Of a stretch of DNA of 50,166 nt, positions 1 to 50,166 are shown in pieces. Origin of the DNA: Methanosarcina sp. 2.H.T.1A.6 (GTDB lineage Archaea > Halobacteriota > Methanosarcinia > Methanosarcinales > Methanosarcinaceae); assembly GCF_000979455.1 (NCBI RefSeq), contig NZ_JJOY01000002.1:1-50166 (forward strand), read 5' to 3'. Both the position numbers and the translations under genes were made by a program. Numbering within the stretch: the first letter of the stretch is position 1; each line of letters starts with the position of its first letter. A model generated the notes under the pieces. The model saw nothing but the letters and a program-made list of their open reading frames with translations. It made no database searches and had not been told where the DNA came from.

Positions 1-92
1 CTCGTCAGACAGAAAAAATAACTCCTGTCTCCATTAAAAGATGAAAGAGATTTTGAATTTCAACCCACACATTTGAGCTGTGTGAGGGATAC

Positions 93-117
93 ATACAAGA
101 CGTGTCTTGTATATAAG
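93..117 (+). promoter_or_regulatory. Palindromic operator overlapping a TATA box
   Basis: ATACAAGAC, a 2-base GT spacer, then GTCTTGTAT form a perfect inverted repeat with 9-bp arms (93-112). The right arm runs directly into TATATAAG (110-117), a good archaeal TATA box reading rightward. A dimeric regulator bound here would block TBP. A transcript would start near 135-140. No coding sequence is evident until 488/530, so the regulated product may be a short RNA or a long leader. Confidence 0.55.
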
Positions 118-227
118 CTTTTCCCTTCAAAGAAGGTTGAACAAATTTGAAAGAGGAAAATTGGAGGGTCAAAAGATTTCAAAAGAGTTGGACTTTTGAA
201 TCCTTACCGACGTCCGTTTTTAGTAGT

Positions 228-247
228 GATTGTTTGTAAAAACAATC
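228..247 (+). terminator. Hairpin followed by T tracts
   Basis: GATTGTTT, loop GTAA, AAACAATC form a perfect 8-bp stem. Runs of T follow at about 265-325 (several CGTTTTT repeats). This would suit termination of a short transcript begun near 135, or of a gene lying to the left of the window. It is an RNA structure prediction by eye only. Confidence 0.4.
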
Positions 248-427
248 CCTTCAGGCATCTCTTATTACGTTTTTTAGATTCGTTTTTAGATACCTGTTCC
301 GTTTTTCAAATTCCGTTTTTCACTTTCGGGATGTCTTGTGACGCCCGAGAAGCAACCCTAGAATGGAGCATCTACTATAAATAGTGTTCGATCGAAAACT
401 CAAAGAAGTAAAGTTCAACTAAATATT

Positions 428-495
428 TAAACATCGACATGATGTTTATATACCAGAAGTGTACATTCAATTTGATGATTACTATGGATGTACAC
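428..495 (+). promoter_or_regulatory. Promoter with two inverted repeats before leuA-type gene
   Basis: TTTATATA at 445-452 is the likely TATA box, giving a start site near 472-478. Two perfect dyads frame it. TAAACATC-GACAT-GATGTTTA (428-448) overlaps the BRE/TATA. GTGTACAT (459-466) and ATGTACAC (488-495) flank the expected transcription start. Both are in positions where a repressor would act, which suggests control by amino-acid or nitrogen status. No regulator can be named. Confidence 0.5.
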
Positions 496-2038
496 ACTGA
501 AAGAAGGGATCGATTTTTACATCGAACCCATGCAGAATAAAAAAGTAACTATTTTTGACACAACACTGCGTGACGGAGAACAAACCCCGGGCGTATCCCT
601 GACTTCGACCCAGAAGCTGGAAATTGCTCATCAACTCGACAAACTAGGGGTAGACATAATAGAAGCCGGATTTCCCATATCTTCAGAAGGAGATAAAGAA
701 TCCGTAAAATCGATTTCTAATGCAGGGCTTGATACCATAGTATGTGGGCTTGCTCGTGTACTAAAAAAAGATATCGATGCCTGTTTTGAAAGTGATGTTG
801 GCCTTGTGCACACCTTCGTCCCGACCTCGGAGGTACAGCGGATATATACCATTAAAAAGAGCCAGGAAGAAGTAATTCAACTGGCTGTGGAAGCTGTCCA
901 GTACATCAAAGACCACGGGCTGAAGTGCATGTTTTCTGCAATGGATGCCACCAGAACCGACCCTGCATATCTCATAGAGGTTTTCAAGGCGGTCCAGGAG
1001 GCAGGATGCGATATCATTAACGTGCCAGACACGGTAGGAATCATGGTTCCATCTGCAATGTACAGACAAATAAAAGACATTGCAGCCGAAATAACGATTC
1101 CAATAGACGTACACTGCCACAATGATTTCGGGCTTGCAGTAGCAAACAGCCTTATGGCCGTTGAAGCCGGGGCATCTCAGGTACAGGTCACTATAAACGG
1201 TATTGGAGAGAGGGCAGGAAATGCTGACCTTTCCCAGACAGTGATGAGCCTGACGTCAATCTACGGTGTAAAAACCAATATCCGGACAGAATACCTTCTC
1301 GAAACCTCGAAAATGATTGAAAACTACACCGGAATCAGACTCCCGCCAAACACTCCTGTGGTAGGGCAAAACGCCTTCTCCCATGAATCGGGAATCCACA
1401 GCCAGGGAGTACTTGAAAAATCCGACACCTTCGAACCAGGTATAATGACCCCGGAAATGGTCGGGCACAGACGGCGCATCGTCCTTGGAAAGCACACAGG
1501 CAAACATGCAGTCAAACAGTCCCTTGAGTCTGCTGGCATAAAAACCAATGAAAAGCAGCTTGACGAGATTGTGTTCAGGATCAAAGAAATCGCAAACAAA
1601 GGTAAACAGATAACAGATGCCGATCTCTATGCAGTTGCCTCTGCAGTGCTCGGAAAAGCAAGCTCTGATGAAGAATTTATCAAGCTCAAAGAAGTATCCG
1701 TCATGACAGGAAACATCCTCACACCTACAGCTGTGGTCAAAGCTGATATCGACGGAAAAGAAATCATTTCAGCAAAAACCGGAGTTGGCCCTGTAGACGC
1801 CGCCCTCAAGGCCGTAAGGGATATCCTCGGCGAAAGCAACCATTTCAAACTTCAGGATTTCAGGATCGATGCTATTACCGGTGGGGCAGATGCACTTGCC
1901 GATGTGTACATAGGTCTCGAAAACGAAAAGGGCAGGATTGTAACAGCACGGTCCGCAAACCCGGATATAGTTATGGCTTCCGTGGAAGCCCTTGTAAACG
2001 CTATGAACCTGCTGTATAAAAAAGAAGAAAAAAGTTAA
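488..2038 (+). CDS. leuA: 2-isopropylmalate synthase family (LeuA; CimA possible)
   Basis: Enzyme of the acetyl-CoA-dependent 2-isopropylmalate/citramalate synthase family, the first step of leucine (or, for CimA, isoleucine) biosynthesis in the cytoplasm. It shows the DTTLRDGEQTPGV signature (residues 24-36, with the Arg-Asp pair), the metal-binding HCHNDFG motif (His209 and His211), GIGERAGNADL, and HESGIHSQG. A full C-terminal regulatory (LeuA dimer) domain brings the length to 516, normal for feedback-regulated members. The first ATG is at 488, inside the right arm of an inverted repeat. An internal ATG at 530 gives a protein beginning just before the conserved core and may be the true start, because the predicted TATA box at 445-452 places transcription near 475. 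Neither start has a strong ribosome site. LeuA and CimA cannot be separated with certainty by eye. Confidence 0.85.
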   Translation: MYTLKEGIDFYIEPMQNKKVTIFDTTLRDGEQTPGVSLTSTQKLEIAHQLDKLGVDIIEAGFPISSEGDKESVKSISNAGLDTIVCGLARVLKKDIDACFESDVGLVHTFVPTSEVQRIYTIKKSQEEVIQLAVEAVQYIKDHGLKCMFSAMDATRTDPAYLIEVFKAVQEAGCDIINVPDTVGIMVPSAMYRQIKDIAAEITIPIDVHCHNDFGLAVANSLMAVEAGASQVQVTINGIGERAGNADLSQTVMSLTSIYGVKTNIRTEYLLETSKMIENYTGIRLPPNTPVVGQNAFSHESGIHSQGVLEKSDTFEPGIMTPEMVGHRRRIVLGKHTGKHAVKQSLESAGIKTNEKQLDEIVFRIKEIANKGKQITDADLYAVASAVLGKASSDEEFIKLKEVSVMTGNILTPTAVVKADIDGKEIISAKTGVGPVDAALKAVRDILGESNHFKLQDFRIDAITGGADALADVYIGLENEKGRIVTARSANPDIVMASVEALVNAMNLLYKKEEKS

Positions 2039-2203
2039 AAGGCAAAGAGAAAAGGGCCAAAGAGCTGGAGAATGCTGGAGAATGATACCGGAAGTAACAG
2101 CTCGAAGCCTGAAACCGGATAAGGTCTGATACCTGTTAGTTTTTCGGGTTTGTATTCCTCAAGCATGTATAAAGTAAAATAAAATGAAATGGAATACAAA
2201 CCC

Positions 2204-2962
2204 ATGCCTTATCCGATCATTGATTCTCATTGTCACCTTGATTTTCCCAAATTCAACCCAGACCGGGAAGAGACTATCCTCCGTGCCCGGAAAGCAGGAG
2301 TTATCGGGATGATCAACTCCGGAATTTCCCTGAAAGGCAACCGCATAAGTCTTGAGCTTGCGGAAAAGAATGAGGATATCCATGCTGCACTGGGGCTAAG
2401 CCCTGACATCGGCAGGGAAGGCAGTGATAAAGATATAGACGCCATCATTGCCCAGATAGAGGCTAATGCAGGAAACGCAGTGGGCATCGGAGAAGCCGGC
2501 CTGGACTTTCAGGACTGCAAAACAAATGAAGAACGTGAACGACAGACAGCTTCGTTCAAAAAAGTAATCGAGATCGCAAAAAATCTGGACAAACCTCTTG
2601 TAGTACATGCCCGGATGGCTGAAGCTGAAGCCCTTAAACTAGTAAAAGAGATGGATACCGTAGTCTATCACTGCTATAGCGGTTCCCTTGAGACCATGCA
2701 GGAAATCGTGGACTCGGGCTACTATATTTCCCTGGCTACCCTTGTCTGTTTTTCCGAACATCACCAGGCCCTTGCAGCTGAGGTACCCCTTGAAAACCTG
2801 CTCCTGGAAACCGACAGTCCTTTCCTCTCCCCACGCAAAGGCAGAAACGAGCCTGCGTATATAGTGGATTCGATCCCTGTTATAGCGCAGCTTAAGGAAA
2901 TGGAACCTGCAGAAATTGCGAAGGCTGCCACTGAAAACGCGCGCAGGGTTTTCGGCATCTAA
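2204..2962 (+). CDS. TatD family metal-dependent hydrolase
   Basis: A TIM-barrel metallohydrolase of the TatD family, whose characterised members act as 3'-5' DNA/RNA exonucleases. The N-terminal metal motif DSHCHLD follows the start directly. GEAGLDF matches the family's GEIGLDY, VVHAR and YHCYSG supply further His ligands, and LLETDSPFLSP contains the conserved Asp. Length about 252, typical of the family. An ATG at 2189 is also in frame, but a TATA-like GTATAAAG at 2166-2173 would start transcription beyond it and GGAA lies 10 bases before 2204, so I prefer 2204. It precedes two other + genes at short spacing. The substrate is unknown. Confidence 0.88.
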   Translation: MPYPIIDSHCHLDFPKFNPDREETILRARKAGVIGMINSGISLKGNRISLELAEKNEDIHAALGLSPDIGREGSDKDIDAIIAQIEANAGNAVGIGEAGLDFQDCKTNEERERQTASFKKVIEIAKNLDKPLVVHARMAEAEALKLVKEMDTVVYHCYSGSLETMQEIVDSGYYISLATLVCFSEHHQALAAEVPLENLLLETDSPFLSPRKGRNEPAYIVDSIPVIAQLKEMEPAEIAKAATENARRVFGI

Positions 2963-3054
2963 GGTTTTAAAATAGTTTCTGAGAAAAAAGAAAGAAAAAA
3001 GGAAAGAAGAAGGGAAAAAGAGAAAACAGAAAGAGGAACAGAAGAGGAAGAAAT

Positions 3055-3696
3055 ATGGAAGTCCGATATATTTGCCCCACCGCCTATGATTCCAGTGTCT
3101 ACCTTGTAAACGGGAAAGTCCTGATCGATGCGGGAATGAGCAGTGACCTGATCATCAGGGAGCTGGAAAAATCTATCAAGCTTACTGACCTTGAATTAAT
3201 CGTCCTGACCCACTGCCACTATGACCACACTGCCGCAGCTGCAATAATTGCAGAGAAGAGTGGAGCAAAAGTTGGAATCCACAGGGCAGACCTTGAAGGC
3301 GTAAACGACGAGTATCTAAGTGTTTCAGTGCTCTTCGGAGACCGCGCTCCGGCTGTAAGACCAACAGTCATCTATGAAGAAGGGGACAAAATTCCCATAG
3401 GAAACGGGGAATACCTCGAAGTCATTCACACACCAGGCCATTCAAAAGGGAGCATCTGCCTCTATGAACCCGTCTCAAAAAACCTCTTTTCAGGAGACAC
3501 CGTCTTTCCAGGCGGAGGTTTTGGAAGAATGGACTTTGAAGGTTCAGAGCCTGACAAAATGCTTGGTTCCGTAGAAAAACTCACAAAACTCGATGTAAAA
3601 AACCTGTACTCAGGGCATGGAGCCCCGAATGACAGGGACGGGAACAAACAGATCCTGGCTTCTTATACAATGCTAAAGATGATGATGGGAGTCTGA
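3055..3696 (+). CDS. Metallo-beta-lactamase-fold hydrolase (glyoxalase II-like)
   Basis: A 213-residue stand-alone metallo-beta-lactamase domain. The signature HxHxDH is seen as His53, His55, Asp57 and His58. Later ligands are His129 in TPGHSKGS, Asp148 in FSGDTVF and His188 in YSGHGAP, so both metal sites look intact. The spacing resembles glyoxalase II/thioesterase-type members, and there is no extra substrate-binding domain. A GAGGAAG ribosome site lies 5-10 bases before the ATG. It sits 92 bp after the TatD gene and 74 bp before the radical SAM gene, so the three may be cotranscribed. The physiological substrate cannot be inferred. Confidence 0.88.
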   Translation: MEVRYICPTAYDSSVYLVNGKVLIDAGMSSDLIIRELEKSIKLTDLELIVLTHCHYDHTAAAAIIAEKSGAKVGIHRADLEGVNDEYLSVSVLFGDRAPAVRPTVIYEEGDKIPIGNGEYLEVIHTPGHSKGSICLYEPVSKNLFSGDTVFPGGGFGRMDFEGSEPDKMLGSVEKLTKLDVKNLYSGHGAPNDRDGNKQILASYTMLKMMMGV

Positions 3697-3770
3697 AGGC
3701 AGCGAATAAGAAAAAGAGATTAAAAGACTGGAAGAAAAAGATTAAAAGACTGGAAGTCCGGAAGCAGATT

Positions 3771-6011
3771 ATGGAAAAAGATACAGCAGTCCCGAGAGGA
3801 AATAAAAAATTCAACCTGGAAAAAACAGATAAAGAAAAGGAGAAAAAACCGGATAGAGAAAGGTCCGCCAGAAAAACCAGTTTTTTTGTTCCAAAAAAAG
3901 TAGAAACCGGAAAAGAAATAAAATCCGGGACTCGGACCTCAATAAAACCCGAAAGGACAGTTCCTGAAACCTCAGCGGGAAAAGGGAAAAAATCCGAATT
4001 GAGGCCTGAAACTAAAACCGAAAAGAAGGAAAAAAAGCAGAAAAAAAGCTTTTATCCAGCTCTCCCTGTATCAAAGTTTCTCCCGATGAGCCCTGAAGAA
4101 GTAAAAGCTCGCGGCTGGAAGGAACTTGACATCATTCTGATTACAGGAGACGCCTATGTAGACCATTCCAGTTTCGGGACTGCAATAATAGGAAGGGTCC
4201 TTGAAGATGTCGGCTTCAGGGTAGGAATAATTGCCCAGCCAAAATGGGATAATCCCGAGGATTTCAAGAAACTTGGAAAACCCAGACTCTTTTTTTCCGT
4301 AAGCGCAGGAAACACTGACTCAATGGTCAGCAACCTGACTCCGGGCCTTAAGCCGCGAGATAAGGATGCATATTCCCCTGGAGGCGAAACAGGGCTTCGT
4401 CCAAACCGCGCCGTGATTATTTATTCAAACCGGATAAAAGAAGCTTTCCCCGAAGTGCCGATAGTGCTTGGAGGAATTGAAGCTTCCCTGCGGCGCTTTG
4501 CTCATTACGATTATCTTTCGGACAAAGTAAGGCAGTCAATTCTGGCCGACGCCCCTGCAGACCTCGTTGTCTACGGAATGGGAGAACTCCAGATTGTAGA
4601 AATTGCAAAGCGCCTTCAAGCCGGAGAAGACATCAGGGAGATCAGAGACATCCCCGGCACGGTCTGGAAGATGGAAGTCAAAGCCTGGAAAGAACTCAAA
4701 AAGGACAAAAAGACCGCTAAAGAACAGGATGGACAGGAACAGGACAAACGGGAACAAAAAGGGGAGAGAGAATCAGTAAGTACAGCCGAGGGAATGGCTC
4801 GGGATGTAGCTGAAGGTGTAGCTACGAGCTCAGCCGAATTTTTCAAAGAATACATAGAAATTCCTTCTTTTACCGAAGTTTCTCAGGACAAAGCAGACTT
4901 TGCAAATGCTTTCCGCACATACTTCATGGAACAGAACCCGGTCACCGGAAAAGGTGTTGTCCAGCCTCACCCGAAAACCGTTATTGTGCAGAACAGGCCC
5001 ACGCGCCCTCTGACAGAAGCGGAGCTTGACCATGTATATGAGCTACCGTTTACAGGCGAAGCTCACCCCTTCTACCCCGAGCCCATCCCTGCCCTTGAGA
5101 TGGTAAAATTCTCCCTGACAACGCACAGAGGCTGTTTCGGAGGCTGTGCCTTTTGCGCCATCACCCAGCATCAGGGGCGCATGATCGCAAGCCGCAGCAT
5201 CGAGTCCGTCCTCAGGGAAGCAAAGAAGCTTACGGAAAAACCGGACTTCAAGGGCATAATCAACGGCGTCGGCGGACCCACTGCCAACATGTACGCCATG
5301 GGCTGCAAAAGCTGGGAGAAAAAAGGGGCCTGCCTGGATAAAGCCTGCCTCTACCCCCGCATCTGCCCTGCCCTTGACACAAGCCATAAAAAACTGCTCG
5401 AACTCCTCCACAACCTGCGCAACCTGCCCGGCGTCAAACACGCCTTTACAGGCTACGGAGTGCGCTACGACCTGGCTCTTGAGGATGAAGAGTACCTCGA
5501 AGAACTTTGCGCCCACCACATAAGCGGGCAGCTGCGGGTTGCGCCTGAACATTTCTCAAAGCGAGTAACCGATGCAATGTCCAAGCCAGGGAAAGAAGTA
5601 TATGAGAGATTTTCCGGAAAGTTTGCAGTCCTTAACAAAAAATGCGGCAAGGAACAGTATATAGTAAACTACCTGATGTCAGGACACCCGGGATGTACCC
5701 TTGAAGATATGATCGAAATGGCAGAGTATGTGAGGGACCATGGGGGCTACACAGAACAGGTACAGGACTTTACCCCAACACCGATGACAGTATCGACCTG
5801 CATGTATTACACAGAGCTTGACCCGTTCACCGGCAAAAAAATATACGTTGCGAAGGGCAAAAAAGAAAAAGCCATGCAGAGAGCCCTGATGCACTACATG
5901 AGTCCTGCAAACTATGAACTCGTATATGAAGCCCTGGAAAAAGCAGGAAGGCTCGACCTTGTGGGAAATGCCCATAATTGTTTGATAAGAAGAAAGAATA
6001 AATTTTATTAA
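3771..6011 (+). CDS. YgiQ family radical SAM protein
   Basis: Large radical SAM protein of the YgiQ (UPF0313) family, function unknown in most organisms. The cluster-binding motif is Cys455-x3-Cys459-x2-Cys462 (CFGGCAFC). Family landmarks include DIILITGDAYVDHSSFG, PIVLGGIEASLRRFAHYDY and RVAPEHFS. The protein has 746 residues. The first ~95 are a Lys/Glu-rich low-complexity extension, and the conserved domain begins at FLPMSPEEVKARGW. A second charged insert (about residues 305-345) precedes the radical SAM core. A GGAAG lies about 9 bases before the ATG. The N-terminal extension could be partly misannotated, but it has no stops and uses similar codons. Confidence 0.9.
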   Translation: MEKDTAVPRGNKKFNLEKTDKEKEKKPDRERSARKTSFFVPKKVETGKEIKSGTRTSIKPERTVPETSAGKGKKSELRPETKTEKKEKKQKKSFYPALPVSKFLPMSPEEVKARGWKELDIILITGDAYVDHSSFGTAIIGRVLEDVGFRVGIIAQPKWDNPEDFKKLGKPRLFFSVSAGNTDSMVSNLTPGLKPRDKDAYSPGGETGLRPNRAVIIYSNRIKEAFPEVPIVLGGIEASLRRFAHYDYLSDKVRQSILADAPADLVVYGMGELQIVEIAKRLQAGEDIREIRDIPGTVWKMEVKAWKELKKDKKTAKEQDGQEQDKREQKGERESVSTAEGMARDVAEGVATSSAEFFKEYIEIPSFTEVSQDKADFANAFRTYFMEQNPVTGKGVVQPHPKTVIVQNRPTRPLTEAELDHVYELPFTGEAHPFYPEPIPALEMVKFSLTTHRGCFGGCAFCAITQHQGRMIASRSIESVLREAKKLTEKPDFKGIINGVGGPTANMYAMGCKSWEKKGACLDKACLYPRICPALDTSHKKLLELLHNLRNLPGVKHAFTGYGVRYDLALEDEEYLEELCAHHISGQLRVAPEHFSKRVTDAMSKPGKEVYERFSGKFAVLNKKCGKEQYIVNYLMSGHPGCTLEDMIEMAEYVRDHGGYTEQVQDFTPTPMTVSTCMYYTELDPFTGKKIYVAKGKKEKAMQRALMHYMSPANYELVYEALEKAGRLDLVGNAHNCLIRRKNKFY

Positions 6012-6032
6012 AAAGGCTTAATAGGCTTTTTT
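6010..6032 (+). terminator. Hairpin/T-run after the radical SAM gene
   Basis: AAAAAG and CTTTTT pair around a 10-base loop, and the run of six T residues ends the structure. It begins at the stop codon of the preceding gene and separates it from the convergent small genes. Seen by eye only. Confidence 0.45.
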
Positions 6033-6079
6033 ATCCTGAATTTGGGAATGAAGGGAATGAGCAGATTTTGCTAATTTCC

Positions 6080-6361
6080 TCAGTACCCCTGGCACTCACG
6101 CAAGAAAGACCTCAGTTTTCCGCTTACCTGCCCGCAGTAGGTATCCAGGGATCTTTCCTTGACCTCAATTAGCAGGTTGTTCCCCCCATCCCAGCTAAAG
6201 TGGGCAACTATACCGTTGCCTTCAAGCACTCCGGAGTTTCCCGGCTGTACCTTTATCCCATATGCTTGCAGTTTTTTCTTCAGACAGGAAAACACGTCCG
6301 GAGTTACATTTCTAAACCTGATCCCCTGGCACCCCTCCGTGTCCAGTTTCCTTTCACCCAT
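6080..6361 (-). CDS. Small protein of unknown function, paralog B
   Basis: A 93-residue protein that I do not recognise. It is clearly paralogous to the gene just upstream (6405-6662). Shared blocks are F+NV-PDVF-C-KKKLQ-Y-I-V-PGN-G-L-G-G, H/DF-WDG---L-I-+E+ and a C-terminal F-+EC-G. The conserved Cys residues (one near the N-terminus of the helix, one at the C-terminal EC) may bind metal or form a disulfide. A GGAGG lies 10 bases before the ATG, inside the 43-bp gap from the upstream copy, so the two are almost certainly one operon. It has no signal peptide or membrane segment and is probably a soluble alpha/beta fold. Confidence 0.7.
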   Translation of the reverse strand: MGERKLDTEGCQGIRFRNVTPDVFSCLKKKLQAYGIKVQPGNSGVLEGNGIVAHFSWDGGNNLLIEVKERSLDTYCGQVSGKLRSFLRECQGY

Positions 6362-6404
6362 CTCCTTCTTTCCTCCTGTCCGAAGAAACTTTATCCGGAT
6401 GCTT

Positions 6405-6662
6405 TCAGGAACCGTGGCACTCTTTCACGAAAGCCTTTATTTTCCGGGCTGCAGTGTCACAGCTGACAATAAATGGTTTTTCCGTGATTGTGATGGTAAG
6501 GGAAGACGTCCCATCCCATTCAAAATCTGCAGTGACCCCCTTGCCCGAAAGTTCCCCTCTGTTTCCCGGTGGGACATGGATATCATAGTCCTGAAGCTTT
6601 TTCTTCATACATTTAAACACATCAGGGGGAACGTTCTGAAACTTAATTGGTTTACAACTCAT
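6405..6662 (-). CDS. Small protein of unknown function, paralog A
   Basis: An 85-residue protein paralogous to the gene at 6080-6361. It begins MSCKPIKFQNVPPDVFKCMK and ends in FVKECHGS. The start is well supported by GGGAGGAT about 9 bases before the ATG. A TATATTT element on the - strand (about 6743-6750) could be its promoter. It lacks the extra eight N-terminal residues of copy B. It is cytoplasmic and carries no motif that I can assign to a family. The tandem arrangement suggests a recent duplication with divergence. Confidence 0.72.
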   Translation of the reverse strand: MSCKPIKFQNVPPDVFKCMKKKLQDYDIHVPPGNRGELSGKGVTADFEWDGTSSLTITITEKPFIVSCDTAARKIKAFVKECHGS

Positions 6663-6970
6663 AGATCCTATCCTCCCATAAATTCCTAAAGCTTACGTTT
6701 GTCTGTATTGCTCAATAAACAACAGTCGCCTTCAAGAAATAAAAATATAGCGTTGACCGACAGCGGACGGATTATCATTGTGTCCACTCAGGAAGATAAA
6801 ATCAGGAAGATAAAAATTCTGTGATATTTACAATTAAAAAATAGAAGTCGCAAAAAAACAATTACTGATTTTACATCAGGAACAAACCTCTTCTCAGGAG
6901 CAAAAAAGGAATTACTGAGCCGGAATGAAAACCGGCCCGGAAAAAAATCAACCACAAATCAGTAGCTAAT
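6663..6970. other. Intergenic region, promoter only
   Basis: No gene seen. It holds the probable promoter of the paralog pair (CTATATTTTTATTT on the - strand, about 6738-6751) and the 3' end region of the Fe-S gene, with several A-rich runs. No repeat or RNA gene was recognised. Confidence 0.5.
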
Positions 6971-8149
6971 TCACTCCAGTGCCATTGCCACGAGTTCTAC
7001 AATATCGATGATCTCGATATCCCCACCTGCGTCTCTGAGGTTTCTCACACAGAGGGGGCAGGAGGTGACGAGGTAGTCCACGCCTTCGGGCACGTCTTCA
7101 ATACGCTTTTTTGCAAGTGCAAGGGAGATGTCGGGATATCCTATCCTGACTCCGCCCCCACCGCCACAGCAGCGGGAGTTTTCTTTGATGTTTTTCATCT
7201 CCTTGAGAGTGCAGATAGCCTGAATAACTTTCCGGGGGGCGTCATATACCTTGTTGTGCCTGCCCAGATGGCAGGGGTCGTGGTAGGTAACTGTGATGTC
7301 AAGATGCTTCAGGTTCAGTTCTTCCAGGTGTTCGGCAAGGAACTCGGGGAGGCTGATGACCCTGAGCTCTTCGGGGTAGTTGTTTTTGAGAGTGGTGTAA
7401 CAACCGGCGCAGCCCGTGATGACGGTGTGAGCTCCTACCTTCCGGATCTGCTCAAGGTTATGCTCCATAATCTTCCCCGCAGCTTCCCGGAAACCCGTAC
7501 GGAGGAGGGGAGAAGCACAGCACTGCTCGTCCGGCAGGAGGGTGACTCCAAAGCGCTGCAAAACCTCAAAAGTCTTTTTTGCAAATTCCGGATAACGGTA
7601 GGAGTCGAAACAACCCACAAAGTAGACATAGTCAGACTTCTCCGGGAGGTTTGAACGTTCTGTATCGGAAAGCCAGTGCTGGCGACTTCGTGTTTCCCCA
7701 AAAGAGTTCCCACTGGTCGTAATCGCAGCCTTCAGTTTTTCCTGGGCCTCAGTTGTCACACCGCATTTTACCAGCTGGGCACGGGCAGCTTCCACTACGT
7801 CTGGAGGGTTTGCTCCGGCAGGGCATTTGGCAGCGCAGATCCCGCAGGTTGTGCAGGAAGCAAGGCTTGAGAGGACATCTTCTGACGGCGGCCTTCCTTC
7901 GAGCAGACTCTTAATGATAAGCATTCTTCCGCGTGTATTGGCGGACTCCCAGCCAACTACATCAAAGACCGGGCAGACTGAACGGCAGGTTCCACACTGC
8001 ACGCATTTATAAACCGAACGGCGGTCAATTTCAAAGGGCTGCTCTTTGCCGTTAGTCTCACTTTTCTCTCTGGCCTCACTTATTCCACTTTCTTTCATTT
8101 CTTCTGCTCTCTTAGTTTCCTTTTTTCCTTCGTTTTTCACGGCTCTCAC
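6971..8149 (-). CDS. Fe-S subunit of 2-hydroxyacid dehydrogenase (GlcF/HdrD-like)
   Basis: Electron-transfer subunit with two 4Fe-4S motifs, CxxCxxCxxxCP (Cys49, 52, 55, 59 and Cys99, 102, 105, 109), followed by two CCG domains (CCASPLLRTG; HDPCHLG, CCGGGGGVR and SCPLC). This is the layout of glycolate oxidase GlcF, lactate-oxidation subunits and methanogen HdrD. It overlaps the FAD subunit gene by GTGA, so the two are translationally coupled and probably form one complex oxidising D-lactate, glycolate or a similar acid. The GTG at 8149 is the earliest start. An ATG at 8098 would remove a charged N-terminus without touching the clusters. The electron acceptor is unknown. True HdrD partners with a membrane cytochrome HdrE, which is not seen here. 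Confidence 0.87.
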   Translation of the reverse strand: MRAVKNEGKKETKRAEEMKESGISEAREKSETNGKEQPFEIDRRSVYKCVQCGTCRSVCPVFDVVGWESANTRGRMLIIKSLLEGRPPSEDVLSSLASCTTCGICAAKCPAGANPPDVVEAARAQLVKCGVTTEAQEKLKAAITTSGNSFGETRSRQHWLSDTERSNLPEKSDYVYFVGCFDSYRYPEFAKKTFEVLQRFGVTLLPDEQCCASPLLRTGFREAAGKIMEHNLEQIRKVGAHTVITGCAGCYTTLKNNYPEELRVISLPEFLAEHLEELNLKHLDITVTYHDPCHLGRHNKVYDAPRKVIQAICTLKEMKNIKENSRCCGGGGGVRIGYPDISLALAKKRIEDVPEGVDYLVTSCPLCVRNLRDAGGDIEIIDIVELVAMALE

Positions 8150-9516
8150 AACCCCAGCTTGCCCGGGTTCAGGATTCCTTTCGGGTCAAGGGCTTTCTTG
8201 ATTGCACGCATTACCTCAAGGGCCGGACCCCATTGGGCTTCCATATACTGGCCGCGGGCAGCCCCCACACCGTGTTCGGAACTTACCGTACCTCCAAGTT
8301 CTATTGCAGTCCTGTGGATCAGATCAGCAGCCCGGTTCAAGCGATCCCACTCGTCCTTATTAAGGACGTCAATGAAAAGGGCAAGGTGCAGGTTTCCGTC
8401 TCCAATATGCCCGTACTTCATGGCAGGCAGGTTAAATTTCTCAGAAATTTCCTGTGCTCTCCTGAGTAGTTCCGGAATCTTCTTTATAGGAACTCCCACG
8501 TCTTCCCCCACATAAATCCTGGTTTTCGTGGGATCAAGGCGGGAAACAGCAGCCCCTACAAGCTTTCTGGCTGCCCAGATATCGGCCATTTCCTTTTCAC
8601 TTTCCGCAAGCTTTATGGAGATGGCAAGGGGAGAACAGACCTCTATAATCTGCTCTGCAGCCTCACGCGCCGAGTTTTCGGTGCCGTCGACCTCGAAAAG
8701 GATTACATCGCCCTCCGAGGGAAGCACAAGTTTCGGATCGTAGCGTTTAAGCACCTGCAGGGAAACCCTGTCAAGGATCTCGCAGGCTGAGGGGATGACC
8801 CCGTTTGAAAAAGTCTTTACAACTGCCTGCCCTGCAATCTCAGCATTTCTAAACGAAGTGATTACAAGTTTCCGGGTCTTGGGAAGAGGCGCGATCTTCA
8901 GGCTGGCTTTAGTGACGATTCCGAGCGTGCCTTCAGAGCCTATAATAAGCTGAGTCAGGTCATAACCTGCAGCGGATTTCAACATTTTTGAGCCTGTGTG
9001 AATGACAGCCCCATCAGCAAGCACCACTTCCAGATCGCGAACATAGTGCCTGGTGGTGCCGTATTTGACACAGCGCATTCCGCTTGCATTATAAGCGATC
9101 ATGCCCCCGATAGTGCACATGGCAGAACTGCCCGGATTAGGGGGAAAGAAAAAGCCGTATGGCTTTAAGGCGTCATTAAGGACATCCTGGATTACTCCCG
9201 GTTCCACGACTATCTGGATGTTGTCAATATCGATTTCAAGAATGCGGTTCATTCCCGACATGTCCAGCACAATGCCCCCTCCAACAGGGACTGCGCCTCC
9301 GGCAAGTCCGGTGCCCGCTCCCCTTGCAGTCACGGGGATTTCATTTTCATAAGCAAGCCTGACAATGCGGCTGACTTCGTCCGTGCTTGTAGGGCGTACC
9401 ACGTAATCAGGCATCCCTTTGACCTGGGATGCGTCAGAAGAATAACAATAAAGTTCAGAAGGCGAGACCGAGAGCCGCTCGCCAACGATTTTTCGAAGCT
9501 CTGCAGTTATATCCAT
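8146..9516 (-). CDS. FAD-linked 2-hydroxyacid dehydrogenase (GlcD/D-lactate dehydrogenase-like)
   Basis: Flavoprotein of the FAD-binding type-4/GlcD family, 456 residues. The FAD domain shows RGAGTGLAGGAVP and GGMIAYNASGMRCVKYG. The C-terminal cap domain shows the metal/substrate signature KYGHIGDGNLH and SEHGVGAARG. It oxidises a 2-hydroxyacid such as D-lactate or glycolate and passes electrons to the Fe-S protein encoded just downstream with a 4-base overlap. The frame is open further upstream to 9636 but that segment is hydrophobic and unlike the family. The ATG at 9516 has GAGGT 7 bases before it and starts at the usual point. A TATATATT element near 9617-9624 on the - strand is a plausible promoter. 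Confidence 0.9.
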   Translation of the reverse strand: MDITAELRKIVGERLSVSPSELYCYSSDASQVKGMPDYVVRPTSTDEVSRIVRLAYENEIPVTARGAGTGLAGGAVPVGGGIVLDMSGMNRILEIDIDNIQIVVEPGVIQDVLNDALKPYGFFFPPNPGSSAMCTIGGMIAYNASGMRCVKYGTTRHYVRDLEVVLADGAVIHTGSKMLKSAAGYDLTQLIIGSEGTLGIVTKASLKIAPLPKTRKLVITSFRNAEIAGQAVVKTFSNGVIPSACEILDRVSLQVLKRYDPKLVLPSEGDVILFEVDGTENSAREAAEQIIEVCSPLAISIKLAESEKEMADIWAARKLVGAAVSRLDPTKTRIYVGEDVGVPIKKIPELLRRAQEISEKFNLPAMKYGHIGDGNLHLALFIDVLNKDEWDRLNRAADLIHRTAIELGGTVSSEHGVGAARGQYMEAQWGPALEVMRAIKKALDPKGILNPGKLGL

Positions 9517-9823
9517 TATAGACCTCAAATCTGGAATTCGGATGTGAAAAATAGAAAGTTCTGCCACAGTTGGGACAGAAATGAGAGATAAGTTGCAGCA
9601 GATAATCAATATTAATAATATATAAGAATATACCATCCTCCTTCCTCCTGAGATCTATTTAAAAAATAGAAGAAAATTGACAGCTTTTCATTAAAGTGAA
9701 GGTAAGGAAAAATATTCAGATTAAAGTGAAGGTAAAGTAAGGAAAAAGAAAGAGAGATAAGAACTTTTTCAGAAAAATGTGCAGGGCAAACCTTTACATC
9801 CTGATAGACATAAGAGGACAAAT
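9517..9823. other. Divergent promoter region, arcS / FAD-Fe-S operon
   Basis: About 300 bp separates the divergent genes. It contains TATATAAG-type AT elements (9617-9627) for the leftward operon and a direct repeat of about 22 bp built on TTAAAGTGAAGGTAA (near 9691-9713 and 9722-9745). Nothing else was recognised. Confidence 0.5.
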
Positions 9824-11701
9824 ATGACACAGTACTTTGAAATAGAAAATAGAGATGGAGCAGCACGTATAGGAAAACTCCTGCTCTCTCCCGAACTCCG
9901 CACTCCCTGTGCCCTGCATACGGCAGCACTAGGAAACCTTGAAAACCCTGGATCTATTGTTGATGCAGGCAGCCTCTGGACTGTTGACCGGAAAGAACTT
10001 GCAGCACGCATAAAGGAAATTCGTGAGAAAACAGGAAAGGGGACTCTCATAATCCTTCCCCATCAGACTTATACGCCTGCCATTCCAACAGAATCACTCA
10101 ATAAAGTAGAAACATTTACTGCCACAAGTGATGGAAATGCTGAAGATGAAGGTCCTACAGGTTCTTTTCTTAGAGCAGAAGGAGAGATTCAGAAGAGCGA
10201 CCTTTACATAATGGAAGGGACAGGGACTCTGGAAAATAACGCTCGACGGTTTCTGGAATCCTTAATAGACCTGAAAAACCAGATCCCTCCGGATACTGCT
10301 CTCTATGCTCCCAACCTGGCCCGTCCTGAAAATGCAGCAATGCTCGCCTACATCGGGATAGATGTTATGGATGATACAAAGGCAGAAATTGCAGCCTATT
10401 CTGACATCTACCTTACAACTGCAGGTAGTTTCTATCTTGACTCACTGGTAGAGTTTCCCTGCAGGTGCAGGGTATGTGCCGCCACAACGCCCGCAGAGCT
10501 TCTAACTCTCCCGAGAGCCGAAAGGGCAAAGCTTCTTTCAGCCCATAACAGAGACGCCCTTGACGCCGAACTTGCTCTTGTCCGCGAAAAAATTAGGGCG
10601 GGGACACTGCGGGAGTACGTGGAAGGACAGTGCAGGGTCAGGCCCTGGCTTACAGCCCTGCTGCGCTTTGGGGATTTCGAATATTCCTACCTTGAAGAAA
10701 GAGTTCCCGCTTTCCGGCAAAACCAGCTCCTTGCAGATACTTCCGAAGCCCTTTCAAGGATCGAAGTGGTCAGGTTTGCACAGCGTGTGCAGGAAAGGTA
10801 TGCACCTCCGGATCTTGATATCCTCCTGCTCCTCCCGTGTGCAGCTAAAAAACCCTATTCAATTTCCCAGTCCCACCAGAAGTTCATCCTTACCCTTGGA
10901 AAATACCGGAAGTTTGTCCACGAGGTAATCATAACCTCACCCCTGGGAATTGTGCCCAGAGAACTCGAATTAACCTACCCGGCAGCCCATTACGATACTG
11001 CGGTTACGGGACACTGGGACGAAGATGAAAAAGCCTGGGTTTCCGGATGCCTTGAAGCCTATCTCTCAAAACACGAGTATAAAACAATAGTTGCCCATGT
11101 GGAAGGGGCATACAGGGAGATCTGTGAAAGGGTAGCTGAAAAACTGGGGATTGACATAGTATATACTGCCGGGGAAAGTCTCACGTCCTATGAGTCTCTT
11201 TCGAACCTGAAAAATACTGTTGAATCTATCTGCATTTCCGAGAATTTCAGCCAGAAAAAACAGAATGCTGAAGAAGAGAAGAAGAATTTCGTAAAGGCGG
11301 TTGCAGGCTATCAATTCGGAGAAGGCGCAGAGTTTCTCTTTTCGGAAGAAGTCGGAAACCCCATGGTTAAAGGCCGTTTCCCGAAGTACCAGCTCTTTAC
11401 CGGGAAAAAACAGCTTGCAACTTTAATCCCGCAGTACGGGATGCTTGCCCTTTCTCCTGAAGGAGCGGAACTGGTACTAAAAAGTGAGAAATATGTGGTA
11501 AAGATTGACGACTTTGTCCCACGCGGTTCCATTCTTGCCCCTGGCGTGCTTGAAGCAGACCCCGAAATACGACCAAATGATGAGGTAATAGTTCTCGGGA
11601 AAAAAGCTCTCTGTGTAGGAAGGGCTATGATGAGCGGGAGAGAAATGGAAGAATCAGGCAGAGGTGTTGCTGTAGACGTCCGGCATGTTAAAAAACTTTA
11701 A
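9824..11701 (+). CDS. arcS: Archaeosine synthase ArcS
   Basis: tRNA-modifying enzyme that acts on preQ0 at position 15 of archaeal tRNA, after TgtA, on the way to archaeosine. The diagnostic motif PC-x3-KPY-x2-S-x2-H is present exactly (PCAAKKPYSISQSH, residues 338-351). The N-terminal half is a degenerate TGT-like barrel, and the last ~85 residues form a PUA RNA-binding domain (GMLALSPEGAELV, FVPRGSILAPGV, DEVIV). In many Euryarchaeota ArcS works with the radical SAM protein RaSEA, for which I see no gene here. The frame extends up to 9779, but the ATG at 9824 has GAGG six bases before it and begins at the family start. A 15-bp tandem repeat begins at its stop codon. Confidence 0.92.
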   Translation: MTQYFEIENRDGAARIGKLLLSPELRTPCALHTAALGNLENPGSIVDAGSLWTVDRKELAARIKEIREKTGKGTLIILPHQTYTPAIPTESLNKVETFTATSDGNAEDEGPTGSFLRAEGEIQKSDLYIMEGTGTLENNARRFLESLIDLKNQIPPDTALYAPNLARPENAAMLAYIGIDVMDDTKAEIAAYSDIYLTTAGSFYLDSLVEFPCRCRVCAATTPAELLTLPRAERAKLLSAHNRDALDAELALVREKIRAGTLREYVEGQCRVRPWLTALLRFGDFEYSYLEERVPAFRQNQLLADTSEALSRIEVVRFAQRVQERYAPPDLDILLLLPCAAKKPYSISQSHQKFILTLGKYRKFVHEVIITSPLGIVPRELELTYPAAHYDTAVTGHWDEDEKAWVSGCLEAYLSKHEYKTIVAHVEGAYREICERVAEKLGIDIVYTAGESLTSYESLSNLKNTVESICISENFSQKKQNAEEEKKNFVKAVAGYQFGEGAEFLFSEEVGNPMVKGRFPKYQLFTGKKQLATLIPQYGMLALSPEGAELVLKSEKYVVKIDDFVPRGSILAPGVLEADPEIRPNDEVIVLGKKALCVGRAMMSGREMEESGRGVAVDVRHVKKL

Positions 11702-11755
11702 ACCTGAAAACTTTAAACCTGAAAACTTTAAACCTGAAAACTTTAAATCTGAAGA
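11696..11755. repeat. 15-bp tandem repeat at the arcS stop codon
   Basis: Four units of CTTTAAACCTGAAAA, the last diverged, with a scattered copy at 11763-11782. The first unit contains the arcS stop codon. It is a 3' UTR microsatellite-like expansion with no spacer sequences. Confidence 0.8.
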
Positions 11756-11930
11756 CCTTGGGGCTGAAAACTTTAAAGCTGATTATCTAGCCTGATTTTC
11801 AGCCCGGTAAAACATTACAGAAGCGCGGAGCCTGCGCCAAAAAAAGATATTCCTGAATAGAAAATATATAGAACAGAAAGCCATACAGGCTTCCTTGAGA
11901 GAGTTGGTCTTCCCTCGAAGAAGTAATAAA

Positions 11931-12485
11931 ATGGCAGGAATATATAATGATATTATGATAAGACGTTTCACACCTGAGGACTTCCAGGAAATAGTCGAAA
12001 TTGAAGAAGAGGCTTTTTCGGAACATAATTCCCTGGTGTATATGAACTTTTACGAAATGGTTGGAGACGGCTTCCTTGTTGCGGAACATGATAGAAAAGT
12101 AGTAGGGTATGTAGTGGGCTACCGTTCCGCGGAAAACGAAGGGCATATTTTTTCCGTTGGCGTAAAAAAAGAATATCGGGGAAGGGGAATAGGCACGGAA
12201 CTTATTCATGCCATATGTGACGTTTTTGTTGCAAACGGGCTTAGATACGCGAGACTGGAAGTAAGAAACAGTAACACTGACGCACAAAAATTATACAGAT
12301 CGATAGGATTCGTATCCTGCTGGACTGAAAAAAAGTATTATTCAGATGGAGAAGACGGTATGGTTATGAAAATGCATCTGCACCCATACCGCCTCTTGAT
12401 CTCAAAACAAAAATATCTCGAACCCATATTATCGAACAACGAACTCTTTACTACAATCAAGGGCCCTATCAGTTATTACCGATGA
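11931..12485 (+). CDS. GNAT family N-acetyltransferase (RimI-like)
   Basis: Acetyl-CoA-dependent N-acetyltransferase. The acetyl-CoA-binding motif A is seen as VKKEYRGRGIGTELI, followed by the conserved LEVRNSNTDAQKLYRSIGF of RimI/Ard1-type enzymes, which acetylate protein N-termini. Length about 184. The last 30 residues after MKMHLH are an unusual tail running into the convergent gene by 17 bp. The frame is open from a TTG at 11895. The ATGs at 11931 and 11955 are both plausible, and neither has a strong ribosome site. The substrate is not identifiable, though a RimI-type role in ribosomal or other protein acetylation is the usual assignment. Confidence 0.85.
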   Translation: MAGIYNDIMIRRFTPEDFQEIVEIEEEAFSEHNSLVYMNFYEMVGDGFLVAEHDRKVVGYVVGYRSAENEGHIFSVGVKKEYRGRGIGTELIHAICDVFVANGLRYARLEVRNSNTDAQKLYRSIGFVSCWTEKKYYSDGEDGMVMKMHLHPYRLLISKQKYLEPILSNNELFTTIKGPISYYR

Positions 12486-12747
12486 GCTTAATGACGGAAT
12501 TCAAAGAATCTCTCATATGGGTAGACGCTTCCTCGAAGATAGGGTCATCCCGTGACATGAGAGTGGCAAGCTCGCCTCCCAAAATAAAAATTGCGCGCTT
12601 GTGATCCGCCTTGCTCCTGTGGATGTGGACGGGGCTTATCGATAAAGCCTTGTAGTCATCGAACTCGTGCGTTACACCGTGCCTCTCAAAGTATCTTTTC
12701 ATTTGAGCCATATATGTGTGCAGTTGTATCAGTTCTTCCTTGTGCAT
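12469..12747 (-). CDS. UPF0058 family protein
   Basis: A 92-residue archaeal protein of the UPF0058 family, recognised from MHKEELIQLHTYMAQMKRYFE at the N-terminus and the KADHKRAIFILGGELA segment. Its function is unknown. It is predicted to be a small soluble helical protein. AGGTCT lies 9-14 bases before the ATG. Its 3' end overlaps the 3' end of the GNAT gene by 17 bp in a convergent arrangement, so transcription of the two may interfere. The family is restricted to Archaea, which supports the taxonomic call. Confidence 0.85.
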   Translation of the reverse strand: MHKEELIQLHTYMAQMKRYFERHGVTHEFDDYKALSISPVHIHRSKADHKRAIFILGGELATLMSRDDPIFEEASTHMRDSLNSVIKLIGNN

Positions 12748-12975
12748 AGCGAACAGACCTACAATTTTTCAATTAAACACCTACAATTTTACAAGATCAA
12801 TTAAATATTATCTTGAACCGAATAAAAGAATTACCCGAGGAAATTTGTTTCCTAGTTTTTGTTAATAAATTTTTTCATATAATGTAAATGATAAATGATG
12901 AAGAATTGTAGGATAGAGTGTGAATTTTAGTAATATAGTGTGAATCCATGCCAAATCGTAGTGATTTCCCCGGAG

Positions 12976-12986
12976 ATATATATAAA
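12976..12986 (+). promoter_or_regulatory. TATA box for a possible small gene
   Basis: ATATATATAAA reads rightward, against both neighbouring genes, so it cannot serve them. It would start a transcript near 13008, about 38 bases before the 22-codon frame. CCGG immediately upstream is not a classical BRE. Confidence 0.5.
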
Positions 12987-13045
12987 TGATACACATAAAA
13001 TAAGAACAGTGAAATAATTAGTTCCTGACCAGGAGAATATACTCA

Positions 13046-13114
13046 ATGGCATATATTTATTGGAATTATTTTTGGGTACGGTACCCTATTTTCAGGGAAA
13101 AATTGACTCTATGA
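13046..13114 (+). CDS. Candidate 22-residue small protein
   Basis: ATG at 13046 is preceded by AGGAGA (13031-13036) and a TATA box at 12976-12986, giving a complete small expression unit. The peptide begins MAYIYWNYFWVRYP and ends REKLTL, so it is rich in aromatic residues with a basic C-terminal part and could associate with a membrane or another protein. The sequence GGGTAC-G-GTACCC (13074-13086) inside it is a palindrome and might be the real selected feature. Small proteins of this size are known from Methanosarcina, but I cannot match this one to any of them. Confidence 0.4.
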   Translation: MAYIYWNYFWVRYPIFREKLTL

Positions 13115-13199
13115 AGAAAAACAGACGTAAATAAACGATTTTTTTAAAACAACAAGAAAAGAAATAAAAAAGATGAAGAAAGGAAGTAAAAAGACCTGC

Positions 13200-14756
13200 T
13201 CAGAGCATGTTGGAGGTCATAACTTCCATATCTGCAGGAACTTTAGCAAGATTTCCGATTTTTACCCCTACAAGATTCTTGATTGCATTACTAGAAGCAA
13301 TATCAACGAGCCTCTGAGTAATTACACCATCAAAAATTACACTTTTCACATTGTCTTTGTAGGTTTTTAACCTGCTTGCAAGGTCTCTGACTGCCATTTC
13401 CTCTATTACCCGGTCTTCAGAGTCCAGAATCCTTGCCGTCAATGTTCCTTTAAGGGCGTCTACATGCGGTCTGAACCTCACCGCTTCAGGAGAGAGAGGA
13501 GTCGGAGCCTGTCTGGCAGGAGCGGGTGAAACCCTTACGGCCTCTCCACCAGGAACTTTCACAGCTGAAACCTTCTCAGCTGAAACCTTCTCAGCTGAGG
13601 CCTTTCCTCTGGAAACCCTGGTGACTGGAACTGCTCTTGCTATAACTGGCTTTGAGACAGTCTTTCTTGCCTCAACTCTTTCTACCGTTGCATGAGTTTT
13701 TTCAGAGGGCCTTTCTGGAACTTTTTCCGAAGTTTTCTCAGAAGCCGCCACTTCCATTTCTTCAGGGGATTCCTCTTCGTAAACGTCTGTCTTTGAGGAT
13801 ACCCTGTGAACTTTCACACGTTTGTGTAACTTCTTCTCCGCAATTCTGGGAGCAACTTCAGGTGCTCTTATCTTTCTCTTGGAAATGTGTTCCAGCCTGC
13901 AGGCACTATCTTCAGTTTCTTTTTCCTGGATTCCGTATTTCTCAATAATCTGTTCCACTGGAACTTTTCGGCGCAAAGACCTGATTATTTCTTTCTGGAC
14001 AAGATCTTCTACACCCTTGCCATCTGGAGCGCGGGCAACATAGTCGATATCTGCCACCTGCAGGAGTTCACGTATAATGAGTTCTCCACCCCGATCTCCG
14101 TCAGTAAAAGCAGTTACAGTTTTCTTTTTAGTAAGTTCAGCGACCTCAGGTGGAATGTTAGTTCCGCCCACGCAGATGGTGTTCTTTATACCATAGCGAA
14201 GCAGGGTCAGGATGTCAGCCCTTCCTTCAACAATAATGATAGCGTCCGAGTTGAGTACGTTCGGCCCGCAGGGTATCCTTGACTTGCCATAATAAGTCAG
14301 TTCGTCAACCCTTACGGACTGCCGGACTTCGTCAGCAAGTTCCTGAGATTCGGGCACAGTCTCATCGAACATTTTCGTGAAGATGAGTTTTGCCCTTTCA
14401 ATAATTTTTTTGCGCTTTACAGCCCTTACATCTTCGACCTGGAAAACCTCAATTTTGGCACTGCAAGGACCTACCCTGTCAATGGTTTCCAGAGATGCTG
14501 CAAGAATCGACGTCTCTACTTTATCAAGGCTCGAAGGAACAAAGATATTTCCTTTGGTTTTTCCACCTTTGGCGGTAACCATTACCTCGATCCTGCCGAT
14601 CCTTCCGGTCTTCTGCAGATCACGCAGATCAAGATCGGCTCCAAGCAACCCTTCGGTCTGACCAAAAATTGCGCCTACGATATCAGGACGCTCAATTACC
14701 CCATCAGCATTGATTTTAGAATGAATAATGTATTTTGTAGTATCAGTATTTTGCAT
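13200..14756 (-). CDS. dnaG: Archaeal DnaG-type primase/exosome-associated protein
   Basis: Archaeal DnaG, recognised from [20 protein letters not shown], the DGDRGGELI of the TOPRIM domain and [13 protein letters not shown] with its catalytic Glu. Archaeal DnaG has primase activity in vitro and is also a poly(A)-binding subunit of the exosome, so its job may be RNA degradation, replication, or both. The core (about residues 1-260) is followed by a ~160-residue linker rich in Val, Lys, Glu, Ala and Pro with repeats of the type SAEKV, then a conserved C-terminal domain (about 425-518). GGGAGA lies 6-11 bases before the ATG. The tandem repeat at 14796-14865 carries its likely TATA box. Confidence 0.95.
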
Positions 14757-14795
14757 GTGAATTCTCCCAAACTATTATAAAGAATTATCATGAAA

Positions 14796-14865
14796 GATGT
14801 ATTATAAACAATGTATTACGAACGATGTATTACGAACGATGTATTACGAACGATGTATTACGAAC
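14796..14865. repeat. 14-bp tandem repeat containing the dnaG promoter
   Basis: Five copies of GATGTATTACGAAC, the first diverged to GATGTATTATAAAC. Read on the - strand, the diverged copy gives TTTATAAT, a TATA box about 50 bp before the dnaG ATG and about 23 bp before a likely start site. The other four copies lie upstream of it, where activator or BRE contacts would be made. Confidence 0.75.
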
Positions 14866-16037
14866 GTTTTTTCTTTGGTGATTATTTTAATTAATCGACG
14901 GGAAATCACCCTTAACACCCGAACAATTCCGGCATACAATTCTTTTTCCGTCTTCAGGCTCATAGTACTTTTCTGGTAGTACAAACCTATCCTCTATATC
15001 CTGGAAACGTACTGGATACCATAAAGGGCCAGAAAATGCAAAAATAGTAGTAAAAATCAGATTTAAAACCAGATCAGAGATAATACACCCTTGAAAAGAC
15101 AGATTTCATAATTGAGGATTACTATGAACCCTATGAACCGGAAAGAGGAGTTCCGAACCTGCCTGCAACTGCCTGTTGCGCTTATGCCAGGATAATTAAA
15201 CCGGCGGAATACTTCCTGACTGTTGCTTGATGAAATCTTACCTGCAAGGCAAATCGCCAGATAAGTACCAGCCTGGTTTTAAAGCTCTCAAAGATAGAGC
15301 TATTCCTGATTTTCGACCAAAGTATAACAGTATACCTCCACAATATCCACGGAGGCTTTTTGCATCTGCCCGAAAATATTTGCCCTAACATAAGCTTATT
15401 GATGGATCTGAAATAACTCTCAGAATCCCAAGTCAAATAATGTGTTTACCATTCAATATACCTGATAACTGAAGACTTCCAGAGATATTCCCAGAGATGG
15501 GATAAACCTGAGGCGTGAGCAGCTAGAGTGTGCCAGACGCCTTTTTGATTAAACAAGTATCCCTAAACGATAAGTGGTAAAGCAGTGAATGAAATGCATC
15601 AGGTTTATTGAAAGCACTTTTTGACTATTACTTCATGGGTGATAAGTATAAGGTTTATTTTTGGACTGAATGGTATTAGCCCTGAATTGGTAACATGTAT
15701 AATCTGAAATTTCTATTAAGTTTGCATACGTTTAGTTACGTAAGATTCTTTACGAATCCGGTAGGTGATGAATGGATGAAGTAATTAATTTATGATATGA
15801 CCTGACAGAACAGCTCCCGCCCGCCTTAAAGCAACTTCGGAGAAACAGGAATCCTGTATGTCACATGTCTTAAATTCATATGTTTAATGCCTGCAGGCTT
15901 TAAGAACTTTGTGGTTATTTAAAAGGTTAGTTAACCCTGAATTATTTTAATTCATTCTTGATAAATTTAAGGATAATGACATCTGGAAATGTTCTCAAAA
16001 TTCATAAAAAAGAGTTAATTAGAAAAATTTAGAAAAG
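14866..16037. other. Gene-poor stretch, possible degraded sequence
   Basis: About 1.2 kb with no gene I can support. Short frames exist on both strands (for example 15182-15436 on - and a 52-codon frame from 15230 on +) but lack ribosome sites and recognisable motifs. Base composition in 15100-15560 is closer to coding DNA than the AT-rich flanks, so this could be the eroded remains of a gene. No inverted repeats or target duplications of an insertion sequence were seen. Confidence 0.4.
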
Positions 16038-16048
16038 TATATATAAAA
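16038..16048 (+). promoter_or_regulatory. TATA box of candidate small RNA
   Basis: TATATATAAAA places a start site about 25 bp downstream at 16066-16070, exactly where a 12-bp inverted repeat begins. No coding gene follows for about 310 bp. Confidence 0.6.
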
Positions 16049-16067
16049 CAAAGAACGTCTAAAAATT

Positions 16068-16165
16068 TGAACGAGCGAGACAAATACACTGTTTTATGTA
16101 TTAACCCCCCCACTCCCAACTCGCTCGTTCACCCCCCCCATAAAATCATTATCTTTCTCTTTTGT
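16068..16165 (+). ncRNA. Candidate C-rich small regulatory RNA
   Basis: TGAACGAGCGAG (16068-16079) pairs perfectly with CTCGCTCGTTCA (16120-16131). Within the 40-base loop, AATACA (16083-16088) and TGTATT (16097-16102) form a second hairpin, leaving CCCCCCCACTCCC single-stranded. A second run of eight C follows the outer stem (16132-16139), and then a T-rich tail (16148-16170) that could terminate transcription. The promoter fits the stem start to within a few bases. Exposed C runs are complementary to G-rich ribosome-binding sites, the mode of action reported for some Methanosarcina small RNAs that mask translation starts. Identity with a named RNA is not claimed. Confidence 0.6.
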
Positions 16166-16377
16166 TTTCTGGAAAACACCTTCAAATGGATATTTTCAGG
16201 AAAGATGTTCGATTAAACTTAATTTATAGGACATTGAAGGACACTTAAAGTCTTTCCAGATCATCTGAAATCCCCCCAGGTACTGAAGACGCTCCGGATG
16301 TTGAAGGCTCTCCGGATGTTGAAGGTTCTTTTCCTTTTAAAAACCTATAATAGGCGCGAAACACCATTATAAAAAGC
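16166..16377. other. Intergenic region before the flavoprotein gene
   Basis: It contains a direct repeat CTCCGGATGTTGAAGG (two copies, about 16290-16326) and an AT-rich CATTATAAAAAG element just before the next ATG. No gene. Confidence 0.5.
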
Positions 16378-17883
16378 ATGGGAAGCGATTTTGGCGTAAA
16401 GGATGCTGCAGGCAAAGTTATTCAAACCGCAGGTGAAGTTCAGGAAGATGTCCCTGAAAAAGTCTCCGCACAGGCCAGGATAGATAAAAACCTTACAAGG
16501 GTGGTCATTATAGGAGGTGGGGCCTGTGGCATGGCAGCTGCTACCAAGATCAGGAGGCAGAGTGACTTTAAAATAACTGTGCTTTCATCTGATTCCCACA
16601 CAGCTTACAGTCACTGCGGAATTCCTTTTGTTCTGGGCAGGGAAATTGAAAGTTTTGAAAAACTGATTGTAAAACCCCCGGGTTTTTTCAGGGAAAAAAA
16701 AATAGATGTGAAACTGAACGAGAAAGTGAGGTCAATAGACCTGACCAGGCGGGTCGCCCTGACAGGAGAAGGAGCCTATCCTTTTGACAAACTTATGATT
16801 GCTACAGGGAGCCTGCCCTTTATATCTCGCAAAAGCCAGGCAAATATTCTACCTTACGGAATCTTCACGCTCAGGAACCTTACTGACGGCATGCTCTTTG
16901 GAAAAGCCCTTGAAACCGCCCGGACAGTATGCATCGTAGGTGGAGGTACAATAGGAATTGAATGTGCCTCAGCCCTAACAAAGCGAGGGATTAAAACTAT
17001 CCTTATAACCAGAAGTAAAGACCTGCTTTCCAGCCAGTTTGATTCCGAGATGTCTGCAATTGTCAGGGCACACCTTGAAGCCCTCGGTGTGGAAGTTATT
17101 ACCGGGGAACCTATATTTTTACCTGAAAATTTCTGGAAAGAAAAAACTGTATTTGTAAAGGACAGGCAGTTTCCTGCAGACCTTGTGCTCCTGGCAACCG
17201 GTGTAAAACCTGAAGTATACCTTGCCAGAGAAGCAGGGATAGATATTGGAAAAGCAGGAGGAATAGTCGTAAATGAAATGCTTCAGGTAAAGGCAGGAGG
17301 GGAATTTCTCCCCCATGTATACGCAGGTGGCGAATGTGCGGAAGTTACGGGCCTTGTAACCGGGGAAAGCAGGCTCAGCCAGCTGGGCACAACTGCACGG
17401 CGTATGGCAGATGTGATCGGAAATAATATTACAGGCAAATACTCTACTTTCGGGCCCCTTGCTGACCCCTGGGTAGCTGTTGCTGGAGACCTGCAATTCG
17501 GAGGAGTTGGGTTTACACCCGAACAGGCGGAAAGGCAGGGGATAAAAGTTGTAACCGGATTTTCCCGCGGGCGCACGAGAGCTTCCTACTATCCAGGTCG
17601 AAAAGATCTCTATATAAAACTCCATTTTAAAGACGGCTGCCTTGCAGGAGCGCAACTCGCAGGTGGAGAAGGAATAAAGGAAAGAATCGATGCCCTCTCC
17701 CTTGCAATAAGAAAGAAAACAACAATCAAAGACCTTCTTAGCCTTGAAACCTGCTATGCGCCTCCAGTTTCCATGCTTGTGGATCCGCTCATGCCAGCTG
17801 TAAAAGACGCAGTCAGAAATATGCGGAAGGAGAAAACAAATGAACTGGACCCGGATAAGAGTTCGGATGAAAGATATGGTTAA
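16378..17883 (+). CDS. CoA-disulfide reductase/NADH oxidase-like flavoprotein
   Basis: Pyridine-nucleotide-disulfide oxidoreductase with an FAD dinucleotide site (VVIIGGGACGMAAA, from residue 42), a single redox Cys80 in SHCGIPFVLG as in CoA-disulfide reductases and NADH oxidases, an NAD(P)H site (VCIVGGGTIGIECA), and the HVYAGGECAE segment that binds FAD. A C-terminal dimerisation domain completes a normal length of about 460, plus a ~38-residue N-terminal extension. A likely role is thiol/disulfide balance or peroxide and oxygen defence, using NAD(P)H. The start at 16378 has no ribosome site. No better internal ATG exists, so a non-ATG start nearer residue 40 or a leaderless transcript is possible. 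It lies 43 bp before rtcA and is probably cotranscribed with it. Confidence 0.85.
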   Translation: MGSDFGVKDAAGKVIQTAGEVQEDVPEKVSAQARIDKNLTRVVIIGGGACGMAAATKIRRQSDFKITVLSSDSHTAYSHCGIPFVLGREIESFEKLIVKPPGFFREKKIDVKLNEKVRSIDLTRRVALTGEGAYPFDKLMIATGSLPFISRKSQANILPYGIFTLRNLTDGMLFGKALETARTVCIVGGGTIGIECASALTKRGIKTILITRSKDLLSSQFDSEMSAIVRAHLEALGVEVITGEPIFLPENFWKEKTVFVKDRQFPADLVLLATGVKPEVYLAREAGIDIGKAGGIVVNEMLQVKAGGEFLPHVYAGGECAEVTGLVTGESRLSQLGTTARRMADVIGNNITGKYSTFGPLADPWVAVAGDLQFGGVGFTPEQAERQGIKVVTGFSRGRTRASYYPGRKDLYIKLHFKDGCLAGAQLAGGEGIKERIDALSLAIRKKTTIKDLLSLETCYAPPVSMLVDPLMPAVKDAVRNMRKEKTNELDPDKSSDERYG

Positions 17884-17926
17884 ATCACAGGACGAGAAAA
17901 ACGGAGTGAAATAAGGAGAGAGGGAA

Positions 17927-18994
17927 ATGATAGAAATTGACGGTTCATATGGGGAAGGAGGAGGACAGGTAGTCAGGACAGCTGTTGCCCTTTCTGCAGT
18001 TACTGGAAAAGAAATAAAGGTTACGAACATAAGGAGAAACAGACCTAATCCCGGCCTGAAACAACAGCACCTGAAAGCTTTGGAAACTGCAGCCAGGATC
18101 TGCGAAGCACGGGTTTCAGGGCTTTTTCCGGGTTCTTCAGAGTTATTTTTTGCTCCAGTGGAAATAAAGGGGGGGAAATATGAGATTGATATCGGGACCG
18201 CAGGAAGCATAACCCTGTTTCTGCAAAGCCTTATGCCAGCCCTGCCTTTTGCAAAAGAAAAAATCGAAATAACGATACGTGGAGGAACTGACGTTGCCTG
18301 GTCACCGACAATCGACTACCTTCAGCATGTAACCTTCAGGGCACTTGAACAACTTGGATATGCAGGCAGCGTGACCCTGAAAAATCGCGGTTACTATCCC
18401 AGGGGGGGAGGAGAGGTCTCAGCTGTTTTTGAACCCTGTAAGCTTCGTGGTTTTCATTTCCGAAAGGAAGGAGAAAACAAAAGAGCCGGAAAAAACCGAA
18501 TAGAAGAGGAAAACCAAAAAGGAGGGGAGAACCAAAACCAGAGGAAAGAAGTCATGGGAATTTCACATGCATCGAATCTTCCGGCACATGTGCCATCCCG
18601 CCAGGCTGAAGCTGCCGAATCCATGCTTCTTGAAGTCGGATACGGTTCACGGATCAAGGTCCGGTCCTGTGAATTACTTTCCACAGGAAGCGGGATAACC
18701 CTCTGGTCCGGTTATTGCGGAGGAAGTGCCCTTGGAGAAAGGGGACTGCCTGCTGAAAAGGTTGGCAGGCGCGCTGCAGAAGAGCTCATCTCGGAACTCA
18801 GAACAGAAGCCTCTGTAGATGTACATCTGGCAGATCAGCTGATCCCGTATATGGCACTTGCAGGAAACAGTTCTTACACGGTCCGTGAGCTGACTTTGCA
18901 TGCGGCAACAAACATCTGGGTCACAGAACAGTTTCTTGATGTGAAATTCAGGATAGAGGAAAAAGAGGGCCTTTTTGAAGTATCAGTAGACTGA
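17927..18994 (+). CDS. rtcA: RNA 3'-terminal phosphate cyclase RtcA
   Basis: ATP-dependent enzyme converting RNA 3'-phosphate to 2',3'-cyclic phosphate through an adenylated His. It shows the N-terminal IDGSYGEGGGQVVRTA, RRNRPNPGLKQQHL, PRGGGEV and the C-terminal VHLADQLIPYMALA with the nucleophilic His at residue 300. The 355-residue length is normal but includes a low-complexity Glu/Asn/Lys-rich insert (about residues 178-225) between PRGGGEV and the C-terminal half. A strong purine-rich ribosome site, GGAGAGAGGG, precedes the ATG. It converges on kptA, another RNA-end enzyme, which suggests a shared role in tRNA or RNA repair. Confidence 0.95.
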   Translation: MIEIDGSYGEGGGQVVRTAVALSAVTGKEIKVTNIRRNRPNPGLKQQHLKALETAARICEARVSGLFPGSSELFFAPVEIKGGKYEIDIGTAGSITLFLQSLMPALPFAKEKIEITIRGGTDVAWSPTIDYLQHVTFRALEQLGYAGSVTLKNRGYYPRGGGEVSAVFEPCKLRGFHFRKEGENKRAGKNRIEEENQKGGENQNQRKEVMGISHASNLPAHVPSRQAEAAESMLLEVGYGSRIKVRSCELLSTGSGITLWSGYCGGSALGERGLPAEKVGRRAAEELISELRTEASVDVHLADQLIPYMALAGNSSYTVRELTLHAATNIWVTEQFLDVKFRIEEKEGLFEVSVD

Positions 18995-19123
18995 TTAAAG
19001 GAAAAAAGGAGAAAAAGGAAAAAAATAGAAAATGACACGAAAAAACAACAGATGAAAATAAGTAAAAAATGAGTAAGGAAAAAGACAGTGAGAAAAAAAG
19101 TAAGAAAAACCAGTAAGGAGAAA

Positions 19124-19777
19124 TTAGTCCTCGAGTACAAACAGGTACTCAGGTGGTATCTTTTCCGCGAGTACGATGTAATCCGTTGCAAGCTTTAGAG
19201 AAATTCCGTCATCCTGAGCTCTAAAGGCGTCAACCTGCAGGATCACAGGACTTTCAGTGTGGATCAGGGCGACTTCAGTTGCCTTTTCATATGAAGTACT
19301 GAGATGAACATAGCGCTGTTTGATAGGGAAAATTCCGTTCTCGAGCAGTACATCAACTTCCTCCGGGCTTGCCCCGTAGTACACGTATGGAGTATCGCTT
19401 TCCTCGTAGTCAAGATCAATGTTAACAGAATGTCCGTAACGTGCCCTTATCATAGACCCGCTGATCTGATATCTTCCTTTTTCATCGGACTCCACAAGGG
19501 CATAAAGGTACTCTTTTCTCATCCAGTTATAACGTTTATTCATAACGTCACAGAAGGTGTTAAGGTCCACCCAACCGTATTTGTCCATTTTAACTCCTGC
19601 AGATGCCGGGAAATGCCGGAGAGTACCTGATACAAACCTGCCGAGCTTTTCTTCCCTGCCGTCGTCCAGCACGTATCTACCAGGGCATTTACACTGCTGA
19701 CAGCTGCCTCCTCTAAAATAGCCGTGATCAGTGCATTTTCGAATCATAGTATCACGTACATAATGAAACTTTACCAT
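19124..19777 (-). CDS. kptA: RNA 2'-phosphotransferase KptA/Tpt1
   Basis: NAD-dependent enzyme that removes an internal 2'-phosphate from RNA and produces ADP-ribose cyclic phosphate. Conserved Tpt1 features are LGRFVSGTLRHFP, KMDKYGWV, IRARYGHSV and VHLSTSYEKA, covering the Arg-His-Arg catalytic set. The N-terminus carries a Cys cluster (Cys15, Cys26, Cys29, Cys31) that looks like a zinc knuckle. Length 217. Both the first ATG (19777) and the tenth-codon region Met (19747) are possible starts with weak ribosome sites. In yeast this enzyme finishes tRNA splicing, but archaeal splicing does not normally leave a 2'-phosphate, so its substrate in Archaea is unclear. It faces rtcA tail to tail. 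Confidence 0.92.
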   Translation of the reverse strand: MVKFHYVRDTMIRKCTDHGYFRGGSCQQCKCPGRYVLDDGREEKLGRFVSGTLRHFPASAGVKMDKYGWVDLNTFCDVMNKRYNWMRKEYLYALVESDEKGRYQISGSMIRARYGHSVNIDLDYEESDTPYVYYGASPEEVDVLLENGIFPIKQRYVHLSTSYEKATEVALIHTESPVILQVDAFRAQDDGISLKLATDYIVLAEKIPPEYLFVLED

Positions 19778-19890
19778 AAATAAGGTTTTGTTTTAATTTG
19801 CTTTATTTCTTAAAATTAGTTTTTGATAAGAGAATTTTAAGCCTTTACCTTCAAAATTCTGATTTCTCTACCTTTCAGTTATTCTCTCAG

Positions 19891-20985
19891 TTATCCCTCA
19901 TCCTCTGTTATCCCCGTGCCTGCGGCCCTTCCAAGGGTTTTGTAGAACAGGAAGCCTGAAATGGAGAAAATGGCAGCTCCGAACATTGTCGCCCTAAAGC
20001 CGAAAAGCTGGGATAGGCCTCCTCCGAGAATGGCTCCCACAACCCCTGCAGCCCCGATCATTGAGTTGATCAGACCTGCTGCTGTAGCTTTATCCGGATT
20101 CAGTTCCACAACCCTGCGGGTTGAACCCACATAGAGAAAAGACCAGGAGCAAGCAACGACGAACATCCCGGGGATGACGTAAAGATAGGAGGAGGCAAAG
20201 GCATAACTGATAAAACCGACCACTGAGAGCAGGTAGCCCGCACGGATCAGCTTTTCGTTTTCAAACGGGTCAAGCCTGCGCATTATCAGAAACTGGACTG
20301 CAGGATTTATAGCATAAATAACTCCGATCCAGAAGGCGCCTGCTCCGAGCTCCCGGAGATAGAGGGGAAAAATAGTCCAGACCCCGACGGCTCCGGTATG
20401 CCGCAGGAAGAGAGAGAAATAGGTCCCTGAATTCTTCAGCAGTGTGTTAAGGGAAAAGTAAGAAATATTCAGCTGCGGTTTTTCAATGTCTTTTAACCTG
20501 AAAGCCTGCAGGAAACATAAGGCATAAAAAAGAGATGAAAGTCCAAAAAGCAGATCCATTCTTACCCCTATCACCCCTGCCAGAAGAAAACCCGCCATCC
20601 AGCCGAGAGAACCCAGAGAAATAAACCTTCCAAGGCTCTGCTTCTGATAATGGGCATAGGCGATCAGGGCCCCTGGATGAATCCCAACACTGAAACCGGC
20701 CAGAGCCCTTGCAAGCATGAGGGTAGAAGGATTGGTGGCAAAGACCTGAAGAAAAAAGGCAACTACAGCAAACCCAAAACTTCCCTGAAGCACTGTACGC
20801 AGGTGGTGAAGGTCTGCAAGCCTTCCGAAAATAAAGGAAGAAAGAAGGGTTGTGACAGAATAGATCCCCACTATAACCCCGATCTCGATATAAGAGGCAC
20901 CGAGTGATGCGGCAAAAACGGGAATAAAAAGCAGCGAGAGAACATTAGCCATGTTTGAAAGGAACTGGACGTTATTTATTCTCAT
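19891..20985 (-). CDS. Major facilitator superfamily transporter
   Basis: Integral membrane transporter with about 12 hydrophobic segments across 364 residues. The loop GRLADLHHLRTVL between segments 2 and 3 matches the MFS GxLaDrxGrk signature in degenerate form. Gly-rich segments such as GVVGAILGGGLSQLFGF are typical of drug/solute efflux members. The start is the ATG at 20985, preceded in frame by a TTG at 20988. The ribosome site is weak. There is a large central loop (QAFRLKDIEKPQLNIS) between the two six-helix halves. The substrate cannot be predicted. It is divergently placed from rpa1 with about 540 bp between. Confidence 0.87.
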   Translation of the reverse strand: MRINNVQFLSNMANVLSLLFIPVFAASLGASYIEIGVIVGIYSVTTLLSSFIFGRLADLHHLRTVLQGSFGFAVVAFFLQVFATNPSTLMLARALAGFSVGIHPGALIAYAHYQKQSLGRFISLGSLGWMAGFLLAGVIGVRMDLLFGLSSLFYALCFLQAFRLKDIEKPQLNISYFSLNTLLKNSGTYFSLFLRHTGAVGVWTIFPLYLRELGAGAFWIGVIYAINPAVQFLIMRRLDPFENEKLIRAGYLLSVVGFISYAFASSYLYVIPGMFVVACSWSFLYVGSTRRVVELNPDKATAAGLINSMIGAAGVVGAILGGGLSQLFGFRATMFGAAIFSISGFLFYKTLGRAAGTGITEDEG

Positions 20986-21528
20986 CAAGCAGATTCACAC
21001 GATAAAAAGCACCGGCATAACTTATTATGTTTTCCAAAATGTGAGTTAAAATAAAAGCCACTCACTCAAAAGAATCACTCTCAAGATACTCGCCCAGCAC
21101 ACAAGATAATCTCATACCTAATATTGAATACTTTCACCCTGCATACAGTAGCCTTTAGTAAGACACTTTACATACCGTATCAAGAGCTCTTTAAAAAGAT
21201 AACCAAAAAAGGAAAAAGACTTACCAAATAATATTTAATTTTTAGGGATATTCTTATTATGCATTAATGAAAGGACGTATAGAACCTGGTGATTTCTCAT
21301 ATGAAATTGGAAGATATTTTATCTTAAGTTTGAAAATATTTGTTCTGAATTTTCACCTCAAGCTTTCACCTGAAATATATCAGATTTCCAAAAAGCTTCA
21401 CATCTCAAAATAACACTAATAAGAACTGTCTTTCAGGGACAAACACCTGATATTTAAGGCAAGAATACATATCGAAGAAAAGAACCACCAAACACTGAAG
21501 GTAAGTATTAAACATTCAAGGGAGTACC
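20986..21528. other. Divergent intergenic region, MFS gene / rpa1
   Basis: About 540 bp of AT-rich DNA with no gene or ORB-like motif. TATA-like stretches occur at several points (for example TAATATTTAATTTTT near 21226-21240 and ATATTTAAGG near 21450). I cannot assign promoters with confidence. Confidence 0.45.
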
Positions 21529-22983
21529 ATGACCGATATTGATACTATTTATAAGAAGCTCAGCCATGTCATCAGTAGAGAGGATTTCCTGCAGCGCACA
21601 CAGGAAAAGGTCGAGAATATGGGAGGGCTTTGTGATGAGGCGATGGCTGCCATGCTGGTTGCCAATGAACTGGGATTCTCGGATGCAGGCATGGACAGCG
21701 TGAAAATAGAAAATATTACACCCGAGAGCGGACCTGTTAATTTTATTGCAAGAATTGTTTCGGTTTTTGATATCAAGGAGTTTACCCGGAACGACGGTAC
21801 TATAGGTAGAGTTGGAAATCTGATCGTCGGAGACGAAACCGGAAAAGTAAAGTTAACCCTGTGGGACAATATGGCAGACCTGATTAAAAACGGAAAAATA
21901 ACGGTAGGGCAAACCGTTCAGGTCAGTGGCTATGCAAAGCAGGGCTATTCCGGAGTGGAAGTTAACATCGGCAATAATGGAGTCCTGACCGAAAGTGAAG
22001 AGGAAGTTGATGTTGCTTCGAGCAACCAGAATATAAAGGACATAAAAGACGGAATGGGAGACCTAAACCTTACTGGAAAGGTGCTGGAGGTTTCCGAAGT
22101 CAAGACTTTCCAGCGCAAAGACGGCAGCAGCGGGAGAGTTGGAAACCTGATGATTGGGGATTCCACAGGCACACTCAGAGTAACTCTCTGGGACGAAAAA
22201 ACCGATTTTCTTGACGAGATTGAGTACGGGGACACTGTTGAACTGATCAATGCTTACGCCCGTGAAAATGCCTTTACGCAGAAAGTGGAGCTGCAAATAG
22301 GAAACAGGAGCATAATCAGGAAAAGCGAAAAGGAAATCGAATATAAAGAAGAGTTTACCCCTGTTGAAGACATAAAAGCTGACATGAATAATATCAATAT
22401 TTCAGGAAGGATACTTGATATCTCAGAAGTCAGAACTTTCGAGAAAAAAGACGGCTCCGCCGGCAGGGTTGGAAACATCCTTCTGGGCGATTCCACAGGC
22501 AAAATCAGGCTTACACTCTGGGACGAAAAAACCGATTTTCTTGACGAGATTGAATTCGATGAAACCGTGGAAGTTCTCAATGCTTATTCCCGGGAAAACA
22601 CTTTCAGCCAGCAGGTGGAACTCAGCCTGGGAGCCAGAGGAATAATTCAAAGAAGTGAAAAAAAGGTTGAGTACAGGGAGAAATTTACTGACATTACCGA
22701 CATTATCCCGGGAGAAAGTTATTCTGTCCAGGGAAAAGTTTCCGAAATCGGAGAACTAAGAGAATTTGAGAAGGAAGACGGAACCGAAAGTGTGGTCGCA
22801 AACCTGCAGCTTAAGGACGAAACAGGCAGTATCCGGCTAACTCTCTGGGGAGAACAGGCCTATGTGATAGAGGACCTGGATATCGACTCCGAGATCCAGA
22901 TCATTGACGCTTATGCCAAGTATGGGTTGAACGAAGAAATGGAACTTAGCGTTGGGAACAGAAGTAGAGTGATTATTCTCTGA
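21529..22983 (+). CDS. rpa1: Replication protein A, four OB folds (RPA1)
   Basis: Single-stranded DNA-binding protein used in replication, repair and recombination. After an N-terminal helical segment, four OB-fold domains of about 110 residues follow in tandem, each carrying F--+-DG--G+V-NL---D-TG--+-TLW (about residues 70-150, 180-260, 290-370 and 400-480). The Methanosarcina RPA1 type with four OB folds and no zinc finger is 484 residues, as here. OB2 and OB3 share a 38-bp identical DNA stretch exactly 330 bp apart, a sign of recent duplication or gene conversion. The ATG has GGGAGT five bases upstream. ORB-like repeats lie in the following intergenic region. Confidence 0.94.
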   Translation: MTDIDTIYKKLSHVISREDFLQRTQEKVENMGGLCDEAMAAMLVANELGFSDAGMDSVKIENITPESGPVNFIARIVSVFDIKEFTRNDGTIGRVGNLIVGDETGKVKLTLWDNMADLIKNGKITVGQTVQVSGYAKQGYSGVEVNIGNNGVLTESEEEVDVASSNQNIKDIKDGMGDLNLTGKVLEVSEVKTFQRKDGSSGRVGNLMIGDSTGTLRVTLWDEKTDFLDEIEYGDTVELINAYARENAFTQKVELQIGNRSIIRKSEKEIEYKEEFTPVEDIKADMNNINISGRILDISEVRTFEKKDGSAGRVGNILLGDSTGKIRLTLWDEKTDFLDEIEFDETVEVLNAYSRENTFSQQVELSLGARGIIQRSEKKVEYREKFTDITDIIPGESYSVQGKVSEIGELREFEKEDGTESVVANLQLKDETGSIRLTLWGEQAYVIEDLDIDSEIQIIDAYAKYGLNEEMELSVGNRSRVIIL

Positions 22984-23325
22984 TCACTCCAATTTTTAAC
23001 TGTATTTAACTGTTTTTAACTGTTTTTAACTATGGTTGACTAGGGTTAGCTATATTTAATGATTTGTAACTATTTATAACTATTTTTAACTATTTATTTA
23101 TGTATAGATATTCTTTGTTGAATAATTATCAGCTTCTATTTGGTTTTATTCATTTCAGTTTTTGTCTGGATTTTACTAAATTTTGTCTGAATTTTTATTT
23201 TACCTTTTATCCAGTTTTTGCATTTTTACTTACGATCTAATTTCTATTTTCTCTGTTTTACTCTTTACACAAACTATTAGCAATTTTAAATCCGGAAATT
23301 TGCGGATAAAAAGTGAGAAAATGGG

Positions 23326-23347
23326 TTCCAGTGGAAATGCAGGGGTC
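23326..23347 (+). promoter_or_regulatory. ORB-like Orc1/Cdc6 binding motif
   Basis: TTCCAGTGGAA followed by ATGCAGGGGTC. The dyad plus G-string layout is that of the archaeal origin recognition box. It is repeated in the same orientation 178 bp downstream, together with about 15 bp of flanking sequence. Confidence 0.65.
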
Positions 23348-23503
23348 TGAAAAATTTCCTGTGAAAAAAATCAATAGCATTATAAATATAATTCAGAATA
23401 AGTTATTCTGTTTAAAGCTTTTTTCCAAGATAGATTTCTCTTCTGCTACTTCCCCCTGATATTTTTTCAAGAAGCCTCGATAATTATCATTCGGAGCAAA
23501 AAG

Positions 23504-23525
23504 TTCCAGTGGAAATGTGGGGGTT
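23504..23525 (+). promoter_or_regulatory. ORB-like motif, second copy
   Basis: TTCCAGTGGAA followed by ATGTGGGGGTT. It differs from the first copy by only a few bases, and both are followed by GAAAAA and ATTCCTG. Further downstream, GTGAAGAAATCGATGGC in this copy matches GTGAAAAAAATCAATAGC in the first after a ~20-bp insertion. Confidence 0.65.
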
Positions 23526-23805
23526 ATGAAAAAAATTCCTGCCGGAATTTCTTAAACCTTTCGTGAAGAAATCGATGGCTTCAGCCTCAAAACCGGTTCC
23601 TGCACCAACTTTATGAAAATTCTGATCTTTACAAAAAAAAGAAATGCCGTTATCATTATGTACTATTGACTCGTATATATTAAGTGTTATAAAAAGGTCT
23701 TAGAAGTGCGGGAAAGACCTTTAAAAGGAAACGCGCCTGAAGAAATATTTGAACGGAAAGCTTACCGGAACACCGGCTTTTCAGGATTTCACTCCAGATC
23801 GGTAT

Positions 23806-23842
23806 AAAAGGGGAAGTTTAAAGGGGTCTGGAATATTTTTCC
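23806..23842 (+). repeat. Degenerate third ORB-like copy
   Basis: AAAGGGGTCTGGAATATTTT matches the G-string half and downstream flank of the two upstream copies (GGGGTCTGAAAAATTT), but the TTCCAGTGGAA dyad is replaced by GGGGAAG. It may be a decayed or weak site. Confidence 0.35.
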
Positions 23843-23926
23843 ATAGGAAATTGAAAACCTGGAGATTTTAATAGTGAGTTTGTCGGGGTTTGGGATGCTG
23901 AAAGAATAAAGGGGGAGCGGCAGTTA

Positions 23927-24556
23927 ATGGTTGATGAACCTGAAGGGGAACCAGGTACTGATATTCACAACAGAGAAATTGAGAGGGAGGTCTCGGTTGC
24001 TGAAGTGATGAATAAAACAGTCATCACAATGGACATTAACACAGATATTCCTGCCATTGCAAGGGAAATGGTCAAACACGATGTCGGAAGCGTAATTATT
24101 ACAGAAAACGAAAAGGCCATGGGGATCATAACTGAAAGGGACCTTGTGAAGGGTATCGTTACAGAGGACAGAAAACCAGGTGAAGTAAATGCAAGCAAAA
24201 TCCTCTCCACCCCACTGTTAACCGTGGAACCTGAGACAAGTGTAATAAAAGCTTCCGAAATTATGTTGAAAGCCAATATTAAAAGGCTACCAGTCCTGGA
24301 AAACGGTACAATAATAGGAGTGGTTTCAAATACAGATATTCTGATGGTAACACCCGGACTCAGTACCATACTCAAGGATCTTATTGATATGAACCGGGAA
24401 GCTCTCCTCTCCGTTCCTTCAATTGGGGAGATTGAAGAAGACTTCAGTACAGGAATATGTGAATCCTGTTCTTATCATTCAGTAGACCTGAAATTAGTGG
24501 ACGGCAGATACTTATGCGAAAACTGTCGGCAAGCAGAAGGGGAGAGTTACGAATGA
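23927..24556 (+). CDS. CBS-domain pair protein with C-terminal zinc ribbon
   Basis: A Bateman module of two CBS domains (about residues 20-75 and 85-140) fused to a short zinc-ribbon-like tail with CESC and CENC knuckles (about residues 177-202). CBS pairs bind adenosine nucleotides or S-adenosylmethionine and switch the activity of partners. The zinc ribbon could provide protein or nucleic-acid contact. The ribosome site GGGGAG lies 10 bases before the ATG. It is the first of five consecutive CBS genes and the only one here with a zinc tail. The next gene starts 65 bp downstream and may be cotranscribed. The partner and ligand are unknown. Confidence 0.85.
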   Translation: MVDEPEGEPGTDIHNREIEREVSVAEVMNKTVITMDINTDIPAIAREMVKHDVGSVIITENEKAMGIITERDLVKGIVTEDRKPGEVNASKILSTPLLTVEPETSVIKASEIMLKANIKRLPVLENGTIIGVVSNTDILMVTPGLSTILKDLIDMNREALLSVPSIGEIEEDFSTGICESCSYHSVDLKLVDGRYLCENCRQAEGESYE

Positions 24557-24620
24557 ATCACGAGCTTGAAATCTCGACTTTCAAATTATCTGTCTTAACG
24601 AAAGCGAAGGAAGGTAAACT

Positions 24621-25415
24621 ATGAACGTCAGCGAGATTATGACAGTGGGAGCTGTAAGTGTCAAAGAAGGGGATTTCATAACTCATGCCCGTCAACTGAT
24701 GCGTGATTACTTACTTCGAGGTCTTGTTGTTGTTGATGAGGGAAACAGGCTTGTGGGAATGCTGAATGATCAGGATATCATGAGGATTACGTCCACGCGC
24801 TCGGATGTCACGGTGGGTGGATATGCAAGGCAATCCCCGACAGTCACTCCGGATATGGATGTTGTGAAAGCAGCAAAATTGATGGTACAATCGAAACAGA
24901 ACAGGGTTCCGGTTGTCAAATCAACAACAGACCATACGGTTGTAGGTGTCCTGAGTGACGTTGATATTCTCAAAAAAGTGGAACTTCCCAGAAGTGTTTC
25001 GAAGACCATAGAAACGGTTATGACAAAAAAAGTCGAAACCTGTTTGCCGGATGAAAGGGTCTCCAAGATTTGGAACTATATGATAGAGACAGATTATACT
25101 GGTATTCCAGTAGTTTCAAAGAAAGGCGATCCCATCGGAATGATAACAAGAAGGGATATAATTAAATCAGGCATTTTGAGGAGGTCCGTAGAAGACGAAC
25201 GGGCAACAAGGCCAAACGAAAGCCCTAAAGTTGAAAAGATTATGTCAACTCCTGCATATACCCTTTCAGAGAACGATTCCGTTAAGAGTGCGATTGAAAT
25301 GATTATTCGGCATGATATCGGAAGAGTTACTGTAGTAAATGAGCAGGGTAAAATATCCGGAATCGTTGACAGGCAGGACCTCCTTGGATCCCTCGCCAAC
25401 GTGTGGTCTGAGTAA
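24621..25415 (+). CDS. Four-CBS-domain protein (CBS gene 2)
   Basis: A 264-residue protein made almost only of four CBS domains (about 1-60, 68-124, 134-190 and 205-262). Typical strand-helix units are [60 protein letters not shown] and [20 protein letters not shown]. Two Bateman modules in one chain usually assemble as a disc that binds AMP, ATP or SAM. There is no catalytic or membrane domain, so it must act on a partner protein or DNA. AAGGT lies 7 bases before the ATG. It is adjacent to CBS gene 1 (65 bp) and is probably in the same operon. Confidence 0.87.
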
Positions 25416-26836
<1,421 letters not shown>

Positions 26837-26880
26837 ACAGGGGTTTTGAAATAAAACTTCTGCTAAACCGAAACAGAGCT

Positions 26881-26931
26881 AAATAAGCCAGACTGAAAAA
26901 TAAGCCAGACTGAAAAATAAACCAGACTGAA
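26881..26931. repeat. 17-bp tandem repeat, three units
   Basis: Units built on AAATAAGCCAGACTGAA; the third has AAACC in place of AAGCC. It lies 45 bp after the stop of CBS gene 3. Confidence 0.75.
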
Positions 26932-27010
26932 GCCCGGAAAAGATATGAAAAAAGATACGGGCTCTATTTAAAGGGTTTGGAAAAGGAGGCAAACTTCTTG
27001 GCTGGGCAGA

Positions 27011-27033
27011 CCAGAATAAACTCTGTATTCTGG
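27011..27033. terminator. 8-bp perfect hairpin after CBS gene 3
   Basis: CCAGAATA and TATTCTGG form a perfect stem with a 7-base loop, followed by ATTTTCT. It could be a terminator or RNA-processing hairpin, or an operator of CBS gene 4. Confidence 0.35.
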
Positions 27034-27248
27034 ATTTTCTGAGATCTCGGAGCGTAGCTGGTCTTAAAATAGAGATTCGGAAGATGCCTTCTAACTGCCC
27101 GATACTTCCCAATTAATCTGTGCTTCTACAAGGCTTACAGGAAATAGGCAGAAGTCATGTGAAATATCGAGATTTATAGCTGAAAATTGTAAAGTTTACG
27201 TTTAATTCAAAAACTATAATTGTTAATACTTATATATTGTAAAAATGA

Positions 27249-29230
<1,982 letters not shown>

Positions 29231-29263
29231 AATCTTAGATAGAAAAAAGAGAGGGAAAGAAAA

Positions 29264-29289
29264 AGGTCTGCCCCTTGAGGGACAGGCCT
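29264..29289. terminator. Hairpin between convergent CBS gene 5 and AIM24 gene
   Basis: AGGTCTGCCCC, loop TTGA, GGGACAGGCCT form an 11-bp stem using two G-U type pairs, followed by a T-rich stretch (29290-29310). It is well placed to terminate transcription from both sides. Confidence 0.5.
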
Positions 29290-29367
29290 TCCTGATCTTT
29301 TAATATTTCCTGTTTTATCCGTGATCAGTTTTCGCTTACCTGCGGCTACTTAGCATTTATTTCTGTT

Positions 29368-30159
29368 TTAGAATGACCTGTCTCCTCCAAGAAGACCGCC
29401 GAGGATGTCACTTCCACCAATACCGGTCTGTTCTCCCCTATGCTGATGGGAAGCTGAAGCTGCATAGATTCTGTCAGCAAGGCGCGAGAAGGGCAGGCTC
29501 TGCATGTACACAGTACCGGGACCTGTTAGGGTAGCAAGGACAACCCCTTCCCCGCCAAATAGGGCATTTTTAAAGTCTTTTGACCAGGTTATATCGTAAC
29601 TCACTGTTTCAGTAAAAGCTGCTACACAGCCCGTGTCAACGTGGTAAGTCTCGCCTACAGCCAGATCTTTTTTTATCACTGTGCCTCCGATATGGACAAA
29701 GGCCAGGCCGTTACCTCGCAGCCTCTGAAGAATGAAACCCTCGCCACCGAAAAGCCCTGCTCCGAGCTTGCGGGTGAAAGCTACTTCCACTTCTATTCCA
29801 CGGGCAGCACAGAGAAAAGCATCCTTCTGGCAGAGAATGCTGCCTCCAAACTTGCCAAGGTCAAGGGGGAGAATCTTGCCCGGATACGGAGCCGCAAAGG
29901 CCACATGCCCTTTTCCGGAACCTTTGTGTGTAAAGCTTGTAATAAAGAAACTCTCCCCTGTCAGGGCTCTTTTCAGTCCCTTCTTCAAACCTCCCAGGAG
30001 CCCGCCGCCTTCATTGCCCATACTTGTCTGCATCTGGATTCCGGGCCCCATATACGCCATAGCCCCAGCCTCTGCCTGAACAGCCTCGCCTGGGTCAAGC
30101 TCAATTTCAACGATCTGCATGTCGTTGCCAATAATCTCGTAGTCGATATCGTCAGCCAT
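29368..30159 (-). CDS. AIM24/TIGR00266 family protein
   Basis: A 263-residue member of the AIM24 (TIGR00266) family, a TRAP-like beta-roll of unknown biochemical role found in bacteria and archaea. It is recognised from the N-terminal IEIVEIELDPGEAVQAEAGA-like stretch, here VEIELDPGEAVQAEAGAMAYM, GESFFITSFTH, the Gly-rich LFGGEGFILQRLRGNG, and the terminal GGLLGG repeats. It has no signal peptide. Yeast AIM24 is mitochondrial and affects membrane organisation, but this does not transfer directly. CAGGAGAC lies about 8 bases before the ATG. It converges with CBS gene 5 and is divergent from the RNA ligase gene. Confidence 0.85.
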   Translation of the reverse strand: MADDIDYEIIGNDMQIVEIELDPGEAVQAEAGAMAYMGPGIQMQTSMGNEGGGLLGGLKKGLKRALTGESFFITSFTHKGSGKGHVAFAAPYPGKILPLDLGKFGGSILCQKDAFLCAARGIEVEVAFTRKLGAGLFGGEGFILQRLRGNGLAFVHIGGTVIKKDLAVGETYHVDTGCVAAFTETVSYDITWSKDFKNALFGGEGVVLATLTGPGTVYMQSLPFSRLADRIYAASASHQHRGEQTGIGGSDILGGLLGGDRSF

Positions 30160-30343
30160 TTTGTAGTCTCCTGGCTTACATTAAAATTTAAGTACGGAAG
30201 AGATAAGAAGCTGCATACTTAAAAAGATTTTTGAGAGATTGGCTTATTCTTTACAAACCAGCTGATTTCTTATAGCCTGACCTGTCCTGAAACTCACTCT
30301 GGGAATGATAACTTATTTCATGCCTGAACACAGATAAACAAAT

Positions 30344-31516
30344 ATGAATAAAGGGGAAAATGGGGAAATTGATCCTGACTTTGTTGCTCGACTGGTTGAC
30401 TACCTGGAGTTTGATGAAGGGAGAGTTCAACACCTTTTTGAAAAAAATTATCTTGCCAGGAATTGGGGAAAGCATGACTACCTTTTCCGCTTCGACAAAG
30501 AGATTTCACGTATAGAAAGGGGAACAGTGCTTTACGAAAAAGATGATTCGTTTGAAGTAATTATGGGTTTTCCTAAGATCCGGAGAGCCATGGTACTGGA
30601 CCCCACGCTTAAAAAACATTTCAGTGGGCTTGAAAAGGTAACTGTTGAAGAAAAAATGAACGGGTATAATGTCAGGGTAGCAAACGTAAAAGGCGAGATC
30701 CTGGCAATCACCCGGAGCGGCTATGTCTGCCCTTACACGACTGAAAGGGCAAAAGAGAAGCTTGACCTGAGATTTTTTGACGACTTTCCTGAGCTTGTAC
30801 TTTATGGAGAGATGCTGGGTCCTGACAATCCTTATGTTCCAAAAGAAATCTATGGTATCGAATCCGTGGAGTTCTACATCTTCGATATCCGAGAGAAGAA
30901 TAGCGGCAACCCTCTTTCCATAGCAAGAAAACATGAAATTCTGGAAAAATACGACTTTCTGCAAGTTCGATACTTCGGAGAAATTCCCCTGCAGACAGCC
31001 GCAGAAGAAATTGCTAAAATCATCCGGGCACTTGGGGAAAAAGAGCACGAAGGTGTGGTGATAAAGGACCCTGAAATGGTTCTTGCCCCCCTGAAATATA
31101 CTTCATCCCAGAGTAACTGCTCTGATCTCAGGCATGCCTTCAAGTTCTACAATGAAACGGGCAGGGACTATATGCTCTCCAGAATTGTTAGAGAAGGTTT
31201 CCAGACGGTAGAATGGGATGAAAATGAAGCCGATTTCAAAAAGCGCTTTATGCAGCTTGGGGAAAGCATCCTTAACCCTCTAAGAGAGTCAATCCGGAGT
31301 GTAAAGAATGGTCAGAGGCTCTATGAGGAAGCCAGAATCAGGGTAAAGGACCTTAAAACCGCCGCAGAATTTGAAAATTATCTGAAAAGGCTTGGAATTG
31401 ATGCAATTTTTGAAGAACCGCAACCGATAGGAAACGAGTATCTGATAATTATTAAAAAAATAAATAAGAGCACCAATGATAAAACTCAGGCGATCTGGGA
31501 AGGAGAGGTCTGGTGA
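30344..31516 (+). CDS. ATP-dependent RNA ligase, Rnl3 family
   Basis: A 390-residue archaeal RNA ligase of the Rnl3 family (Methanothermobacter/Pyrococcus type), which joins or circularises RNA with 5'-phosphate and 3'-OH ends. The nucleotidyltransferase motif I is EKMNGYNVR with the adenylated Lys104. Further motifs are LYGEMLGP (III), EGVVIKDPE (IV) and LKYTSSQSN (V). A C-terminal dimerisation region follows. The ATG has no clear ribosome site, so the message may be leaderless. Together with RtcA and KptA it gives this region three RNA-end enzymes. T-rich DNA just after the stop (31545-31600) is a probable terminator. Confidence 0.92.
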   Translation: MNKGENGEIDPDFVARLVDYLEFDEGRVQHLFEKNYLARNWGKHDYLFRFDKEISRIERGTVLYEKDDSFEVIMGFPKIRRAMVLDPTLKKHFSGLEKVTVEEKMNGYNVRVANVKGEILAITRSGYVCPYTTERAKEKLDLRFFDDFPELVLYGEMLGPDNPYVPKEIYGIESVEFYIFDIREKNSGNPLSIARKHEILEKYDFLQVRYFGEIPLQTAAEEIAKIIRALGEKEHEGVVIKDPEMVLAPLKYTSSQSNCSDLRHAFKFYNETGRDYMLSRIVREGFQTVEWDENEADFKKRFMQLGESILNPLRESIRSVKNGQRLYEEARIRVKDLKTAAEFENYLKRLGIDAIFEEPQPIGNEYLIIIKKINKSTNDKTQAIWEGEVW

Positions 31517-32060
31517 CAGTGTTCACCTGTCCATAAAACCTATTTTTGGCTTTCTTGATTGATTTTTTCTTTTTTCTGCTTGTTTTTCTTGATTGATTTT
31601 CTTGGGAACAGTGCGAAAAGAAATATATTACAGTATATTTTAGCTCTAAAGGCAATATATATTTTCTTGCCTTTTCCGTAAAAAGATCTTTTTAATAAGC
31701 ATAAATATTTATTGGTAACTAAATCTTATTTTTAGAAGGTGTCATAACTGAAAGAATATTTTCCAATAAACATCGTGGTTACATATTGTAAATTACTATA
31801 AGAATTACTAATTCTAGAATTCTTATCGGAGATTTGCTGTTAGATTATGATGCGCTAAAATCCTTTAAATATTACTACGCGGCAAATTCAAAAATTGAAT
31901 TAATATGTATTGTAAAAACCTCTTTCAGCCTATAGTCCCAAAGCTTTATTCTTCAAGCAGATATAGGGTAGCTGATTATCGTAAATAGAAAAAATAGATA
32001 TATGCAAAGTGACAACTGACTTCAATATATTTTTATTTTTATCTTTTAGTTGGTGATTAA
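31517..32060. other. AT-rich intergenic region
   Basis: T-rich terminator-like stretches, including the direct repeat TTTCTTGATTGATTTT (about 31550-31600), are followed by very AT-rich DNA with no gene or tRNA. It forms the left edge of the atypical region holding the membrane protein and integrase remnant. Confidence 0.5.
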
Positions 32061-32633
32061 TTGGCTACAAAAATATATGATCGGTCTGAAATGCGCGAAT
32101 ACTTGCATAAATGGGGGAATCAACGAGAGCAGAAATCTGAAAGAGGTGAGAGATTATGGGAACGAGCGGTTGATAAAAAAGAGAGGTTAGTTCAGACTTA
32201 CGTTGTATTATATAGCTTGTTAATTACTTGTGGTAGAATTAATCTTACTGATAATGTTCCGACTGTTGCTGTTCGTTATTTTTTCCCATTTTTAGTTGTC
32301 GTACTTATTTATTATATGATACTTTCTAGAATGACTTATGATGAAATGTACGATGATAAATCCCCTTGGTATGCTTTTTATCTAATTTTTATGGAGTTCT
32401 GTTCTATTTTTACTTCATATTTTTTGAGTTATGCTGTTATTTCTTATTTAGTAATGATTAGTTTTACAGATCCAAAGTTTAGTTTTTATTATTCCGGTAT
32501 TGGTTTTTATTCCTTGGTTTTCATTTTGTTTTTTGTCATTTTTCGCACACTTTCTGTACTAATTTTCAATACCTTATTTATGACTATTGATTTGATTACT
32601 TGGCTTTATAATTATGTTTTTAGGGCATCCTGA
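32061..32633 (+). CDS. Membrane protein of unknown function
   Basis: A 190-residue protein that I do not recognise. A charged N-terminus of ~40 residues, rich in Glu, Arg and Lys, precedes four or five hydrophobic helices (about residues 44-60, 69-88, 104-135 as one or two, and 149-187 as one or two). The gene is much more AT-rich than the neighbouring core genes, with many TTT and ATT codons. It starts at a TTG, with GGTGAT three bases upstream. It lies beside a truncated integrase, so it is probably horizontally acquired. The layout recalls small accessory membrane proteins, but nothing specific can be claimed. Confidence 0.6.
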   Translation: MATKIYDRSEMREYLHKWGNQREQKSERGERLWERAVDKKERLVQTYVVLYSLLITCGRINLTDNVPTVAVRYFFPFLVVVLIYYMILSRMTYDEMYDDKSPWYAFYLIFMEFCSIFTSYFLSYAVISYLVMISFTDPKFSFYYSGIGFYSLVFILFFVIFRTLSVLIFNTLFMTIDLITWLYNYVFRAS

Positions 32634-32805
32634 TTTATTTTTGAATTTGGCGATTATAATGTCATATAAAACAGTATTAGCAAAGAAAAAGCATAATTCA
32701 TCAAACCCCTGTCAATTATTCTATATATGCCTAGAGTGATCTTATCCACGGTAAAAAGAAAAGAAGAGAATCAAATTTCTTAATGTAAGGCTTCGCCCCC
32801 TGACT

Positions 32806-33210
32806 TTATACGCAATTACCCTGTACGCGTCGGAAGGCAGACAGGCTCTTAGACCGGATTGAAAGATCTGATAATTTCTGATCCTGTAAGTGCTTTCGGA
32901 ATCCGATAAGATAAGATTTTATTTTCCTCTGTCTCATCAATTTACCCGATTTTATTTCGTCTTTTGTTTCAATTAACAGATCTGAAGGTGTCTTTCCAGA
33001 CCAATCTGTGAAATTTTGCATCGCCTGAAGGTAAAGCTTTTTAGTATTAATAGCAGGATTAAGTGTGTCAATCCAGTCTACAATTAAAGGATCATTCACT
33101 AATTCACTTACTTTCAATTTAAACCCCTCATAACTGTATATCTTCCTTTTAGTAGTAAAAGATTGAAGTATATTAATACCAGTGACAGATACAAAGTTAG
33201 CGAAAGCCAT
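32806..33210 (-). pseudogene. Truncated tyrosine recombinase/integrase, N-terminal part
   Basis: The first ~134 residues of an archaeal phage-integrase-type protein. The SAM-like core-binding domain is visible (INTKKLYLQAMQNFTDWSGK, KSYLIGFRKHLQDQ, LSDLSIRSKSLSAF). The frame then runs into an unrelated tail and stops, and the catalytic domain with its Arg, His and Tyr residues is absent downstream. It is therefore a broken remnant of a mobile element. No tRNA gene or clear attachment-site repeat is visible nearby. The neighbouring AT-rich membrane protein gene is probably part of the same element. Confidence 0.65.
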
Positions 33211-33363
33211 AGTCTAAACAGTGCAGCTTTAAAGAGAGTTGCGAATTTCAAAAATCTGTTGCCTGAGAAACATTAAGGTTCAATTAATCCTTACATTCAA
33301 CACAAATTCAAAGTGTCTGGAAAGACTCCATACATAGCATTGATTCAGAAAAGGGGACTCACA

Positions 33364-34416
33364 ATGGTAAACGTTGCAATTATAGGGACAGAAAAAAGTG
33401 GCAGGACTTCCCTTGCCGCAAACCTCGGGAAAAAAGGAACAGTTTCCGATATAACGATGTACAACAACGCTAAGGAAGGCAAGAATATGGTTTTCGTGGA
33501 CGCAAACAGCTATCCGAAAACCTTGAAATCCCTTGTCACAGTACTGAATATTTCCGATATAGCAGTCCTGTGCATCCCTCCTCAGGGTCTGGACGCCCAT
33601 ACCGGAGAATGTATCATTGCACTGGACCTGCTCGGTTTTAAACATGGAATTATTGCCCTGACAAAGTCGGACAGCACCAACATGCATGCAGTTGACGAAT
33701 TTAAGGCAAAACTAAAGGTAATCACTGCAGGAACCGCACTCCAGAACTGGGAATGTATCTCCCTGAACACAAACAAAAGCGCAAAGAATCCCTTTGAAGG
33801 CGTGGACGACCTTAAAGCTATAATTAATGAGATGGCAGAGAAAATAGAAGTCGAACATGCAGAACTTAACAGCCTACCTGCAAGAATCTTCATAGACCAC
33901 GCTTTCAATGTGATGGGCAAAGGATGTGTTGTTCTTGGAGTTGTCAAGCAGGGAATCTCAAAGGAAAAAGATAAAACCAAAATATTTCCACTGGACAGGG
34001 AAATAGAAATTAAATCAATCCAGAGCCACGATGTGGATATAACTGAAGCCCCGACAGGCACAAGAGTTGGCATGCGCCTGAAAAATGTCCAGGCCAAAGA
34101 TATAGAAAGAGGCTTCATCATTTCTGATAAAGAAAACATAACCACTGACTACGTTCTGGAATGTGCGATCTCAAAATTCACGAAAAAGATAGAGCCAGAA
34201 AGTGTGCTTCACCTCTTTGTGGGACTTCAGTCCGAACCTGTGCGCGTTGAGAAAATCCTGGTTGACGGAAAGGAAGCAAAGGAAGCAAAGCCAGGCACTA
34301 CCTGCGTGCTGGAACTTTCGGGAAACAAAAAGGTTGCCTACAGCAAAGAAGACCGTTTCCTGCTTGCAAACCTTGACCTTACCCAGCGATTTGCAGCTTA
34401 CGGCTTTTCAAAATAA
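33364..34416 (+). CDS. EF-Tu/SelB-like translation GTPase homolog, degenerate
   Basis: A 350-residue protein related to the EF-Tu/SelB/EF-1alpha class, with an N-terminal G-like domain and two beta-barrel domains (PARIFIDHAFNVMGKGCVVLG, as in SelB domain 2, then a third barrel). The G domain is eroded: the P-loop is GTEKSGRTS instead of GxxxxGK[ST], the DxxG switch is replaced by FVDANSYP, and the NKxD motif reads TKSD. It probably does not hydrolyse GTP normally. The frame is open from 33313, but the ATG at 33364 has GGGGA seven bases upstream and starts the conserved MVNVAIIG. A role in translation is inferred only from homology. Its gene neighbour is a cyclotransferase-like protein. Confidence 0.8.
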   Translation: MVNVAIIGTEKSGRTSLAANLGKKGTVSDITMYNNAKEGKNMVFVDANSYPKTLKSLVTVLNISDIAVLCIPPQGLDAHTGECIIALDLLGFKHGIIALTKSDSTNMHAVDEFKAKLKVITAGTALQNWECISLNTNKSAKNPFEGVDDLKAIINEMAEKIEVEHAELNSLPARIFIDHAFNVMGKGCVVLGVVKQGISKEKDKTKIFPLDREIEIKSIQSHDVDITEAPTGTRVGMRLKNVQAKDIERGFIISDKENITTDYVLECAISKFTKKIEPESVLHLFVGLQSEPVRVEKILVDGKEAKEAKPGTTCVLELSGNKKVAYSKEDRFLLANLDLTQRFAAYGFSK

Positions 34417-34458
34417 GTTTGAGATTAAGTTTAAGACCGAGTTTAAAAGGGATATGCC

Positions 34459-34968
34459 ATGGAAAACGGCTCAGGGGAATACATAACCTCAGAGAAGGAC
34501 AAAACCCTTTACGGGAACACCTTCCACCGAAACATCTGCTGGCAGCGCTCATACGAAAGGGCGGAAGGCGAAGAGATCGTAATGGCACTTTACGGCAGCC
34601 TGCGAAACGGGCTATACAACAGCCGGCGCTTTGATCTCCAGAACAGGTCGGAATTCCTTGGGACTACAAAAGTCAGCGGATATGCACTCTACTCTCTGGG
34701 CCCTTATCCCGGAATATATCCCTCTGAAGGCTGCTCGGTGGTTGCAGAGGTTCGCAGGTTTTCCGGAAAACAGCTTGAAATTGCAAAATCCATTGATTAT
34801 ATGGAGCTTTTCGGGGGGTACCACAGAGAATATGTGGACCTTGAAATCGAAAATCAGAAAATTAGGGGTTTTATCTATGTCTACGATGAAAAACCCGAAG
34901 CTGAAATAATAGGGCATGGAGATTGGACCCATTACCTTAAAGAGAAAGAACTGAAAGAGAAGAACTGA
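34459..34968 (+). CDS. Gamma-glutamylcyclotransferase-like protein
   Basis: A 169-residue member of the GGCT/AIG2-like fold. The diagnostic YGSLRNGLYN (residues 45-54) forms the substrate loop, and Glu116 in YMELFGGYHREYV corresponds to the catalytic acid region. The ~40-residue N-terminal extension (ending AEGEEIVMA) is unusual, but the ATG at 34459 has AGGGAT six bases upstream. An internal ATG at 34582 would give a canonical short protein. Family members release 5-oxoproline from gamma-glutamyl amines, while many prokaryotic ones are uncharacterised. It starts 43 bp after the GTPase-like gene and is probably cotranscribed. A 23-bp tandem repeat follows. Confidence 0.82.
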   Translation: MENGSGEYITSEKDKTLYGNTFHRNICWQRSYERAEGEEIVMALYGSLRNGLYNSRRFDLQNRSEFLGTTKVSGYALYSLGPYPGIYPSEGCSVVAEVRRFSGKQLEIAKSIDYMELFGGYHREYVDLEIENQKIRGFIYVYDEKPEAEIIGHGDWTHYLKEKELKEKN

Positions 34969-35004
34969 AAAAGGAATGAAAGAGAAGAACTGAAAAAGAA
35001 ATGA

Positions 35005-35092
35005 GGCAAAAATTAAAGAGAAAATTAAGCAAAAATTAAAGAGAAAATTAGGCAAAAATTAAAGAGAAAATTAGGCAAAAATTAAAGAGAAA
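35005..35092. repeat. 23-bp tandem repeat, four units
   Basis: Units built on GGCAAAAATTAAAGAGAAA plus ATTA (the last incomplete) in four near-identical copies, one beginning AGC. It fills the gap between the convergent cyclotransferase-like and sugar-isomerase-like genes. Confidence 0.8.
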
Positions 35093-35144
35093 TGGCGGTA
35101 AGAGCTGAGAAGAAAAGGCGACAAGTAAAAAAGCCACAGGGAAC

Positions 35145-35918
35145 TCATAGCTTTCTTAAGAACTCGAGGCTTTTGATCCCTTCTTCGACTGAAGCCATTT
35201 CGGTAACAAAAATTCCCTTATAGTTTGAGAGCTTCTCCATAACCTGTTTCCAGTTTACAGTACCCTCTCCGAGAGGGAGATGTTCATCTTTTTTGCCCAT
35301 ATTGTCATGGATGTGAACATGGGATATCCTCTCTCCCAGTTGATCCAGAAATTCGTCTACAAGCCCCACGGTGTTGGCATGCCCTACATCGAAGGTGAAC
35401 CCCACGTTGTGGCTCCCGACAGCATCGAACATTTCCTGCATTTCATCAGGATATTTGCCAAAAATCTTTGGTAAGTCAGGCATATTCTCAACAGCCACAA
35501 GGATCCCGAAATCTGCTGCAAAATCGCATAATTCCCGGATAGAGGCAAGGTTTGTCATATAGGCTTGCTGCGGAACCTGTACCCCATAAGGTGAGAGATA
35601 TCCGGGATGTACCACAGCCAGATTGACATAGTTCGAGGCAAGGGCAAGGTAGTTCTTCATCTGCCTGAGGACTTCTGCACGGATTGAGTCATTAAGGCCT
35701 GCGAGGTTCATATCAGAAAAAGGCAAATGCAGGGTAAGTTCCAGGCTGGTGGTATCATAAATATTCTTCAGGTTCTGAAAGGTCTTGCTGTTCAGGCACT
35801 GGGATCCTTCCTGTACGATCTCCCAGCCAGTATACCCATGGTCTTCGAGCGTGTATGCCCATTTAAAAGGATCTTCAACGACCGCACGCGATGAAAAACT
35901 GATTCTATCCAGCTGCAT
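35145..35918 (-). CDS. Sugar phosphate isomerase/epimerase-like TIM barrel
   Basis: A 257-residue protein of the xylose-isomerase-like/AP-endonuclease-2 barrel superfamily. The putative metal ligands are in order: His in AVVHPGYLSP, Glu in VAVENMPDLP, Asp and His in FDVGHANTVG, His in SHVHIHDNMG and Glu in PLGEGTVNW. This is the trinuclear or mononuclear metal pattern shared by endonuclease IV and sugar epimerases. The substrate cannot be resolved, but the lack of the endonuclease IV DNA-binding loops favours a small-molecule isomerase. A weak AGGAT site lies about 14 bases before the ATG. It converges on the cyclotransferase-like gene and is separated from UPF0201 by a promoter-containing gap. 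Confidence 0.83.
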   Translation of the reverse strand: MQLDRISFSSRAVVEDPFKWAYTLEDHGYTGWEIVQEGSQCLNSKTFQNLKNIYDTTSLELTLHLPFSDMNLAGLNDSIRAEVLRQMKNYLALASNYVNLAVVHPGYLSPYGVQVPQQAYMTNLASIRELCDFAADFGILVAVENMPDLPKIFGKYPDEMQEMFDAVGSHNVGFTFDVGHANTVGLVDEFLDQLGERISHVHIHDNMGKKDEHLPLGEGTVNWKQVMEKLSNYKGIFVTEMASVEEGIKSLEFLRKL

Positions 35919-36039
35919 GGTGACAATTCATCCTTTTTACTTCGTCTCTTCTAATTCGTCCTTTTCAATTCAGCCCTTTTTAAATAATCCCTTTTACTAC
36001 ATCCCTTATTAACATAAACTTGGGGCGGGAATTGAAATA

Positions 36040-36107
36040 TAATTAACTAAACTTCGTAATTAACTAAACTTCGTAATTAACTAAACTTCGTAATTAACTA
36101 AACTTCG
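36040..36107. repeat. 17-bp tandem repeat, four perfect units
   Basis: TAATTAACTAAACTTCG repeated four times without change, ending five bases before the stop codon of the UPF0201 gene (on -). Perfect identity indicates recent expansion. Confidence 0.9.
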
Positions 36108-36112
36108 AGATT

Positions 36113-36592
36113 TCAGCCCCTTTCCACATAGTCCATTCCCACTTCAACAACCGGCACCCCTTCTTCGGTGAGAGGTAAGAGCCACTCAAAGAGCCTTTCC
36201 ATCTCCTCAGGAGAGTCTGCCCTGATAACGACTTTAATGGCTCCCAGAGACCCTTCTTCAGCAGGAACACTTGGAACTCCGACAAAAGCGGCTTGCTTGT
36301 TGAGCAAAAAACGAACTAAAAGCCCTTCCCGGGATAATCCTTTATTGAAAGCCTTGTTGCGGAGACTGTCTATAATTTTTTCCCTGCGAATAAGTCCGTG
36401 CAAATTTAACAGGAGATCAAGTCCCCCCTCTCCGGTAAGGAGAAAAGAAGGAGAAACTTCTTTTTCGGATTCCGTTGAGTCAATAGTTTCTTTTTGAAGA
36501 TCTATTCCCGTAAAAAGAACTGAAATGGCTTTAATGACCTTTTCAAGGTCTTCCGTAGGATATACAGGTGCTGAAATCTTTACACTGATCAT
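36113..36592 (-). CDS. UPF0201 family protein
   Basis: A 159-residue archaeal protein of the UPF0201 family, with the typical start ISVKISAPVYPTEDLEKV and RREKIIDSLRNKAF in the middle. Structures of the family show a fold similar to ribosomal protein L5, so RNA binding is suspected, but function is unknown. The segment of ~25 residues after TGIDLQKE is an acidic insert (TIDSTESEKEVSPSF). GGAG lies 8 bases before the ATG. It lies downstream of a UPF0200 kinase-like gene in the same orientation. In some archaea the two occur as one UPF0200/UPF0201 fusion, which supports a shared task. Confidence 0.88.
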   Translation of the reverse strand: MISVKISAPVYPTEDLEKVIKAISVLFTGIDLQKETIDSTESEKEVSPSFLLTGEGGLDLLLNLHGLIRREKIIDSLRNKAFNKGLSREGLLVRFLLNKQAAFVGVPSVPAEEGSLGAIKVVIRADSPEEMERLFEWLLPLTEEGVPVVEVGMDYVERG

Positions 36593-36778
36593 AAATTTAC
36601 TCCACTATAATCTCAATATGATTGTTCCGGAAAGTATTCAGTTGAATTGCATTTTCGACACTGTTCAACAGAAATGACTTACTATCTTCAGAGAAGTTAG
36701 TCTATCGAATCTGTTCTTAAAACGTTATTTTCCGGGTTTATTCTTGAACATTATCCTGTCAGATTTGTTCTTGAAATG

Positions 36779-37339
36779 TTATTTTTCCGGGCGTGATCCT
36801 GAATAGTTCCCCAAAACCTCAACAACATCTTTTCTGAAGGCTTCAAGAGTGGAATTGTTTTCGATTTCCACATTAGAGGCTTCTATAGCTTCCCCCATGC
36901 CCCAGCTGAGTTCTCGTTCGTCTCTGTGGCGAAGGCCTTCGATACTGTTCATATCATCGCTTCTGCCTCTCTTCTGGACCCTGGAAAATCGAATTTCAAT
37001 GGGAGCATAAATGGAAACCAGTACAAAACCTTTTCCGAATTCCTGCCTGAAGCACTCCACTTCTGCAATCCCGCGCACACCATCAACAACTACAAGTTCC
37101 GAGCCTGTTTCCCTGATCTGAGAAACGCAGCGCCTGGAAACAGCATCCATGCCCTCACACTTGCGAAGATCCGTTGCAACCATTCCGGTATTGGAATCAT
37201 TAGGTTCAAGCCCACGTTTCAGTACTTCCTTCCGGATCACATCACCCATAATAATAACAGGAATACCCATCTCAGCAGCAATCCTGGAAGCTTCGGATTT
37301 TCCCGAAGCTGGCATGCCTACAAACGCTATTATCTTCAT
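36779..37339 (-). CDS. UPF0200 family P-loop kinase-like protein
   Basis: A 186-residue P-loop protein of the UPF0200 family, related to dephospho-CoA and nucleoside monophosphate kinases. The Walker A is GMPASGKSE near the N-terminus. VVVDGVRGIAEVE and a lid-like RVQKRGRSDD follow. The substrate is unknown. The ATG at 37339 is preferred, with AAGGT 8-12 bases upstream; an in-frame TTG at 37342 adds one residue. It is followed by UPF0201 with a ~190-bp gap, a pair that is fused in some other archaea. AT-rich tandem repeats lie upstream between it and cdc6. Confidence 0.87.
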   Translation of the reverse strand: MKIIAFVGMPASGKSEASRIAAEMGIPVIIMGDVIRKEVLKRGLEPNDSNTGMVATDLRKCEGMDAVSRRCVSQIRETGSELVVVDGVRGIAEVECFRQEFGKGFVLVSIYAPIEIRFSRVQKRGRSDDMNSIEGLRHRDERELSWGMGEAIEASNVEIENNSTLEAFRKDVVEVLGNYSGSRPEK

Positions 37340-37882
37340 CAAAAATTACCTTTTAAACCTGAATCATTAGATTTGAGTTATAAGATTGAACTATAAATTT
37401 GAGTAGAAACCTCAATAGAAATCTCAATTAGAATCTCAATTAGAATCTCAATAGAAATACGAGTTAGTAAATTAGAATAATTAACTCTGATAGAAACTTG
37501 AATAGTATGAAACTGGAATAGTATGGAACTGGAATAATATGGGAACTTGAATAATATAGATCTATATGACATATTAAATGATATATTAATTATGATATGC
37601 TCCTAGTCAAACCACAGGATCATATATATTATTTCCTGAAAAACTGAAGATATTTTCTAAAAGATTGAGGGAAAAGCTTCTGTAAAGAAAATTGTGGGAA
37701 AAATTTTTTCCGTAATAAACCAGGAAAATCAAAAGGAAGTGTCTTTGTGAGTACATTTTAAGAACGAGTTAAAGGAGCAGGATAAAAAAGCAGGATTTTT
37801 GAATGCATTAAGAATAAGTTAAGATTGCCTTAAGAATATATGGAAAAGCCAGAAAGGCCGGATAAGGAAGATAATCCGGACT
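37340..37882. other. Intergenic region between UPF0200 gene and cdc6
   Basis: About 540 bp, AT-rich. It carries short repeats of the type CTCAATTAGAAT and TAGAAATCTCAAT (about 37408-37460) and GAACTGGAATAATAT/GAAACTGGAATAGTAT (about 37508-37545). No ORB-like motif or gene. Confidence 0.5.
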
Positions 37883-39127
37883 TTATGAGAACATCTTGCT
37901 GAAGACTGAGGCTTTGAAATCTACAAGAGGTTTGAGCCTGTAATCTTCAAGAAGTACTTTGCGAGTATTTTCCACAGGAACGCTCAACGAAATTTCTTTT
38001 GTCCTTCCGTAACGGCCCTTGCTTACTACCACGGCATTCACTATGCCCAGCATGTCAAGTTCTGACATAAGGTCGGTGACCCTGCGCTGGGTAAGGATAT
38101 CCACGTCAATATGATGACAGAGCTGGCGGTAGACATTATACATCTCACCGGTTGTGATGTTCTTGCCTTCTCTTCCCCGATTCCTGAGCAGGATGATGCT
38201 GTAAAGCACAAGCTTGGACTGGGTAGGGAGAGTCCGCACGACTTCTACTACACGGTCGATTTCGATCTTCTCCTGCGCACGCCTTACATGTTCTTCGAGA
38301 ACTTGCGGCTGGTTTTCTCTCTCTGCAATTTCTCCTGAAACACGCAGAAGGTCAAGTGCCCGGCGGGCATCACCGTGTTCCTGGGCTGCAAAGGCTGCAC
38401 AGAGCGGGATTACCATTTCGCCCAGCACTCCGTCGTTGTAAGCCATTTTTGCCCTTTGCTTCAGGATATCGCTGATCTGCTCGGCATCATAAGGCGGAAA
38501 GATCAGTTCCTCTTCGCCCAGGGAACTTTTGACTCTGGGGTCCAGAAACTCTGTAAATTTGAGGTCGTTGGAAACCCCAATCATGCTGACCTTGGCTTTT
38601 TTGAGGTCGGTATTGATTCTTGAAAGGTTGTAGAGGACATCATCACCTTTCTTAATCAGCTTGTCAATTTCGTCCAGAATGATGATAATAACCTGATCTC
38701 TTGCATCGATTGCTTCCTTAAATTTCATGAAGACCTGATCCGTGGGCCACCCGGTCATAGGGACCTCTTCTTCGAAATGCCTGGCAAGGTTTGCAAGAAG
38801 CCTGTACTGAGTATCGATTACCTCACAGTTAATATAAACAACAGAGCAGAAAACGGACTTGTCTTCACTTACCCTTTCAAGTTCCTTTCCTACATATCTT
38901 GTCACTGCAGTCTTTCCTGTCCCTGTTTTCCCGTAAATGAGGACATTGGAAGGGGTCTCTCCCCTGAGTGCAGAAACCAGGATAGTTGCAAGACTGTTTA
39001 TCTGTTCGTTCCTGTGTAATAACAGGTCCGGTGTATAAGAAGGACGAAGAACCTCTTTGTTTTTAAAAATTGATTTTCCATCAAGTAATTTTTCGAATAA
39101 GCCGTCTAATGATTGAGCTTTTATCAT
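37883..39127 (-). CDS. cdc6: Orc1/Cdc6 replication initiator
   Basis: AAA+ origin-binding protein, 414 residues, the archaeal homolog of Orc1 and Cdc6. Walker A is GKTGTGKT (residues 66-73) and Walker B is IIIILDEID with Asp152 and Glu153. Sensor 1 (MIGVSNDLKF), the Arg-finger/sensor 2 helix region (HGDARRALDLLR) and a C-terminal winged helix that contacts ORB DNA follow. GAGGG lies 7 bases before the ATG. It faces away from a 2-kb gene-free region holding ORB-like motifs, the usual origin-plus-initiator arrangement in Archaea. ORB-like elements at 43.6-43.9 kb and 23.3-23.5 kb are further likely targets. Confidence 0.95.
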   Translation of the reverse strand: MIKAQSLDGLFEKLLDGKSIFKNKEVLRPSYTPDLLLHRNEQINSLATILVSALRGETPSNVLIYGKTGTGKTAVTRYVGKELERVSEDKSVFCSVVYINCEVIDTQYRLLANLARHFEEEVPMTGWPTDQVFMKFKEAIDARDQVIIIILDEIDKLIKKGDDVLYNLSRINTDLKKAKVSMIGVSNDLKFTEFLDPRVKSSLGEEELIFPPYDAEQISDILKQRAKMAYNDGVLGEMVIPLCAAFAAQEHGDARRALDLLRVSGEIAERENQPQVLEEHVRRAQEKIEIDRVVEVVRTLPTQSKLVLYSIILLRNRGREGKNITTGEMYNVYRQLCHHIDVDILTQRRVTDLMSELDMLGIVNAVVVSKGRYGRTKEISLSVPVENTRKVLLEDYRLKPLVDFKASVFSKMFS

Positions 39128-39633
39128 GAATGACCCTCTCGTATAAAAATTATAATATACAGATGCAACGGATTAAGATGGATTATATGTACGGTTTATA
39201 TGTACGGTTTAATACACAGATAGAGTATGCAAAGTTAAGAATTAATTAAAGAAGGTAAGGAGTTTCTGCACGCTTTATGAGTTCATACACGCCTTTTTCC
39301 TTTTTTAATTTTAAATTTTCAGTTTTATTATTACAGTTCCATATTTTAATCTTGATTTTTGAGTTCCATTTTCAGTCTTAATTTTTGAACTATAATTTTT
39401 TTAGTTTTAAGTCGTTGAGCTATAATTTTTTTAGTTTTAAGTTCTATTTTTCAGTCCCAATTATTAGGTCAAGTTTAAATGATTGAAAATCCTGATTAAG
39501 GAATCATATCACTGATTTTCCATGGATACAGATGAGAGAGAAAACTGTAAACATTTAAATCCAGACTTTGAAAGAGTTTTTGAACCATTTTCATTATTAC
39601 GAAGTTAGTATATTGAAAACTCAGAACACTATC

Positions 39634-39675
39634 CAGACAGAATATATCAGACAGAATATATCAGACAGAATATAT
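39634..39675. repeat. 14-bp tandem repeat, three units
   Basis: CAGACAGAATATAT repeated three times exactly, upstream of cdc6. Confidence 0.85.
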
Positions 39676-40095
39676 TAGACTAAATATGTTCAGACATAAT
39701 ATCACCCAGACATGGAAAAGATATATGTAAAGGCGTAATTGTTAATTTTCAAAGTGTCTGTCCCTCTTGATTCTCAGTAATTCTTGAAACCTGGTTTGTT
39801 GTTTTGTATAATTTTGATAAGTCAAACCTTATGGATGAGAGATTCACAAAGGGGAGATGGATAGATAAATGCATGTTTCTTAAAGTTAATGCCTGAATTT
39901 TTTATTTTCAACATGCAGGGGATAAACTGGAGAGTGAGTTACGCACTTTAAATCATCTCTTAAGCCCTGATAGAACCTGTAATCGGGATATTCTTTACCC
40001 AAAATTTTAGATGAAATTTATATATAAACATTTGATTTCAAAGTATATCTGCAGTAGATGCAATGGAAGCACACGGTATTAATAGTTATGGTAAA

Positions 40096-40117
40096 GCGCC
40101 CTGCATTTCCAATGGAA
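40096..40117 (-). promoter_or_regulatory. ORB-like motif upstream of cdc6
   Basis: Read on the - strand: TTCCATTGGAA then ATGCAGGGCGC. It matches the 23326 site in all but a few bases; the G-string is interrupted by C. Confidence 0.5.
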
Positions 40118-40258
40118 CTACTATTAACCTTAAAGACGCCGGGAATAAATCGCCACCAACAAACTAAGTTTTAAAAAAATGAGAGAGTTGTAATTCCAGA
40201 ACCCCCGAAGGTCAAATTTAAATCCCCTTTTTCGCATGGAAGAATATAGGAAAATTTT

Positions 40259-40280
40259 GAACCCCTTTACTTCCAATGAA
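40259..40280 (-). promoter_or_regulatory. ORB-like motif, second copy upstream of cdc6
   Basis: On the + strand: GAACCCC, TTTA, CTTCCAATGAA. The G-string half is intact and the dyad half is imperfect. A weaker copy, ATCCCC then CATGGAA, lies at 40222-40241 in the same orientation. Confidence 0.45.
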
Positions 40281-40900
40281 TGATAAAAAATATTTAGCAC
40301 AAAATAATAATGTGAGGGAAACAAACAGCCATACTAAAACGAAAGTGGATGTGTTAAAAATAAAAACAGTTTTGATGTAAATAAGATCGTCGATAACAAA
40401 ACTGTTGCTTAAGAAATAAATACAGTCTAACTGAAAATAAGGGACATACATCAAAAGTAACCATATTTAGGGAGTGTAAATACATAAAAATTGGCTATGT
40501 GTATGTAGCAACTTATAAATATTATTCAAATAGCATGTTTTTCAAAGTCCTATTGTTTTTTAAAGATTTATTAGTAGAATTGTAGATTGATTTTTAGAAT
40601 TGTTGATTGGTTTTTAGAATTGTTGATTTAATAATTTTTTACTGCAATTTCACTTATCGACTCAAGCTAAAAAAGAATTTTTGAAAATAAATCGAAAATG
40701 GTAATACTTTCTACAATTTTTTCCAACGCGCCGAAATAAAACGAACCGTTTATAATGTCTGGATAACAAAACAGTATTATAAAACTGCTATGAATTATTG
40801 CCCATAGAATAAATAGCATAAAATAAAATTGTGTTATAAATAATATACTTCTCTGAAAATAGCTACCGACAGAATCACTGTAACTAGCAAATTTACAGAT

Positions 40901-40984
40901 GAAAGTAACTTAGTGGAAGTAATCTTAGTGGAAGTAATCTGAGCGAAAGTAATCTTAGTGGAAGTAATCTGAGCGAAAGTAACG
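40901..40984. repeat. 15-bp tandem repeat, about 5.6 units
   Basis: Units alternate between GAAGTAATCTTAGTG and AAGTAATCTGAGCGA types, giving a higher-order 30-bp pattern in the right half. It lies between the cdc6-proximal ORB motifs and the symporter gene. Confidence 0.85.
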
Positions 40985-41093
40985 TTAACTGTAAAAAATG
41001 ACTTATCTACAGCTATTAGGACAGAGATCTGTAAGATAATGGAACCTGTGAAAACACAGGATATTTGTTAGATATAAGAAGCTTACAAGAAAT

Positions 41094-41147
41094 TTACTAA
41101 AAAACTGGAGTTCACTAAAAAACTGGAGTTTACTAAAAAACTGGAGT
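41094..41147 (+). repeat. 18-bp tandem repeat carrying three Shine-Dalgarno sites
   Basis: TTACTAAAAAACTGGAGT in three copies (the middle one with TCACT). Each contains GGAGT. The last is seven bases before the symporter ATG, the ideal spacing, and the others are 18 and 36 bases further upstream. Confidence 0.85.
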
Positions 41148-41153
41148 TAAATA

Positions 41154-42683
41154 ATGGTATCAGATAATTTTAGTATTGTACTTGTTTTCGCAGTATATCT
41201 GCTTTTTATGATCGCCATCGGAGTTCTCTATTATCGGAAAACGGAGAATCTTGCGGATTATATTTTAGGAGGAAGAAAGCTAAACAGCTGGGTTACTGCG
41301 CTGAGTTCGCAGGCGTCGGATATGAGCGGCTGGTTGCTAATGGGATTGCCGGGATATGCTTACCTGTCAGGAATGGAATCTATTTGGGTAGGAGTGGGTC
41401 TAGCTGCTGGAACTTACCTGAACTGGAAATTCGTTGCAAAAAAATTGCGCCAATATACCCAGATTGCAGGAGATTCCATTACCATTCCTGTATACTTTGA
41501 AAACAGGTTCAGAGACAAAAGCCATGCTTTGAGAATTATCTCATCCATTCTGATTCTGGTCTTTTTCCTGCTTTACACTTCCTCAGGACTTGTAGCAGGT
41601 GGAAAGCTTTTCAATACTGTTTTTGAAATTCCATATCAGCAATCTCTTCTTATCGGCGCACTGGTAATTATTAGCTACACATTTCTTGGAGGTTTCATGG
41701 CTGTCTGCTGGACTGACTTTTTCCAGGGCATGCTAATGGTCTGCGCCATTGTTTTCGTGCCCCTTGCAGCCTTAAAGGGAATGGGAGGTTATGAGTCGAC
41801 TGTAAGCCTGATTAAAAGTATAGATCCGCAGCTGCTTAACCCCTGGACTGCTCTTTCTGGAGGTTCAATTCCCCTTATCTCAAACCTGGCCTGGGGCCTG
41901 GGATACTTTGGTATGCCGCATATCCTGGTCCGTTTTATGGCCATAGAATCTCCTGACAAAATAAAGCAGGCAAGAATTATTGCAATGGTCTGGGTTATTA
42001 TCTCTCTGTTCTTTGCTGTAGCAGGCGGGATAATCGGAAGAGCTTACCTCTATCCTGAGTTTCTTGGAGAAGCGGGAAGCGAAACTATCTTTATGGTGAT
42101 GGTAAACAGTACGTTTACTCCTATTATTGCAGGAATTCTCCTTGCGGCTATCCTTGCAGCTATTATGAGTACTGCTGATTCCCAGCTTCTTGTGGCTGCT
42201 TCTGCCTTTACCGAAGATATCTACAGGATAATAGTAAAAAGGGATGCAGGAGAAAAAGAGCTCGTCTGGATGGGCAGGCTTGCAGTTATTGGAATTTCAG
42301 CAATTGCTTATCTAATAGCAAGAGATCCGAATAACTCGGTTATGGGTCTGGTCTCATATGCCTGGGCAGGATTTGGAGCTGCCTTTGGGCCTGTTATCCT
42401 CTTCTCTCTTTTCTGGAGAAAAACAACCAGAAATGGAGCGCTCGGAGGAATGATTGTCGGCGGTCTCGTCGTTATCGTCTGGAAGCAGCTCTCAGGTGGA
42501 ATTTTTGACATATATGAAATTGTCCCTGGCTTCGTCCTCTCATGCATAACAATCTACCTCCTCAGTATTCTGGATAAGAAAGGTCCTGCAGAAGAAATCC
42601 TCAAAGAATTCGACCGCGTAAACCATATAAATCTCCATGGAAATACTGTTCACAAAGAAGATATTGGACCTCTCGAAACCTGA
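41154..42683 (+). CDS. putP: Sodium/solute symporter, PutP-like
   Basis: A 509-residue membrane protein of the sodium:solute symporter (SSS) family, closest in pattern to sodium/proline symporter PutP. About 13 hydrophobic segments are visible. Family signatures include SDMSGWLLMGLPG in helix 2 (sodium/substrate site), YLNWKFVAKKLR, and ILAAIMSTADSQLLVAAS in helix 8. It imports proline or a related compatible solute or amino acid using the sodium gradient. The ribosome site lies in the third unit of a tandem repeat. The flanking 2-kb gene-free regions put it between two predicted origin elements. Specificity for proline is an inference from overall similarity. Confidence 0.88.
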   Translation: MVSDNFSIVLVFAVYLLFMIAIGVLYYRKTENLADYILGGRKLNSWVTALSSQASDMSGWLLMGLPGYAYLSGMESIWVGVGLAAGTYLNWKFVAKKLRQYTQIAGDSITIPVYFENRFRDKSHALRIISSILILVFFLLYTSSGLVAGGKLFNTVFEIPYQQSLLIGALVIISYTFLGGFMAVCWTDFFQGMLMVCAIVFVPLAALKGMGGYESTVSLIKSIDPQLLNPWTALSGGSIPLISNLAWGLGYFGMPHILVRFMAIESPDKIKQARIIAMVWVIISLFFAVAGGIIGRAYLYPEFLGEAGSETIFMVMVNSTFTPIIAGILLAAILAAIMSTADSQLLVAASAFTEDIYRIIVKRDAGEKELVWMGRLAVIGISAIAYLIARDPNNSVMGLVSYAWAGFGAAFGPVILFSLFWRKTTRNGALGGMIVGGLVVIVWKQLSGGIFDIYEIVPGFVLSCITIYLLSILDKKGPAEEILKEFDRVNHINLHGNTVHKEDIGPLET

Positions 42684-42757
42684 CCTGAGCAAAAGATATG
42701 AGAAAAATTTCCCTTGATCCCGGAACTGCTTCTCAATTCATACGTTATAAAATACCC

Positions 42758-42775
42758 CCGCCAGCTTGCTGGCGG
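42758..42775. terminator. Perfect 8-bp palindromic hairpin
   Basis: CCGCCAGC-TT-GCTGGCGG, about 75 bp after the symporter stop, followed by pyrimidines. It may be a terminator, but a related element after mfnA (45986-46012) suggests a small dispersed repeat family. Confidence 0.55.
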
Positions 42776-42960
42776 TGTCTCTTCCCCCATAAAAAAAGGA
42801 AGGGCATGAAAAAGAGTGGAATAATTTTCAGGGCATTTTATTCTATTTTAATTTTGTCTTGTTTGTATTCCTACCAACTGTTTTTTTATCGCTTTTAATT
42901 TTTATCTTTCCTTCCATTTTATCCTCTATTTTTTTACTCTAAAAGACCAGACTGATGTCA

Positions 42961-43046
42961 GAAGATAAAAACACAGAAGATAAAAACACAGAAGATAAAA
43001 ACACAGAAGATAAAAACACAGAAGATAAAAACACAGAAGATAAAAG
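42961..43046. repeat. 15-bp tandem repeat, about six units
   Basis: GAAGATAAAAACACA in five exact copies and a sixth partial copy ending GATAAAAGCG. It lies on the left flank of the predicted origin core. Confidence 0.9.
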
Positions 43047-43612
43047 CGATCCAAGATGGCTATTATGGCCATTATGGCCATTATGATGATTATGGCTGTA
43101 AGGGACAAAATTTAGGATTTCGAGACTTTAGAATTTTGAGCTAACTATTATTGATTTCTTTGGCATGAAAGTACTTTATTTGAAAATACTATGATTTGAA
43201 AAGTACTATGATTTCTTTTTGCCTGTTATTTGAATAATTTCATGTTTTTTACTAAAAAACATAAATGAAGTAAAGACTGACAATCAAAAGATTAAAACTT
43301 CAAATTGAAGTTTGCAAAAACGAGATTTTGAAGATTAAACTTTAGGATTTTTAGGATTTTAGTAATTTTAGGATTTTAGTAATTTTAGGATTTAAATATT
43401 TACTTTTAGTATTTGGTTTCCAGATTAAGATATAAAGTTACGTTTTTTGAAAGATTAAGGTTAAAATTTAGGTTTTAGATTGGAATGTAAAAAACTAAAG
43501 TTTCGTCGAAGTTTTGAAATTAAAATTTCACTTGAATTTCAAGATTGATTTATTCTGGAGGAGTCTTATTGGTTATATGAAATATTGAACTGATAGAATA
43601 AGATATTTTCAA

Positions 43613-43634
43613 GACCCCTTTATTTCCATTGGAA
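43613..43634 (-). promoter_or_regulatory. ORB-like motif, left outer
   Basis: On the - strand: TTCCAATGGAA then ATAAAGGGGTC, 20 of 22 positions in agreement with the consensus built from the window's own copies. Confidence 0.6.
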
Positions 43635-43650
43635 TGTATATATACCCCCC

Positions 43651-43673
43651 GGACCCCATTGTTTCCACTGAAA
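43651..43673 (-). promoter_or_regulatory. ORB-like motif, left inner
   Basis: On the - strand: TTTCAGTGGAA then ACAATGGGGTCC. The ACAA part is nearer to the AAAC seen in published archaeal ORBs. A CCCCCC run separates it from the outer copy by 16 bp. Confidence 0.55.
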
Positions 43674-43908
43674 CGTGTTTGGGATTTGCTGGAACAAAAT
43701 AAAATATAATTTTATTTTGATAAGGGAACAAAATAATGTTGTTTTGTTATAACATTAAATGTATATATACTTTGTTATGAATATGTAAAAATTCGGACTT
43801 AAAATACATAAAATAGTTTTAATTATAGAATTTAAATAAATATATTATTTTAAACACGTTTATATAAATATCTCTGGCAAAACATGTTATTCCAACTCTC
43901 AACATCCT

Positions 43909-43930
43909 CTCCAGTAGAAATGAAGGGGTC
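43909..43930 (+). promoter_or_regulatory. ORB-like motif, right, inverted
   Basis: CTCCAGTAGAA then ATGAAGGGGTC. Opposite orientation to the two left copies, with the AT-rich core between. Confidence 0.6.
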
Positions 43931-44474
43931 CCTCTCAAACAAACCAATTCTTAAGGTAAAATTATCCTTAATAATTTAAGGATCAATATTTTTCATTTAC
44001 AGAGAACCTCTAGACAGTCTCCAGCAATATAAAAAAAGTATACAAAAATCATTAAATAATATACAAATTTCTTTTAGAGCTATTAAAATAAATGGTGTTT
44101 ATTAATAATCTCTGAATTAATTAAACTAATCTAAAAAGTTAATCTAAGAACCTATATAGTTACTTTTACTTTTCTCTTTTATGTCCTTAATTATTCTCCT
44201 GCTTTTTCTTTCCTTCCCCTTTCACTTGATTTATTTCAAAAGTTGATGATTTTGTTGAGTATTTCTCAAAGCCCTTCTTTTATTTTAATTTTTTCTTGCT
44301 CTTTTTTCTTTCTTTTTTCCAATCTCTTTTTTGTTTTCAGTTCTTTTTTCGTAGTTATCCAACCTCTATTAATCAGTCTATTGATATTGTTTTTGTCGAA
44401 TAAGAGATATATTACTAACTTACATAAACTGAAAAAACACAACCAATAACCAACAATTAAAGAAAATCAATTCA

Positions 44475-44552
44475 TAGAGCTTTGCTCGTTGGATCTTAAT
44501 TAAGATGGATAGTGATGCTGTTTTGCTAAGGCTAAACAGTTACCTTTTTTCC
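44475..44552 (+). other. Hairpin cluster with T-run, possible RNA 3' end
   Basis: It contains GAGC-TTT-GCTC, a 14-bp palindrome ATCTTAATTAAGAT (44493-44506 region) and CTGTTTTGC-TAAG-GCTAAACAG (44518-44539, one mismatch), then CCTTTTTTCC. This looks like the end of a short structured transcript or a stand-alone terminator. No promoter is convincing. Confidence 0.3.
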
Positions 44553-44750
44553 TTGTTTTTCAATTTTTCAAATCATTCCACTATTTCTATTTTCTTTTAA
44601 CCATATTCCTTTTTGTTCATATTTTATTCAAATATATCCATAATTACTGACTAATTTAAGCTATTTTGGACTTTTATAAAGTCCAGGAGATCAATTTTTC
44701 GAGGTTTATTCCATAAGTCTTTTAAATAAAACTGGTTTTACTTTATCTAT

Positions 44751-45938
44751 ATGAATGTGCAGGGTCTTTCTGAAAGAGAGATATTTTCCTACCTGGAAAA
44801 TGCAAAGTCAGAGGATACGGATTATTATCGGGTTTTAAGTTCAATGTGTACTCACCCTCATAAGATCGCAACCGAGGCTCACAGGCTCTTTATTGAGGCT
44901 AACCTGGGTGATACCGGGCTTTTTGCCGGAGCCCACAGGCTTGAGCAGGAGGTTGTCAGGATGCTTGGGGAGCTTCTTCATGCTCCTTCAATTGATGTTC
45001 CTTCCGGAGACTCATGTGAGAGTTCGGTTTGCGGTTACCTTACTACAGGAGGTACCGAATCCAATATTCAGGCTGTAAGAGGAATGAAAAACCTTGTGAC
45101 CGCAGGAAAGGAAGGGTTGAAAGGAACTCCAAATATTGTAATTCCTGAATCGGCTCATTTTTCTTTTGATAAGGTTGCCGACATGATGGGTATAGAGGTT
45201 AGAAGGGCTTCACTGGATTCGGAGTTTAAGGTGGACCTCACTTCTGTTGAAAGTCATATAAATGCAAACACCATAGGACTCGTAGGGATAGCAGGAAATA
45301 CTGAGTTTGGCCAGGTGGATCCTATTGACGAACTCTCGGAAATAGCTCTTGAAAACGAGATTTTCCTGCATGTTGATGCGGCTTTCGGAGGTTTTGTAAT
45401 TCCTTTCCTCGAAAAACCCCGGTCTTTTGATTTCAAAGTGCCAGGCGTTACTTCCATTGCTATAGACCCCCACAAGATGGGCCTGTCCACAATCCCGTCA
45501 GGTGCTCTGCTTTTCAGATCCCCTTCTTTCATGGACTCCCTTAAGGTAAATACTCCATACCTTACCACAAAATCCCAGTTCACACTTACGGGCACCAGGA
45601 GCGGAGCCTCAGCTGCCGCTACCTGCGCTGTCATGAAATATCTTGGCCATGAAGGTTACAGAAAGAATGTGCAATACTGCATGCAGCTCACCGTAAAGCT
45701 AGTCACAGAAGCTCGAAAAATCGGTTTCGAACCCCTGCTTGAACCCGTAATGAACGTAGTTGCTCTGAAAGTCCCTGACCCTGATCTTGTCAGAGAACAG
45801 CTTCTTGAAAGATTCGGCTGGAATGTCTCAATCACCCGCACACCAAGAGCCCTCCGTCTAGTCCTTATGCCGCATAATACCCCGGAAGACATCGAAATAT
45901 TTTTGCAGGATCTTAAAAAAGTGACAGCAGAAATTTAA
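44751..45938 (+). CDS. mfnA: L-tyrosine/L-aspartate decarboxylase MfnA
   Basis: PLP-dependent group II decarboxylase, 395 residues. In methanogens it makes tyramine for methanofuran and can make beta-alanine for coenzyme A. The PLP Lys242 lies in SIAIDPHKMGLS, the cofactor Asp in HVDAAFGGF, and GYLTTGGTESNIQAVRGMK is the phosphate/active-site segment. HKIATEAHRLF near the N-terminus matches the archaeal MfnA group. A TATA-like TTTTAAATA (44718-44726) would start transcription about at the ATG, and no ribosome site is present, so the message may be leaderless. It is a methanogen marker gene in this window. The predicted origin core lies about 0.8 kb upstream. Confidence 0.93.
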   Translation: MNVQGLSEREIFSYLENAKSEDTDYYRVLSSMCTHPHKIATEAHRLFIEANLGDTGLFAGAHRLEQEVVRMLGELLHAPSIDVPSGDSCESSVCGYLTTGGTESNIQAVRGMKNLVTAGKEGLKGTPNIVIPESAHFSFDKVADMMGIEVRRASLDSEFKVDLTSVESHINANTIGLVGIAGNTEFGQVDPIDELSEIALENEIFLHVDAAFGGFVIPFLEKPRSFDFKVPGVTSIAIDPHKMGLSTIPSGALLFRSPSFMDSLKVNTPYLTTKSQFTLTGTRSGASAAATCAVMKYLGHEGYRKNVQYCMQLTVKLVTEARKIGFEPLLEPVMNVVALKVPDPDLVREQLLERFGWNVSITRTPRALRLVLMPHNTPEDIEIFLQDLKKVTAEI

Positions 45939-45985
45939 AGTTACTGCTTTTTATTTTTATTCTCACTTTCGTTTTTTTCAGTCGA

Positions 45986-46012
45986 ATACCACGCAGCTTG
46001 CTGCAGGGTGCA
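45986..46012. repeat. Small palindromic intergenic element
   Basis: AATACCACGCAGCTTGCTGC continuing to GGGTGCAC. Compare AATACCCCCGCCAGCTTGCT continuing to GGCGGTGTC at 42751-42779. The two share AATACC, CAGCTTGCTG and GG-TG, so they look like copies of one element. Confidence 0.45.
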
Positions 46013-46201
46013 CCAGCGAAACTTTGATTTTTTTCCTGTTTTCCTTTTCCCCGTTTTTCAATTTTGCGCAAGCAAATATCTATAGTATTATTGCTAAATA
46101 GTAAATAGGATCAGCTACGCTTAATAATGAATTTAAATAATTGGGGAGGGAATTAGCTGATTTTTTTGTTTAATAAAAAACCTGGAACTTTTACGAATCA
46201 C

Positions 46202-46286
46202 AGCTTTTTAACCGGAGCTTTTTAACTGGAGCTTTTTAACTGGAGTTTTTTAACCGGAGCTTTTTAACTGGAGTTTTTTTGACTGG
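46202..46286. repeat. 14-bp tandem repeat with T tracts, six units
   Basis: AGCTTTTTAACTGG or AGTTTTTTAACCGG repeated six times (the last with one extra base). Each unit gives a T5-T7 run on the + strand, a possible array of archaeal termination signals for the preceding gene. Confidence 0.85.
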
Positions 46287-46381
46287 TATTCAGGAATATA
46301 CGTTTCATATATGTTTCACATATATTTCATCTAATTTCATCAAGTGTCTATATTAGTTAAATAAAGGGGGCCTTTTAATTC

Positions 46382-47476
46382 ATGAAATCTGCACTGAAAA
46401 TCGGAAGCGTACTGGGCATACCTATCAGACTGCACATAACCTTTCTTTTAATACTTCCCATTTTTGCATATATTTTTGCAATTAATCCATATCCTTATGG
46501 CTTTCAAGGGGTTGAGCCGCCTGCGACAAAATATGCACTTTCGACCCTGACCGCAATCCTGCTTTTTGCCTCAATCCTTTTGCATGAGCTTGCGCACTCA
46601 TATCTGGCAATGCGCTATGGAGTCAATATTGAAAGCATCACGCTCTTCCTTTTCGGAGGAGTTTCTTCAATGGAAGAGATGCCAAGGGATCCCGGACAGG
46701 AAGCAAAGATGGCTTTTGCAGGACCTCTTACGAGCCTGATTATAGGTGCTGTCTGTCTTTTCATATATAGGAATATAATTGCGCCAAATCCTTCGTTTTC
46801 TGAAAATCCAGTTTTTCTGACAATCTGGATTCTTGGCGTCATGAATATAGTGCTTGGAATTTTCAACCTCCTGCCCGCATTTCCAATGGACGGAGGCAGG
46901 GTACTCCGTGCTTTCTATGCAAGGAGAATGTCTTATGTCAAAGCTACGCAGAGTGCAGCTGCCGTAGGAAAATTTTTTGCCATCCTGATGGCGATTTTCG
47001 GCATTCTTGTAGGAAACCTCTGGTTCCCTTTGATTGCTCTCTTTATTTATGTTGGTGCATCCGAGGAGGAACGCTCCACTCAGGCATCCGTAACTCTAGA
47101 AAATGTTCTGGTAAAAGATATAATGACAAAAGATGTAGTTTCAGTACCTTCTTCCATGAATGTTGAAGATCTGGTTCATTTTATGTTTGAGAAAAAGCAT
47201 ATGGGTTATCCTGTTATAGAGGAGGGCGACCTCAAAGGGATTGTGACTTTTACCGATCTCCAGCGCGTTTCCACTCTTGATCGCCCTGTAACACGGGTCT
47301 CAGATATTATGACCAGAGATGTCATATCTGTTACTTCGGATGCACGGGCAAGTGATGTCCTCAAATTGGTTGCATCTAAGAACATAGGAAGAGTTCTGGT
47401 CATTGATAATGGGTCTCTTGTAGGGGTACTTTCCAGAACAGACCTGGTCCGGACATTGAGGCTCAGATCAGAATGA
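46382..47476 (+). CDS. Site-2 protease family (M50) with two CBS domains
   Basis: Intramembrane zinc metalloprotease, 364 residues. The zinc site is HELAH (His68, Glu69, His72) in the second membrane helix, and the third ligand Asp170 is in LLPAFPMDGGRVLRA. About six hydrophobic segments span residues 15-230. Two CBS domains follow in the cytoplasm (about 240-292 and 300-362), as in SpoIVFB-like proteases that are controlled by adenine nucleotides. It cuts membrane-bound regulators or signal remnants; the substrate is unknown. The CBS part resembles the stand-alone proteins encoded at 23.9-29.2 kb. The ribosome site is weak (GGGGG about 13 bases upstream). Tandem repeats flank it on both sides. 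Confidence 0.9.
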   Translation: MKSALKIGSVLGIPIRLHITFLLILPIFAYIFAINPYPYGFQGVEPPATKYALSTLTAILLFASILLHELAHSYLAMRYGVNIESITLFLFGGVSSMEEMPRDPGQEAKMAFAGPLTSLIIGAVCLFIYRNIIAPNPSFSENPVFLTIWILGVMNIVLGIFNLLPAFPMDGGRVLRAFYARRMSYVKATQSAAAVGKFFAILMAIFGILVGNLWFPLIALFIYVGASEEERSTQASVTLENVLVKDIMTKDVVSVPSSMNVEDLVHFMFEKKHMGYPVIEEGDLKGIVTFTDLQRVSTLDRPVTRVSDIMTRDVISVTSDARASDVLKLVASKNIGRVLVIDNGSLVGVLSRTDLVRTLRLRSE

Positions 47477-47502
47477 TGCACCAAAAAATTTCTTTTTGGA
47501 AA

Positions 47503-47628
47503 TGTTCATCCGAAGACAGTTGTTCATCCGAAGACAGTTGTTCATCCGAAGACAGTTGTTCATCCGAAGAAAAGTGTTCATCCGAAGAAAAGTGTTCATC
47601 CGAAGAAAAGTGTTCATCCTAAAAAGGA
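47503..47628. repeat. 18-bp tandem repeat, seven units in two types
   Basis: Three units TGTTCATCCGAAGACAGT, three units TGTTCATCCGAAGAAAAG and one decayed unit TGTTCATCCTAAAAAGGA. The ordered block structure implies two successive rounds of expansion. There are no unique spacers, so it is not CRISPR. Confidence 0.92.
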
Positions 47629-47800
47629 TTGCATACACATACTGAAAATCTTTAAAACTAAATAAAACTAAATTGTTAAAGAAAACTGTAAAAATAGCAA
47701 AACACAAATTTCTGGCAGGTAATCACACGACTACTTATCTGCCTGTGCTATATTTTTTTACAATTTAATTATATCATGTTTATGATCTGGTTATTTTAAA

Positions 47801-47920
47801 TGTATAGTTTTATATCTTTGAAGTATGGTTTAACCTTAGATGTATAGTTTTATATCTTTGAAGTATAGTTTAATATCTTAGATGTGTAGTTTAATATCTT
47901 TGAAGCATAGTTTGGTATCC
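47801..47920. repeat. About 40-bp direct repeat, three units
   Basis: Each unit begins TGTATAGTTTTATATCTTTG (third: TGTGTAGTTTAATATC) followed by AAGTATAGTTTAA and CTTAGA. The copies diverge slightly. Confidence 0.75.
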
Positions 47921-48043
47921 GGCAATTATAATTTAGTTATTTCACGGTATAACATAACTTATCTCATATTCAGATCCGTACAAATTGGCTACGTATAGAT
48001 TGGCTATTGATGTATAGGTTGGTTATGTACAGATTGACTGTTT

Positions 48044-48088
48044 ACAGATCAGTTATTTACAGATCAGTTATTTACAGATCAGTTATAT
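48044..48088. repeat. 15-bp tandem repeat, three units
   Basis: ACAGATCAGTTATTT three times, the last ending TATAT. Confidence 0.8.
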
Positions 48089-48370
48089 AACATGTGTAAC
48101 TTATTTAATGTGTATGGCTTAATTATACTATATATTAAATTACCTGTGTGCTAAACCATTCACATGATATCTTCGAATTTGCGGCAGTAAGTGTTTAAAA
48201 TTCGGAAGTATAATGGATAAAGGTATAATGGATAAAGTAACGTATTCTGACAATGGGCTTGAAGGTAGAGTAATGTACTCTGGACAGCAGTACATAGCAA
48301 TACGGTGAAATGCTCTGCTCTATACATTTTTATCCGTCACTTCTAATATGCCGCAACAGAGAGACTGATA

Positions 48371-49915
48371 ATGGATAGGTCTAAAATTACAGATTCTCAG
48401 GACAAGGATCCTGAATTCAATTTTCATAGTTCATCTCAGGAGTCAATATACTCTATGGACAAACTTATAACCGAATCCGCGGAAGATAATGTTTCTGTCG
48501 GAAAGTCTAAGCTTTCTGATTCTTCAATCAACAAGCCAGAGGAAACCCGGGCTTCTGTACTGCCATCTGTAGCAGAAGCCGGAGAGGTCGAGGTGAAACT
48601 CGACATAAGTTCCGAGTTTATTGCGGAACCTCTTCCTGATTCAGCTTCGGAAATTTCAGTTCCTTCTTCTTTCCACCCTCCGTCTCCGGATGTGAACAAT
48701 CCGGCTGTCGAGTTTCAGCCTTCAAAGGTTGTGCTCATAGGTACGGCACATGTTTCGGAAAAGAGCGTGGCTGAAGTCAGGGATACTATCAGGAAACTTA
48801 AACCCGATATTGTAGCTATCGAGCTCTGCCGGGCACGTTATGATTCTCTGAAAGGAAATATCCAGGAGACGAATCAGCTTCCAATAAAGGAAATTCTCAC
48901 TGAAGGAAAGGTATACTTTTACCTTGTTAACTGGTTGCTTGCCTATGTGCAGAAAAAAATCGGTGAAGACATGGGTGTAAAACCCGGTTCTGAGATGATT
49001 TCCGCAATCGATGAAGCAGAAGCATTAGGAGCCAGAGTAGCTTTAATTGACAGGGATATCCAGGTTACGCTCCAGCGTTTCTGGGGCCGCATGAAATTCC
49101 TGGAGAAAATAAAAATGCTTGGTTCTCTCATAGGCGGCCTGATAGGAATAGGAAAAGGAGCCGAGATCGATATCGATCAGATGACTCAACAGGATGTTGT
49201 CACAGCCCTTGTCGGTGAGCTCAGAGAATTTGCCCCAACTGCGGCTGAAACTCTCATAGATGAGCGGGACGCATACCTTGCAGGTAGCATCCTCAAGGTG
49301 GCTGCAGGCGGAAATAAAACTATTGTTGCAGTTGTTGGTGCAGGACATAAACCAGGAATAATTAACTACCTGAAAAACCCAAAGAGCATTCCGCCACTTA
49401 GCACTCTTATGGAGATTCCGAAGAAGCGCATTGGAATCGGTAAAATTATCGGTTTTGGAATAGTTGGTCTCGCGCTTCTGGTTTTTTTATTGCTCCTCGC
49501 ATCGGGCACCCCCCTGAACCTCCTTTTGATAGCTTTCGGATGGTGGTTCCTCATTAACGGGGTCCTGAGCGCAGTCGGCGCCCTGCTGGCAGGAGGACAT
49601 CCATACTCTGCTCTCACAGCTTTTTCGGTTGCCTGGTTAACCTCTCTGAACCCTATGATGGCTGCAGGCTGGTTTGCAGGTCTGGTAGAAGCAAAACAGC
49701 GAAGTCCAACCACTGACGATATTAAAGCCCTTGCAGGGATAGAAACTTTCAAAGAAATGTTTAAAAACAGGTTCATGCGTGTTCTTCTTGTGGCCAGCTT
49801 TGCCAATATCGGAAGTATGATAGGTACTTTCCTTGGGGCATATGTAATGCTACAGGTTACAGGCCTCGACCCGAGGGACATTCTCCTTTCTGGGTTCAGT
49901 GCGCTCGGACTCTGA
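48371..49915 (+). CDS. TraB/PrgY family membrane protein
   Basis: A 514-residue protein. After a ~115-residue acidic, Ser-rich, low-complexity N-terminus comes the TraB domain (VVLIGTAHVSEKSV with His127, DIVAIELCRARYDSL, and TIVAVVGAGHKPGI), related to pheromone-shutdown proteins PrgY/TraB and distantly to GumN/Tiki-like putative metalloproteases. The C-terminal ~160 residues contain about four or five membrane helices (IIGFGIVGLALLVFLLLLAS, LLIAFGWWFLING and others). In archaea the role is unknown; regulation or proteolysis of membrane or secreted peptides is a guess from the family. A GAGAG lies about 7 bases before the ATG. The disordered N-terminus is longer than usual. Confidence 0.87.
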   Translation: MDRSKITDSQDKDPEFNFHSSSQESIYSMDKLITESAEDNVSVGKSKLSDSSINKPEETRASVLPSVAEAGEVEVKLDISSEFIAEPLPDSASEISVPSSFHPPSPDVNNPAVEFQPSKVVLIGTAHVSEKSVAEVRDTIRKLKPDIVAIELCRARYDSLKGNIQETNQLPIKEILTEGKVYFYLVNWLLAYVQKKIGEDMGVKPGSEMISAIDEAEALGARVALIDRDIQVTLQRFWGRMKFLEKIKMLGSLIGGLIGIGKGAEIDIDQMTQQDVVTALVGELREFAPTAAETLIDERDAYLAGSILKVAAGGNKTIVAVVGAGHKPGIINYLKNPKSIPPLSTLMEIPKKRIGIGKIIGFGIVGLALLVFLLLLASGTPLNLLLIAFGWWFLINGVLSAVGALLAGGHPYSALTAFSVAWLTSLNPMMAAGWFAGLVEAKQRSPTTDDIKALAGIETFKEMFKNRFMRVLLVASFANIGSMIGTFLGAYVMLQVTGLDPRDILLSGFSALGL

Positions 49916-50166
49916 TCAAAAAATCCCTTGGTCGGGCGCAAAGGCTTCTGTTTCCCAGCGTACCTGAGAAAAGGGGCGTCTAAAAGAAACGGGAGCATAA
50001 AAGTAATGGGAAAGTAAATTTTCCCTATTTAGTTTTTAATCTTCCTTGAATTCTATTTTTATAAAGAAATATAGGGTCCTCTTAAACTCACTCCTTAACT
50101 GGAACTTATTTTCCATTTTTTCTGCCAATTAAGCCAGAGAATAGTTTCCCCAAAAAAAGTACATCT
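49916..50166. other. 3' end of window, intergenic
   Basis: No gene recognised. T-rich stretches near 50025-50060 may terminate the preceding gene. Confidence 0.5.

Follow-up and report, generated by a model that had tools for sequence, protein, structure and literature searches.

The locus and its predicted RNA

The window, by which we mean the whole 50,166-nucleotide stretch of Methanosarcina sp. 2.H.T.1A.6 DNA analysed here, lies on contig C17 of a 4.07-Mb genome in 54 contigs. Between dnaG and a CoA-disulfide-reductase-like gene, positions 16038–16169 begin with a TATA box, followed by a 12-bp stem that surrounds a U-rich stretch and the motif CCCCCCCACUCCCAA; the C8 tract comes next and the T-rich end last. 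The features of the region are as follows.

16020–16049, + strand: promoter block with an A-rich upstream element and the TATA box TATATATAA (16038–16046), near-invariant in the genus alignment
16066–16069, + strand: probable transcription start, at the base of the stem, judged from a spacing of ~25 bp from the TATA box
16068–16079, + strand: 5′ arm of the closing stem (fold, covariation, covariance model match 16068–16131)
16083–16102, + strand: inner hairpin with a U-rich loop; hairpin not conserved (54.7% of cells paired), U tract conserved
16105–16119, + strand: exposed C motif CCCCCCCACUCCCAA, invariant columns in alignments A1 and A3
16120–16131, + strand: 3′ arm of the closing stem (fold, covariation, covariance model match)
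16132–16139, + strand: C8 tail tract, lineage-specific
16150–16169, + strand: T-rich stretch, a probable archaeal U-tract terminator
16339–16377, + strand: promoter-like box TTTAAAAACCTATAATAGGCG of the downstream CoA-disulfide-reductase-like gene, its own and separate

On inspection of the sequence, the arms TGAACGAGCGAG and CTCGCTCGTTCA pair perfectly over 12 bp (16068–16079 with 16120–16131), and the C7 tract occupies 16105–16111. The TATA box, the stem, both C tracts and the T-rich end are all found where the first-pass annotation had placed them. Folding of 16060–16170 gave −20.2 kcal/mol (z −5.9), and none of 200 shuffled sequences was equally stable. The computed unpaired probability of CCCCCCCACUCCCAA was 1.0 in the window RNA; it was between 0.87 and 1.0 in all 28 family members that were folded. 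These elements point to transcription of a small RNA at the locus, which would be ~90–105 nt long.

A coding role is disfavoured because the single ATG frame inside the RNA has two codons and, among relatives, the loop varies by 1-nt indels; a TTG frame is open for 49 codons. Scanning the window against Rfam 15 at the gathering score returned no family, and a tRNA search of the window returned no tRNA. A permissive Rfam search with seven loci gave just two miRNA matches, both far under the cut-off.

Conservation, covariation and copy types

A 161-nt query matched 28 of the 30 Methanosarcina genomes, and all 23 good ones were among the matches (23/23). The genus alignment consists of a conserved block that runs from the promoter through the end of the stem, with flanks that are not alignable on either side, including the sequence upstream of the promoter block. 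Alignment A1 omits L021 and L030 out of 30 loci, L030 being a short tail match and not an RNA copy. Methanosarcina copies carry TATAWA ~28–32 nt ahead of the stem. In the genus loci T runs usually come after the stem, and the first T4 run lies at a median of 27 nt past the end of the stem pattern among loci having such a run. The C8 tract of the first-pass annotation is present after the stem and is lineage-specific: this region is C-rich in most Methanosarcina, variable, and missing from Methanococcoides copies. The downstream box TTTAAAAACCTATAATAGGCG could be recognised, in slightly altered form, in 26 of 28 Methanosarcina loci; the comparison covered 47 loci, of which 15 gave no start and the remainder were used.

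Over 25 distinct genus sequences the outer stem was paired in 99.3% of cells, with little variation within the genus. The inner hairpin (16083–16088/16097–16102) occurs in the predicted fold, as the first-pass annotation had described, and was paired in 54.7% of cells of the same sequences; on this comparison with the outer stem it was rejected as a conserved element.

Across genera, the closing stem was examined in an alignment of 18 sequences (A3), in which its 12 pairs were formed in 95.8% of cells, a fraction that is favoured by the recognition of some members partly through their stem. Seven of the 12 pairs were altered on both sides. Cells with a double change numbered 33, whereas shuffles gave 10.0±2.5. 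The stem had a covariation score of 0.483, which none of 500 shuffles reached (0.238 in shuffles). The number of further pair types in the stem showed no excess (14 versus 14.9 in shuffles). Slid-structure controls on A3 were 27–46% paired. Within the U tract, UUU was invariant across A3. This alignment leaves out the misaligned tandem copies L421 and L422, the degenerate copies L029 and L080 of genome G018, the type C copies and L426. Of the two stems described at first, the outer one carries compensatory changes in relatives, whereas the inner one carries none.

The covariance model R1 recovered exactly 16068–16131 in the window, at 68.1 bits. Of 237 genomes in the class, 224 gave 1 to 18 matches each to this model, and among the 150 good genomes 149 did; three genera, g6 (0/6), g8 (0/2) and g28 (0/2), were without a match in this search. 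In a sample of 392 genomes from across the phylum, R1 had matches in 83, every one of them in the class of Methanosarcina. DNA similarity searches (47 of 111 genomes) found the RNA in other genera of the family, including Methanococcoides (L102, L139). The same design was present in an ANME-2 record (L104) and in genomes of other families, some with tandem motifs. The invariant portion of the RNA family is the single-stranded CCCCACUCCC, which is tandem in several lineages, and CCCCCCCACUCCCAA is its invariant heart.

Judged by these sequence comparisons, the locus is one member of an RNA family that occurs in multiple copies in the class of methane-cycling archaea containing Methanosarcina. 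We conclude that the window carries, with strong support, a genuine non-coding small RNA gene that appears to stand alone with its own promoter, because it is conserved in the genus and class, its stem covaries, the TATA spacing is fixed, a T run follows, and the promoter-like box downstream is separate. The stand-alone C-rich small RNA of the first-pass annotation is therefore borne out. No Rfam family covers the RNA although nearly all good genomes of the class carry it. With its covariance support, multiple copies and invariant seed, the family provides a defined object in those Methanosarcina species that are genetically tractable.

The window copy is here called type A. In Methanosarcina, g5, Methanococcoides and g14, copies of this type lie between dnaG and the CoA-disulfide-reductase-like gene, which is also the downstream neighbour in one family-f2 genome. 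A pattern search of the same genome identified a type B paralogue (C22:280138–280216; L245:1939–2017), which carries two CCCCCCACUCCCC motifs in the stem GUGAGCGGG/CCCGCUCAC, is flanked by genes for an MFS transporter and a membrane pyrophosphatase, and was present in seven of seven other Methanosarcina genomes searched. Type C, seen in four Methanosarcina genomes (L252, L255, L430 and L232), has a third stem, GGGCATCTG/CAGATGCCC, around the same CCCCACTCCC motif. The stem GGGCAUCUG/CAGAUGCCC is likewise present in four genomes of the genus. The genome of the window has five more exact CCCCACTCCC sites, which were rejected, since they appear coding or otherwise not RNA.

Several observations concern additional copies. 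Two stem-closed RNAs with repeated C4–C5 runs lie ~600 nt apart on the minus strand of contig C52 of the same genome (L283:16096–16192 and 16800–16878). They are weaker members (30.1 and 24.3 bits), the second being no better than the antisense match of the window locus (24.8 bits). Genome G018 (L029, L080) holds several diverged, partly decayed additional type A copies. In L426 (G111, contig C25), a closed stem GTTATACAGGGG/CCCCTGTATAAC contains CTCCCCACTCCCACCCC and possibly represents a further RNA type. G178, G152 and further genomes of family f5 have up to 18 copies each, some of them closely spaced in tandem (L490, L491), which raises the question of the reason for such numbers.

Candidate targets

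The C-rich single strand had initially been proposed to repress many mRNAs by pairing with G-rich ribosome sites, among them that of the window gene at 23927. We compared the loop with the ribosome sites of 355 sampled genes, and 24 genes reached −16 kcal/mol versus 24.8±7.1 for 200 shuffled loops. This result gives no support to repression of many mRNAs. Gene 23927 scored −16.0, inside the shuffled-loop background, and is not upheld as a target. An enrichment of k-mers (8-mers, 12 vs 3.5) was rejected because several of the stretches had been chosen beforehand for matches to the motif or to DUF1699; six of the 12 genes in this count, including a divergent one, were DUF1699 copies. Near-perfect complements with up to two mismatches numbered 13 in the genome of the window, versus 17 for the reversed control, the best ones being the type B paralogue and the strand opposite to the RNA itself. 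With the pattern AGTGGGGGN{2,12}ATG, 20 matches were obtained in this genome versus eight with the reversed pattern; five of the 20 were DUF1699 genes and three lay antisense to the type B RNA.

DUF1699 (PF08004) was found in all 30 genomes of the genus, with 4–22 matches each, and in 173 of 185 genomes of the order. In Methanosarcina its unusual ribosome site, AGUGGGGG, matches CCCCCACU as an exact complement. GTGGGG occurred within 24 nt of the start in 34 of 46 distinct DUF1699 sequences of the genus, which are paralogues of shared ancestry and hence not 34 independent cases, versus 14 of 646 other sampled genes, a sample drawn partly from stretches chosen for their motif matches. In the genome of the window, six of ten DUF1699 starts carry GTGGGG. 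In one subgroup of DUF1699 the start codon is TTG, and GGGAGGA or GGAGGA takes the place of this motif. As a side observation, the DUF1699 genes of Methanosarcina (e.g. L277:13643 and L283:919) are multi-copy, of unknown function and preceded by the unusual ribosome site AGTGGGGG. Separately, two neighbouring genes for NosD/beta-helix proteins (L284:12256 and 14075) have GGGAGTGG in the region of the ribosome site.

G-rich DUF1699 sites were confined to Methanosarcina and single copies from g4 and g5, and the sites elsewhere were mostly ordinary. Genus g16 has the RNA and lacks DUF1699 (5/5 genomes); DUF1699 therefore cannot be the class-wide target and was rejected in that role. It is the best candidate target on the present sequence evidence, lineage-specific at best. 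That the C tract pairs with ribosome sites rich in G is plausible, with DUF1699 standing out and no other target family emerging from the searches described above. To our knowledge, few archaeal sRNAs have known targets, and the DUF1699 leaders offer a concrete candidate that is open to testing. Taken together, the first-pass annotation is partly supported: it was right on the RNA, too broad on targets, and missed the class-wide multi-copy family.

Possible modes of action and known RNAs

We hypothesize that the locus encodes a stand-alone, stem-closed sRNA. Its single closing stem would display a single-stranded U-rich tract, a possible Sm-protein site, together with CCCCACUCCC; the C motif would pair with G-rich ribosome-binding sites and thereby block translation. 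In Methanosarcina, the likeliest targets would be DUF1699 mRNAs, through the complementarity of AGUGGGGG and CCCCCACU. We consider this proposal evenly poised between right and wrong. A wider version, held with somewhat less confidence than an even chance, is a class-wide archaeal regulon with 1–18 copies per genome, in which CCCCACUCCC would serve either as an ‘anti-G’ module for genes with G-rich ribosome sites or in protein titration. Such a regulon would control DUF1699 in Methanosarcina and other gene sets elsewhere.

In bacteria, RNAs of the CsrB type titrate or scaffold an RNA-binding protein. The RNA studied here might similarly be a decoy, its C motif and U tract binding a C-run binder or Sm-like protein that the multi-copy RNAs titrate or scaffold. 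The motif is far more invariant than varied mRNA targets would require, it occurs in tandem copies and at up to 18 loci per genome, no class-wide mRNA target was found, and the loop performed no better than shuffled loops. A decoy function would, however, leave the match to the DUF1699 ribosome site unexplained, and the binding protein is hypothetical, so that we rate it as possible but rather unlikely. A quite different role, as cis-acting leader of the CoA-disulfide-reductase-like gene, might be expected from the position of the RNA upstream of this gene and on the same strand in Methanosarcina, g5, Methanococcoides, g14 and one family-f2 genome. The gene, however, has its own conserved promoter-like box beside its start, a T run follows the stem, and the type B copy sits between MFS transporter and membrane pyrophosphatase genes; a leader function is very improbable.

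The long G runs on the opposite strand, which are more numerous in tandem copies, could also act as DNA, for example as a G-quadruplex or another G-rich element. Compensatory changes that keep the stem, and its fixed distance from the TATA box, are what would be expected of an RNA, and we regard a DNA signal as hardly credible. The RNA could further be sRNA41 of M. mazei, described in the cited review as an intergenic Methanosarcina sRNA that masks ribosome sites in a polycistronic mRNA and acts as an anti-RBS regulator of ACDS (PMC5867862). Judged by its reported targets, this identity is disfavoured and improbable, because the ACDS ribosome sites do not fit the motif: the AGGAGG-type sites of cdhA, cdhB and cdhC in both ACDS operons, the three genes covered by the comparison, pair weakly with it (−6.3 kcal/mol each), and cdhA and cdhB rank 265–269 of 419 in the pairing list.

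Returning to the proposed stem-closed antisense sRNA, two other described Methanosarcina RNAs were compared with it. According to the cited reports, sRNA154 is conserved in Methanosarcina and has an anti-RBS loop (PMC5867862), an NrpR operator (GGTA-N6-TACC) in its promoter (PMC3177094), and a leaderless 20-aa ORF (nt 4–66), and lies between MM3337 and MM3338 (PMC3177094, PMC11456600). The RNA of the window resembles it as a Methanosarcina-conserved sRNA, the anti-RBS loop being that of sRNA154. Identity was excluded: the sole GGTA-N6-TACC of the window is at 48910, away from the promoter, and the 20-aa ORF is absent. An NrpR-operator search of the same genome (40 sites vs 49 in the control) did not single out an sRNA154 orthologue. 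The 191-nt sRNA162 is described between the ArsR gene MM2441 and MM2442 (PMC3510493); it was excluded, the neighbours here being dnaG and the CoA-disulfide-reductase-like gene. Our literature search met no description of the family, but the sRNA list of the 2009 M. mazei survey may contain the type A gene.

The exposed C-rich motif beside a structured stem, as in C-rich anti-RBS sRNAs, is present here, and the nearest functional likenesses, by analogy, are LhrC and 6C/B11. 6C is an Rfam family. In the account cited, LhrC of Listeria monocytogenes is a multi-copy sRNA whose redundant single-stranded UCCC motifs bind a G-rich stretch that precedes a start codon (PMC4132741). The likeness to LhrC, in multiple copies and single-stranded C-rich motifs, is functional, and we claim no homology: as described there, LhrC is bacterial and consists of stem-loops, a single-stranded stretch and a terminator loop, whereas the RNA of the window is archaeal and has one closing stem and CCCCACUCCC. 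Mycobacterial 6C/B11 is reported to pair its C-run loops with G-rich 5′ UTRs and to be broadly conserved within its lineage (PMC10470900). It shares with the window RNA the C-run single strands and the broad lineage conservation; it differs, on that report, as a bacterial RNA with two C-rich loops, whereas the window RNA has no Rfam match. If the class-wide regulon exists, it would be an archaeal counterpart of the LhrC, 6C or CsrB systems.

Follow-up and report, generated by a model that had tools for sequence, protein, structure and literature searches.

A conserved ORB trio around AT-rich DNA as the probable core of an Orc1-dependent replication origin in Methanosarcina, separated from its initiator gene by a symporter gene

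Within the 50,166-nucleotide stretch of DNA analysed here (the window), which comes from a 4.07-Mb Methanosarcina draft genome, we found three ORB motifs enclosing AT-rich DNA, and we consider it very probable (about 0.88) that together they form the core of an Orc1-dependent chromosomal replication origin. The original prediction had read this interval as a chromosomal origin, and that reading gained support from the match of the motif to the published ORB and from the conservation of the trio, its orientation and its spacing next to either the orthologous orc1 or the flanking gene mfnA. The identity and positions of the motifs, their conservation and fixed spacing, the low helix stability of the enclosed DNA and the changed gene order were all shown computationally.

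The DNA around the core runs in the order orc1/cdc6, a 2-kb gap, a putP-type symporter gene, a 2,067-bp gap containing the ORB trio, and mfnA. We named the inverted site on the mfnA side ORB1, the tandem pair ORB2 and ORB3, and the sites on the orc1 side ORB4 and ORB5. The features of the window are as follows.

23324-23346 and 23502-23524, minus strand: tandem ORB pair between the RPA and CBS-domain genes, 178 bp apart
37883..39127, minus strand: orc1/cdc6 initiator gene (NCBIfam ORC1-type DNA replication protein, E 1.8e-220; Cdc6_C winged helix)
39128-41153: orc1-adjacent gap holding ORB4 and ORB5
40097..40119, plus strand: ORB5, second and weak orc1-proximal ORB, 164 bp from ORB4; score 16.8
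40261..40283, plus strand: ORB4, orc1-proximal, 3.35 kb and the symporter gene away from ORB3; score 24.7
41154..42683, plus strand: putP-type sodium/proline symporter gene, between the initiator gene and the probable origin core (TIGR02121, E 1.4e-199)
43614..43636, plus strand: ORB3, outer copy of the tandem pair, G-string outward (left), ACCCCTTTATTTCCATTGGAATG; score 33.1
43637..43644, plus strand: TATA-like box in the spacer of the tandem pair, reading TTTATATA in most relatives; the GGAAA end of ORB3 takes the BRE position
43653..43675, plus strand: ORB2, inner copy of the tandem pair, starting exactly 39 bp after the start of ORB3, ACCCCATTGTTTCCACTGAAACG; score 32.6
43676..43906: AT-rich region between the inner ORBs, candidate duplex unwinding element; 231 bp, 79.7% AT
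43695..43785, plus strand: conserved non-ORB core block, with an CAAAATAAAA/TTTTATTTTG inverted repeat, AACAAAATAATGTTGTTTTGTTAT and GTATATATA
43907..43929, minus strand: ORB1, inverted copy, G-string outward (right), ACCCCTTCATTTCTACTGGAGAG; score 32.3; conserved
44751..45938, plus strand: mfnA tyrosine decarboxylase gene, ancestral right neighbour of the probable origin (TIGR03812, E 2e-171; the order orc1-ORBs-mfnA occurs in sister genera)

The gene-free region of 2 kb, the orc1/cdc6 gene 4.5 kb away and the symporter gene between origin and initiator gene, all claimed beforehand, were each recovered: the gap spans 42684-44750, the start of orc1 lies 4.49 kb from the trio, and the orc1 reading frame encodes an intact ORC1-type initiator. 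Short tandem repeats also occur in intergenic DNA near the locus, at 42959-43046 and 40909-40983 (15-bp units) and at 47515-47620 (units of about 18-20 bp).

Two ORB-like motifs and one inverted copy had been described, and we located them at 43614(+), 43653(+) and 43907-43929(-), with their C-runs (G-strings) pointing outward and their dyads facing the AT-rich DNA. Their recognition as ORB-like was also correct, the consensus (ACCCCTTTATTTCCACTGGAAAG) being the reverse complement of the published Methanomicrobia/common archaeal ORB with its GGGGT G-string (DoriC/Ori-Finder 2: TCCA[GC]T[GT]GAAA[CT][AG]A[AT]GGGGT; PMC4164010). The three sites given stand, but the list was incomplete, with further ORBs at 40261, 40097, 23324 and 23502. 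Scores are in bits and come from a matrix that was built on sites of relatives and excluded those of the window; in Markov-simulated sequence, matches of at least 15 arise 1.15 times per Mb per strand, and the three near-perfect copies of the trio stand against an expectation of none. ORB5 scores higher in relatives, where its spacing from ORB4 is 162-174 bp. In 1.6 Mb sampled from the complete relative G009 there were 12 matches of at least 15, eight of which fell in the two 20-kb stretches flanking orc1. One further strong match in the window, at 18151-18173 (-), was rejected: it falls within the RtcA reading frame, where the codons for APVEIKGG are conserved, is kept in relatives and is probably a coding coincidence.

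The region between ORB2 and ORB1 had been described as about 235 bp of nearly pure AT. Its purity was overstated, the AT content being 79.7%, but no other stretch of 235 bp in the window is richer in AT. Thermodynamic stability also reaches its lowest values in the 50-kb window here, both over 100 bp (43754-43853) and, in the AT-rich centre, over 50 bp.

We took the loci around orc1 from 80 genomes, and this comparison in related species, which the original prediction had set as a check, came out in its favour, with the trio, its orientation and its spacing kept across genus and family. The trio was present in every Methanosarcina locus with enough flank, had the same orientation in each of the 13 loci aligned (Methanosarcina and close sister lineages) and adjoined the same orc1 ortholog or mfnA. 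The distance from ORB1 to ORB2 varied between 199 and 281 bp, and the ORB2-ORB3 period was 39 bp in all 13. Loci of Methanolobus, Methanococcoides, Methanohalophilus, Methanosalsum and ANME showed the same layout together with a fourth ORB nearer orc1, and Methanoperedens also shared it, with a tandem-pair period of 34-39 bp. A genome-wide pattern search found the 39-bp pair in 90 of 112 Methanosarcinaceae genomes (74/86 of the near-complete ones), which is a lower bound, since the site is cut off by a contig end in some genomes and copies in others differ at a letter that the pattern requires. Off-by-one control patterns found no 38-bp pair in 112 genomes and no 40-bp pair in 27. The pair occurred once per genome with two exceptions, one an identical pair on two contigs and the other a three-ORB ladder with two overlapping pairs. 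In a Methanimicrococcus locus (L053, 13405-13757), an ORB trio comprising a 39-bp pair and an inverted copy lies 5.5 kb downstream of orc1 rather than upstream, so that the origin core there appears to have been relocated.

Conservation inside the trio extended beyond the ORBs. The TATA-like box kept a fixed position throughout the Methanosarcinaceae and in several ANME loci and was absent in Methanoperedens, and the BRE-TATA arrangement between ORB3 and ORB2 reads toward the AT-rich region. We regard the box as a candidate promoter into the unwinding region or, alternatively, as an easily melted step; we found no transcription-start data for Methanosarcina mazei at the origin locus in the literature searched. 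Among Methanosarcina and close sisters, mean pairwise identity was 0.75-0.78 in the non-ORB block and 0.80-0.81 in the ORBs, against 0.45 in the remaining AT-rich DNA and 0.35-0.45 in the flanks. At the place corresponding to the block, other genera carry an inverted repeat of an A-tract and a T-tract, a further A-tract, often GGCAGTGTAAGTAT, and a TATATA element (TTAGTATATA). The distance from ORB2 to the start of this element is 67-71 bp for 25 of 29 loci of other genera and 81-87 bp for 12 of 13 Methanosarcina-group loci; in the remaining loci the best matches fall elsewhere. Shuffled sequence gives a far looser register, and shared ancestry contributes to the difference.

Comparison of gene orders indicated how core and initiator gene came apart. 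In sister genera, orc1, ORB4, the ORB3-ORB2 pair, AT-rich DNA, ORB1 and mfnA follow one another, in most of them within 0.4-1.0 kb, and the ORB3-ORB4 distance is 85-138 bp in other genera versus 0.4-3.8 kb in Methanosarcina. The symporter gene occupies this interval in many Methanosarcina species and is absent from it in other genera and in part of Methanosarcina. On an mfnA tree, to which we assigned the clade names ourselves by inference and on which G006 was not scored for the symporter (its sequence stretch ends before the site), the gene was present in sister lineages and on most of the acetivorans/mazei side; the barkeri side and G007 lacked it. This distribution would most simply be explained by one gain followed by losses. 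Throughout, the core stayed beside mfnA with its geometry kept, which suggests that ORB1-3 and the block are the functional unit and that ORB4 and ORB5 need not be close to it. It is also plausible that, as originally proposed, a simple "next to cdc6" prediction would miss the core: with two ORBs of its own, the orc1-adjacent gap is what such a method would pick.

The same gap offers a rival reading, in which it is the true origin (39128-41153, with ORB4 and ORB5) and the distal trio is auxiliary or a decayed remnant. Two conserved ORBs directly upstream of orc1 do occupy the usual archaeal place, but they point in the same direction and form no inverted pair around an unwinding region, and they are the weakest of the set in the window. 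Moreover, ORB1-3 are always part of the inverted pair in sister genera, and spacing is fixed only among these, so we judge this reading unlikely. Chance or low-complexity similarity in AT-rich intergenic DNA can be set aside altogether. The region is indeed AT-rich and carries simple repeats, but none of the sites in 20 Mb of first-order Markov sequence of the window's composition reached 22 bits, against 32-33 observed; this simulation, the occurrence of the 39-bp pair once per genome and the conservation of the sites but not of their flanks refute it.

Conservation by itself would also fit a regulatory region under Orc1 control, and the array could be a promoter region, serving mfnA or a leader transcript, instead of an origin. 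The TATA-like box fixed between ORB3 and ORB2, the second TATATA element in the core block and the constancy of mfnA as right neighbour all speak for this. However, mfnA starts 0.8 kb beyond ORB1 in the window, and the arrangement is that of an origin, with ORBs inverted about the DNA of lowest stability, the initiator gene close by and a single such array in each genome; a promoter may also sit inside an origin, which makes the two readings compatible. As a replacement for the origin reading we find it even less probable than the orc1-adjacent gap. For nucleotide skew we sampled 80 stretches of 20 kb from G009. Its cumulative 4-fold GC skew, which is confounded with gene strand, had its minimum at 4.09 Mb and its maximum at 1.99 Mb, extremes that agree with the expectation for an origin at the start of the record; the records of several complete relatives are numbered from the orthologous locus. 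A gene-based test in G009 that removes transcription bias was not significant for either 4-fold GC skew (permutation p 0.16) or T-A skew (p 0.39).

If the trio and its AT-rich DNA are the origin core, Orc1/Cdc6 would bind at both edges, on the ORB3-ORB2 tandem pair and on the inverted ORB1, with a polarity facing the enclosed AT-rich DNA. Duplex opening and MCM loading would take place in this DNA, with the conserved block beside ORB2 leading, and the 39-bp pair and the fixed-register block may act as one rigid module. ORB4 and ORB5 would once have belonged to the same compact array, now stand 0.4-3.8 kb off and probably regulate orc1 or serve as accessory sites. Orc1 binding, melting, MCM loading and actual initiation at the core are predictions from the DNA sequence. 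More tentatively, the fixed-register non-ORB element may be required for opening or MCM loading, as a euryarchaeal counterpart of the Sulfolobus ucm motif or of a bacterial basal unwinding system, with remote ORBs titrating or regulating Orc1 in the manner of E. coli datA; we think this extended scheme possible but doubtful.

The locus is well supported as an archaeal origin of the Orc1/ORB kind in a displaced and more elaborate form. It has three core ORBs scoring 32-33 where the class has at least two of clade consensus with a G-string, inverted ORBs flanking an AT-rich duplex unwinding element (by orientation, AT content and stability), an orc1/cdc6 gene 4.5 kb away that is directly adjacent in sister genera, and conservation at the orthologous place in relatives. 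In Sulfolobus oriC1, Orc1-1 acts with ORB2-DUE-ORB3 and a ucm motif bound by UBP, and origin activity depends on the inverted ORBs as well as on the internal non-ORB motif (PMC12141716). The Methanosarcina core resembles it in having inverted ORBs that flank an AT-rich unwinding region near orc1 with a conserved non-ORB motif inside (PMC12141716), but differs in its tandem pair with an exact 39-bp period on one side and in the gene that parts it from the initiator gene. Its non-ORB block is a candidate counterpart of ucm with the same role, likened to it by position and not by sequence kinship; it is longer and adjoins ORB2. Haloarcula hispanica oriC1 likewise combines an AT-rich region, inverted ORBs with G-strings at the ends, an extra internal repeat and a nearby cdc6, but carries a single ORB on each side, and its internal repeat is G-rich, in contrast to the three core ORBs and AT-rich internal element of Methanosarcina (PMC3936714).

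A Methanosarcina origin near cdc6 is already predicted: the origins of M. mazei and M. acetivorans were proposed from Z-curve analysis in 2002 and GC skew in 2002 (as cited in PMC5333045 and PMC3984812), giving Methanosarcina a single in silico origin, and our locus has the same ORB consensus with a GGGGT G-string as the DoriC/Ori-Finder 2 Methanomicrobia motif (PMC4164010). Reviews of 2014 (PMC3984812) and 2017 (PMC5333045) describe Methanosarcina origins as predictions only and Methanothermobacter as the one methanogen with experimental demonstration. A search of the accessible literature turned up neither the base-pair architecture, the 39-bp pair, the TATA-like spacer, the conserved non-ORB block and the putP separation nor the remote conserved ORBs, and to that extent these features appear new. 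The analysis supplies a base-pair map of the origin core for a genetically tractable methanogen genus and layout rules (the 39-bp ORB pair, the element register) that hold across the family. It also describes a natural experiment, the core having persisted after its separation from the initiator gene and an ORB, and names the non-ORB block and remote ORBs as targets for asking about euryarchaeal ucm-like elements and initiator titration.

ORBs were also found repeatedly outside the origin, at intergenic positions that are orthologous from genome to genome. The tandem pair between the RPA and CBS-domain genes has a spacing of 177-179 bp in eight complete Methanosarcina relatives and 168 bp in the sister genus G029; an extended conserved context resembling GGAAATTTTTCAGA precedes each of its ORBs, and the pair adjoins an AT-rich stretch at 23051-23292. 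It is possibly an initiator-titrating or regulatory site. Another ORB pair (G000, contig C33, 168760-169183; L163, 8761 and 9161) lies downstream of the gene for ADH synthase (2-amino-3,7-dideoxy-D-threo-hept-6-ulosonate synthase); ORBs just downstream of this gene were also found in other Methanosarcina, and a single one in each of the six Methanolobus-group genomes examined (L183-L188). In Haloarcula oriC2 a downstream ORB-rich region restrains the origin, probably by titration (PMC3936714), a precedent that makes titration or Orc1-linked regulation by the remote ORBs a reasonable idea by analogy. Recurrent sites of other genera resembling ACCCCACTATTTCCACTGGA were discarded as coding coincidence, lying inside a radical-SAM reading frame in the two loci inspected (L028 and L039). 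Intergenic ORBs also stand beside dnaG and an RPA-neighbour gene in the Methanohalophilus group (L192, 4844; L193, 5142), and three genomes of the Methanococcoides group (L189-L191) share another intergenic ORB, which is conserved and lies upstream of a small gene that is conserved as well.
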